DNA of 42,420 nt from contig JAENYU010000002.1 in assembly GCA_016841625.1 (NCBI GenBank), forward strand, positions 118,431 through 160,850, given 5' to 3'. This document shows positions 1 through 42,420 of this stretch, piece after piece (the stretch's first letter is position 1; every line of letters begins with the position of its first letter). Source of the stretch: Methanobacteriota archaeon. Its GTDB lineage: Archaea; Halobacteriota; Methanosarcinia; Methanosarcinales; Methanosarcinaceae. The translations under genes were made by a program, and so were the position numbers. The notes beneath the pieces are model-generated. The model ran no database searches. It was not told where the DNA came from and was given only the letters and a program-made list of their open reading frames with translations.

Positions 1-64
1 AACCGAATACTACCTTAACCGAATACTACCTTAACCGAATACTACCTTAACCGAACAGTACCTA
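1..64. repeat. 16-bp tandem repeat at window edge
   Basis: Three exact copies and one degenerate copy of AACCGAATACTACCTT lie head to tail from base 1. The array probably continues upstream of the window. It is non-coding and lies downstream of the minus-strand flavin reductase gene. Similar short arrays recur in other gaps of this window. Confidence 0.9.
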
Positions 65-196
65 AAGCATATTCAAAAATCCGTTTTTAGTCAAATATTA
101 TCTGAAGAGAGGAATCCTGAGTTCAGGAATTCTTATTTCCCTGTCCTCCGGTCCCGGCATTTTTCTATAGATCTCTTCGCTAGAGCTATCTTTCCG

Positions 197-799
197 CTAC
201 TCATATTTTCTTACATTATTCCCGTTTTCGCTGAAGTTTTTCCCTATAGACCAGGCTTTGCCCAGGTGGCCGCCTATTCCCCAGTAGTTGTTGTCATACA
301 TCGAAAACACGATGGGTTCGATCTTTTCAATATCAGGGACCCCATTGCAGAGGTAACATTCCTCGGCGTAGCTTTCCACGACCTCTCCGATGAAAACCTC
401 GTTTGTCCCTCCGAAGTCCAGGGTATCCACAAGTTTACATTCAAGGTTTACGGGACATTCAAGGATCATGGGAGCGTTTTCGAGTTTCCCGTAGAAGGTT
501 TCGAAAATCCGGGACTTATCCGTTTTTTTCCCGGAAACGATCCCGCAGTAATCCGTAACTTCCACCATGTGCCTGGAAGGGATGTTCACGCTGAAGCAGC
601 GGTTTTCCTTAATCCCCTCGTTTGTATAGTGCCTCTTTCCCAGAGTGACCGCAATCATGGGAGGGATTGCCTGCACGATCCCGCAAAAGGCGATGGTCAG
701 GTAATTAGGCTTTCCCTTTACGTTTGCGCCCACCAGGGTTGTTGGCATCGGGTACAGGAAATTCCTGGCTCCGAGATTCTTTTTCTCAATGCTGTTCAT
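197..799 (-). CDS. Flavin reductase-like FMN-binding split-barrel protein
   Basis: This is a 200-residue protein of the flavin reductase-like (split-barrel, FMN-binding) family. The N-terminal stretch with PMPTTLVGANVKGKPN and the following segment about not-yet-bound flavin (IAFCGIVQAIPP, ITLGKRHYT-type) match the family, which in methanogens includes small flavoproteins of unknown electron partners. An ATG lies 18 bases further upstream, but a strong GGAGGGAGG ribosome site sits five bases before the ATG at 799, so the shorter start is preferred. It stands alone, with repeats on both sides. The exact substrate cannot be told from sequence. Family assignment is firm, role is not. Confidence 0.85.
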   Translation of the reverse strand: MNSIEKKNLGARNFLYPMPTTLVGANVKGKPNYLTIAFCGIVQAIPPMIAVTLGKRHYTNEGIKENRCFSVNIPSRHMVEVTDYCGIVSGKKTDKSRIFETFYGKLENAPMILECPVNLECKLVDTLDFGGTNEVFIGEVVESYAEECYLCNGVPDIEKIEPIVFSMYDNNYWGIGGHLGKAWSIGKNFSENGNNVRKYE

Positions 800-1211
800 C
801 AGTCCTCCCTCCATCATTATTCGAACTGAAATATTTAGATTGAAATCGAAGTGTGAATTAAACTGGAATCAAAGCCTGAATTAAACTGGAATCAAAGTAC
901 GAATTAAACTGGAATCGAAGTATGAAGGTCTGGGATTTCGCGAAGGATAAGCGAAATGAATTTAATTATATTCAATATGCCCACCAGGATCTAATTAGTA
1001 TTCCGGTTTTGTGTAATATATATGATAAGATATAATAAATATGATATAAATATCCAGAAACAATTTGGAAAAAGAAAAAAAGTAAGGGGAGAGAAGGATA
1101 CCAGAGAAGGATACACCAGTCCAGGAGAACAGAAAACTCAGGGCAGGTCTTTAACCTTCGGGAATCCGCAACTGAGACATTCCAATTATTCAGGGGAAAA
1201 CACCCGGTAGC
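800..1211. other. Intergenic region with 23-bp repeats, no supported gene
   Basis: The stretch between the flavin reductase and the first ABC permease holds three copies of a 23-bp unit (from 855) and then AT-rich sequence. A 62-codon open frame at 1022-1210 has a low-complexity, lysine-rich translation and no convincing ribosome site, so I do not call it a gene. Confidence 0.6.
855..920. repeat. 23-bp tandem repeat, three copies
   Basis: The core GAATTAAACTGGAATCAAAG begins at 855, 878 and 901, with one substitution in the last copy. It lies just upstream of the flavin reductase start, so it may sit in or near that gene's promoter region. Confidence 0.85.
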
Positions 1212-2426
1212 TCACTCATACCTCAAAGCATCCACGGGGTTCATTTTTGCAGCCTTGTTTGCCGGATACGCCCCTGCGACGACTCCCACTATAAGGGCCA
1301 CCCCTAACCCGACCTCCAGGATATAAGGCGGATAAAGGAAGGGAAGGTTCAGGAAGCTCGTAACCACATAAGCGCCTGTCAGTCCTACCCCCAGCCCTAC
1401 AATACCTCCTAAAAGGCTCAGGATCACGGCTTCCACGATAAAGAGCATGAGTACATCGGTGCTGGAATAGCCAAGAGCCTTCATAATCCCGATTTCCCGG
1501 GTGCGTTCCGTGACGGTTACAAGCATAATGTTCATTATCCCTATGGAACCGACGAGCAGGGAGATAAGGGCAACCGCAACAAGGAAAGCTCCCAGGGAAT
1601 CCGATAGCTGATTGACCTGCTCCAGGACATCGGCCTGGTTGAAGATCGTGTAAGGCTTTGCGTCTTCGTCATCCAGATCCCTGGAAGAAACCCCGAAGTT
1701 CCTTGCCAGGCGCTTGTCCACTTCATCCGAGACTGTCTCCACGTCTTCAAGGCTCTCGGACATGACAAAAAAAGCCCCGAAATCCTCTTCTTCGAGCATC
1801 TCGTTGATTGTGGAGACAGGGATAAAGATGCTCACGTCCCGGTCAATCCCCCCTTCGGCGAATGAGGTTTCCGGGCTTTCGATGATGCCCTTTACCTTAA
1901 ACTTCTTCGTCACGATCCTCTCCCTCTCAAGGCGAAAGTCAATGTCTATCGAATTCCTGGAAGAGATATTCCGGTCGAATTTCTCGTGCGCCACCCCGTA
2001 GCCGAGAACCGCTGAAAACTTGTCCTGATCAGATATGAAACTGCCTTCTTCCATGATGATATTAGCCGTATCCTCATAGTCGGCGGAAACCCCGACAATG
2101 TTAATATTTTTAGTCTGTGAGAGATAGGTGACCTCGCCAAGTTGCTGTTTTATGGCCGAAACCCCCATCACCCCCGGAGTCTTATCGATAATTTCCAGTT
2201 CGTCGGTGTAGAAAAGGTTCGGCTCCTGGCTGAAAATAATGATAAAGTTGGAGCCGAGAGAACTGATTTCCTCTTCGAAAAAAAGGTTGAAACTCTCTCC
2301 CAGGGACACATTTGCAACTACTGCCGCAATCCCTATGATAATGCCCAGGGTCGTCAGCCCAGAGCGAAGCTTTGCACTCCCCACGCTCCCGAAAGAAATC
2401 TTGACAGCCTGCCTGAAATTAAGCAC
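1212..2426 (-). CDS. MacB/FtsX-type ABC transporter permease (orphan copy)
   Basis: This 404-residue permease has the MacB layout: one N-terminal membrane helix (about residues 24-43), a large extracytoplasmic MacB-PCD domain (about 45-275), then three helices in the FtsX domain with the conserved stretch GSIGIMNIMLVTVTERTREIG. It ends with AAKMNPVDALRYE, the usual family terminus. The start is GTG at 2426, preceded by AGGTGGGG. It is collinear and gap-free with the second 404-residue permease at 8051-9265, so the two are paralogues. No ATPase or surface-protein gene adjoins it; it may use the ATPase at 10.7 kb. Such systems usually export peptides or act on envelope substrates; the substrate here is unknown. 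Confidence 0.9.
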   Translation of the reverse strand: MLNFRQAVKISFGSVGSAKLRSGLTTLGIIIGIAAVVANVSLGESFNLFFEEEISSLGSNFIIIFSQEPNLFYTDELEIIDKTPGVMGVSAIKQQLGEVTYLSQTKNINIVGVSADYEDTANIIMEEGSFISDQDKFSAVLGYGVAHEKFDRNISSRNSIDIDFRLERERIVTKKFKVKGIIESPETSFAEGGIDRDVSIFIPVSTINEMLEEEDFGAFFVMSESLEDVETVSDEVDKRLARNFGVSSRDLDDEDAKPYTIFNQADVLEQVNQLSDSLGAFLVAVALISLLVGSIGIMNIMLVTVTERTREIGIMKALGYSSTDVLMLFIVEAVILSLLGGIVGLGVGLTGAYVVTSFLNLPFLYPPYILEVGLGVALIVGVVAGAYPANKAAKMNPVDALRYE

Positions 2427-2729
2427 CGGAACCCCACCTTAGTTCCCTGAAGAGGACTTTAAACGACCTTCACCGGACTGAAAAATCCGGAAACAAACCT
2501 GAAAGTAACAGGCCTGAACTTACGGAAAAGGAATTTGCCGAAAAACTACCCACAGTCCGGACAGCTGTATGCCCCCAATACCCTATTGACATGTGCACTA
2601 TTAAATCGTATGCAGTATAAAATTGATGCCACAACTATATAAACAGGTTGCATAAACAGATGGAAGTCGAACTGATCAAACAAACAGCAGTTTTACCGGG
2701 GGAACTCCCCCCATTTTACAAATACCGAA
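2427..2729. other. Intergenic region upstream of the IscB element
   Basis: About 300 bases separate the permease start from the predicted left end of the IscB element. It contains a TATA-like CTATATAAA at 2635-2643 that could drive rightward transcription into the omega RNA, and a GGGGG/CCCCC hairpin near 2699-2711. The last 16 bases (2714-2729) would be the natural guide if the RNA model is right. No gene is seen. Confidence 0.5.
2635..2643 (+). promoter_or_regulatory. Candidate TATA box reading toward the omega RNA
   Basis: CTATATAAA fits an archaeal TATA box and would place a transcript start near 2660-2667, upstream of the guide and omega-RNA region. It lies in host DNA outside the predicted element, so expression would depend on the insertion site. 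The similarity is by eye only, and a role on the opposite strand for the permease cannot be excluded. Confidence 0.35.
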
Positions 2730-3046
2730 GTCAACTACCCCTCCCTAAAATCTAAGCCGTATGGCTTAGATTTTAGAGTAAGGGGCTTGTCTAACAAGCC
2801 CTGGTTGACCAGATCCCCGATTAGGAGCTTCGGAAAATCGGGAAACGATAGGAACGAATTTCATAGTTACCCTGGAATGCCGCCTCAGTTTCAGGCTCTA
2901 AGGATGCCGGTTAAACAGTCCTGAGAGGTAGGGACAGTGCTTGCATCATACAAACCGTTCCATATCAGATCGAGAGGAAGCCGGAAACCGGGATTGTCTC
3001 CACTAACCCGGATACGCATAACCCTATTCAATAGGAGCAATTACAA
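2730..3046 (+). ncRNA. Omega RNA (HEARO-type) of the IscB element
   Basis: The 317 bases directly before iscB fold well by inspection. GTCAACTA (2730-2737) pairs with TGGTTGAC (2802-2809, one G-U). It encloses a perfect 14-bp hairpin (2745-2758 with 2763-2776, loop GTAT), which CCCCT/AGGGG can extend, and an 8-bp hairpin (2783-2790 with 2794-2801). Further stems are CCCGATT/AATCGGG (2816-2822/2836-2842), CTCAG/CTGAG (2884-2888/2921-2925), GGGACA/TGTCTC (2931-2936/2995-3000) and CCGG-AAA-CCGG (2981-2991). IscB proteins are known to use an RNA encoded just upstream, with the guide at its 5' end. The position and fold fit; exact ends are inferred. Confidence 0.8.
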
Positions 3047-4321
3047 ATGTTTGTATTTGTACTCAGCAAAGACGGAACCCCGCTCATGCCCACGAAACCG
3101 GCAAAAGCGAGGATCTTGCTCAAAACAGGAAAGGCAAAAGTGGTCAGAACCACGCCCTTCACAATCAAGTTACTTTTCGAGAGCAGTAACTACACTCAGC
3201 CCGTAACTGCCGGAATGGACACTGGCTCGAAAACCGTAGGATGCGCCGCTATTGCTTCCGGAAAAATGTTGTATCAGTCCGAAATCTCCCTGAGAGAAAA
3301 CGTTTCGAAAAAGATGGAGCAACGGAAAACGTACAGGAGAAGCCGGAGAAACCGGAAAACAAGGTACAGGCCAGCAAGGTTTGACAACCGGGGAAATTCG
3401 AGAAGAGAAGGAAGATTAGCTCCTTCCATCAAAAGCAAAGTTGAGTCTCATTTCAGGGAAAAAAGGTTTGTGGAATCCCTGCTTCCGGTAACGGAATGGA
3501 AGGTCGAACTTGCTTCCTTTGATATCCACAAAATCAAAGACCCGGAAGTTTCCGGAACAGGGTATCAGGAAGGGGATCTCAAAGGTTTCTACAATGTCAA
3601 GGCTTACGTTTTGCACAGGGACGGCTACACCTGCCAGCATTGCAGGGGAAAGTCAAAGGATTCCCGGCTACATTGCCATCACATCGTTTTCAGGTCAAAG
3701 CAGGGGACAGATACCCCGGAAAACCTGATTACGCTCTGTGAACCCTGTCACACTGCCCTTCATGCAGGGGAATTTGAGCTTTCAGGAAGAAGGTCAAACA
3801 CGAAACACGCCACAGAAGTTGGCATTGTCAAGTCCCGGATCAAGAAATCCGGCTGGAATTTTGAGGAAGTTTTCGGTTACGAAACAAAATTCAAAAGAGA
3901 ACAGGTTTTGGGACTCGAAAAAACGCATTATTTTGATGCGCTTGCTATCTGTTGTGAGGATAAACAGAAAGTAGAACCGGATGATACGGTCTACTTCAAA
4001 AAACACGTTCCTGCGGGAGATTATCAGCAAAGGAGAGGGAAAAGGTCCGAGAAGAAAATACCTACCGGAAAGCTGTTTGGACTCAGGAAATTCGATCTTG
4101 TAAAAACAGAAAAGGGAATTGGTATTGTCCGAGGAAAACGGTCAAGCGGGTATTTTGAGATCAGGGATATTTTCAATAATCTGATCCATGCGAGTGTCAA
4201 CATTAAGAGAAATTGCCGGAGACTTAGAGCGGCATGTACTACATTAGTTCAGATGACGCATTCCTCCCCCACCTGTCGGCCTGCGGCCTCCGAGGAAGGG
4301 GACTCCTGCTGTGGAGGTTGA
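3047..4321 (+). CDS. iscB: IscB RNA-guided HNH/RuvC endonuclease
   Basis: This 424-residue protein has the IscB order of domains. A PLMP motif is at residues 12-15, RuvC-I MDTGSKTVG with Asp58, an arginine-rich bridge helix at about 93-112 (YRRSRRNRKTRYR), RuvC-II with Glu154, an HNH domain at about 185-240 with Cys196/Cys199 and Cys231/Cys234 as likely zinc ligands and His211-His212 in the active site, and RuvC-III with His294 and Asp297 (THYFDALAICC). All catalytic residues appear intact. IscB is the ancestor-like relative of Cas9 and cuts DNA guided by omega RNA. AGGAG lies nine bases before the ATG. The last about 25 codons run through the right-end hairpin and the stop lies just outside the element. 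Confidence 0.92.
   Translation: MFVFVLSKDGTPLMPTKPAKARILLKTGKAKVVRTTPFTIKLLFESSNYTQPVTAGMDTGSKTVGCAAIASGKMLYQSEISLRENVSKKMEQRKTYRRSRRNRKTRYRPARFDNRGNSRREGRLAPSIKSKVESHFREKRFVESLLPVTEWKVELASFDIHKIKDPEVSGTGYQEGDLKGFYNVKAYVLHRDGYTCQHCRGKSKDSRLHCHHIVFRSKQGTDTPENLITLCEPCHTALHAGEFELSGRRSNTKHATEVGIVKSRIKKSGWNFEEVFGYETKFKREQVLGLEKTHYFDALAICCEDKQKVEPDDTVYFKKHVPAGDYQQRRGKRSEKKIPTGKLFGLRKFDLVKTEKGIGIVRGKRSSGYFEIRDIFNNLIHASVNIKRNCRRLRAACTTLVQMTHSSPTCRPAASEEGDSCCGG
4265..4302 (+). repeat. Imperfect right-end hairpin of the IscB element
   Basis: TCCCC-CA-CCT (4265-4274) pairs with AGG-AA-GGGGA (4293-4302), with inner CGG/CCG (4277-4279/4290-4292). Imperfect subterminal hairpins near the right end are what IS200/IS605-family transposases recognise. 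It overlaps the 3' end of iscB, which constrains the C-terminal residues. Confidence 0.65.
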
Positions 4322-4399
4322 AACATCCGACAGTTGAAAAAGAGGAAAGAAAAAGCCAGAGAAAACCGTCGGTTCAAAACTTTACAAGTTACCACATTT

Positions 4400-4408
4400 T
4401 TTATATAT
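4400..4408 (+). promoter_or_regulatory. Candidate TATA box of the histidine kinase gene
   Basis: TTTATATAT-like sequence about 75 bases before the TTG start at 4481 would place transcription near 4430. It lies outside the IscB element, so it is likely the kinase gene's own promoter. Confidence 0.4.
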
Positions 4409-4480
4409 GTTTGAGATGCATAATAGAAAAGTGTAATTATAGATGTTCTGCGTAGTAAAACTAAATAAATTTGCTATGTA

Positions 4481-7102
4481 TTGAGACAAGAGAAAGAAAA
4501 AAAATTGCATCCGCTGCAGGCTTTGCAGAAAAACCTGTTATCAGCCTTTATCAAATTTCATATTTTGCTTCTTAAAAATATAAAACTAAAATATCCGGAG
4601 GGGGAAAGAATTCAGACAAAAAATAAAAATACAGGCATCGATTTTTCTCTAAGCATACCATACAGCCCCCAGATCCCCGTTTTATACAGCAACCAGGAAG
4701 AACTGACAGAGTTACTTGCTCTTTATTTTAAAGAGGGAATCGAAAAGGGAGAACACTGTGTATGGATAAGCCCCGAGCAGGGGGAGTCTGAAAGTGCAAA
4801 AATAGCTCTGGAAAATAAGGGAGTGGATACTGAGCACTGCCTCCGGTCAGACCAGCTGGAAATAATACCGGCCCGGGAATTTCAGGAAAATGCAGCTTTG
4901 CCTACCCCTTCAGCTGTGGAAATGCTGGAAAAGAGATATGAAAAAGCCCTTTCAGACGGGTTTTCAGGGCTCCGGATAAACCTGGACCTTAAAAAAGCAG
5001 AAGCTTCCCTGACACCCTGTTTTGAGAATTGCAGGGAAGCCCTCGAAGAAATAAACCTGAGAGAAAATATCACACTTCTTTTAACTGCCCCCCTTGAAGA
5101 ACTTTCAGCTTTGGAACTTATCTCCCTGATGGGAGAGCATGAAGACCTGAGAATCAGGCAGGAAAGGAAATGGGAGTATATCGGAAGTGGGAAAGCCGGA
5201 AATAAAGGAAAGATTTCCAACGATTCCAAAGAACAGGCAGTTAAAGACCTGAAAGATTCCGAACAGAAATTCAAGAGCATCTTTGACCATTCCAATGACG
5301 CGATCGTAATCTTTGACCTGGACAACAATGTCCTTGAGGTCAATGATGTCGCCTGTAAAACTCTTGGGTACACCCGGGAAGAAATAATCCGGATGCCGGT
5401 CTGGAAATTAAAAACCCCCGAATACCAGAAAAAACTGGAAGAACACAGGAAACTTATCTGCAAGTCCGGGCATGCCGTGTTCGAAATCGAATGCCTCCGT
5501 AAGGATGGGACCGTCATACCCTGTGAGGTCAGCAACTGCCTGATAGAATATGAGGGAAAAAAGGTCATACTCTCCTTTGCCAGGGACATTTCCGAAAGGA
5601 AAAGGACAGAAGAAGCTTTGCGAGATTCGGAAGAGAGGTACCGGACAATTTTCGAAGAATCCCCGGTGGGGATCGTCCACTTTGACAGTAAAGGAGTGCT
5701 CAAGCTCTGCAACGAAAGTTTCGCAAAAATTGCAGGAAGCAGCCGGGAAAAAGTAATCGGGCTTGAGGACCTTTCCGCCCTGCAAAAAGAAGATATGAAA
5801 AAGGCTGTCGAAACAGTATTATCCGGGATTCCCGGGTACTTTGAAGGAGAGTACGTTTCAGCCACAGAAAACCGGCCAATGCCAGTCAGAGTGACTTTTA
5901 GCCCCCTTTTTACTAAAGAACATATTTTGAAGGGGGGCATCGGGATTGTAGAAGACATCAGCGAACGCAAAAAAGTGGAAACTCTCCAGCAGGAGAAAAT
6001 GAATTTCCTTCAAAACCTGGTAAATTCCATTCCGGCACCTGTTTATTATAAGGACAGAAACGGGAAATACATCGGCTGCAACCGGGCCTTTGAAGAGTTT
6101 ATTGGAAAAAGAAAAGAAGAGATTGTTGGAAAGACAATATGCGATTTCGCCCCCCAGGAAGTTGCCGAAGCCCAGCACCTCAGGGACCTTGAATTAATCA
6201 GGGCAGGGGGGACAGAAGTGTTCGAAGCCAGCGTAGAGCATGCTGAAAACACCCTCCATCAGGTGGTTTTCAACAAGGTCGTACTCAACGGACCCTCGGA
6301 AGAGGACTCCGTGCTGCTGGGCATCATATGGGATATCACCGAAAGAAAAGAACTGGAAAAGAGCCTACTCAAGGCGAAAAAAGCAGCAGAAGCTGCCAAC
6401 AGGGCAAAAAGCGGATTCATTGCAAATATGAGCCATGAACTACGGACTCCTCTGAATTCTGTGATAGGGTTTTCGGACCTCCTGCTGGAAGGGACTTTCG
6501 GGACCCTGAATGGGAAGCAGGCCAAGTATATAAACAATATTCTGAACAGCGGGAAAAACCTGCTGGAAATTATCAACAACCTGCTGGACATCTCAAAACT
6601 CGAAACAGGGGAAAGTTCCCTGGACTACGAAGAGCTAGACCTTGCCCCCTTCATCGAAGAAGTAAGAACCTCCATCCTCCCCCTGGCTTCAAGTAAAAAA
6701 ATTACCATCGAATCCGACTTTGACCCTGCCCTCGGAAACGTCCGGGCCGACCGGGCAAAATTAAAACATGTCCTCTACAACCTCCTGAGTAACGCCGTAA
6801 AGTTCACACCCAGAGAGGGAAAAATCAACGTAGACACACGTAAAAAGGATGAAGTTGCAGAGATCAGGATAACTGACAACGGTATAAGCATCCCTGTAGA
6901 AAGCCAAAAGAAAATATTCCAGCCCTTTGTACAGGGAGATTCATTCTCCTCAAAAGAATACGGAGGAGTCGGGTTGGGGCTTTATATTGTGAAAAATTTT
7001 GTAGAACTCCATGGAGGCGAAGTATGGGTGAGCTCAGAACCCGGAAAAGGCAGCACTTTTACCTTTACGCTTCCCCTGGAGCGGAGAGTGGCGAGCAGTT
7101 GA
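4481..7102 (+). CDS. MEDS-PAS-PAS-PAS hybrid-free sensor histidine kinase
   Basis: The 873-residue frame encodes a soluble sensor kinase. A MEDS (methanogen/methylotroph DcmR sensory) domain spans about 50-225. Three PAS domains follow (about 255-375, 380-500, 505-630), each ending in D-I-S/T-E-R-K. Then come HisKA with phospho-His in SHELRTPLNSVIGFSDLL and an HATPase domain (N box LYNLLSNAVKFTP; G boxes DNGISIP and GVGLGLYIVK). The first box reads GIS where GIG is usual. No membrane helix is seen. The start is uncertain: TTG at 4481 lacks a ribosome site, whereas a GGAGGGGG at 4597-4604 sits five bases before an in-frame ATT at 4610, which would begin right before the MEDS domain. No response regulator is adjacent; the signal is unknown. 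Confidence 0.9.
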   Translation: MRQEKEKKLHPLQALQKNLLSAFIKFHILLLKNIKLKYPEGERIQTKNKNTGIDFSLSIPYSPQIPVLYSNQEELTELLALYFKEGIEKGEHCVWISPEQGESESAKIALENKGVDTEHCLRSDQLEIIPAREFQENAALPTPSAVEMLEKRYEKALSDGFSGLRINLDLKKAEASLTPCFENCREALEEINLRENITLLLTAPLEELSALELISLMGEHEDLRIRQERKWEYIGSGKAGNKGKISNDSKEQAVKDLKDSEQKFKSIFDHSNDAIVIFDLDNNVLEVNDVACKTLGYTREEIIRMPVWKLKTPEYQKKLEEHRKLICKSGHAVFEIECLRKDGTVIPCEVSNCLIEYEGKKVILSFARDISERKRTEEALRDSEERYRTIFEESPVGIVHFDSKGVLKLCNESFAKIAGSSREKVIGLEDLSALQKEDMKKAVETVLSGIPGYFEGEYVSATENRPMPVRVTFSPLFTKEHILKGGIGIVEDISERKKVETLQQEKMNFLQNLVNSIPAPVYYKDRNGKYIGCNRAFEEFIGKRKEEIVGKTICDFAPQEVAEAQHLRDLELIRAGGTEVFEASVEHAENTLHQVVFNKVVLNGPSEEDSVLLGIIWDITERKELEKSLLKAKKAAEAANRAKSGFIANMSHELRTPLNSVIGFSDLLLEGTFGTLNGKQAKYINNILNSGKNLLEIINNLLDISKLETGESSLDYEELDLAPFIEEVRTSILPLASSKKITIESDFDPALGNVRADRAKLKHVLYNLLSNAVKFTPREGKINVDTRKKDEVAEIRITDNGISIPVESQKKIFQPFVQGDSFSSKEYGGVGLGLYIVKNFVELHGGEVWVSSEPGKGSTFTFTLPLERRVASS

Positions 7103-8050
7103 AGCCGCTTTCCGTGAAAATATCTACATGAAGATTGGAGCAGGACCGGAAAAGATTCCCATGAAAATTGAAACGGGATAGCTGAAACTTTTTTGAAATT
7201 TTCATCTCGGAGCTGGAAAAAATAGACCGAAATCAAATAGTTCGGGCTTAACAGAAGAGACCTGCTTTAAAAAAAATAGCCTGTAAAAAGAGCATTTTGT
7301 ATAAAATGGATAAGGGATTTAGGAATTTATTCCTAAATCCCCCCGGAGCGGCACTGCAGATTTTCCGTTTTTCGATCAGATTCCTGTTTTTAGTTTAGAC
7401 CCCCACGGTTTTAAAGCAAGGTATCGGAGTATATTGCTTTTTACTTTCCCCAACCCGCGGGATTTGTGCCGTTTCCTGATAAATTCCCCACTTCCAAGTC
7501 ATTACTGACTTTCTTCATCTTGATTTCTGCACTTTTTTGATTCTTGTCCTGTGATCTTGTGTTCTGTCTGTCGCTTTGCTTGTAGCTCTGAGGCTACAGT
7601 TTGAAATTGTTTTCTTAGATCTTATAATTACTTGAGAGTAATATTTAGACATCGTTATAAAATAATACGGCCTGGTAACGATTATATTATTTATGCAAGC
7701 TTAGTTCAATGCCATAATTCAGGAGGGAAATAGTTGACTTGAGGCACTATTCTTAGATATCCGACATCATTAATTCTGACGCCGTTCGGCAAAAAGGAGA
7801 TCCGCTAAAAAAGCACCTTGTTTTAAAAGAAGTAAACCCCGGGCATCAGGGCATAAAAATCCGAAATAAATCCCCTCCAAAAAAAGAAAGAAATTGAAAA
7901 GATAGTCATTCGGAATGGGCCTTTTCGGCGGCACAAAATTCTGAAAGACCTGTTAAAAAGGGAAGAGGAAAGGAAAACTAAAAGGAAAAGAAAAGAAAAG
8001 AAAAGAAAAGAAAGGAAAAAAGGTCAGGGCAGCAGCCCCGACCGGAATAT
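7103..8050. other. Gene-free 0.95 kb region
   Basis: Between the convergent histidine kinase and ABC permease there is no supported gene. It contains a perfect 13-bp hairpin (7314-7341), a 6-bp TGTAGC/GCTACA hairpin near 7589-7606, and an AAAAG-type simple repeat at about 7981-8016. Scattered short arms suggest decayed mobile-element or RNA sequence, but I recognise no family. Confidence 0.6.
7314..7341. repeat. Perfect 13-bp hairpin with 2-base loop
   Basis: GGGATTTAGGAAT (7314-7326) and ATTCCTAAATCCC (7329-7341) are exact inverted repeats with loop TT. C-rich sequence follows, not a T-run, so it is not a classical terminator. It could be a remnant end of an IS200/IS605-like element or a convergent-gene 3' structure. 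Confidence 0.85.
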
Positions 8051-9265
8051 TCATTCATAACGCAAAGCGTCCACAGGATTCATTTTCGCCGCTTTCCTGG
8101 CAGGATAAACTCCAGCCACCACTCCTACCATAACCGAGACAAAGAATCCGATCTCGATCAAAGTGAAGGGGAAAACCGTTGGGAGCTTAAGGGCTGTTTC
8201 CAGGGCAAAAGCTCCGAGTCCCCCAATCAGGGTCCCCAGGATGCCCCCGAAAAGGCTGACCAGAACGGATTCCAGAAGGAAAAGGGAAAGGATTCCGGAA
8301 TTGGTATAGCCAAGGGATTTCATGATCCCGATTTCCCGGGTGCGTTCCGTGACGGTTACAAGCATGATATTCATAATCCCGATAGAACCAACGATCAGGG
8401 AGATCAATGCCACGGCAAAAAGGAAGGAACTCAAGGCATCCCCAATCTGCCCGGTCTGTTCGAGGATCTCGGCCTGGTCAACAATCCCGTAGGGTTTTGC
8501 ATCCTCATCCTCAAGGTCCCGCTTCGGGATGCCGAAGTTCCGGGCCAGCCGGTCGTCTACCTCATTGGAGATACCCCCAACATTTTCCAGGCTGTTTGCC
8601 ATGGCAAAGAAAGCCCCGTAGTCTTTTTCCCCGAGCATTTCATTCATGGTCGAGACAGGAATGAAAATCATCGTGTCCGTATCCCCGTTCCCGCCAATGA
8701 CAGTTTCCTTCGATTTCTGAAGAATTCCCTTTACCTTGAACGTTTTTCTTACAATACTCCCGTCTTCAAGCCTAAAAGCAATGTTTACGGTGCTCCTGTG
8801 GGATATTTTCCTCTTAAACTCCTCGTTTGCCATATCATACCCCAGCACCACTGCATAGCTGTCCTTGTCGGAGAGGAAACTTCCTTCATTCAGCTGGAGG
8901 CTCTGGATTTCCTGGAAATCTTCGCTGACCCCTGCAATGTCCACGTTTTTGGTTTCGGAAAGATAACTGAGTTCCCCACTCGTCCATTTACGGGGAGAGA
9001 CCCCGGTGATCCCCGGAGTGTTTTTGATAAGCTCGTACTCGTTATCAAAAAAGAGGTTGGGCTGCTTGCTGTATGCAATGACGAAATTCGAGCCTACGGA
9101 GGCGACTTCGTCTTCGAAAAACTGGTTGAAACTGGCCCCCAGGGATGCGTTGGTGATCACCGCCGCAACCCCGATCACGATTCCCAGAGTTGTAAGAGCA
9201 GAGCGTAATTTGGCACTGCCTATACTACTTGCAGCAATCTTCAGGGCCTGTTTAAACTGGACCAT
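8051..9265 (-). CDS. MacB/FtsX-type ABC transporter permease
   Basis: This is the cluster's own 404-residue permease. It has one N-terminal helix (about 24-43), a MacB-PCD extracytoplasmic domain and a C-terminal FtsX domain with GSIGIMNIMLVTVTERTREIG and the ending AAKMNPVDALRYE. The ATG at 9265 follows AGGAGGT with eight bases of spacing. It lies 83 bases after the COG1361 protein gene and in the same direction as the ATPase, so the three very likely form an efflux-type ABC system in which the surface protein takes the place of a bacterial MacA-like partner. It aligns without gaps to the orphan permease at 1212-2426. Substrate unknown. Confidence 0.92.
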   Translation of the reverse strand: MVQFKQALKIAASSIGSAKLRSALTTLGIVIGVAAVITNASLGASFNQFFEDEVASVGSNFVIAYSKQPNLFFDNEYELIKNTPGITGVSPRKWTSGELSYLSETKNVDIAGVSEDFQEIQSLQLNEGSFLSDKDSYAVVLGYDMANEEFKRKISHRSTVNIAFRLEDGSIVRKTFKVKGILQKSKETVIGGNGDTDTMIFIPVSTMNEMLGEKDYGAFFAMANSLENVGGISNEVDDRLARNFGIPKRDLEDEDAKPYGIVDQAEILEQTGQIGDALSSFLFAVALISLIVGSIGIMNIMLVTVTERTREIGIMKSLGYTNSGILSLFLLESVLVSLFGGILGTLIGGLGAFALETALKLPTVFPFTLIEIGFFVSVMVGVVAGVYPARKAAKMNPVDALRYE

Positions 9266-9348
9266 AATTAAGACCTCCTGGCAAACCTGTCTTTCAGGCA
9301 GAGATTCATATTCAGGACCTGTTATTTACGGGTGCATTCCTGCCCCAT

Positions 9349-10623
9349 TCATTCCTTGTTCTGCTTTTTCTTCCTGTAGACCAGTACCCCCACGGCAACC
9401 AGGGCTACGAGCACCACGGCTCCTATAATGGATTGCGAACTGCTGCCCGTATTTTCCGTGGTAAGCCTGACCTGAAGATTGATGACCTCGTTTTCATGCA
9501 GGTTGACCCCGTTGCTGTAACTTGCTATGAGAGTCAGGTTTACAGGCTCCGATCCATCTGGAGCCAGACTTCCCAGACTATCCGGATCTTCCACCACGGC
9601 ATCGAACTCGATTGTAAAGAGCTCGTCCGGGTCCATTGGCCCTATGAAATACTCAACCGGATAGAACTCAACTCCCTCAGCCTCGGGTTTGATGCTGACG
9701 GAACTGAACTCGTTGGGATGGGTGTTTGCCACATCAAACTCGAGGGTAGCCTCCCCGTTCACCAATTTGAGGGGCTTGGAAGGGATCACTCTCACATTGG
9801 AAGGGTCAACTTCGAGGGGAATATTCTTTCGGCTGTTGTAGTCAAAAGAATTGCCCTCGATTGCAAGTACGAGGTTGTGAGTCCCGCCCCTAACGTCATC
9901 ACCTACCTCCACGTTGAAGGTCAGGTCGATGCGGTCCCCGGAACCCAGCAGGCCCATCTCAACGTAAGGGGCACTGGAAACCGTTACCCCTTCAGTCGAA
10001 GTCATCAGGACTGCAGACTGTATCCGGGCATTGGTATCGAAATCTTCCCCGCCTATGGAAACCGTAGGCGTTGTTGCCCTGTTAACAAGAGAAACGGTTA
10101 CTGTACCCCTGTCCCCCGGCATAAAAACCGCGGGGTCAAAGGAGATAGTCTCAAGTTCCACGGTGCCTTTGCTGTCAAAGGTTTCGGTACCTACCCTGAT
10201 GTCAAAAGTCTCCTCACTCCAGGGACTGTCCTTATCGATCCTCGTCCGGATGTCTATAGAACGGGTCCCCTTCTGGGCGTCCTTGTCCACAAAAAGGTGA
10301 AACTCCCGGGAAGAGATTTTTTCAGGAGCAAGAGCCCCGATATTTTGCACCGCGTTTAGGGGAGAATCCAGAGAGAAGGGATATTCCGGGACCACTTCTA
10401 TGGAAGCGTCATCCGCCCGGTCCCTCCCTACATTTTCCACCTGCACGGTCAGGTCTACGTACTGTCCTATCTGGGCAGGATAGGGGCTGATTTCAATAAT
10501 CGTTACTTTCAGGTTTGCACTCCCGACACTGGCAGAAGCCGGAGCCGCAAAAATCGAGGCTATTAAAAGCAAAGACAATACGAGAGGAATGATTCGATTT
10601 TTCACTTTTGTCACTTTCTCCAC
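9349..10623 (-). CDS. COG1361-type exported, membrane-anchored protein
   Basis: The 424-residue protein starts with a signal peptide (about residues 10-32, ending near APASAS), followed by three immunoglobulin-like/CARDB-type segments typical of COG1361 S-layer-related proteins (for example PYPAQIGQYVDLTVQVENVG and MPGDRGTVTVSLVNRA). A C-terminal helix (about 398-417) and a positively charged KKKQNKE tail anchor it in the membrane with the bulk outside. Start could be any of three closely spaced GTG codons near 10605-10623. In methanosarcinas such proteins are commonly encoded between a MacB-type ATPase and permease, as here. It probably works with that transporter at the cell surface; a specific ligand is not evident. 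Confidence 0.85.
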   Translation of the reverse strand: MEKVTKVKNRIIPLVLSLLLIASIFAAPASASVGSANLKVTIIEISPYPAQIGQYVDLTVQVENVGRDRADDASIEVVPEYPFSLDSPLNAVQNIGALAPEKISSREFHLFVDKDAQKGTRSIDIRTRIDKDSPWSEETFDIRVGTETFDSKGTVELETISFDPAVFMPGDRGTVTVSLVNRATTPTVSIGGEDFDTNARIQSAVLMTSTEGVTVSSAPYVEMGLLGSGDRIDLTFNVEVGDDVRGGTHNLVLAIEGNSFDYNSRKNIPLEVDPSNVRVIPSKPLKLVNGEATLEFDVANTHPNEFSSVSIKPEAEGVEFYPVEYFIGPMDPDELFTIEFDAVVEDPDSLGSLAPDGSEPVNLTLIASYSNGVNLHENEVINLQVRLTTENTGSSSQSIIGAVVLVALVAVGVLVYRKKKQNKE

Positions 10624-10657
10624 CCTGATTGGCCTAAAAATGGTAACTAATTAATCT

Positions 10658-10716
10658 GAATCTGAATTATACTGAATCTGAATTATACTGAATCTGAATT
10701 ATACTGAATCTGAATT
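10658..10716. repeat. 16-bp tandem repeat
   Basis: GAATCTGAATTATACT is repeated exactly from 10658, 10674 and 10690, with a partial fourth copy. It fills the 100-base gap between the ABC ATPase and the COG1361 gene, so it lies within the probable operon transcript. Confidence 0.9.
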
Positions 10717-10723
10717 AATATGA

Positions 10724-11608
10724 TTACGAATTATCCTGACTCTGAATGATTCCGTCTTTTACGAGCACGACCCTGTCCGCATATTTTGCGATATCCGGGT
10801 CGTGGGTAATCATTACAATTGTCCGGCCTTCTTCGTTAAGTTTAGTAAACATGTTCAGGATTTCACAGCCGGTCTTAGAATCCAGGTTCCCGGTGGGTTC
10901 GTCCGCAAGGAGGATGGCCGGGTCGTTGATAAGAGAGCGGGCAATTGCGACCCTCTGAGACTGACCTCCGGAAAGCTCACTTGGTTTATGGTGCATGCGG
11001 TCGTCAAGCCCCACCAGTTCCAGGAGCTCCCTTGCCTTTTTGTGGGTATCAACCCCTTCCCTTGCATTTGCATAGGTAGGCAGTTCCACATTTTCAAGGG
11101 CGTTAAGCCGCGGAATAAGGTTAAAAGTCTGGAAAATGAAACCGACTTCCAGCCCCCTGAGCCTGGCGATCTCCTTGTCCGAGAGTTTGTTGACATCCCT
11201 GCCTTTTATAATGATCTTTCCCTCTGTAGGCCGGTCAAGAAAGCCGATCAGGTTCATTAGAGTGCTCTTTCCGGAACCGGAAGGTCCCATGATTGCAAGG
11301 AACTCCCCTTCCCGGACTGTCAGGTTGATATCGTGAAGGATAGAGACTTCCATATCTCCGAGAATGTAGCTCTTTTTGACGTTGATAACCTCTATGATGG
11401 GGGCAGCTTCCGGGACTGAACCAGGAGCACGCTTTTCGGAACGGTTCACCTCGCATACGAAGGGCTCTTCATCCGTTGATTCATTATTGGACATCAAACT
11501 CCGGTCTTCAGAAGGGAGAGCATCCTCTTCAGACCCTGAAGCCCCGTTTCTGGACTCAGAACCGGAGTTCACGACCCCGGGTTCGTCATCGGATTTTTTA
11601 TCTTCCAT
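10724..11608 (-). CDS. ABC transporter ATP-binding protein (MacB/LolD type)
   Basis: The protein is about 294 residues from the preferred ATG at 11608, which follows GGAG; an ATG 21 bases upstream lacks a good site. An acidic, low-complexity N-terminal extension of about 65 residues precedes the ATPase. The core has Walker A GPSGSGKST, the Q-loop in FIFQTFNLIPRL, signature LSGGQ (followed by SQRVAIARSL), Walker B ILLADEPTGNLD and switch histidine in MITHDP. This is the lipoprotein-release/MacB subgroup that energises FtsX-type permeases. It is followed by the COG1361 protein and the permease. The long acidic extension is unusual for this subgroup and may mediate partner binding (inference). 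Confidence 0.93.
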   Translation of the reverse strand: MEDKKSDDEPGVVNSGSESRNGASGSEEDALPSEDRSLMSNNESTDEEPFVCEVNRSEKRAPGSVPEAAPIIEVINVKKSYILGDMEVSILHDINLTVREGEFLAIMGPSGSGKSTLMNLIGFLDRPTEGKIIIKGRDVNKLSDKEIARLRGLEVGFIFQTFNLIPRLNALENVELPTYANAREGVDTHKKARELLELVGLDDRMHHKPSELSGGQSQRVAIARSLINDPAILLADEPTGNLDSKTGCEILNMFTKLNEEGRTIVMITHDPDIAKYADRVVLVKDGIIQSQDNS

Positions 11609-11705
11609 GTACACTCCGCTGTTTTTCATATCTTGAAATCAATTGTATCGTCGGGCAATTTATCCTATTAACATTAACATTGTTCTGACTTTTATGCTTT
11701 GAGCC

Positions 11706-12092
11706 TCATGATGCAGGGCAACTGTTCAAAATCCTGAGTACCGAAGAAGGATCGGCTTTTTTTCCGGGGACCAGCACGATAAGCTGTTCCACTGCCGCAT
11801 ACACTTTTATTTTCCTCCCTTTCCGACTCCACTTTATCTGCTGGACACTGATCAAGCCCGATTCCTCCAGGGAATCAAGGTTGTATTTCAGGGTGTTTAG
11901 CCGCATATCCAGAGATTCCGAAAGGTCCCCTGCAGACATGCTTTTTTTGCCAAGAATTTCAAGGATTTTAAGGGAAGTTTCATTGGAAAGAGCCCTTACC
12001 AGCTTTCTGGAATCCCCGGAAAGGGGAAGGACCAGTAACTTCCTCTGCTTTTCAAAGGAAGCAACTTTAGTGTTCGGATTCTGTTCTGGCAT
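11706..12092 (-). CDS. ArsR-like winged-helix transcriptional regulator
   Basis: A 128-residue protein (from the ATG at 12092, with GAGGG seven bases upstream; an ATG six bases earlier is possible). Residues about 30-95 form a winged helix: VRALSNETSLKILEILG, then a recognition helix near LSESLDMRLNTLKYNLDSLEESGLI and a wing with KIKVYAAVEQ. This ArsR-like form is widespread in Methanosarcina. It lies 45 bases after the larger regulator and just before the ABC ATPase, so it probably controls that transporter. No metal-binding cysteine cluster is visible except one near the C-terminus. Confidence 0.8.
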   Translation of the reverse strand: MPEQNPNTKVASFEKQRKLLVLPLSGDSRKLVRALSNETSLKILEILGKKSMSAGDLSESLDMRLNTLKYNLDSLEESGLISVQQIKWSRKGRKIKVYAAVEQLIVLVPGKKADPSSVLRILNSCPAS

Positions 12093-12137
12093 TTTCATCC
12101 CTCATAAGCATAAAGCAGCCGGACTTTCGCGGAAAAC

Positions 12138-12623
12138 TCAGTCTTTCCGGCTGAGCTTTTCAAGTTTTTCAAGCACTTCCTCAAGCACGGAATCGAGCTT
12201 GAGCATATCCCGGTGGTAGCGCCTGAGGATCTCAAGCTTCCCCTGCTGCTTTTCGCTCAACTCTTCATTTTCAAAGCGTTCTACCATACGAGGAATTTCA
12301 ATAGTTGCCGGCTGGGTTTCATTAGCTCTTGTCCTGAGCAGCTGCCCCAGAGCAATTTTCAGTATATCCTTGTCGGAATGAACATAGACCTTCCTTGTGC
12401 CCGGCTTTGTACTACGGGTAATTAAGCCTGAAGGCTCAAGCTGTCGGATCTTATTGCTCACCGAAGCAAGGGAGTAACCCGTCTCTTCAGCAAGCTCACT
12501 CATGCCCATATCTCCGGGCTCAATATAAACCCGCGCAAAGATGGTCGCCATCAAACTGTCCATCCCATAGCCTTTACCAACGTTTTGATAGAAAGCAATG
12601 AATTCTCTGTCAATTTCATCCAT
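12138..12623 (-). CDS. GbsR/MarR-type transcriptional regulator
   Basis: The 161-residue protein has a MarR-like winged helix: MSELAEETGYSLASVSNKIRQLEPSGLI is the helix-turn-helix (about 39-66), followed by a basic wing (TRSTKPGTRKVYVH) and a long coiled-coil-like C-terminal helix (about 115-160), as in GbsR-type regulators. A near-perfect 12-bp inverted repeat lies about 24 bases upstream of its start and may be its own operator. It is the first gene of the minus-strand set of two regulators and an ABC transporter. Effector unknown. Confidence 0.85.
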   Translation of the reverse strand: MDEIDREFIAFYQNVGKGYGMDSLMATIFARVYIEPGDMGMSELAEETGYSLASVSNKIRQLEPSGLITRSTKPGTRKVYVHSDKDILKIALGQLLRTRANETQPATIEIPRMVERFENEELSEKQQGKLEILRRYHRDMLKLDSVLEEVLEKLEKLSRKD

Positions 12624-12646
12624 GAAAGGTCATTTAGTCCCATGTA

Positions 12647-12672
12647 CTATTTTTAGTATTTAGTAAAAATAG
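12647..12672. promoter_or_regulatory. Near-perfect dyad upstream of the GbsR-like gene
   Basis: CTATTTTTAGTA (12647-12658) and TAGTAAAAATAG (12661-12672) are inverted repeats with one mismatch and a 2-base spacer. The dyad lies in the expected promoter region, overlapping AT-rich sequence that could hold the TATA box on the minus strand. An autoregulatory operator is the simplest reading. Confidence 0.5.
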
Positions 12673-12972
12673 GAAAGATGTTAAATTACTTAAAAGTATC
12701 TATTTTCATTTTACCTAGGGGACTGAGGGACCGGAGATTTTAGTTTACCGGGAAATTTTTTTGATACTGTTCTCAAAGGTTGCCCTGAGATGGAAGAAAC
12801 GTCGGAATTTCCGAACATTGGCAAGAATTCGGAGAGAAAATTGAGGGGAAAAAATGGGGTGCATACGGTTGAAAAAATAAAAATAAGCAGGAAGAAGATT
12901 GTGTTTCAGATAAATTTTTAAGTTAGATATACCGGAAATAGATTTTTATAATTTAGGAGTTTTTTAGTTAAA

Positions 12973-12980
12973 TTTAAATA
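12973..12980 (+). promoter_or_regulatory. TATA box of amtB-glnK
   Basis: TTTAAATA ends 20 bases before TACCGGTTGCC (13001), the same spacing as the TATA box and TACCGATTGCC of glnA. This predicts a start near 13003-13005 and a leader of about 25 bases. Confidence 0.5.
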
Positions 12981-13000
12981 GTATAACATCTACAGTCAGA

Positions 13001-13026
13001 TACCGGTTGCCTAGTAACGGAGGCAG
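13001..13026 (+). promoter_or_regulatory. Conserved short leader of amtB shared with glnA
   Basis: The 26 bases from 13001 match the glnA leader (17951-17976) at 20 positions, including TACCG, TTGCCTA and the GG-GGCA ribosome-site area. Only the right half (TACC) of an NrpR operator is retained here. It includes the GGAGG ribosome site. Confidence 0.55.
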
Positions 13027-14445
13027 ATGAAAATTATGATAAAAAATCTGGAAAAGATTGGAAAATTATTATTGTTAACCTGTGTGATACTTATTGCATT
13101 ATCATCACCAGGAGCAGCTGTAACGGCGGAGGAAAACGCGCAGGCGATCTCTGACACGCAGACAGCCCTTACCTTTGTATGGCTCCTGGTAGCAAGTGCC
13201 CTGGTATTCTTTATGCATACCGGGTTCTCAATGGTAGAAATCGGACTTACGAGAAGCAAGAACACGGCAAACATCCTCATGAAAAACTTCATGACCGTGA
13301 TGCTCGGGATCCTGGTCTACTGGGCTGTTGGCTGGGGAGTCATGTACGGAGCCGATGCGGCTGGCCTGATAGGGACTAACCAGTTCTTCCTCGCGGGAGC
13401 AGACAATGCGACCTTTAACGGATGGTTCTTCCAGATGGTCTTTGCAGCAACCGGAGCAACGATCGTATCCGGGGCAATGGCCGAACGGACCGATTTCAAG
13501 GCTTACCTTGTCTACTGTATCATGATGGTTGCCGTCATCTACCCGGTGTACGGGCACTGGGTATGGAGCGGGGCCGATGCAGCACTCCTGACCGGGGCTG
13601 AGAGCCCAATCGTAAAGGCAATCGGGGTCGCACACCACGACTTTGCCGGATCCGGAGTCGTACACTCCATCGGTGGATACTCTGCTCTTGCAGGGGTACT
13701 CCTTCTAGGAGCCAGAATAGGCAAGTTCAAGAATGGAAAGCCTCTTGCAATTCCAGGTCACAACCTGGCCTTCGCTTTCTTCGGGACTTTGATCCTGGCC
13801 CTTGGCTGGATCGGATTCAACGGTGGAAGTACTCTTGACGGAAACGACGCTTACATGAACCTTGTCGTGACCAACACTTTCATTGCAGGCGCTGCAGGCG
13901 CTGTCGTGGTGATGCTGATTACCTGGATGAAGACCGCAAAGCCTGACCCGTCCCTTACCGCAAACGGACTTCTTGGCGGGCTTGTTGCGATCACCGCTCC
14001 CTGCGGATCTGTCTCGAACTGGGCAGCCCTGGCAATAGGGATCATTGCAGGAATTATAATTTACGTTGGTGTCATGTTCAACGAAAACGTCCTCAAGGTA
14101 GACGACCCCGTAGGCGCAGTCGTGGTACACGGATACTGCGGAAGCTGGGGACTACTCTCGGTGGGACTTTTCTCCATAGGAATGGGTAACGGAATCCTTG
14201 CAGACGCGGTCTATGCCGCTGAAGTTCCGGGGCTATTCTACGGTGGCGGAGTCGGGCTGCTGACAATCCAGATGGTGGCTGTAATCGTCAGTATTATCTG
14301 GGCTTTCGGGACATCGTATATAATCTTCAAGATCATTGACGCAGTTATCGGACTGCGGGTGCCCGAGGACGTTGAAATCATGGGTCTGGATATCGCAGAA
14401 CACGGCATCAGGGCATACCCTGAATACCAGCCTGCAGAGGACTAA
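13027..14445 (+). CDS. amtB: Ammonium transporter AmtB
   Basis: The 472-residue protein begins with a cleavable-type hydrophobic signal (about residues 12-32) and then about eleven membrane helices of the Amt/Rh family. Family marks include VEIGLTRSKNTANILMKNF, the pore histidines in HDFAGSGVVHSIGG and VHGYCGSWG, and aromatic gate residues. It imports ammonium across the membrane and is controlled by GlnK, encoded 12 bases downstream. A GGAGG precedes ATG at 13027 by only three bases; an ATG at 13036 is an alternative. Transcription probably rises under nitrogen limitation. Confidence 0.96.
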   Translation: MKIMIKNLEKIGKLLLLTCVILIALSSPGAAVTAEENAQAISDTQTALTFVWLLVASALVFFMHTGFSMVEIGLTRSKNTANILMKNFMTVMLGILVYWAVGWGVMYGADAAGLIGTNQFFLAGADNATFNGWFFQMVFAATGATIVSGAMAERTDFKAYLVYCIMMVAVIYPVYGHWVWSGADAALLTGAESPIVKAIGVAHHDFAGSGVVHSIGGYSALAGVLLLGARIGKFKNGKPLAIPGHNLAFAFFGTLILALGWIGFNGGSTLDGNDAYMNLVVTNTFIAGAAGAVVVMLITWMKTAKPDPSLTANGLLGGLVAITAPCGSVSNWAALAIGIIAGIIIYVGVMFNENVLKVDDPVGAVVVHGYCGSWGLLSVGLFSIGMGNGILADAVYAAEVPGLFYGGGVGLLTIQMVAVIVSIIWAFGTSYIIFKIIDAVIGLRVPEDVEIMGLDIAEHGIRAYPEYQPAED

Positions 14446-14457
14446 GAGGTGATCTGA

Positions 14458-14796
<339 letters not shown>

Positions 14797-14937
14797 GCAT
14801 CCCCCTCTTATCTTTCTTTCCCGGAAGTCCCAGAGATCATAAAAAAGCAAATTCAGTAGGAACCATACGAAAAAATTAAAAATTTTAAAAATTTTAAAAC
14901 TTATCCAAAACGACTCCAAACCTGGTAGGTACCCATA

Positions 14938-15384
14938 ATGTCAGAATTCAAACCAGTATCGGAATTCAACCCAAAAAACGTAAACTTCGAGGTCCCTCGA
15001 GGATACGATATGTCCGTTATAAAGCTCTATTTCTGGGTAGGGCTCGTATCCGCGGTTCTGTTAAGGACCATAATAATAGCCGACCACTACAGCGATTTCT
15101 ACGCAAAAGTGATCTGGTATCTCGGGGTCACAGGATACCTCTGGTTCTTCATGCACAGATACCATATCGCAAAGCGTAGATTTGGGGTCATAAAAGATCT
15201 TGAACTGCTTAATAAAGTGAGAAATCAACAGAAGCTTTCCGAGAAAGATATTGAGGGACTCGATTATCTGCTCTGGAGCCTTTCAGTGTCCAAAGAACGC
15301 TCAAACTATCTGGTGATTTCGGTGTTTTCCGTGATTTCAATCGTTTTGTCCCTCACTCTGGACCTGGGGATCCTGAACATTTAA
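14938..15384 (+). CDS. Small membrane protein of unknown function
   Basis: The 148-residue protein has three likely membrane helices (about 27-48, 58-76, 123-145) with a basic, soluble loop of about 45 residues between the second and third. I do not recognise the family. It stands downstream of glnK with a separate AT-rich promoter region. No cysteine or histidine motif suggests a cofactor. Confidence 0.7.
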   Translation: MSEFKPVSEFNPKNVNFEVPRGYDMSVIKLYFWVGLVSAVLLRTIIIADHYSDFYAKVIWYLGVTGYLWFFMHRYHIAKRRFGVIKDLELLNKVRNQQKLSEKDIEGLDYLLWSLSVSKERSNYLVISVFSVISIVLSLTLDLGILNI

Positions 15385-15606
15385 GGGAATTTCCCCAATT
15401 TTCTTTCCGACTATTTTTTCTGAAATTCGGCCACATCTGGATCGAAACTTTCGAAATCAAACCTTTTTTGAGCCCGGACAGTTCCGGAAACTAACTCACC
15501 TGAAGCCGGAAATTCCAGAGACGAAACCGTATCAGAATATTTTGAAATATATGAGTAAGATATCTATAAATACGTTAATTGATGATGGTATTTTGGGGGT
15601 GAATGT

Positions 15607-15903
15607 GTGGCGGAAATTTTGAGATTATCATCAGCTATTTGCGCAGATCCTGACGACAAAGATGAAAATCTGAAGATTGAAGTTACACATCAGGAGATTG
15701 AAAAGGAAAACATTTCATTCAGGCTCGTCGAAGAAGGCTTCTACGTAAAAGTGACAAAAGAGGAAGTTGAATACGTAGATAGTTATTCAATCTGTCCGGT
15801 AAACCCGGAAAAGGTCATTGCAACCTATTAAAACGAGATTATGAAGGGCACCGTACCCTACCGGGAGACTTTTGAAAATGCAGTGGACGTGAAGATTGAA
15901 TAA
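15607..15903 (+). pseudogene. Hsp20-like small protein interrupted by a TAA
   Basis: From the GTG at 15607 (after GGGGGTGAAT) the frame reads 74 codons, stops at TAA (15829-15831), then continues in the same frame for 23 codons to a second TAA at 15901. The tail (MKGTVPYRETFENAVDVKIE) matches the C-terminal beta strands of Hsp20-like domains and aligns with the neighbouring gene at 15972. The stop replaces a residue just before the MLTV-like strand. A single AAA-to-TAA type change would explain it. Either a recent pseudogene or a truncated product. The stop is ochre, so pyrrolysine readthrough does not apply. Confidence 0.7.
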
Positions 15904-15971
15904 ATGCTCGAATATAACAGCGAACCGGCATCCAAGACCGGAGTACCGAATTTTTTTAGGGAGGGGGTATA

Positions 15972-16280
15972 ATGGACAATCCGATACCCAGGTTAATAAA
16001 AACACCTATCATAGCCATGTATCACGATGATGAGCATAAGAACCTCACTATAGAGGTGGAACTGCCAGACGTGAAAAACGAAAACATAACCCTCGTGATG
16101 CATGAAAACAGTTTTTACCTGAAAGCCTTCAGTGAAAGTGCTGAGTACCTGGGATCCTTTTTCATGGACGGGCCTGTTGAGCCCGATAAGGCTATAGCAG
16201 TGAACAATAATGGCATGCTTACGGTTGAAGTCCCTTACAAAGAGGGCTTCCTTTGCGCAAGAAACATACCAATTGAATAA
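15972..16280 (+). CDS. Hsp20/alpha-crystallin-like small protein
   Basis: The 102-residue protein resembles an alpha-crystallin domain: LTIEVELPDVKNENITLVMHENSFYLKA and the late MLTVEVPYKEGF strand. It lacks the long N- and C-terminal arms of typical chaperones, so it may be a short Hsp20-like (CS-fold) protein. It follows a GGGAGGGGG ribosome site. The interrupted copy directly upstream is its paralogue. Confidence 0.75.
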   Translation: MDNPIPRLIKTPIIAMYHDDEHKNLTIEVELPDVKNENITLVMHENSFYLKAFSESAEYLGSFFMDGPVEPDKAIAVNNNGMLTVEVPYKEGFLCARNIPIE

Positions 16281-16374
16281 TATCGGCAAGCCTTAATCAG
16301 AACAGATAAATCCGGAAAAACCCAATATTTGATTTTAATCCTTAGCCGTATTCTCGCAAAGAAGAGGGAATTCC

Positions 16375-16584
16375 ATGAAGATAGTAAAATGCGGAGATCT
16401 TGGATTCAGGTGCAACTTTATTGCAGCAGGCACCGGCGCCGAGCAAGTGAAGAAAGAAATGCTCGAGCACATAGAAAAAGAACATAAGGATCTTCTCGAA
16501 GAGATGTCCGAAGACGACATAAACCACATAAAGTACAGGATCTCAACTCTTCTTGCCCGGAGCTGCGGCTGCGGTGCCCTGTAA
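16375..16584 (+). CDS. DUF1059-like small protein, copy 1
   Basis: This 69-residue protein contains KIVKCGDLGFRCNF, a helix with EHIEKEH and the C-terminal RSCGCGAL cysteine motif, fitting the DUF1059 family of small cysteine/histidine proteins. GAGGGAATTCC lies before the ATG. A second copy follows at 16823. Function unknown; cysteines and histidines could hold a metal. Confidence 0.85.
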   Translation: MKIVKCGDLGFRCNFIAAGTGAEQVKKEMLEHIEKEHKDLLEEMSEDDINHIKYRISTLLARSCGCGAL

Positions 16585-16822
16585 ACTGAAAAGCCAGGGA
16601 ACTTTTTTATTGGGGCATAGAGCCCCGTATTTATCATCACAGACTCAAGAGCCCTGCCTATCGAAAAAGATAGAGAAGGATAGATGGAGAGAAGTAGCGG
16701 GGGAAGAGTAGATAGAGAGAAGTAGATGGGGAAGAACAGGAATTAAAGAAAAATTTCGGCAAAACTAAATTTATATTATATTAATTTTATATAGTTGGCA
16801 CTGAATAGAAGGAGGAGACTTT

Positions 16823-17038
16823 TTGAGGATTGTAAAGTGTGGCGATCTGGGATTTAAATGTAATTTTATGGCAACCGGAAATGAAATCGATCAGGTTGAA
16901 AAAAATATGCTGGACCATATAGAAGAAGAGCATAAAGGAGAACTTGCAAGCATGGCAGAAGACGATCTCCACCACCTGAAGCACAGGGTATCAACCCTCT
17001 CAGGCCGGAGCTGCGGCTGTGGAGAGCATCACCACTAA
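16823..17038 (+). CDS. DUF1059-like small protein, copy 2
   Basis: A 71-residue paralogue of the gene at 16375, sharing VKCGDLGFKCNF, the MLDHIEEEH helix and RSCGCG, with a histidine end EHHH. The start is TTG at 16823, five bases after GGAGGAG. Separate promoter with AT-rich TATA-like sequence near 16768-16795. Probable metal-binding by Cys and His, not shown. Confidence 0.85.
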   Translation: MRIVKCGDLGFKCNFMATGNEIDQVEKNMLDHIEEEHKGELASMAEDDLHHLKHRVSTLSGRSCGCGEHHH

Positions 17039-17231
17039 TAGTCCGGAAGCTTTAATGATCCATTAGCTCAGGATTCCCTACCTACTATTTTTATAATTAT
17101 TGAGCAGGCATTCTGCAAATTTCCACCAGGATAAATGACCAGAGTACTCGAAAGAAATTGCTATTTTTCCTCCTGTTTATGGCCATTATTTGAATCAAAC
17201 TCATAGCCAACTGAGACTCATGGCCCCTACC

Positions 17232-17714
17232 TCACCGGTTCAGCACCCATATCTGGTAATTCAGCAATGCTGCGAAACTGACCCAGAGAAGGTAGGGAAC
17301 CAGCAAAAAGGAAGCTGTTTTTGAAATTTTTCCGAAGAGGATTATTGTCAGGAGGATTGAAAGCCAGAGCAGGATGATTTCCATGAAGGCGTAATAAGGG
17401 GACTGCAGCCCGAAAAAGAGGAATGACCAGATTGCGTTTAGTGCCAGCTGAACCCCGAAAACGAAGATCCCCACTTTTACTTCTTTTCGCTCCAGGCCCT
17501 CTTCCCAGACCAGGTAAAGCGAAATCCCCATAAGCGTATACAGGATAATCCATACCGGGAAAAAGACCCAGGAGGGAGGATTGAAAGCCGGCTTTTCAAC
17601 GACAGCATACCAGCTATCAATGGAAGTTACCGTAAAAACCGAGCCAACTGCCCCTGCAAGCTGACATATCAGTACCGAAACAATGAGCCTGAATTTATTT
17701 ATTTCTTGAAGCAT
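17232..17714 (-). CDS. tspO: TspO/MBR family membrane protein
   Basis: About 160 residues with five membrane helices and the TspO marks KPAFNPPSWVFFPVWIILYTLMG and LALNAIWSFLFFGLQSP. TspO proteins bind porphyrins or other tetrapyrroles and affect stress responses; the ligand in methanogens is not known. The ATG at 17714 follows GGTGG with five bases; a GTG 12 bases upstream is possible. It is divergent from glnA. Confidence 0.92.
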   Translation of the reverse strand: MLQEINKFRLIVSVLICQLAGAVGSVFTVTSIDSWYAVVEKPAFNPPSWVFFPVWIILYTLMGISLYLVWEEGLERKEVKVGIFVFGVQLALNAIWSFLFFGLQSPYYAFMEIILLWLSILLTIILFGKISKTASFLLVPYLLWVSFAALLNYQIWVLNR

Positions 17715-17920
17715 ACTCCCCACCACATGATAAATCCGGTACCCGGAAGTTCCGGGGCTCGAAGATTAAGAAGATACTCAGGAATTATATACCTGAAATG
17801 ATAAATATCTATACCAGGGAGGAAAGGATCTGTCATTGGAACCTTTTAGCTCTATTTTTTGAAAAGGGGCAATTTTTAATAAAACATCCTTCCAAATTCC
17901 AATCCGCATAGTAATAGAAA

Positions 17921-17930
17921 GTTATATATA
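17921..17930 (+). promoter_or_regulatory. TATA box of glnA
   Basis: GTTATATATA precedes the operator by ten bases. A start near 17953 is predicted, giving a leader of about 27 bases. Confidence 0.6.
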
Positions 17931-17940
17931 ATATTAAGTA

Positions 17941-17954
17941 GGTAAGTAGTTACC
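17941..17954 (+). promoter_or_regulatory. NrpR operator of glnA
   Basis: GGTA-AGTAGT-TACC is a perfect GGTA-N6-TACC site. In Methanosarcina mazei and Methanococcus NrpR binds this type of palindrome to repress nitrogen genes, relieved by 2-oxoglutarate. It sits immediately downstream of the TATA box and over the predicted start. Confidence 0.8.
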
Positions 17955-17980
17955 GATTGCCTAATGAGGGTGGCATCAAG

Positions 17981-19327
17981 ATGGTTCAAAAGAACAACAT
18001 ACCTAAAACTAAAGAACATGTACTTCAGGCTGTAGTCGAGTGCGACGTGAAATTTATCAGGACCCAGTTTACCGATACACTCGGGATTATCAAAAGCTGG
18101 GCAATTCCCGTTGAACAACTCGAAGAGGCCTTTGAAAACGGAGTCATGTTTGACGGCTCTTCCATTGAAGGATTCACCCGAATCGAAGAATCCGACATGA
18201 AACTCGTACTTGACCCTTCGACCTTCAGGCTTCTCCCCTGGAGGCCCACAACAGGAGGTGTTGCCAGGATTCTCGGAGATGTCTATCTCCCAGACGGAAA
18301 ACCTTTCGAGGGAGACCCGAGATATGTGCTGAAGAGTGCAATCGCAGAAGCCGAAAAAATGGGCTATTCCATGAACGTTGGCCCTGAACTGGAATTCTTC
18401 CTCTTCAAACTTGATGAAAATGGAAACCCCACAACCGAACTGACCGACCATGGTGGGTACTTTGACTTCGCACCCCTGGACAGGGCTCAGGACGTAAGGA
18501 GAGACATTGACTATGCCCTGGAGCACATGGGCTTCCATATCGAGGCATCCCACCATGAAGTCGCCCCTTCCCAGCACGAGATTGACTTCAGGTTCGGGGA
18601 CGTGCTGACCACGGCGGACAATGTGGTCACCTTCAAATACGTGGTCAAGTCCATAGCATACCACAAAGGTTATTATGCAACCTTCATGCCAAAGCCCCTA
18701 TTCGGCGAAAACGGCTCGGGTATGCACACCAACCAGTCCCTCTTCAAAGACGGCAAAAACGTCTTTTATGACCCTGAAACTCCGGACCAGCTTTCCGATG
18801 AGGCAAGATACTACATCGGCGGGTTGATGAAGCACATTAGAGAATTTGCAGCCGTAACAAACCCGGTGGTAAACTCTTATAAGAGGCTCGTCCCAGGGTA
18901 TGAAGCGCCTATTTACGTGACCTGGTCCGCCAGCAACAGGAGTTCCCTTATCAGGATTCCGGCCACCAGAGGCAACGGTACCAGGGTGGAACTCAGGTGC
19001 CCGGACCCGGCCTGCAACCCCTACCTGGCCTTCGCCCTCATGCTGAAAGCCGGAATCCAGGGGATCAAGAACAAGATCGACCCCGGAGAAGCGACCAACG
19101 TCAACATCTTCAAAATGACGGAAAAAGAGCGTGAAGAAAAAGGTATCGTGTCCCTGCCCGGGAGCCTTAAGGAAGCAGTCGACGAGATGAAGCAGAGCAA
19201 ATTCGTAGAGGAAGCCCTCGGGAAACATGTCTTCGAAAACTACCTCTGCTCAAAGACCGCCGAGTGGGACGAGTACAAATCTATTGTTCACCAATGGGAA
19301 CTCGACAAATACCTGTCGATGCTCTGA
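17981..19327 (+). CDS. glnA: Glutamine synthetase type I
   Basis: The preferred start is ATG at 17981, seven bases after GGTGG, giving 448 residues; a TTG 24 bases upstream is unlikely because it lies in the shared leader. It is a full-length GSI: beta-Grasp N-domain (MFDGSSIEGF), then the catalytic domain with GPELEFFLF, NGSGMHTNQSLF (with the metal and glutamate site), the ATP-binding loop, SNRSSLIRIPATRG and RVELRCPDPACNPYLAFA. It converts glutamate, ammonium and ATP to glutamine. In Methanosarcina its activity is controlled by GlnK and 2-oxoglutarate and by small proteins. The usual adenylylation tyrosine motif is not evident near the C-terminus. Confidence 0.96.
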   Translation: MVQKNNIPKTKEHVLQAVVECDVKFIRTQFTDTLGIIKSWAIPVEQLEEAFENGVMFDGSSIEGFTRIEESDMKLVLDPSTFRLLPWRPTTGGVARILGDVYLPDGKPFEGDPRYVLKSAIAEAEKMGYSMNVGPELEFFLFKLDENGNPTTELTDHGGYFDFAPLDRAQDVRRDIDYALEHMGFHIEASHHEVAPSQHEIDFRFGDVLTTADNVVTFKYVVKSIAYHKGYYATFMPKPLFGENGSGMHTNQSLFKDGKNVFYDPETPDQLSDEARYYIGGLMKHIREFAAVTNPVVNSYKRLVPGYEAPIYVTWSASNRSSLIRIPATRGNGTRVELRCPDPACNPYLAFALMLKAGIQGIKNKIDPGEATNVNIFKMTEKEREEKGIVSLPGSLKEAVDEMKQSKFVEEALGKHVFENYLCSKTAEWDEYKSIVHQWELDKYLSML

Positions 19328-19399
19328 GCATTACATAGGGACACATAGTAAAGCACTGGAAATACGACAAAGCATCAGACATCCTCCCGGAACCATTAT

Positions 19400-19493
19400 G
19401 CATGCCTGCCAGAGAAACTCAGGGGAAAGGTTTCCAGAGAAAGATTTATTCTGGAAAATGCTCCTGCCGGAGATCTCTGCCTTGCAGGCATGC
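19400..19493 (+). ncRNA. Candidate structured RNA downstream of glnA
   Basis: GCATGCCTGC (19400-19409) pairs perfectly with GCAGGCATGC (19484-19493); CAGAGA (19410-19415) with TCTCTG (19474-19479), leaving a 4-base bulge. Inside are an 8-bp hairpin TTTCCAGA/TCTGGAAA (19431-19438/19450-19457) and CTCC/GGAG (19461-19464/19469-19472). Four nested, compatible stems in 94 bases are more than chance suggests. Whether it is a free sRNA, a glnA 3' structure or a palindromic repeat is open. No promoter is evident directly upstream. Confidence 0.5.
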
Positions 19494-19505
19494 GTATTTA
19501 CCGGG

Positions 19506-19556
19506 AAAAAATACCCTTCGGAAAAAAGTATCCTTCGGCAAAAAGTATCCTTCGGC
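19506..19556. repeat. 17-bp tandem repeat with CCTTCGG
   Basis: CCTTCGG occurs at 19515, 19532 and 19549, each preceded by an AAAAAGTAT-like stretch. Three copies, 17-base period. Confidence 0.8.
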
Positions 19557-19970
19557 GAAAGCGGAAAAACACACCTTTTACCTCATTTCTAAGTTAAGAT
19601 GAGAAAGTATTCCCTTTAGCTATTTTTTGAGATTTCTTTTCGATGGCAAAAGCCAGCATAGGATTTCACAGCAGGGTTTGCCACAAAAACCCTATGATCC
19701 CTCTACTTTCTTTCGGATCGGGGAAAACGTCTTCAGTCCATTTCCGGAAGGAATTAATTGTTATCGTGACGATCCGGAATTTCCACGGTGCGGATACAGA
19801 GCAAATGACAAGATAAGGAATAAGATCAAAGATTCCGATATCCTTACCACACGAAAGGTAAACCGGCTCGAGAGGGATAAAATAAGGAAAGAAAGTCCTC
19901 TCATCCGGACAAAAAATCAGTCATTTTCGGTACTGCTTCAGGGAAAACATAGGTCAGGAAAAAAGAAACG

Positions 19971-20002
19971 TATATATATTGTTAAATAGGTACTAAATTA
20001 CT
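19971..20002 (+). promoter_or_regulatory. TATA box plus NrpR-like operator
   Basis: TATATATA (19971-19978) is followed after ten bases by GGTA-CTAAAT-TACT (19989-20002), one mismatch from the NrpR consensus. The TATA-to-operator distance is identical to that at glnA. A start near 20001 is predicted, 370 bases before gltB1 and about 60 bases before a small ORF. Confidence 0.65.
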
Positions 20003-20063
20003 TACTTCCCGTAGCGGGGGCCATCTCGACACCCGACATAAAAAACAAGAACGGGAGAAAGGC

Positions 20064-20252
20064 ATGTTGATGATTATTCACATTAATAACATAATGTACG
20101 CGAAAAGGATTTATGCTACTAATAACCCTCAAAAATCGCAAACGGTGAACTCCCAAGCTCAGTTTTCTTCACCTGCATTTTTTGAAGAAATTTTTAACAA
20201 CGGAACATCAGATTATCAAAAATTTCTGGATTTAAAAAATTTCTGGATTTAA
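20064..20252 (+). CDS. Possible nitrogen-regulated small protein
   Basis: A 62-codon frame follows GGGAGAAAGGC by a suitable distance and lies on the transcript predicted from the NrpR-like promoter. The first 40 residues look ordinary; the end (KFLDLKNFWI) is formed by the downstream 17-bp repeat. Methanosarcina mazei has nitrogen-induced small proteins of about this length (sP36, 61 residues, acts on AmtB and GlnK), but I cannot show homology. It may instead be leader or sRNA sequence. Confidence 0.35.
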   Translation: MLMIIHINNIMYAKRIYATNNPQKSQTVNSQAQFSSPAFFEEIFNNGTSDYQKFLDLKNFWI

Positions 20253-20300
20253 AAAATTTCTGGATTTAAAAAATTTCTGGATTACCAAGAAATTTCCGGG
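20221..20300. repeat. 17-bp tandem repeat upstream of glutamate synthase
   Basis: AATTTCTGGATTTAAAA starts at 20221, 20238, 20255 and 20272, with a degenerate fifth copy. AT-rich; it lies between the promoter at 20.0 kb and the first glutamate synthase gene. Confidence 0.88.
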
Positions 20301-20372
20301 TTTAAAAAATATCCGGATTGTTAAGAAATTTGTTAACATAAAAACATTACGTTCATTTCTAGAGTGATCGAA

Positions 20373-21425
20373 ATGTGTGGAATAATAGGCGTCATAGACA
20401 AGACAAGGTCCAGAATGGACGGGTCAAAAATAAAAGCCGCCCTGAGCCTTATGAATGAAAGAGGCAGTGGAGATGGGGCAGGCTATGCTGCATACGGGAT
20501 TTACCCTGATTATGCAGACTGCTACGCTCTTCATGTTTTTTTTGACAACATGGCAGAACCAAAAACAAAGGTAGAGGAAATCCTCCACTACTGGGGAACG
20601 GTTGTCCATCAGGAAGAAATCCCCACCTTCGAACAACCGGGACTGAAAAGAGTCCACACCCCCTGGAGATATTTCTTCAAACCCTTTGACGACATGATCG
20701 GAGGAAAAGTAGGTTCAGAGAAAGACATCATCAAACATATCGTAATGGAAGTTAACTCTTCGATTGATGGAGCTCTGGTCTTTTCATCAGGCAAGAACAT
20801 GGGAGTCTTCAAGGCTTCCGGCTGGCCCGAAGATGTGGCAAACTTCTACAGGATCGAGGACTACGAAGGCTACATCTGGCTTGCTCACAACCGTTACCCC
20901 ACAAATTCCCCCGGATGGTGGGGAGGAGCACACCCCTTCAACCTTCTCGACTGGTCCGTCGTGCACAACGGGGAAATAACCTCCTACGGCACAAACCAGC
21001 GCTACGTAGAAGGCTACGGGTACAAGTGCACCCTGCTAACGGATACCGAAGTCGTAGCATACCTCTTCGACCTCCTGGGAAGGCAGCACGAGCTTCATAC
21101 GGAAACAGTAGTCAAAGCCCTCGCGCCTCCATTCTGGGACGAAATCGACCGCATGCCCCCTGCCAAAGAGGGACTGTACCGGACAATCCGCATGACCTAC
21201 GGGTCCGCCCTTATGAACGGGCCCTTCGCAATCGTGGTCGCATCGAACGAAGGCATTGTGGGCTTCACGGACAGGATTAAGCTTCGCCCCCTCGTGGTAG
21301 GAGAAAATGGGGACATGCTCTACATATCCAGTGAAGAGTCCGCAATCAGGGTAATTGACCCCGAAGTTAAGAACATCCGCACCCCGCGGGCAGGAGAGCC
21401 CATAATAGGGAGGTTTAACGCATGA
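20373..21425 (+). CDS. Glutamate synthase, glutamine amidotransferase subunit
   Basis: About 350 residues starting MCGIIG, so Cys2 becomes the N-terminal nucleophile after Met removal, as in class II (Ntn) amidotransferases. A GTG at 20364 in frame is rejected because the nucleophile must be near the N-terminus and GAGTGATC is a suitable ribosome site. HNRYPTNSPGWWGGAHPFNLLDWSVVHNGEI is the amidotransferase substrate region. It releases ammonia from glutamine. It is the GltB N-terminal domain encoded separately, overlapping by four bases with the next gene. Confidence 0.93.
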   Translation: MCGIIGVIDKTRSRMDGSKIKAALSLMNERGSGDGAGYAAYGIYPDYADCYALHVFFDNMAEPKTKVEEILHYWGTVVHQEEIPTFEQPGLKRVHTPWRYFFKPFDDMIGGKVGSEKDIIKHIVMEVNSSIDGALVFSSGKNMGVFKASGWPEDVANFYRIEDYEGYIWLAHNRYPTNSPGWWGGAHPFNLLDWSVVHNGEITSYGTNQRYVEGYGYKCTLLTDTEVVAYLFDLLGRQHELHTETVVKALAPPFWDEIDRMPPAKEGLYRTIRMTYGSALMNGPFAIVVASNEGIVGFTDRIKLRPLVVGENGDMLYISSEESAIRVIDPEVKNIRTPRAGEPIIGRFNA

Positions 21426-22933
21426 GTCTCGGAAGCATACCCCCGAAATACAAGGTCAGCATTGACCGGGACCAGTGCATGGACTGCGGACGCTGTATTG
21501 AAAACTGTTCCTACGGCACTTTCAGGAGAGATGGGGACAAAATCCTTATCCAGTCCAGGAAATGTACTGCCTGTCTCCGCTGTGTTTCCATGTGCCCGCG
21601 GGACGCAATCTCACTCACGGAAAACCCAGTGGACTACCGCAGCCACCCCCTCTGGACCCGAGATGCCAGGGAAGATATCATCAAGCAGGCCAGGAGCGGA
21701 AAGATCATCCTCGCGGGGATGGGAAACGCCAGCAACCTGCCAAGCATATTCGACCGCCTCCTGCTGGACGCCTGCCAGGTAACAAACCCGAGCATTGACC
21801 CCCTGAGAGAGCCGATGGAACTTCGGACCTACATCGGGAAAAAGCCCTCAAAGCTCGAATTCAAGAAGACCGAAGCAGGGGATGTGGAACTTGCAACAAA
21901 GCTTTCCCCCAACCTGAAGCTTGAAACCCCGATCATGATCGGGCATATGAGCTACGGGGCCATCAGCTTAAACGCCCACCTCAGCATGGCAAAAGCCGCA
22001 AAGGAAACCGGGACCTTCATGGGGACCGGAGAAGGCGGGCTGCACAGGGAACTTTACCCCTATCAGGGCAACATGATCGTCCAGGTTGCTTCAGGCCGTT
22101 TCGGCGTAAACGTGGACTATCTTGAAAGAGGAGCAGCAATCGAGATCAAGATCGGACAGGGTGCAAAGCCCGGAATCGGCGGACACCTGCCGGGAGAAAA
22201 GGTCTCTGCAGAAGTCTCCCGTACAAGGATGATCCCGCTCGGAAGCGACGCCATCAGCCCTGCCCCGCACCATGACATTTACAGCATCGAAGACCTGGTC
22301 CAGCTGGTCAGGAGTTTGAAAGAAGCGACCGAATGGAAGAAACCGGTCTTCGTAAAGATCGCAGCCGTGCACAACGTGGCAGCCATTGCAGCAGGCATTG
22401 CCCGCTCTTCTGCGGACGCGGTTGTAATCGACGGGTCCCGCGGAGGGACCGGAGCCGCCCCGAAAGTCTTCAGGGACCATGTGGGAATCCCGATCGAAGG
22501 CGCAATTGCAAGTGTTGACCAGAAACTCCGAGAACAGGGCACAAGAAACGAAGTCTCGATTATTGCCAGCGGCGGGATGAGGAACAGTGCTGATCTTGCA
22601 AAGTCCATAGCTCTTGGCGCCGACGCGATCTACATAGGAACCGCTGCCCTGATTTCCATGGGCTGCCGGGTCTGCGGGAACTGTTACAGAGGCCTTTGCC
22701 CGTGGGGTATCGCTACCCAGCGCCAGGACCTTGTGGATAGGCTTGACCCCGAACAGGGAGCCAGGCAGGTTTCAAACCTGATCCATGCCTGGACCCTGGA
22801 ACTCAGCGAACTGATGGGCGCAGCAGGCATCAACAGTATCGAAAGCATGCGCGGAAACAGGGACCGCCTGCGCGGGTACATGCTTGATGAAGGGATACTT
22901 GAAGTCCTTGACGTAAAGAACGCGGGGGCCTGA
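21422..22933 (+). CDS. Glutamate synthase, FMN-binding catalytic subunit with ferredoxin domain
   Basis: The 503-residue protein has two 4Fe-4S motifs (Cys19, 22, 25, 29 and Cys48, 51, 54, 58) fused to the FMN-barrel synthase domain. Marks are GHMSYGAISLNAHLSMAKAAKETG, GEGG, GQGAKPGIGGHLPGEKV and the final iron-sulfur segment GCRVCGNCYRGLCPWGIATQ. It combines ammonia from the first subunit with 2-oxoglutarate to give glutamate. This archaeal type carries its own ferredoxin domain in place of the bacterial NADPH subunit. Overlap ATGA with the previous gene indicates one operon. Confidence 0.94.
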   Translation: MSLGSIPPKYKVSIDRDQCMDCGRCIENCSYGTFRRDGDKILIQSRKCTACLRCVSMCPRDAISLTENPVDYRSHPLWTRDAREDIIKQARSGKIILAGMGNASNLPSIFDRLLLDACQVTNPSIDPLREPMELRTYIGKKPSKLEFKKTEAGDVELATKLSPNLKLETPIMIGHMSYGAISLNAHLSMAKAAKETGTFMGTGEGGLHRELYPYQGNMIVQVASGRFGVNVDYLERGAAIEIKIGQGAKPGIGGHLPGEKVSAEVSRTRMIPLGSDAISPAPHHDIYSIEDLVQLVRSLKEATEWKKPVFVKIAAVHNVAAIAAGIARSSADAVVIDGSRGGTGAAPKVFRDHVGIPIEGAIASVDQKLREQGTRNEVSIIASGGMRNSADLAKSIALGADAIYIGTAALISMGCRVCGNCYRGLCPWGIATQRQDLVDRLDPEQGARQVSNLIHAWTLELSELMGAAGINSIESMRGNRDRLRGYMLDEGILEVLDVKNAGA

Positions 22934-22935
22934 AA

Positions 22936-23679
22936 ATGAAGACGGTAACGATTGACGCTAAAGATCTGCACTACACCCCCCTGAACCAGAAGGTCAGGGC
23001 TGCAGTTGCTGACGGAGCCGAGGAAATCGTCCTTAACAACGTGCTTGGCCAGCGCTTTATCGGAAACGGGGTTCGGGGTAATGCCCGGATCATAGTCAAC
23101 GGAGTCCCCGGAGGAGACGTCTGCATGTTCATGAGCGGGCCCACCTGCATCGTAAACGGGAACGCCGAACATGCCCCCGGGAACACCATGGACAAAGGCA
23201 TGCTCGTGATCCACGGGAGTGCGGGAGACGCGGTTGCCCACGGGATGCGCGGTGGCAAGGTCTTTGTAAGGAACAATATCGGGTACAGAGGCGGCATCCA
23301 CATGAAGCAGTACGAAGTGGAAGCCAGGCCCATGCTCGTAATCGGAGGCACAGCCCACTCTTTCCTGGGAGAATACATGGCAGGAGGGCTTGTGCTCGTG
23401 CTCGGAATCGGCCAGGAAAAAGCCATGACCGACAGGGGCATCGGAAGCGGAATCCACGGCGGAGAGATCATCATCCGCGGGGAAGTGGACGACCACCTGC
23501 TGGGAGTAGGAGCCAGGAAGTTCGAGTTCACGGAAGCGGACCTGGAAAGGATTAAACCGGTCATTGAGAGCTTCTGCGAACATTTCGACCTTGATCCGGC
23601 CCCTTTCATGGACACCAACTACACCAGGATAGCCCCGGCAAGCAGCCGGCCCTTTGCAGGGAAATACGTCTGGGAGTGA
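22936..23679 (+). CDS. Glutamate synthase, GXGXG-domain subunit
   Basis: The 247-residue protein is the C-terminal GltB domain, a beta-helix with repeated G-x-G-x-G patterns (RGNARIIVNGVPGGDVCMFM, GSAGDAVAHGMRGGKVFVR, GSGIHGGEIIIRGEVDDHLLG). It is structural and helps form the ammonia channel in bacterial GltB. Starts three bases after the previous stop. Confidence 0.93.
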   Translation: MKTVTIDAKDLHYTPLNQKVRAAVADGAEEIVLNNVLGQRFIGNGVRGNARIIVNGVPGGDVCMFMSGPTCIVNGNAEHAPGNTMDKGMLVIHGSAGDAVAHGMRGGKVFVRNNIGYRGGIHMKQYEVEARPMLVIGGTAHSFLGEYMAGGLVLVLGIGQEKAMTDRGIGSGIHGGEIIIRGEVDDHLLGVGARKFEFTEADLERIKPVIESFCEHFDLDPAPFMDTNYTRIAPASSRPFAGKYVWE

Positions 23680-23684
23680 TCGAG

Positions 23685-24719
23685 ATGGCAGAAGGAAAAC
23701 CAATTAGCAAGAGTTACATTGACCTTGAAAAGGAAGTCTGGGACGCGGACCTCTGCTCAGGCTGCGGGGCCTGCATCGCGGTCTGCCCTGCCGACGCCCT
23801 GTACTTCGAAACCGGAATCGATTCCGCAAAGCCCAAAAACAACGGCTACTGCAAAGCCGCAATTGACGAAGTGTCCTGCGGGGCCTGCTACGAGGTCTGC
23901 CCGAGGATAGGCGAACAGCCCGAATCCATCTTCGGGGACTATCTTGAGATCACGGCCGCAAAAGCCGAGTTCGACATCCCGAGAAAGCAGAGCGGTGGAG
24001 CCGTTACAGCCCTCCTGGCAAACGCCCTGGATACCGGCCTTGTGGATGCCGTGGTAACGGTCACCGAAGACTCCTGGACCCTCAAGCCGCATTCCATGGT
24101 AATCACAAAAAGCGAGGCCCTGATAAACGAAGCCGGAAGCCGCTACAACTGGTGGGTGCCCCTGGTCTCGGCCCTCAAGGAAGCCGTGGTCAACAAAAAG
24201 TACAGGAACATTGCAGTGGTCGGAGTCCCCTGCGTGGTTCAGGCAGTAAGGAAGATGCTCGAGACCGACCACGACCTTGTCCGCCCGTACAAAGACTCCA
24301 TCCGCTTCGTGATCGGCCTTTTCTGTACCGAAAGCTTCGACTACGAAAAACTGATCGCAGGCAAGCTGAAAAGCGAGTACGCCCTCGAGCCCATGAAAGT
24401 CTGCCGCATCGACGTCAAAGGCAAGCTGGAAATCACCCTCCACGACGGGACTCAGTACGTAATCCCCCTTGCCGAACTAGAGGACACCGTCCGCCCCGGC
24501 TGTGGAGTCTGTACGGACTTTACCGCCCTCAAAGCTGACATCTCCGCAGGCGCAGTGGGAAGCCCGAACGGTTATACCACCCTGATTGTCCGCACCCTGG
24601 TAGGAAAACATATCCTTGATAGTGCGGTTGCCAACGGGAAGCTGAGCACCACTGACGAGCTCAACCTCGGAATTGTCGAGAAGCTTGGCACGAAGAAGCT
24701 CAAGCGGAAACAGAAATAA
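23685..24719 (+). CDS. FrhB-like F420 oxidoreductase subunit of the glutamate synthase operon
   Basis: The start is ATG at 23685, overlapping the previous gene, with GGGAGTGATC as ribosome site. The 344-residue protein has two 4Fe-4S motifs near the N-terminus (Cys24, 27, 30, 34 and Cys65, 68, 72) and the FrhB/FdhB core (QSGGAVTALLANALDTGLVDAVV, VGVPCVVQAVRKM, GLFCTESFDYEKL, RPGCGVCTDFTALKADISAGAVGS). FrhB-family subunits bind FAD and exchange electrons with coenzyme F420. Encoded with a glutamate synthase, it probably lets F420H2 supply the electrons, a role that is inferred from context. Confidence 0.92.
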   Translation: MAEGKPISKSYIDLEKEVWDADLCSGCGACIAVCPADALYFETGIDSAKPKNNGYCKAAIDEVSCGACYEVCPRIGEQPESIFGDYLEITAAKAEFDIPRKQSGGAVTALLANALDTGLVDAVVTVTEDSWTLKPHSMVITKSEALINEAGSRYNWWVPLVSALKEAVVNKKYRNIAVVGVPCVVQAVRKMLETDHDLVRPYKDSIRFVIGLFCTESFDYEKLIAGKLKSEYALEPMKVCRIDVKGKLEITLHDGTQYVIPLAELEDTVRPGCGVCTDFTALKADISAGAVGSPNGYTTLIVRTLVGKHILDSAVANGKLSTTDELNLGIVEKLGTKKLKRKQK

Positions 24720-24740
24720 AATTTCTTCAAAAATGGATTT

Positions 24741-24777
24741 AGATGGAGCAAGCTCCATCTTTTTACTTTCTTTTTTT
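24741..24777 (+). terminator. Hairpin plus T-rich terminator of the glutamate synthase operon
   Basis: AGATGGAGC and GCTCCATCT form a 9-bp stem with a 2-base loop (24741-24760), followed by TTTT and a T-rich run. It lies 21 bases after the last gene of the operon. Confidence 0.7.
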
Positions 24778-24800
24778 GCAAACCGGAATAATATTTATAA

Positions 24801-25289
24801 TCATTCCCCCGGGAATTCACTATTTGATGTGATTTCCGTAACCGTTTCAACTACTATTCCTTTTTCTTCATCAACCAGGAAATCTACAGTCCTGTCCACT
24901 GAATGTATCCTCAAAGCCGGAGCACACCCGGGTCCGGTGTAACCTTCAGGAGTCGGATGGCAGGAATAAACCACGCCTGCAATCGTTGCTCCTTCCCGGA
25001 TCATTTGCCTGGCACGGCTGTCATTAACTGCAATTTGAGCCACAAAAGATGCATTTGTTTTGAGCCATTCCGATTCGGATTCGTTGTACGGGGGAAGAAC
25101 AGGTATAGCAGAGAAATTAATGGGGGAAATGTTCATCTGTTAATCCCCAGGTGCCGGACTGTCAGATAACCGTTTTGAAAGATTGTCAGTTTGTTTTTGA
25201 TCAACGCATCCGATGCAGGTGCTAATGATCAAAAAAACGATTAAAGAAAAAATTTTTGCGTTATTTGTTTTAATGTTAAGCGCCCCCAT
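24801..25289 (-). pseudogene. Lipoprotein gene interrupted by an in-frame TAA
   Basis: From ATG at 25289 the frame encodes a lipoprotein signal (IFSLIVFLIISTCIGC, Cys28) and 21 more residues, then TAA at 25140-25142, then continues in frame to QMNISPINF and a 111-residue domain ending at 24801. An ATG after the stop (25136) allows a 111-residue cytosolic ORF, but that domain lacks its own export signal. The simplest reading is one exported lipoprotein of about 162 codons broken by a single nonsense change. I do not recognise the family. Confidence 0.65.
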
Positions 25290-25440
25290 ATTCCAAATTT
25301 TCTGATTGCAATCATTCTTCTTTGCCTCTTTTCTTTACTCCGGAGGCGTCTGATGGAGAAGATACTAAGAAATTATTAAGCACACTGAAAATATTCATTG
25401 CTGAAGTGATAAGGCTGTAACCTTCCCCGGTTTATCAGGG

Positions 25441-26205
25441 TCATAGGGATTCCACATTAATTGAAATGGGCGTTCCTGGATCTGAATCATTTATAATGAT
25501 CACAGTTGAACTATAGTATGTGTCTAATACAAACTCATAGGTTTCAGTGATATTGCCATCCAAAGTAAGCTCATAAACGTATGTTCCACATTCAGCAAAG
25601 ACCCCAGGAGACGAAACCTCTTCTTCATGAGCAAGAAAATACTCTTCACTGAAGAGACACGTTTCATTTTTATCATATATCTTTACTAATAGCTCATGGT
25701 CTTTTGAACCGTCATTGAATATACATAATATAAGTCGACTTATTACTCCTTCAGTGCTTACTTCTTCTTCAGTGCTTACCCCATGTTTGTCATTAAGATA
25801 TTCAGCCGTTGCGAAGGCAACTTTTTCAAGCATCAGGTAGTCCTGTCCAGTAATCTGGTCAGGGTATCTGTTCCACATGTCTTCCATTGCCATTTTCATT
25901 TCATTCTTTTCTTCATCGGAGACATAGCAATTATCAATGTAACTGAACAATATTTTTTGCTGTTCCGGATCTGCCTCAAGGAGATACCAGTAAGGCATCT
26001 CAGGTGTTGAAGTATTAATTTTTGGAACTGGCTCTGGTTCTTCCAGAATAGGGTATTGTATTTCATCACCCACGATTTCGGCTGGTTCTTCAACCTCAGT
26101 TGTTAGCTCAGGAACCGAGTTAGCACTCAAGGCCGATATGACCACCACGCTCACCAGTAACATTACCGCGAGCAGCCCAACGATTCCAAATTTTCTGTAT
26201 GTCAT
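25441..26205 (-). CDS. Exported or membrane-anchored protein of unknown function
   Basis: The 254-residue protein starts with an N-terminal hydrophobic helix (about 8-28) followed by a proline- and acid-rich linker and an extracellular domain. Cysteines at about residues 93, 160, 183 and 205 could form disulfides. No family recognised. It is the first of a run of small exported proteins in this area. Confidence 0.65.
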   Translation of the reverse strand: MTYRKFGIVGLLAVMLLVSVVVISALSANSVPELTTEVEEPAEIVGDEIQYPILEEPEPVPKINTSTPEMPYWYLLEADPEQQKILFSYIDNCYVSDEEKNEMKMAMEDMWNRYPDQITGQDYLMLEKVAFATAEYLNDKHGVSTEEEVSTEGVISRLILCIFNDGSKDHELLVKIYDKNETCLFSEEYFLAHEEEVSSPGVFAECGTYVYELTLDGNITETYEFVLDTYYSSTVIIINDSDPGTPISINVESL

Positions 26206-26304
26206 TATTCATTTCACTTCCTGGCCTGGACGTTTAAACAATTCCCTACAAAATCATCTGGATATCAATTTCCGAAAAGATTTCCCGGAAATGATTCCGA
26301 ACCA

Positions 26305-26766
26305 TTAAACCGTACTGTTGAGAGCTTTCCCAAACACGTTTATGTTCCCACCCACATTGATGGAATTAAATCCTAATTCTTTTTCAACGGATACGACAAT
26401 ATGCCACTCCCCAGCTGAGACATTTTTATAGTTGACATTCACGTATTTTTCCAGTTGATAAAAAGTATCGTCTGCTACAGGTCGGTTATTATTATCATAC
26501 AATGTCAGGCGGATTTTTCCGTAATCATCGGAATCAAACTCATCGATACGCAGACGGACTTCGATATTACTTGCACCCACTTCCACGGGGAAATCCTGTC
26601 TGTACTTTTCATTATGAGGACCAAGATACCTGTTTACACTTTCCGAATACAGAAGCTCCTGTTTTTTCAACTCAGAAGATTCATTGTTTTCAAAAACAAA
26701 AGTAAACGGCAAAAAAGACAGGAAAATTAAGAAAAGAACTAAAAATAACCCTCTTTTTAGATTCAT
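26305..26766 (-). CDS. Small exported protein of unknown function
   Basis: From the ATG at 26766 a 153-residue protein has a clean signal helix (KRGLFLVLFLIFLSFLPFTFVF) and a beta-rich remainder with the pattern IEVRLRIDEFDSDDYGKIRLTLYDNN, reminiscent of a secreted beta-sandwich. A GTG 42 bases upstream would add a non-signal-like segment and is less likely. No family recognised. Confidence 0.6.
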   Translation of the reverse strand: MNLKRGLFLVLFLIFLSFLPFTFVFENNESSELKKQELLYSESVNRYLGPHNEKYRQDFPVEVGASNIEVRLRIDEFDSDDYGKIRLTLYDNNNRPVADDTFYQLEKYVNVNYKNVSAGEWHIVVSVEKELGFNSINVGGNINVFGKALNSTV

Positions 26767-26980
26767 GATTCTCTCTGAAGATTTAAATACAAATATGGCA
26801 AGATACACCCTGCTAGTATAAGTTCAGCTTTAAAGCCATAACATATATCAAAAAATTTTACCATGAACTAATTTTAGCCAACTCATGATAAGTTTTCTGG
26901 CCAAACCATCAAACTGCTGAAAACTCATTGAAAAAATACGAAAGATAAGAAGGAAAAATGATTCAAGGTATTACCATTTC

Positions 26981-27319
26981 TTAATCGAGAGAGTAGTAAT
27001 TTATGTGATAGTATTCAGCATTCAGTTTTAAATACTCAGTCCCGTTAGTATACATGATTTCAGAAAACTCCGTTGTATTCTTATCATTGTCAAAAGGAAG
27101 CTTTACTTCTTTACCGGGATTCATTACTGCTTCTTTGACATAAGGGTATTTTTCGAGATCTGCTGAACTGAATTCCACGTATCTTTCCGGCGGATCTGTG
27201 ATTTTTTCAGCTTTAATATACATGCCTGCACCGGGTTGATAAATCAGGGTAAAAAATAATATAGTCATTACTAAAATCACAAAAGAAATTGCGATTAAGA
27301 ATTTTGTTCTGTTTCTCAT
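26981..27319 (-). CDS. Small membrane-anchored protein of unknown function
   Basis: From the ATG at 27319 (GGAGATGAGC upstream) the 112-residue protein has one membrane helix (about 6-28) and an external domain of about 80 residues containing YPYVKEAVMNPGKEVKLPF. Similar short proteins with one helix occur in methanosarcinas, but I do not recognise a named family. Confidence 0.6.
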   Translation of the reverse strand: MRNRTKFLIAISFVILVMTILFFTLIYQPGAGMYIKAEKITDPPERYVEFSSADLEKYPYVKEAVMNPGKEVKLPFDNDKNTTEFSEIMYTNGTEYLKLNAEYYHINYYSLD

Positions 27320-27526
27320 TAACAGCTCATCTCCGGGCACACAAAAAACTCTGGAATGTTCTTTTGAATTCCATAAATTAATTAAAAATGACCCATTATA
27401 AATGTTCTGACCAGACCATCAAACTACTGGATGCTCCAGAAAAAAATCATAGAGTTGAAAAGGAAAAATTATTATGGAAAGCGAAATTTACCACGGCAAG
27501 CATGGATAATTTAAGGAGGCAGTGAA

Positions 27527-28726
27527 TTGGCGATAATCACTTTCCAAAAGGCAGCAATCGTATTTGCGGGAATTCTGGTGATCGGCATCTTTGCGCTGGT
27601 CATAGTAGATGGAACGTTTCTTCATAAACAGTATCTTGAGCCCTGGGCTGAAGACTATCATGAGCAGTTTGAAGACCCGAGGGTTCAGGTGCTTGCCCAT
27701 GGGGTGCTTGCCCCTAATTCCCACAACCTCCAGTCCTGGAAAGTGGTCCTGGAAGGTGAAGACAGTTTCCTCATGTATGTGGATACGGACAGGCTAAGCC
27801 CGAAAGCCGACCCCCCTGGAAGGCAGGTGACCATCAGCCAGGGGACTTTCCTTGAATACGTAAGTGTCGCCGCTGAAGAACTCGGATATGATGCCGATAT
27901 CGAGCTTTTCCCTGACGGGGAATACGGGCCCGAGGGCTCCCCCGAAAATTTAGGCAGTAAACCGGTTGCCAGGGTAAGCCTGAAAGAAGCCTCGGGGGAA
28001 GCCAGGGAAAGCCGTGAAACCGAAGTATCCTCCCTCTATACCATGATGTTCCTCCCGGACACCTCCAGAGTGCCGTACAGGGAAACAAAGCTGCTGCAGG
28101 AAGACGTTGAGAAACTCGAAGCCCTGAGCACGGAAAACGTAAGCATAGTCATTTTCCAGGAAGCTGAGGACGTCGAAAAGCTCGGGGGCATTGCTTTGAG
28201 GGCAGCTGAGGTCGAGGCAGGGCTTGACCGCATCCAGGTTGAAGGCTCCGAACTTTTCAGGCCCAACGAATGGCAGAAGAACGAGTTTCGCTACGGTTTT
28301 ACCATGGAAGGCCAGGGGCTTCCGGCCCTTAACGTCCACGTACTCCAGAGCCTCGTATCCCTTTTTCCCTCAATGAACAGCCCTGAAGCCTCAAGGGATT
28401 CCTTCCTCAGCCAGGCCGAAACCGCCGTGGAAAACACCCCGGCATATGCTTTGATCACCTCAAAAGGAAACAGCCGCAAGGTCCAGGTTGAATCCGGTGT
28501 CCTCTACAGCCGCTTCCTGCTAACAGCCGCAGACATGGGATATGCCATGCAGCCCCTGAGCCAGGCCATTGAGGAGTATCCGGAAATGACCGGAATATAC
28601 CAGGAGATCCATGAAGAATATGCACAAGAGGGGGAAACCGTCCAGCTGCTCATGAGAGTCGGGGTGCCAGAAAAAGAAGTTCCTCCGACGATGCGCCTTG
28701 ATGTGATGGATATAATAGAAGAATAA
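27527..28726 (+). CDS. Acg-like nitroreductase-family protein
   Basis: The TTG at 27527 follows GGAGG by seven bases. The 399-residue protein has an N-terminal membrane helix (about 8-29) and then a nitroreductase/Acg-like fold: VLAHGVLAPNSHNLQSWKVVLEG is the FMN-pocket start, with a pseudo-duplicated second half (SSLYTMMFLPDTSRVPYRE and later YSRFLLTAADMGYAMQPLSQAIEEYPEM). Acg family proteins sequester or use FMN. No electron partner is adjacent, and substrate is unknown. Confidence 0.85.
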   Translation: MAIITFQKAAIVFAGILVIGIFALVIVDGTFLHKQYLEPWAEDYHEQFEDPRVQVLAHGVLAPNSHNLQSWKVVLEGEDSFLMYVDTDRLSPKADPPGRQVTISQGTFLEYVSVAAEELGYDADIELFPDGEYGPEGSPENLGSKPVARVSLKEASGEARESRETEVSSLYTMMFLPDTSRVPYRETKLLQEDVEKLEALSTENVSIVIFQEAEDVEKLGGIALRAAEVEAGLDRIQVEGSELFRPNEWQKNEFRYGFTMEGQGLPALNVHVLQSLVSLFPSMNSPEASRDSFLSQAETAVENTPAYALITSKGNSRKVQVESGVLYSRFLLTAADMGYAMQPLSQAIEEYPEMTGIYQEIHEEYAQEGETVQLLMRVGVPEKEVPPTMRLDVMDIIEE

Positions 28727-29038
28727 ATCTGACTTATAGAAGAATGAATCCGACTTTGCGGGTTTTTCAATTTCTTCTTCTATTTCTCTTTCTTTTTTCC
28801 TGGTCGGCAAGAATATAATCAAAAATCTAAACAAATACAATCTGCAAATCTTCTTTCTAATATCTTTTTTTTGTTTTTTGGTGAGGGCCGCCAGACAAGC
28901 TGGCGGGGGGCACTTTAGAACATTGGATTGAAAACGGTTTCCGGGTTCAAGGAAAGTATTTCTCGGGCCAGGCGGACTATTTCTCTATAATGTTCAAGAC
29001 CTCTGTAGTATTCAATCTGGATTCTTTATTTTCTCAAA
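28727..29038. other. Intergenic region with T-rich end and a GC hairpin
   Basis: T-rich sequence at 28757-28799 could end the Acg-like transcript. A perfect 7-bp hairpin CCGCCAG/CTGGCGG (28888-28906) lies between the convergent genes. No gene seen. Confidence 0.5.
28888..28906. repeat. GC-rich 7-bp hairpin between convergent genes
   Basis: CCGCCAG (28888-28894), loop ACAAG, CTGGCGG (28900-28906). The T-run lies upstream on the plus strand, so it does not read as a normal terminator in either direction. Confidence 0.75.
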
Positions 29039-30241
29039 TCAAAATACAGGAATCAAGCCCGGGTTGTCCCCGGTAATGCACTCTCCACCTTCAGAGGTTA
29101 CTATGAAGGTATTTTCAATTCCCACCATTCCGATGTTTTCAATTCCCCTTTTGGGTTCGAGGGCAAATACCATTCCTTCCTCCAGGGGTTCGTCAAACCC
29201 GCCGGCAATTACAGGGGCTTCATCGATCAGTAAGCCAACCCCATGCCCGATGAATTTTACTTTACGGTCCCCAAAACCCATGAAATTTTTCAGGAACTCC
29301 TCATCAAGCCCATTCATTATGCTATTGTAGATTTCCGAGGGGCTGTTGCCGGGTTTTAACATTGCTGCAGCTTCATTCTGTACATCCACGCATTTATTGT
29401 GGATATCTATGGCGTACTGTGGAAGGGAAGAGCCGAACATGTATGTCGTGGTCTTATCCGTATGGTAACCTTCAACCCCGCACCCGACATCAACAAAGAC
29501 CAGGTCGCCTTTCCTTAATTTCCGGTCCCGGCTCCCGAGCAGGGGTACTGCAGGACATAATCCGCGCTTTCCGCCGGGCCCGTTGAAATAACACGGATAG
29601 ATGGAGTTTTCCCCAAAGCAGATATTTCCCAGAATCATCTCCGTATCGAACATGCCAAAGCGGGATACAGCGTGGTGCCCTTCCGCTATAAGAACCGAAT
29701 ATAGTTCTGTCGACAGGTCAGCTTCACTCATCCCTTCCCGCAGCATCCCGGGTACAAGGTCTTCGAGCACATGCTGGTGAATCCTGCCGGATTCTCGCAG
29801 AAGGGAAAGTTCATATTCGCTTTTTACGGCTCTAACATCGGCAATCTGGGGGTCAACGGGTTTAACGTCCTTAAAGGGGAAGTGTTTTTGAAAGCGCTGA
29901 TATAAGGCCAGCGGGACCATTTCAGTTTCCAGATAGACCGCATCCGGAAGCTTGCTTACCTTACTTACACTCCCTGCAGCATCCCGGAAACTGTTCATAG
30001 GTTCTATATGGGAAAATAATGATTCTTCCAGAGCCCTTTCATAACTGCGCCGGACCCAGAATATTGCGTCCTCGTTCCTCGGGATGATCATCATCCCGTC
30101 CTGCATCGTACCGGTAAAGTAGTAAAGGTTTATTTTGCTGAAGAATACAGCCATCTCCCAGTCAGGATTTGATGCATCCATCCGTTTTCTGAAGCGGCTC
30201 ATTCGATTTTCCAGTTCATTCAAAGGTACTTTCTTCGTCAT
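29039..30241 (-). CDS. Xaa-Pro aminopeptidase-like M24 peptidase
   Basis: The 400-residue protein has an N-terminal creatinase-like domain (to about 135) and the pita-bread M24 domain. Metal ligands are visible: Asp251, Asp262, His333, Glu362 and Glu376. It probably removes N-terminal residues before proline, or splits Xaa-Pro dipeptides. Single gene with a divergent neighbour; CTCC-type ribosome signals on the other strand (GGAGATCC before ATG) are weak. Confidence 0.92.
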
Positions 30242-30372
30242 GGAGATCCCTATTAAGATTATTTGCTACAAATTATAGAAGTGTATCCCACGTAGTGAAA
30301 AGCAGTTATCAGGGAGCAGTTACCAAAATATATCAAGCACAAATTCTAAAATTAGAAACAAGGGGGATTGAA

Positions 30373-30912
30373 TTGTCTGAAAATCTAAATAAACTGGTCG
30401 AAAAAGCCACAAGCCTGGGGCTTAAAGCCTACCCGCTGGAATCGGGAGATATTGCGGTGGAAAACCGGATCGCATTGAAGTGCGCCTACGGCTGCCGGAG
30501 CTACGGGAAACGGCTGAGCTGTCCGCCCCACATCATTTCCATTGACGAATTCAGGAAAGTCCTTCAGGAATACAGCAACGTGCTGCTCCTCGTGGAAGAG
30601 CACGACACGTCAGGCGTGCCGGATGTCCTCGAAGTATGGGGGGAGTTAAGGAAAGAGTCTTTCCAGAAGATGTTCGAGCTCGAACAGGAAGCTTTCAGGA
30701 AAGGTTTTATCTACGCCCAGCTTCTCCGGCCCGGCTCCTGCAACGAATGCGCCGTTTGCAACCTGGAAAAGTGCATAAAACCGGAACTCCGGCGTTTTGC
30801 CCCCGAGGCAGTGGGGATCAACCTGCAAAAGGTCATGGAGAGTGCGGGGACTGAGCTTGAGTTCTGCAAGCCGGAAAAAACGCTGTGTGTGGGAATTTTG
30901 CTGGTGGAGTGA
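30373..30912 (+). CDS. DUF2284 metal-binding protein
   Basis: TTG at 30373 is preferred because AGGGGG lies six bases upstream; the frame opens 78 bases earlier with a poorer GTG. The 179-residue protein carries the DUF2284 pattern CAYGCRSYGKRLSCPPH near the N-terminus, and SCNECAVCNLEKCIKPELRRFAPEAVGIN in the second half. These cysteines likely bind an Fe-S cluster or zinc. Function is unknown. DUF2284 genes are common in methanogens. Confidence 0.88.
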   Translation: MSENLNKLVEKATSLGLKAYPLESGDIAVENRIALKCAYGCRSYGKRLSCPPHIISIDEFRKVLQEYSNVLLLVEEHDTSGVPDVLEVWGELRKESFQKMFELEQEAFRKGFIYAQLLRPGSCNECAVCNLEKCIKPELRRFAPEAVGINLQKVMESAGTELEFCKPEKTLCVGILLVE

Positions 30913-31030
30913 AGGGTAACTGATTGGCAAAACCCAGCCATCAAAACTCATAACAGTAAACCTGAAAGTACCACTCAGCAATCGTTATTTACTCAATAAC
31001 AGTAAACCTGGCAGCATAACTCAGCAATCA

Positions 31031-32752
31031 TTATTTACCTGCCTTCACGGCGCTGGAATCGACAGTCCCGTGCCCGAAGACGTTGTCATATCCGGGGGTG
31101 CCCAGGTCTCCTGACGTGGAACATAAGATTTCCCGGATTTCGCTGCCGTTTTTCTCCGGATGCATACTCCAGGCCAGGGCAGCGACCCCGGCTACGTAGG
31201 GAGCTGAAGCGCTGGTACCTGCAAAAAGCTTCTTGCTTTCTTCCGCGCCTTTGAGTTCCACGGAACCGGGGCCGCATAGGTCCGGTTTTTCCCTAACTTC
31301 GTACTGCGGGAAATAGATGCTTACCGGACCCCGGGAAGAGTAAGGAGCAATGCCCGGACCCTCCTTTCCCGAACCGTCCGAACCGACCGCTCCGACGCAG
31401 AGCACTCCCGGGACAGCCGGATGCCCGAATACCGAATCCCCTTCGACCAGGTTATCAGGGTAGACATCTCGGGAAGATTCCGGATAGATATAGACTTCCA
31501 GCAGCTTCGGCTCTCCGGAATACTTTTCGATACAGACCATTCCTTTTCTGGCCGTTTTTTCCGGGTTCGTGTATCTGAAGAACTCCAGGGGGACACCTTT
31601 TCCGTCCTGGGAATTTTTGCTGGAGGCAAGTTCTTCTCCTCTGCTGCAGTCTTTGAGGTAGAGGTCGTAATCGTTTCCCGAAGCGTCCCAGGGGTCGTTC
31701 CACTGGAGAACCACGGTTACTTCCCCGCCCGGCGGGATATCCACATAGAGGTTTTTAGAACTGCTTATTCCGGAACTGAAATCATGCCAGTTTGATCCGT
31801 TATCGAAAAACATGCCCTGGTAGTGACGGCTCGCATCATTGCCCGCAGCACTCACATAAAGGAGGTCCTGGCTTTCAAGGGCTTCCCGAACATGGGAGGC
31901 GACTACCCCATCCTCGAAGAAAGGCTCATCAGGCCAGCCGATGTCGTCGCAGATGATCTGGCAGCCCTCGGCAAGAAGAGCGTCGACCGCTTTGTTAAAT
32001 TCAACTTTGTTGCTACCTGCCCTGTGGAAATACAGCTCGGCATCCGGGGCGATACCGTGCACTATTTCAAGCATAGCCGTACCCTCATTTCCCTTTCCTG
32101 CGGCAAGGACATGCACATCCTCGGGAAGGACTCCGGCAGCCTGAGCTCCGGCAAGGGAATCCACTCCGTCGGAGACTATCCCGACCCTGATCCCTGTCCC
32201 CGAGACTTCGTGAAGCTTCCGGAATTTATCCAGACCAGGAACGTGGTAATTCCCTGTTTCAGGGAGGATTTTCCTGACCAGCGGCGGGGATACTGCCTGA
32301 ACTCCCCGGACTTCCTCCAGGGAAAAGAGCTCTTTAAGGGAACCGGGGCTCACCTGGGCTACAGCAACATGATTACTTTCATCCCTCTCCGTGACCTGGA
32401 CAAAAGGGTCAAGCACATGGGTACTGAAAGCCGGAAAGAGATATACGTATACCAGGTCCTGTTGCTCATCTCTCTCTTCGGGACCAGGTTTCTCAATTAT
32501 ATCTTCCATCTCTTCCGTCGCTTCAGTTGTTACTTCGCCTTCCTGCCTGAGGACATAGGCAGAGACCTCCCGGTCTTCCTGAAGACCCGACCCTGAAGGA
32601 CAGGAGGAAAACCCATCAGAAACTAAAGAAAACCCTGATGTCCATGCCTGTACTGGAGCCCTTTCCTTGAGCTTATCGGTCCCCCTCTCCTCCAAAGTTT
32701 GGAAAAAGGGAAAGAAAAATATGCCTGTTACAGCTACTGCTATTATAAACAC
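31031..32752 (-). CDS. Atypical exported subtilase (S8/S53-like)
   Basis: The 573-residue protein begins with a signal-like helix (about 2-18). The peptidase domain runs from about 187: Asp195 in GIVSDGVDS, the position of the usual HGT motif is filled by Glu223-Gly-Thr, His232 follows in IVHGIAP, the oxyanion Asn305 is in SAAGND, and the nucleophile Ser514 is in FAGTSASAPYVAGVAALAW. It thus resembles a subset of S8/S53 proteins that lack the canonical His. A prodomain-like segment with VYVYLFPAFSTHV precedes it. An inserted segment of about 120 residues (330-450) is beta-rich and cysteine-containing. The start is a GTG without clear ribosome site. Confidence 0.85.
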   Translation of the reverse strand: MFIIAVAVTGIFFFPFFQTLEERGTDKLKERAPVQAWTSGFSLVSDGFSSCPSGSGLQEDREVSAYVLRQEGEVTTEATEEMEDIIEKPGPEERDEQQDLVYVYLFPAFSTHVLDPFVQVTERDESNHVAVAQVSPGSLKELFSLEEVRGVQAVSPPLVRKILPETGNYHVPGLDKFRKLHEVSGTGIRVGIVSDGVDSLAGAQAAGVLPEDVHVLAAGKGNEGTAMLEIVHGIAPDAELYFHRAGSNKVEFNKAVDALLAEGCQIICDDIGWPDEPFFEDGVVASHVREALESQDLLYVSAAGNDASRHYQGMFFDNGSNWHDFSSGISSSKNLYVDIPPGGEVTVVLQWNDPWDASGNDYDLYLKDCSRGEELASSKNSQDGKGVPLEFFRYTNPEKTARKGMVCIEKYSGEPKLLEVYIYPESSRDVYPDNLVEGDSVFGHPAVPGVLCVGAVGSDGSGKEGPGIAPYSSRGPVSIYFPQYEVREKPDLCGPGSVELKGAEESKKLFAGTSASAPYVAGVAALAWSMHPEKNGSEIREILCSTSGDLGTPGYDNVFGHGTVDSSAVKAGK

Positions 32753-33169
32753 ATATAGTACTTCTCGGGTGTAACTCCCCAGTTACCCCACCCCCGGTAT
32801 TCACTTACGCATCAACGCGAAGGAAAACAGGAAATAACCCCGAAAAGACAGCCATGAAAATACATAATGCTGAACAAAGTTATCCCCTGCTTGTAACACT
32901 CCCACATTATTAAGTTGTTTTAGAACTAGTGCGCGATACATTATAAATATTTCTACATTGATGGGTGGAAAGTTTTAAGCGTTTACGCGGAGAAATCGAA
33001 TTAATTAAAACCTTTAGCCCCGTAGTACCCAGAAAATCTGGCAGGTAACTTACAAAAATAGCGGATACATAACTTACATATTATAGTTAGTGTAAAAAAT
33101 AAGAGAAGGTATATTAAGCACCCCGGATATGTTATTGGGTGACATAGCAAACTGGAGGTTTAGGTCACA
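32753..33169. other. Divergent promoter region before the F420 oxidoreductase
   Basis: AT-rich with TATA-like stretches in both directions (for example ACATTATAAATATT near 32937-32950 and TACATATTATAG near 33075-33086). No gene is supported. Confidence 0.5.
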
Positions 33170-33877
33170 TTGAATTCTGAAAAGCTGAAAGTAGCTGTCC
33201 TGGGAGGGACCGGCAATATAGGAGAAGGCCTTGTGCTAAGACTTGCCCTTCAAAACCTGATGGACGACGGATTGAAAAATGAAATAATCATCGGGTCCAG
33301 GGAGCCGGAATCTGCAGAAGAAGCCGCAAAAAAAGATCTTGAAGAGCTTGAAAACTGCGGGTTTGACACCACCAAAATCAGGATCAGCGGGAAAAGCAAC
33401 CTTGAAGCTGCAAAAGCAGCGGACCTCATTATCCTCACAATTCGTTTCAGTCATGTTCCATCCCTGCTCGAAGAAATCCGCGAGGCACTGGAAGATAAGG
33501 TCCTTATAACCCCGGTTGTCCCCATGGTAAAAGCAGGCCCACTCTTCGAATACAGACCCCCGGCCGAAGGCTCCGCAGCCCAGGCAATCCGGGAAATGAC
33601 CCCTGAGTCCACGAAAGTGGTCGCAGCTTTCCATAACATTGCAGCCGGGAAATTAAAAGACGTCGTCAAATGCAAGGCGGTCCACGATTCCGTAATCTGC
33701 AGTGATGATGAAGAAGCAAAGAAACTCGTCATGGAACTGACCCGCAATATGGGCTGCCTGAAACCCCTTGACGGGGGGGCCCTGAAGAACGCAAACACAA
33801 TCGAATCCCTTACCCCTCTTCTGGTAAATCTCGCAAAACTCAACGGGCTGAAAAACCTGGGTGTAAACTTCTCCTGA
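33170..33877 (+). CDS. npdG: F420:NADP oxidoreductase
   Basis: The 235-residue protein has the N-terminal NADP-binding Rossmann motif VLGGTGNIGEGLVLRLA, a segment VVPMVKAGPLFEYRPPAEGSAAQAI that in the family contacts F420, and the conserved SVICSDDEEAKKLVMELTRNMGCLKPLDGGALKNANTIESLTPLLVNL end. It transfers hydride between F420H2 and NADP. TTG is the start at 33170, with GGAGG 11 bases upstream. It stands alone before the hdrCB genes; both link to F420/thiol redox balance. Confidence 0.95.
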   Translation: MNSEKLKVAVLGGTGNIGEGLVLRLALQNLMDDGLKNEIIIGSREPESAEEAAKKDLEELENCGFDTTKIRISGKSNLEAAKAADLIILTIRFSHVPSLLEEIREALEDKVLITPVVPMVKAGPLFEYRPPAEGSAAQAIREMTPESTKVVAAFHNIAAGKLKDVVKCKAVHDSVICSDDEEAKKLVMELTRNMGCLKPLDGGALKNANTIESLTPLLVNLAKLNGLKNLGVNFS

Positions 33878-34344
33878 GAAACGTTGCTGTCGAACCGTAG
33901 AAATTCGGAAGCCAAAAGTCCTGGCCTAGCTCAGGGTTTCAAGCACCGGCAGATAGGGGAAAACCACTTGTATTTTATATGAGAAGAGATATAATATAGT
34001 ATAATAATACATTGTAGTAAATTATTAAAAAACATTATTGGAAAACATCCTCCAGAGACTTACCCTTAAATTCCAAAAAGATTTATAGACTGGAGGATCA
34101 AATCTAATATAAGAGACTGAATGGGGAAACAGGGTACATTTAACCCTGCGAACAGATTTAGTCTAAATTAAATATTATGAAAGTTATACGCTACAGAAGG
34201 GAAAAATTGTTAACCTCGAGTTAATCCTCAAGTATTTGAAGCATTGCGGCAGTCAGGCAATATTTCCTTTTAAAGTGTGCTTCTTTAATTGCGAATTCGC
34301 TTTTTCTAAAACGGACCGATGCAAAAACCAGCCGGTGAACCTGT
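33878..34344. other. Intergenic region upstream of hdrC
   Basis: It contains a 9-bp inverted repeat flanking a TATA box (34047-34098), a 6-bp inverted repeat CAGGGT/ACCCTG in the predicted leader (34130-34148), and a leader of over 200 bases. No gene supported. Confidence 0.6.
34047..34098. promoter_or_regulatory. Dyad flanking the hdrC promoter
   Basis: ATCCTCCAG (34047-34055) and CTGGAGGAT (34090-34098) are exact inverted repeats, 34 bases apart, with a TATA-like ATTTATA (34081-34087) just before the right arm. The predicted start is near 34110. A regulator binding site or cruciform is possible. Confidence 0.55.
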
Positions 34345-34833
34345 ATGAGTGAGGATGAAGAAGTAGTAAAAGTTTTAAAGGCTGCAGGGCTTGACATGCT
34401 TTCCTGCATGCACTGCGGCACATGCACCGGGAGCTGCCCTTCGGGGAGAACTACCGGGCTCAATACCCGGAGAATCCTGAGGGACGTTCGCAAGAACAGG
34501 CCTGTCCTTGAAAATAAGGACCTCTGGCTTTGCACCACCTGCTACACCTGCCAGGAGCGCTGCCCCAGGGGAATCAAAATCACAGATATCCTGCTGGAAC
34601 TCCGCAGGCTTGCGGTCCGGGAAGGGCTCATGCTACCCGAGCACAGGCGGGTCTCGGAACTGGTGCTGGAATACGGACATGCCGTCCCGCTCGACGAGGA
34701 AACGAGGAAAAAGAGGGAAGAACTGGGGCTGGACCCGGTTCCCAATACGGCCCAGCACTCCCCGGAAGCCCTGGAACAGGTCAGGACCCTCCTTAGAACC
34801 TGCAGATTCGATGAACTGACGGCTGAAAAATAA
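34345..34833 (+). CDS. hdrC: Heterodisulfide reductase subunit C
   Basis: The 162-residue protein has two CxxCxxCxxxC ferredoxin motifs: Cys21, 24, 27, 31 and Cys63, 66, 69, 73. It passes electrons within the soluble Hdr complex to HdrB. In methanosarcinas two hdrC-hdrB pairs occur; this one may be the HdrA2B2C2 type, whose HdrA lies elsewhere. ATG at 34345 follows a weak GGTGAACC site. HdrB begins 15 bases after its stop. Confidence 0.9.
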   Translation: MSEDEEVVKVLKAAGLDMLSCMHCGTCTGSCPSGRTTGLNTRRILRDVRKNRPVLENKDLWLCTTCYTCQERCPRGIKITDILLELRRLAVREGLMLPEHRRVSELVLEYGHAVPLDEETRKKREELGLDPVPNTAQHSPEALEQVRTLLRTCRFDELTAEK

Positions 34834-34848
34834 AAAGAGGACTCTATC

Positions 34849-35751
34849 ATGAAAAAATTATCACTCTTTCTCGGCTGCATAGTCCAGAACCGTTACCCTG
34901 GGATTGAAAACGCTACAAAGCTCTGTCTCCAGCAGCTTGACATTGACGCGGTCGATCTGCCCGGAGCCTCATGCTGCCCTGCCCCCGGGGTTTTCAAGTC
35001 CTTTGATAAAGGGACCTGGCTGTCCCTTGCCAGTAGGAACATCGTCATCTCCGAAAAGATGGAAAGAGATGTTCTGACCGTGTGCAACGGCTGCTACGCC
35101 TCTCTTGCAGATGCCAATATTGAGCTGAAAAGCGACCCCGAACTGAAAGCCCATACGAACATGTGCCTGAAAGGAGTCGGCATGGAGTATCAGGGAACGG
35201 TAGAGGTCAGGCATATCATAGAACTGCTGTACACCGAAATAGGGCCTGAAAAGCTCAAAACTTACGTTACTACCCCCCTTAACCTGAAAGTCGCCCTTCA
35301 CTACGGTTGCCACATGGTAAAGCCCACGAAGGACAGGAAACTCGGAGAATCGGAAACCCCGACTTTCTTTGACGAACTGGTAGAAGCCACAGGGGCAGAA
35401 AGTGTGGATTACACCGACAAGATGATGTGCTGCGGAGCAGGCGGCGGGGTGCGCGCGGGACATATAGAGGAGTCTCTGGAAATGCTCGAGCACAAACTGG
35501 CATGCATCCAGCGGGCCGGTGTGGACTGCATCGTCAATGCATGCCCCTTCTGTCACCTCCAGTTTGATAAGGGACAGCTCGCCGTAAACGAAAAATTCGG
35601 AACGGACTATTCCATCCCCGTGCTCCACTATTCCCAGCTCCTGGGCCTGGCCCTGGGAATCTCCCCCGAAAAGCTCGGAATCGAGCAAAACGACGTCCAG
35701 AACCTGGAGTTCCTGGCAAAAGTATATGAGATCAGTGCCGGGATCAGGTAA
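34849..35751 (+). CDS. hdrB: Heterodisulfide reductase subunit B
   Basis: The 300-residue subunit has two CCG-type domains: the first holds Cys42-Cys43 (GASCCPAP), the second MMCCGAGGGVRAG near residues 198-199, with NACPFCHLQFDKGQ following. These bind the noncubane clusters that reduce CoM-S-S-CoB. hdrC precedes it by 15 bases; no hdrA is adjacent. Reduces the heterodisulfide that ends methanogenesis, likely as HdrABC. Confidence 0.95.
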   Translation: MKKLSLFLGCIVQNRYPGIENATKLCLQQLDIDAVDLPGASCCPAPGVFKSFDKGTWLSLASRNIVISEKMERDVLTVCNGCYASLADANIELKSDPELKAHTNMCLKGVGMEYQGTVEVRHIIELLYTEIGPEKLKTYVTTPLNLKVALHYGCHMVKPTKDRKLGESETPTFFDELVEATGAESVDYTDKMMCCGAGGGVRAGHIEESLEMLEHKLACIQRAGVDCIVNACPFCHLQFDKGQLAVNEKFGTDYSIPVLHYSQLLGLALGISPEKLGIEQNDVQNLEFLAKVYEISAGIR

Positions 35752-35826
35752 AAACAAAGACCGGAATTAACAAAGAACCGGAAGTCCGGATTCAATAGCC
35801 TGAAGGCAAATTCCAGAGCTAAAAGC

Positions 35827-36255
35827 TCAGGTCCCCTCATTTTTTTGCAGGTACCAGAGGCATTTTTGCCTCCACCTGCATTTTCCGCAGATCTCCTCAA
35901 TATCCGAAGGGGTCTTCAATTTTGTATTGACAAGCCTGAAAACACTTTTTGCATCAGTGATCGCTCCTTCCACAATCCCCAGCTTTTTCAGCACGAGGGA
36001 ATCCATGTGCCTTATACGGATCGCCAAAAAGGAACCTTTGAGAGCGCATTGCTCCCTGTGGGGGCAGGAAGTGCAGATTACGTCACATTCGGATACGAGT
36101 TTTAAAGGCTTTGAAGGGGTAGCTTTTATCGATTCCAGAACTAAGCGCATATTTGCCACAAACTCAGAGCTATACCCGTAGCCCTGGAAGCCCTGCATAC
36201 AAAAAAGGTGATGAGCCCGGATTTTTATGCATCCAGATTCGGATTCTTTGAACAT
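35827..36255 (-). CDS. DUF1284 cysteine-rich protein
   Basis: The 142-residue protein shows the DUF1284 N-terminus IKIRAHHLFCMQGFQGYGYS, internal CDVICTSCPHREQC and a C-terminal CGKCRWRQKCLWY. The cysteines suggest an iron-sulfur or zinc site. Function unknown. Convergent with hdrB. Confidence 0.85.
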   Translation of the reverse strand: MFKESESGCIKIRAHHLFCMQGFQGYGYSSEFVANMRLVLESIKATPSKPLKLVSECDVICTSCPHREQCALKGSFLAIRIRHMDSLVLKKLGIVEGAITDAKSVFRLVNTKLKTPSDIEEICGKCRWRQKCLWYLQKNEGT

Positions 36256-36361
36256 GTTATTCTCCGGTCAAAAAGGCTCTAGAATTCCAGCCTTAAAAAT
36301 TCTTTTTCGTGACTTGCATTAATTTTTAATTATATAAATAGATTTTTCAGAACTTCCGGAA

Positions 36362-36895
36362 TTATTCTATCATATCGATATCGGAACTATCCCGATTAGG
36401 GAGTTCCTGAACGGGAAGGGCCACGGTTGGGGCATCAGAATGCGCTGCAAAGAGAATATCGCACCCCGTTTTCAGTTCGAGCATGATGTTAAGGTCAGTT
36501 TCGTCGTCGTTCAGGAGCAGGGCCTGCCCTATGGGGTTGCAAGCAACTTCAAACCCGGCACCTTCGCATTTCCTTAACCCGAAATCGGCTTTTCCAAACC
36601 CACAGACTTTGCAGCAGACCGAAAACACTTCAAAATATCTGGACAGGATTTCGTAGACCAGCCGGGCTTCTTTTTTGTAATCAATGCAAAAAGCAATCCC
36701 TATCTTCCCGTAACCCAGCTTCTTTGCATAAATTGCAATTTCTTCAACCTTCGTCCTTCTTACGGGGTCAGCCTCAAGCCAGGCGGAAACCTGAAGCGAT
36801 TTTAAGTCCTTGCCGCTGTACTCAAGCCCCGATTTAATTACAGAACAGTTCTTGCCTTCCAGACATTCTTTAGTTTTACATAACGCACACTGCAT
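36362..36895 (-). CDS. DUF1847 cysteine-rich protein
   Basis: The 177-residue protein has N-terminal CALCKTKECLEGKNC and a mid segment VCCKVCGFGKADFGLRKCEG, as in the DUF1847 metal-binding family. The C-terminal GCDILFAAHSDAPTVALPVQELPNRD is also typical. Function unknown; it lies in the row of cysteine-rich DUF genes next to hdrCB. Confidence 0.85.
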   Translation of the reverse strand: MQCALCKTKECLEGKNCSVIKSGLEYSGKDLKSLQVSAWLEADPVRRTKVEEIAIYAKKLGYGKIGIAFCIDYKKEARLVYEILSRYFEVFSVCCKVCGFGKADFGLRKCEGAGFEVACNPIGQALLLNDDETDLNIMLELKTGCDILFAAHSDAPTVALPVQELPNRDSSDIDMIE

Positions 36896-37268
36896 TTTTA
36901 CTCCCGGCGGATTTTTAACAAGGATAGCTGCTCTAAGGTACTATAAATTCATAAATAAACTTTGAAGGTATAAATATTTCCATAGAAGTAAAAAAGCCGG
37001 GAACTGAATTGCAGCTCAAAAAACCAGCCGAAAATGGAATTGCAGCTCAAAAAAGACCTCGGGACAGACCCTGAACAGACCCTGAACAAACCATGGACAG
37101 ACCATGGACAGAAATACCACTACAGAAAGGAAAGTACCGACAAAACAAAAAACGTAAAAGCAAAGCAAAAAACATAGAAAAATTAATTTAGTTGAGAAAA
37201 GCCCGAAAAAAGACAGAAAAATTGGAAATTTAAAAAACAGAATAAAAGAGTAAAAAGGCAGAAAAGAC
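36896..37268. other. Intergenic region with direct repeats
   Basis: GAATTGCAGCTCAAAAAA occurs at 37006 and 37037, followed by short CAGACCCTGAA and CATGGACAGAC duplications. The 131-codon minus frame across it (37016-37411) owes its length to this repeat and a lysine-rich stretch, so I do not call it. Confidence 0.65.
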
Positions 37269-37967
37269 TTATTTCTGCCGGGCTTTCTGCATGGGCCCTT
37301 CATAGATCTTTTCGAGGGCACTGACGATTTCCTCAAGCTTACCGAAAGGAATTCCGATAAGCAGTTCATCATCTTCAATATCGGTAGCCCTGCGGCAGCC
37401 AAAACATCCAAGGGAGAGGTTTATTTCCCCGGTGAGAGTCGGCAGGATTGTTGTGTCGGCACAGGTCGCCTGGAAAGCCGCACTGCTGAAGTTTACCCTT
37501 CCGCCCTTGAAATAGGTGCTTGCCGGGATGAGCCAGTAGACGGTCTCGGGGCGGTCCACCAGGATCACTACATCAGGCTCTACTTTTGCGTCCTTAAGAG
37601 GGCTGACAACGGTTGCAATCCTGCTCCCGGGCTCGAAGGCCGGACGCTTTGCGACCATTTCGGCTGCAGCTTCCGTGCTTTCAAACATCCCGATGTTTTT
37701 ATGGAATTCTCCGGAAGCCACTTTATCGGGAGTAGGAAGGATCCCGAGGCTCGACCCCCCGACCACGCAGGCATGTTTGTCAGCCGGGATTACGAAGGAC
37801 TCCCCCTTCCTGGCTTTCATTATGGACTGGCAGTGCCTGAGGTTTTTCTCAGGTTCGCTGTATCCTTCAGGAATGAGCTCTCCCTTCTTGATCACTTTAA
37901 CTGCCACTGGTTCGTATTTAAGGTCCAGGTACTTTACCAGTTTCTCTGAAATTTCAGCGTAATCCAT
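37269..37967 (-). CDS. DUF169 family protein
   Basis: The 232-residue protein matches DUF169: EPVAVKVIKKGELIPEGY, the CQSIMKAR segment, CVVGGSSLGI, and FGCRRATDIEDDELLIGIPFGKLEEIVSALEKI at the end. Conserved cysteines (about 45, 66, 188, 194-195 areas) could hold a metal cluster. Function unknown. It stands alone. Confidence 0.9.
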   Translation of the reverse strand: MDYAEISEKLVKYLDLKYEPVAVKVIKKGELIPEGYSEPEKNLRHCQSIMKARKGESFVIPADKHACVVGGSSLGILPTPDKVASGEFHKNIGMFESTEAAAEMVAKRPAFEPGSRIATVVSPLKDAKVEPDVVILVDRPETVYWLIPASTYFKGGRVNFSSAAFQATCADTTILPTLTGEINLSLGCFGCRRATDIEDDELLIGIPFGKLEEIVSALEKIYEGPMQKARQK

Positions 37968-38199
37968 ATTATCTCCTCACCAACTATTTATTAAATATTA
38001 ATAACAGGCTGTTACATTATCTAACTTTCGAACAGCCTTTAAATCAGCTAACTTTAGGACAGCTGAGACGTCATCCAACTTTGAAGCTATTACATAATCC
38101 AACTTTGAAGCTGTTACATAATCCAACTTTAGTACAGCTTACTGATAACCTGAATATCTAACATTTCCCTGCGAACCTGAGCGTTAAAAACCCTTTAGT
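37968..38199. repeat. Intergenic 24-bp tandem repeat region
   Basis: ATCCAACTTTGAAGCT with TATTACATA starts at 38073 and 38097, and a partial copy at 38121. Degenerate versions flank it. It lies between the DUF169 gene and the MinD-like pair, both on the minus strand. Confidence 0.75.
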
Positions 38200-39114
38200 T
38201 CAAGGGTTTTTGCCCCGGTCTTTAACAGGAACTTCAAAAAGCCTGGATTCGAGCTGTCCCCAGATTTTCCGGATACTGTCCGCAAATTCCCGGGCTTTTG
38301 AAGATTCTTCACGGACTGCGTACTCGATTACCGTTTCTTCCCGCAGCATTGCCTTTGTCGCAATATCATCATAGGGCAACCTGCCGATTACCGGGATTCC
38401 GGATTCCGTACAGAACTCCTCGATTTTAAGGCAGTTCTCCTCGTTGATGTCGCATTTGTTGATGCATACTACGGCAGGAATCCGGAAATGTGCTGTAAGT
38501 TCAATTACCCGCTTCAGATCATGGATGCCTGAAACAGTGGGTTCGCACACAAGCAAGACAAGGTCGGTCCCGGCAATAGCCGCGATAACAGGACATCCAG
38601 CACCGGGAGGCCCGTCAATAATGACAGGGTCCCGGGAATTTGCCTCTGCGAGTTCCTGCGCCCGCTTCCTGACCAGAGCGACCAGTTTTCCACTTGCGTC
38701 CTCTCCTATACCCAGCGCCCCGGCAGCCATGGGTCCGAAACGGGTTTTGGAGGAAACTACCTGCCCTGAAAACCTGGTTTCCAGGGAAATCGCATTTTCA
38801 GGGCAGGCAACGGTACAGACTGCACATCCTTCGCAGCTATACGTGTTTATCACAAAATTTTCGCTTATTGCTCCGTAGCGGCATAGATCTCTGCACCTGC
38901 CGCATTTTGTACAGAGTTCCGGGTTTATGGAAGCAAAGGGGAGTCCGAAATAGTCTTCTCCCCCTAACAGTTCGGGTTTCAGGATAAGGGGCATGTCCGC
39001 AGCATCCACGTCGCAGTCCGCAAGCACGGCATTTTTTGCTAGGGAAGCAAAAGCTGCCGTAAGGGTGGTCTTTCCGCTGCCGCCCTTTCCGCTGATAACT
39101 GCAAGCTGCTTCAT
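38200..39114 (-). CDS. MinD/NifH-like ATPase with ferredoxin insert, copy 2
   Basis: Preferred start ATG at 39114, which overlaps the end of the preceding gene (ATGA) and has GGTGA upstream; an upstream ATG at 39183 is less likely. The 304-residue protein has the deviant Walker A GKGGSGKTT, an inserted pair of 4Fe-4S motifs (CTKCGRCRDLC and CEGCAVCTVACP), and the DGPPGAGCPVIAAIAG region. Such proteins in bacteria pair with NifX/MTH1175-like proteins in the ORP cluster and deliver or sense metal clusters. Confidence 0.92.
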   Translation of the reverse strand: MKQLAVISGKGGSGKTTLTAAFASLAKNAVLADCDVDAADMPLILKPELLGGEDYFGLPFASINPELCTKCGRCRDLCRYGAISENFVINTYSCEGCAVCTVACPENAISLETRFSGQVVSSKTRFGPMAAGALGIGEDASGKLVALVRKRAQELAEANSRDPVIIDGPPGAGCPVIAAIAGTDLVLLVCEPTVSGIHDLKRVIELTAHFRIPAVVCINKCDINEENCLKIEEFCTESGIPVIGRLPYDDIATKAMLREETVIEYAVREESSKAREFADSIRKIWGQLESRLFEVPVKDRGKNP

Positions 39115-39965
39115 GCTTTCACCGTTCCCGGATCTACTTTGGATTTGATTGCTTCGAACATACCTGCAAATTTTTCTTTCCACCCGGGCATTTCCTCAAC
39201 AAAGGGAACCCCTTCGGAATAAAGTCGTGCGATCCTCCTATCGTTCGGAATCTTCAGGAGGACCGGGACCTTTTCAGCCCTGCAAAACTCCTCAACCCTG
39301 GAATCCCCGAGCCCGTCCCGGTTAATAACCACGCCGAAGGGGATGTTCGTGAGCTTCACGGCTTCCAGGGCAAGCTTGAAGTCATGGAAACCAAATGGGG
39401 TGGATTCGGTTACAAGCACACAGTAATCCGCGTTCCCGACTGCCGCAAGGACAGGACAGGCAACTCCCGGAGGAGAATCAATGATCGCGGGCCTTTCCGG
39501 ATCAATGTGCCTCTGAAGAGCCCGGATAATGGGAGTTGCCATCCCTTCCCCGACGTTCAAAAGCCCCCGGTACAAATCGGGGGAATTTCCAGACATTCCT
39601 TTTTCGATTATCCCAAGGGACTTTGATTCCTCCTGAACAGCTTCTGCCGGGCAGACAAGCCTGCACCCGCCGCATCCGTGGCAGAGAGAGGGAAAGACCA
39701 GGACTTTCCGGGGAAGGGCGGCAAGGGCATTGAATCTGCAAAAATCCGCACACACCCCGCAAAGAGTACACTTATCGGAATCGATAAGCGGATACGGGCA
39801 GAGAACATCCTCCACCTTTTCCAGGTCCAGGCCCAGGAAAAGATTGCAATTGGGCTCTTCAACATCGCAGTCAAAAAGCTGCACCTCTCCGAGTGAGAGG
39901 GCAAGGTTTACGGCAACCGTAGTTTTCCCGGTGCCCCCTTTTCCGCTTGTGATTGCGATTTTCAT
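39111..39965 (-). CDS. MinD/NifH-like ATPase with ferredoxin insert, copy 1
   Basis: The 284-residue protein has GKGGTGKTT (residues 8-16), the DCDVEEPNCNLFL switch, CTLCGVCADFC and CHGCGGCRLVCP (two 4Fe-4S motifs), and SPPGVACPVLAAVGNAD. GGAGG lies nine bases before the ATG. It is paralogous to the following gene and the two may form a heterodimer. Confidence 0.93.
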   Translation of the reverse strand: MKIAITSGKGGTGKTTVAVNLALSLGEVQLFDCDVEEPNCNLFLGLDLEKVEDVLCPYPLIDSDKCTLCGVCADFCRFNALAALPRKVLVFPSLCHGCGGCRLVCPAEAVQEESKSLGIIEKGMSGNSPDLYRGLLNVGEGMATPIIRALQRHIDPERPAIIDSPPGVACPVLAAVGNADYCVLVTESTPFGFHDFKLALEAVKLTNIPFGVVINRDGLGDSRVEEFCRAEKVPVLLKIPNDRRIARLYSEGVPFVEEMPGWKEKFAGMFEAIKSKVDPGTVKA

Positions 39966-40019
39966 GATTTATTCCTCCCAAAAATGGTATAAAACCCGAA
40001 CAGAAGAACCATGCTTTCT

Positions 40020-40385
40020 TTAATGGTGATGTCCGTGTTCTTTACAGGAATTATCGGCAGTTGCACTCTGCAGCCTGCCTGCTTCCCAGGCTTCGAAAGT
40101 TTCTCTGGCCGTGCCTCCGGCCCCTACGAAGACTTTAATCCCGTAGGACTCAAACATCTGGACTGCCTTGAACCCGAGCCCTGAACAGAGCATGACATCA
40201 ACCCCGTTACGGTGCAGGTACTCCGGGGGCAGCCCCACCCCGCCCAGATGTTCGCTGGTGTTGGGGATTACCGCAAGTTCCCCCGTATCAGTGTTCAGGA
40301 TTGTATATGTGGGGGCTTTTCCAAAGTGTTGTTCGACAATTCCTTCCATACCGTTTTCATCCCTTGTGGGAACACATACCTTCAT
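40020..40385 (-). CDS. NifX/MTH1175-like Fe-Mo cofactor family protein, copy 1
   Basis: The start at 40385 is chosen because GGTGA precedes it by five bases; an ATG nine bases upstream is possible. The 121-residue protein has a dinitrogenase iron-molybdenum cofactor fold (KVCVPTRDENGMEGIVEQHFGKAPTY...GGVGLPPEYLHRNGVDVMLCSGLGFKAVQMF). The C-terminal HGHHH could bind metal. Related proteins bind cofactor precursors or, in the ORP protein, a Mo-Cu cluster. Lies 54 bases before the MinD-like gene in the same operon. Confidence 0.9.
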   Translation of the reverse strand: MKVCVPTRDENGMEGIVEQHFGKAPTYTILNTDTGELAVIPNTSEHLGGVGLPPEYLHRNGVDVMLCSGLGFKAVQMFESYGIKVFVGAGGTARETFEAWEAGRLQSATADNSCKEHGHHH

Positions 40386-40454
40386 AAGATTCACCTTAGA
40401 TTGTTTAACCCGTACTTTTTGTGTTATCTGGCCCTGATGCCTGTTTCCTTTACA

Positions 40455-40820
40455 TTATTTCATCCCTTCATGGACAGAGGCATTCGGGGCACTGATTGAT
40501 TCAAGTCTTCCTTCCAGGTACTCCCGGAAAGAATTTTTAACTGTACCGTTTACGCCGACCCAGACAGTAATTCCCACCTCAGAAAGGATGGAAAAAGCAT
40601 TGGGGCCTACCGAACCTGTCAGGAGGACTTCGGCTTCCAGATTTGCTATGGCCTCCGCAGCCCGGATTCCGGCACCTCCGGCAGCATCCACCCCTTCATT
40701 TACAAGGGATTCCACTGAGCCGGATTCGGAATCGACTACCACAAAATACGCGCATCTTCCGAAACTGGGATCAACCACCGAATCCAGGCTCTTGCCTTTA
40801 GAGGTTACACAAATTCTCAT
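40455..40820 (-). CDS. NifX/MTH1175-like Fe-Mo cofactor family protein, copy 2
   Basis: The 121-residue protein is a second member of the family (MRICVTSKGKSLDSVVDPSFGRCAYFVVVD, then GGAGIRAAEAIANLEAEVLLTGSVGPNAFSIL). GGAG is eight bases before the ATG. First gene of the minus operon, which then has the other NifX-like gene and two MinD-like ATPases. No nif structural gene lies here. Confidence 0.9.
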   Translation of the reverse strand: MRICVTSKGKSLDSVVDPSFGRCAYFVVVDSESGSVESLVNEGVDAAGGAGIRAAEAIANLEAEVLLTGSVGPNAFSILSEVGITVWVGVNGTVKNSFREYLEGRLESISAPNASVHEGMK

Positions 40821-40937
40821 TTTTCTTGCTCCGTCTTCGAAAACCTATTTCCTGGATGCAATTTTTATAGGAGCTGATGAACTCCCGGCTACCAGCCGGA
40901 ACTTCAAGACAGCCACAATTACTAATTTCACTCAATA

Positions 40938-41005
40938 GTACATAAATATTTATAATTTTCCATGTGAAAAGAGAAATTCTTATATATTTACTCCATAATG
41001 TACAT
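40938..41005. promoter_or_regulatory. Divergent promoters with shared ATGTAC motif
   Basis: On the plus strand TTATATAT (40979-40986) is followed by ATGTACAT (40998-41005), five bases before the predicted start. On the minus strand TTATAAATATTT (40943-40954) is followed by ATGTACT (40938-40944). The shared motif downstream of each TATA box suggests one regulator on both, plausibly the DUF134 protein. Confidence 0.45.
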
Positions 41006-41014
41006 AACTAACCC

Positions 41015-41353
41015 ATGAAGAAATGCAGAGGAAGACCTAAGTGTCCGAGGCGTGTGGAGCAAACGCCCGATGTCACATACTTCAAGCCAAGAGGAGTCCC
41101 ACTTTCCGAACTCGAAGTGGTGTCCCTTACCGTGGAAGAACTCGAAGCCCTCAGGCTTGTGGATCTTGAAGACCTGCGGCAGGAAGATGCCGCGGCAAGA
41201 GTAGGGATCTCAAGGAGGGCTTTTTGGGAAGACTTGAAATCCGCCCGCATTAAAGTTGCTCTGGCCCTGAGCGCTGGAAAAGCAATAGAGATAAAAGGCG
41301 GCAATTACATCAAGGCAGAGAGTATAGACAATATTGAAAATGACAAAGAATGA
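41015..41353 (+). CDS. DUF134 DNA-binding protein
   Basis: The 112-residue protein has an N-terminal basic, cysteine-containing segment ([35 protein letters not shown]) and a helix-turn-helix ([41 protein letters not shown]). DUF134 proteins are predicted DNA-binding proteins often next to Fe-S/MinD-like genes. TATA to ATG distance is about 30 bases, so the mRNA may be nearly leaderless. Confidence 0.9.
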
Positions 41354-41359
41354 ATAAAA

Positions 41360-41460
41360 AGGGATACAGGGAATAGTAATCAGTGAATACAGGGAATAGT
41401 GATCCGCAAACACCAAGAATAGTAATTGGTGAACACAGGAAATAGTTCATACTACTGAAA
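41360..41460. repeat. Degenerate repeat before mrp
   Basis: Three or four imperfect copies of a GTGAATACAGGGAATAGT-like unit fill the gap between the DUF134 gene and mrp. Direction of any effect is not evident. Confidence 0.6.
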
Positions 41461-41480
41461 GCTCATACAGGCGATCAAAA

Positions 41481-42314
41481 ATGACAGATCAGGTTCAACC
41501 ACTGGAAAGCTTATCTAAAAAGCCCGAGGAACCAAAAATAGTAGTCAACCTCCGGCGCATCAAACGCAAGATCATGGTCATGAGCGGAAAAGGTGGAGTC
41601 GGGAAGAGTACCATCTCCGCAAACCTTGCTGCAGGGCTAGCCCTGCGCGGGTACAGGGTAGGGCTCCTTGACTGCGACATCCACGGCCCGACCATCCCCA
41701 CAGTCTTCGGGCTCGAGTCCGCAAGGCCGGAGGTCAACGAACAGGGAATTATCCCCGTCCCGGTCTTTTCCAACCTCTCGGTAATGTCCGTGGGCTTCCT
41801 GCTCGAAAACAAAGACTCCCCCATCATCTGGAGGGGGCCTGCCAAGATGGGAGCAATCAAGCAGTTCCTGGAAGAAGTGTACTGGGGCGAACTTGACTTC
41901 CTGATCATCGACCTCCCCCCCGGCACAGGAGACGAACCCCTCAGCGTCGCCCAACTCATCCCCAAATGTGACGGGTCCGTGGTCGTCACGACCCCCCAGG
42001 ACGTGGCCCTGATCAGCGTCCGGAAGTCCATCAACTTCTCGGCCAAACTCAACGTGCCCGTGATAGGGCTCGTGGACAACATGAACGGCCTCGTCTGCCC
42101 CCACTGCGGCGAGATGATCAATGTCTTCGGAACCGGAGGCGTTGAAAAAGCCTCCCAGGACTTCAATATCCCGGTCCTTGCCAAACTCCCGATCGAGCCT
42201 AAAGTAGCAGAAATGGAAGACAAAGGCACGATCATCCAGGGCCTCGACCACAGCACGGAGTGGCAGAAAAACTTCGAACTCGTGGTAGACGCCATTGAAA
42301 AGATCCTTGAGTGA
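41481..42314 (+). CDS. Mrp/NBP35-type Fe-S cluster carrier ATPase
   Basis: The 277-residue protein has GKGGVGKST (residues 34-42), DCDIHGPTIPTVFG, IIDLPPGTGDEPLSVAQL and CPHCGEMINVFGTGG, whose CPHC cysteines bind a bridging Fe-S cluster in a dimer. It assembles and delivers Fe-S clusters. It is the last gene of the cluster in this window and continues the ORP-like gene grouping with the MinD-like and NifX-like genes. Confidence 0.95.
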   Translation: MTDQVQPLESLSKKPEEPKIVVNLRRIKRKIMVMSGKGGVGKSTISANLAAGLALRGYRVGLLDCDIHGPTIPTVFGLESARPEVNEQGIIPVPVFSNLSVMSVGFLLENKDSPIIWRGPAKMGAIKQFLEEVYWGELDFLIIDLPPGTGDEPLSVAQLIPKCDGSVVVTTPQDVALISVRKSINFSAKLNVPVIGLVDNMNGLVCPHCGEMINVFGTGGVEKASQDFNIPVLAKLPIEPKVAEMEDKGTIIQGLDHSTEWQKNFELVVDAIEKILE

Positions 42315-42353
42315 AAAATAAAAACCAGGGAAGGTTAATTCATTTCCCCTACA

Positions 42354-42366
42354 TTTTTTATTTTTT
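42354..42366 (+). terminator. T-rich terminator after mrp
   Basis: Two T-runs (TTTTTT-A-TTTTTT) follow the mrp stop by about 40 bases, typical of archaeal U-rich termination. Confidence 0.5.
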
Positions 42367-42420
42367 CAAGGATCATTTGTCAAGGATCATTTGTCAAGGA
42401 TCATTTGTCAAGGATCATTT
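42366..42420. repeat. 14-bp tandem repeat at window edge
   Basis: TCAAGGATCATTTG repeats exactly from 42366, 42380, 42394 and 42408 (truncated), probably continuing beyond the window. Confidence 0.9.

Follow-up and report, generated by a model that had tools for sequence, protein, structure and literature searches.

A conserved long hairpin downstream of glnA in a Methanosarcina-like archaeon, a probable element of the mRNA 3′-untranslated region

Here we describe the region downstream of the glutamine synthetase gene glnA in a 42,420-nucleotide stretch of DNA from a member of the Methanosarcinaceae (GenBank assembly GCA_016841625.1, contig JAENYU010000002.1; hereafter the window), the relevant features of which are collected in Table 1. 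The start chosen for glnA is presumptive, being an ATG inside the mechanical ORF 17957-19327. The gene product is 81-95% identical to its relatives in the best 16 matches listed (275 residues; Methanosarcina, Methanosarcinaceae and Euryarchaeota records) and, judged by sequence, the genome is Methanosarcina-like. The site upstream of glnA, GGTAAGTAGTTACC, is the sole match in the window to the pattern GGTA-N6-TACC, the form of an NrpR operator. The next gene begins with MCGIIG, on the basis of which we presume it to encode a glutamate-synthase amidotransferase-like protein; in 8/8 of the Methanosarcina (g8) loci displayed, out of 27, the gene after glnA is a co-directional MCGII-type ORF. Between the glnA stop at 19327 and the glutamate-synthase-like start lies a gap of ~1 kb, with both genes on the same strand, and the hairpin studied here is found within this gap. 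Three other sequence features were observed there: GGTACTAAATTACT, a less perfect operator-like match at ~19989-20002 before the glutamate-synthase genes; three tandem AAAAAGTATCCTTCGGC-like units at 19507-19557, directly 3′ of the hairpin and mostly gapped in the alignment with sister genomes; and tandem AAAAAATTTCTGGATTT-like units at 20220-20310 in the glutamate-synthase leader, with similar repeats in the sister genome G003. A HEARO RNA (Rfam RF02033, 115 bits) is located elsewhere in the window, at 2730-2985.

Table 1. Coordinates of the features in and around the post-glnA hairpin (window numbering)
Feature	Position	Strand	Basis or remark
NrpR-type operator-like site, GGTAAGTAGTTACC (GGTA-N6-TACC form; motif presumed)	17941..17954	+	upstream of glnA; pattern match
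glnA, glutamine synthetase	17981..19327	+	ORF and translation; relatives by translated search
Outermost stem P0, 5′ arm (UCCCGG)	19385..19390	+	MFE fold
Main stem P1, 5′ arm, includes originally predicted 10-bp stem	19397..19409	+	fold
Originally predicted 10-bp stem	19400-19409/19484-19493	+	perfect repeat
6-bp stem, 5′ arm (CAGAGA)	19410..19415	+	fold; CCGG/CCGG pairing instead in sister genomes
Inner stem P2, 5′ arm (CUCAGGGGA)	19418..19426	+	pairs with 19462-19472; displaces originally predicted 4-bp hairpin
28-nt insertion with most of apical arm	19425..19452	+	alignment placement; absent from three sister genomes
Apical hairpin, 8-9 bp, window-specific	19431..19457	+	pair probabilities 0.89-1.00; 8-bp stem 19431-19438/19450-19457
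Originally predicted 4-bp hairpin stem	19461-19464/19469-19472	+	perfect repeat; pair probability 0.00
Inner stem P2, 3′ arm	19462..19472	+	MFE fold
6-bp stem, 3′ arm (UCUCUG)	19474..19479	+	19475-19479 gapped in sister genomes
Main stem P1, 3′ arm	19484..19496	+	fold
UAUUUA beside P1 3′ arm	19495..19500	+	sequence; near site of U run after Methanosarcina hairpins
Outermost stem P0, 3′ arm (CCGGGA)	19501..19506	+	MFE fold
Second, weaker hairpin with U tracts (U6 at 19623, U4 at 19637)	19582..19640	+	fold and T-run scan
Glutamate-synthase amidotransferase-like ORF, next gene (name presumed)	20364..21425	+	ORF

The minimum free energy (MFE) fold of this region is one long hairpin at 19385-19506, which starts 58 nt past the glnA stop. 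The original prediction had described a branched RNA of 94 bases in which perfect stems of 10 and 6 bp enclose two hairpins of 8 and 4 bp. All four stems are present as placed, and those of 10, 6 and 8 bp have pair probabilities of at least 0.89 (the 10-bp stem begins 73 nt past the stop), but the branching does not hold. In the predicted fold the 4-bp hairpin gives way to pairing of CUC (19418-19420) with GAG (19470-19472). The branched three-way structure was rejected on this pair probability and on energy: over these 94 nt it scores -37.4 kcal/mol, which is 5.5 kcal/mol worse than the unbranched alternative at -42.9 kcal/mol. The stem also reaches beyond the predicted ends, through the full length of P1 to the outer P0 pairing. 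The segment 19380-19508 has an MFE of -58.4 kcal/mol (z -6.13, 0/200 shuffles) and the shorter 19390-19503 one of -47.3 kcal/mol (z -5.27, 0/200 shuffles). The background was 16,212 intergenic 114-nt windows from both strands of 440 kb of this genome, made up of the window and 20 further stretches. Eight of these equal the MFE of a 114-nt window begun at 19390 or 19395, and 14 or 10, respectively, do so after GC correction; for one begun at 19380 the numbers are 22 and 56. The element itself fell outside the background set, presumably via its overlap with the mechanical ORF 19227-19592, and was scored separately. The top-ranked background fold overlaps the HEARO element noted above and lies on the other strand from that of the Rfam match.

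Four genomes, including that of the window, make up the comparison within the genus. The long rod is present in all four, with lengths of 97, 97 and 96 nt in the three sister genomes and z-scores there of -5.28, -5.68 and -5.56 (0/200 shuffles each, as in the window). Relative to the sisters the window contains two extra pieces, of 28 nt and 5 nt (19475-19479), and the sisters are without the 8-bp arm. An origin of the 28-nt insertion by tandem duplication was considered but is not supported, a local alignment between a pair of short segments having matched no more than 5 bases. In the genus alignment (A2) 91.7% of cells are paired, versus 25-49% in slid controls, and the P0 pair at columns 9-124 reads C-G twice and A-U once and is unpaired in the remaining sequence. 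Covariation within the genus is not significant, with one pair changed on both sides and 249 of 500 shuffles performing as well; with four such close sequences it therefore cannot be proven at this level. The fold is kept in 4/4 genomes, and two-sided changes occur in a hairpin at the matching place in Methanosarcina.

That hairpin, of ~9 bp with a short loop, is found ~60-140 nt after the glnA stop in Methanosarcina, for which 27 glnA loci were available from 30 genomes (3/30 gave no glnA match). Alignment A1 comprises 12 of 16 Methanosarcina-type loci, omitting L043, L045, L046 and L068, in which the hairpin was judged absent or degenerate. Within A1 the hairpin is followed by UUU or longer in 12/12 sequences and by UUUU or longer in 7/12, two-sided changes occur in 6/9 pairs (1/500 shuffles) and the covariation score is 0.343 (0/500). 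A set of 23 model-fitted sequences gave a covariation score of 0.415 (0/500), six pairs with two-sided changes (reached by 21/500) and 24 cells with such changes versus 9.0 in shuffles (0/500), figures to be read in the light of model fitting leaning towards structure and of kin sequences being able to beat shuffles without it; slid controls were lower in both sets. Searching 111 genomes of the family with the resulting model, R1, at E≤0.1 and with stricter filters returned one match in each of 19 genomes, 11 of them in the model and eight not (G103, G104, G105, G106, G108, G110, G111 and G128). Matches were found only at glnA, with the gene just upstream on the same strand at 19/19 loci, and in eight genomes that had supplied sequences to the model the next-best R1 locus had an E value of 1.9 or worse. 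At the 27 Methanosarcina glnA loci, R1 matched 23 at E≤1 (L150 weakly, E 0.91) and 22 at E≤0.023, and left L143, L154, L160 and L169 unmatched. A TATA-like string similar to TATAAAAATGCTTTCC was seen ~120-250 nt after glnA in L033, L034, L036, L039, L041, L042, L044 and L046. Among 19 loci of Methanolobus and its neighbours, several have a weak GCAGC/GCUGC-like hairpin after glnA, but only six (L052, L057, L058, L059, L064 and L065) pass at the level of 5/100 shuffles, so it is given no weight here.

Hairpins after genes are common in these genomes. The test covered mechanical ORFs with 150 or more codons and no other such ORF in the 190 nt after them. In the Methanosarcina genome G104, 130 of 136 were tested and 25 passed the 5% shuffle level; in the window's own genome (G000), 90 of 139 were tested and 15 passed. 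Post-gene hairpins therefore exceed chance expectation three- to fourfold. The glnA hairpin is a well conserved case of this ordinary class. A 46-nt hairpin test at glnA was passed by 16/27 Methanosarcina sequences (11/27 failed) and by one of the four in the window's genus; the failing sequences there were the window, G003 and G002 (39, 21 and 29 of 100 shuffles), the window failing because the arms of its rod are more than 46 nt apart.

The outer stem of 19385-19506 most likely corresponds to the short Methanosarcina hairpin. With filters off, R1 leaves the element unmatched in the window and in L028, L029, L030 and L143, and it has no match at glnA of the four genus genomes; as the model misses the rod, the case for homology of the two forms is made from position, from arm similarity (GAUAUGCCUGCCGGCAGGCAUAUC in L061, GCAUGCCUGC...GCAGGCAUGC in the window) and from G121 (L143). 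This g8 genome has the 5′ flank common to the window's genus and pairs GUACCUGCC with GGCAGGUAC around a ~70-nt loop that holds a further hairpin, an arrangement that is possibly intermediate between the two forms; its fold as a whole is not significant (z -1.69, 12/200 shuffles). From these three lines we infer that the rod is an expanded Methanosarcina hairpin, the loop of which would have grown into a long rod in the window's genus, with the 28-nt arm added in this species (or lost in others).

A separate hairpin was observed in the gap between glnA and the glutamate-synthase genes at 15 loci of Methanolobus, Methanomethylovorans and the like (L047-L049, L052, L054-L056, L058-L060 and L063-L067; for example L048:3953-3976), with an invariant TTGCATGGTT in its loop. 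Two-sided changes occur in 6/6 of its pairs and 74% of cells are paired, the best of all slides; the covariation score was reached by 19/500 shuffles and the pair number by 59/500, and RNAalifold predicted from the same alignment a different, 4-pair hairpin and not the one with the TTGCATGGTT loop. A model of this hairpin matched 49/111 family genomes at E≤0.1, most strongly in g5 and g14, which include its source genomes. Weak matches occur in other genera, including g8 and the sister genome G002 (E 0.001), and the one that was examined, L251, failed. The motif stands 61-79 nt before the MCGIIG start in 29/30 loci, with glnA recognised within 900 nt upstream in 22/29. No Rfam match to it was obtained at four leader loci, and TTGCATGGTT is absent from the window. 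This hairpin is a candidate for a leader RNA in nitrogen assimilation, and it is perhaps more interesting than the post-glnA element.

Taken as a whole, the element at 19385-19506 is probably a structured part of the glnA mRNA 3′-UTR that helps to set or protect its 3′ end, as opposed to a separate branched RNA. Of the three options offered originally (a small RNA, a 3′ processing structure or a palindromic repeat) the second comes closest to this. Once RNA polymerase had passed the end of glnA it would transcribe the hairpin. The hairpin would help to define the 3′ end of the transcript, either through pausing and termination at the U run or as an end left by cleavage at that place, and would then hinder 3′-5′ decay; glnA would thereby be separated from the co-directional glutamate-synthase genes downstream. 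We infer both that the element is transcribed and that it has a role in termination or protection. The position of the Methanosarcina hairpin and its U run past the stop fits a 3′-end element. In the window no run of at least four U directly follows the stem, where there is UAUUUA only, and the first U4 is at 19576. The hairpin with U tracts at 19582-19640 is a candidate main terminator and, given the weak U run beside the rod together with these distal tracts, termination in the window may be less important than protecting an end that lies upstream or arises by processing.

Published Term-seq work describes archaeal 3′ ends as U-rich and reports, for M. mazei, some folding potential upstream of the ends and a median 3′-UTR of 85 nt (PMC7237163, PMC8716108). 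A hairpin is described as not strictly necessary for termination in archaea (PMC8716108), and a single H. volcanii hairpin of coding-region origin is reported to have terminated 59% of transcripts (PMC7237163, PMC8716108). The glnA hairpin resembles S12 of H. volcanii and the M. mazei cases in lying near a mapped or expected 3′ end, and that of Methanosarcina also has a short U run after it; S12 differs in its location in a coding region, whereas the window element is a longer rod, its U run is poor and its effect on termination is putative. Bacterial intrinsic terminators are similar in that a hairpin follows the gene, with a U run in Methanosarcina, but the window lacks such a run directly after the stem. 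The glnA RNA and related glutamine riboswitches, which are bacterial leaders, are likewise linked to glutamine synthetase or nitrogen genes, whereas the window element lies 3′ of glnA and has no Rfam match at threshold. Titles and abstract openings of the open-licence papers listed contained no report of a glnA 3′-UTR structure in Methanosarcina.

Among the alternatives, the hairpin could be a regulatory target to which a trans-acting sRNA (for example sRNA154) or a protein binds, tying glnA mRNA stability to nitrogen supply, although this is unlikely. sRNA154 is reported to stabilise glnA1 mRNA in M. mazei, levels being 3.8-fold lower in a deletion and 19.6-fold lower in a knockdown (PMC11549558), and glnA1 is described as controlled by the repressor NrpR and the small protein sP26 (PMC11456600). 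The NrpR-type operator at glnA, the single copy of the element and the restriction of the Methanosarcina hairpin to glnA at E≤0.1 are in keeping with such a target, whereas loops and inserts vary between species and sRNA154 itself was not located by a published-primer pattern in 30 genomes (12 matches, all with 2 mismatches, versus 8 for a reversed control, and none with the second primer site nearby). The likeness to sRNA154 and other Methanosarcina sRNAs is one of nitrogen-metabolism context, and the element differs in standing in cis, after glnA. That the rod is instead a 3′-UTR-derived or independent small RNA, accumulating and acting elsewhere, seems to us quite doubtful. Its very stable fold and the existence of papers on Methanosarcina sRNAs would suit this, yet the sister genomes keep the pairing while differing by inserts, no promoter was seen by eye between 19327 and 19385, and there is no Rfam match at threshold. 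The original prediction had been unable to match the element to a known family, and this stands for Rfam 15, with nothing at gathering score in the window's element or at five related loci (L028, L030, L143, L146 and L156); relaxing the search to E values up to 5 gave a sole match, sub-threshold and elsewhere, at 19596-19632.

We give a similarly small chance to a palindrome of little or no function drifting between two operons, which the non-significant covariation within the genus, the large indels and the frequency of hairpins after genes would favour, and against which stand the significant fold in 4/4 genomes and the covariation at the matching place in Methanosarcina. A small protein is very improbable: in the window, reading from ATG 19398 meets no stop across the element, and the frame is open over shorter lengths in G003 and G002, but lengths and sequences diverge and the G001 frame starts with GTG and stops after 14 residues, so the frame is not kept in all four genomes and this candidate was rejected. 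Least credible is a dispersed palindromic repeat or small mobile element, to which the 10-bp perfect inverted ends might point. A whole-genome search found one full copy, the element itself being the sole strong match; the 23 others were of 14-33 nt with E values of 0.13 or worse, the next matches (E 0.13) spanning 17-31 nt. There was no match in a plasmid collection. Each of the three sister genomes carries the outer stem at this position, with no empty site among them, and the palindromic-repeat option of the original prediction is refuted.

A broader proposal, in which a glnA-specific 3′-UTR element of the Methanosarcinaceae couples mRNA lifetime to nitrogen status via an sRNA or protein, and clade-specific growth of the loop adds binding arms, is rather unlikely. 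A covarying, gene-specific hairpin after glnA would offer a ready target in cis for the mRNA-stabilising step of the sRNA. In archaea, where termination is reported not to require hairpins (PMC8716108), the glnA hairpin also offers a means of testing whether such structures influence the ends of mRNAs.
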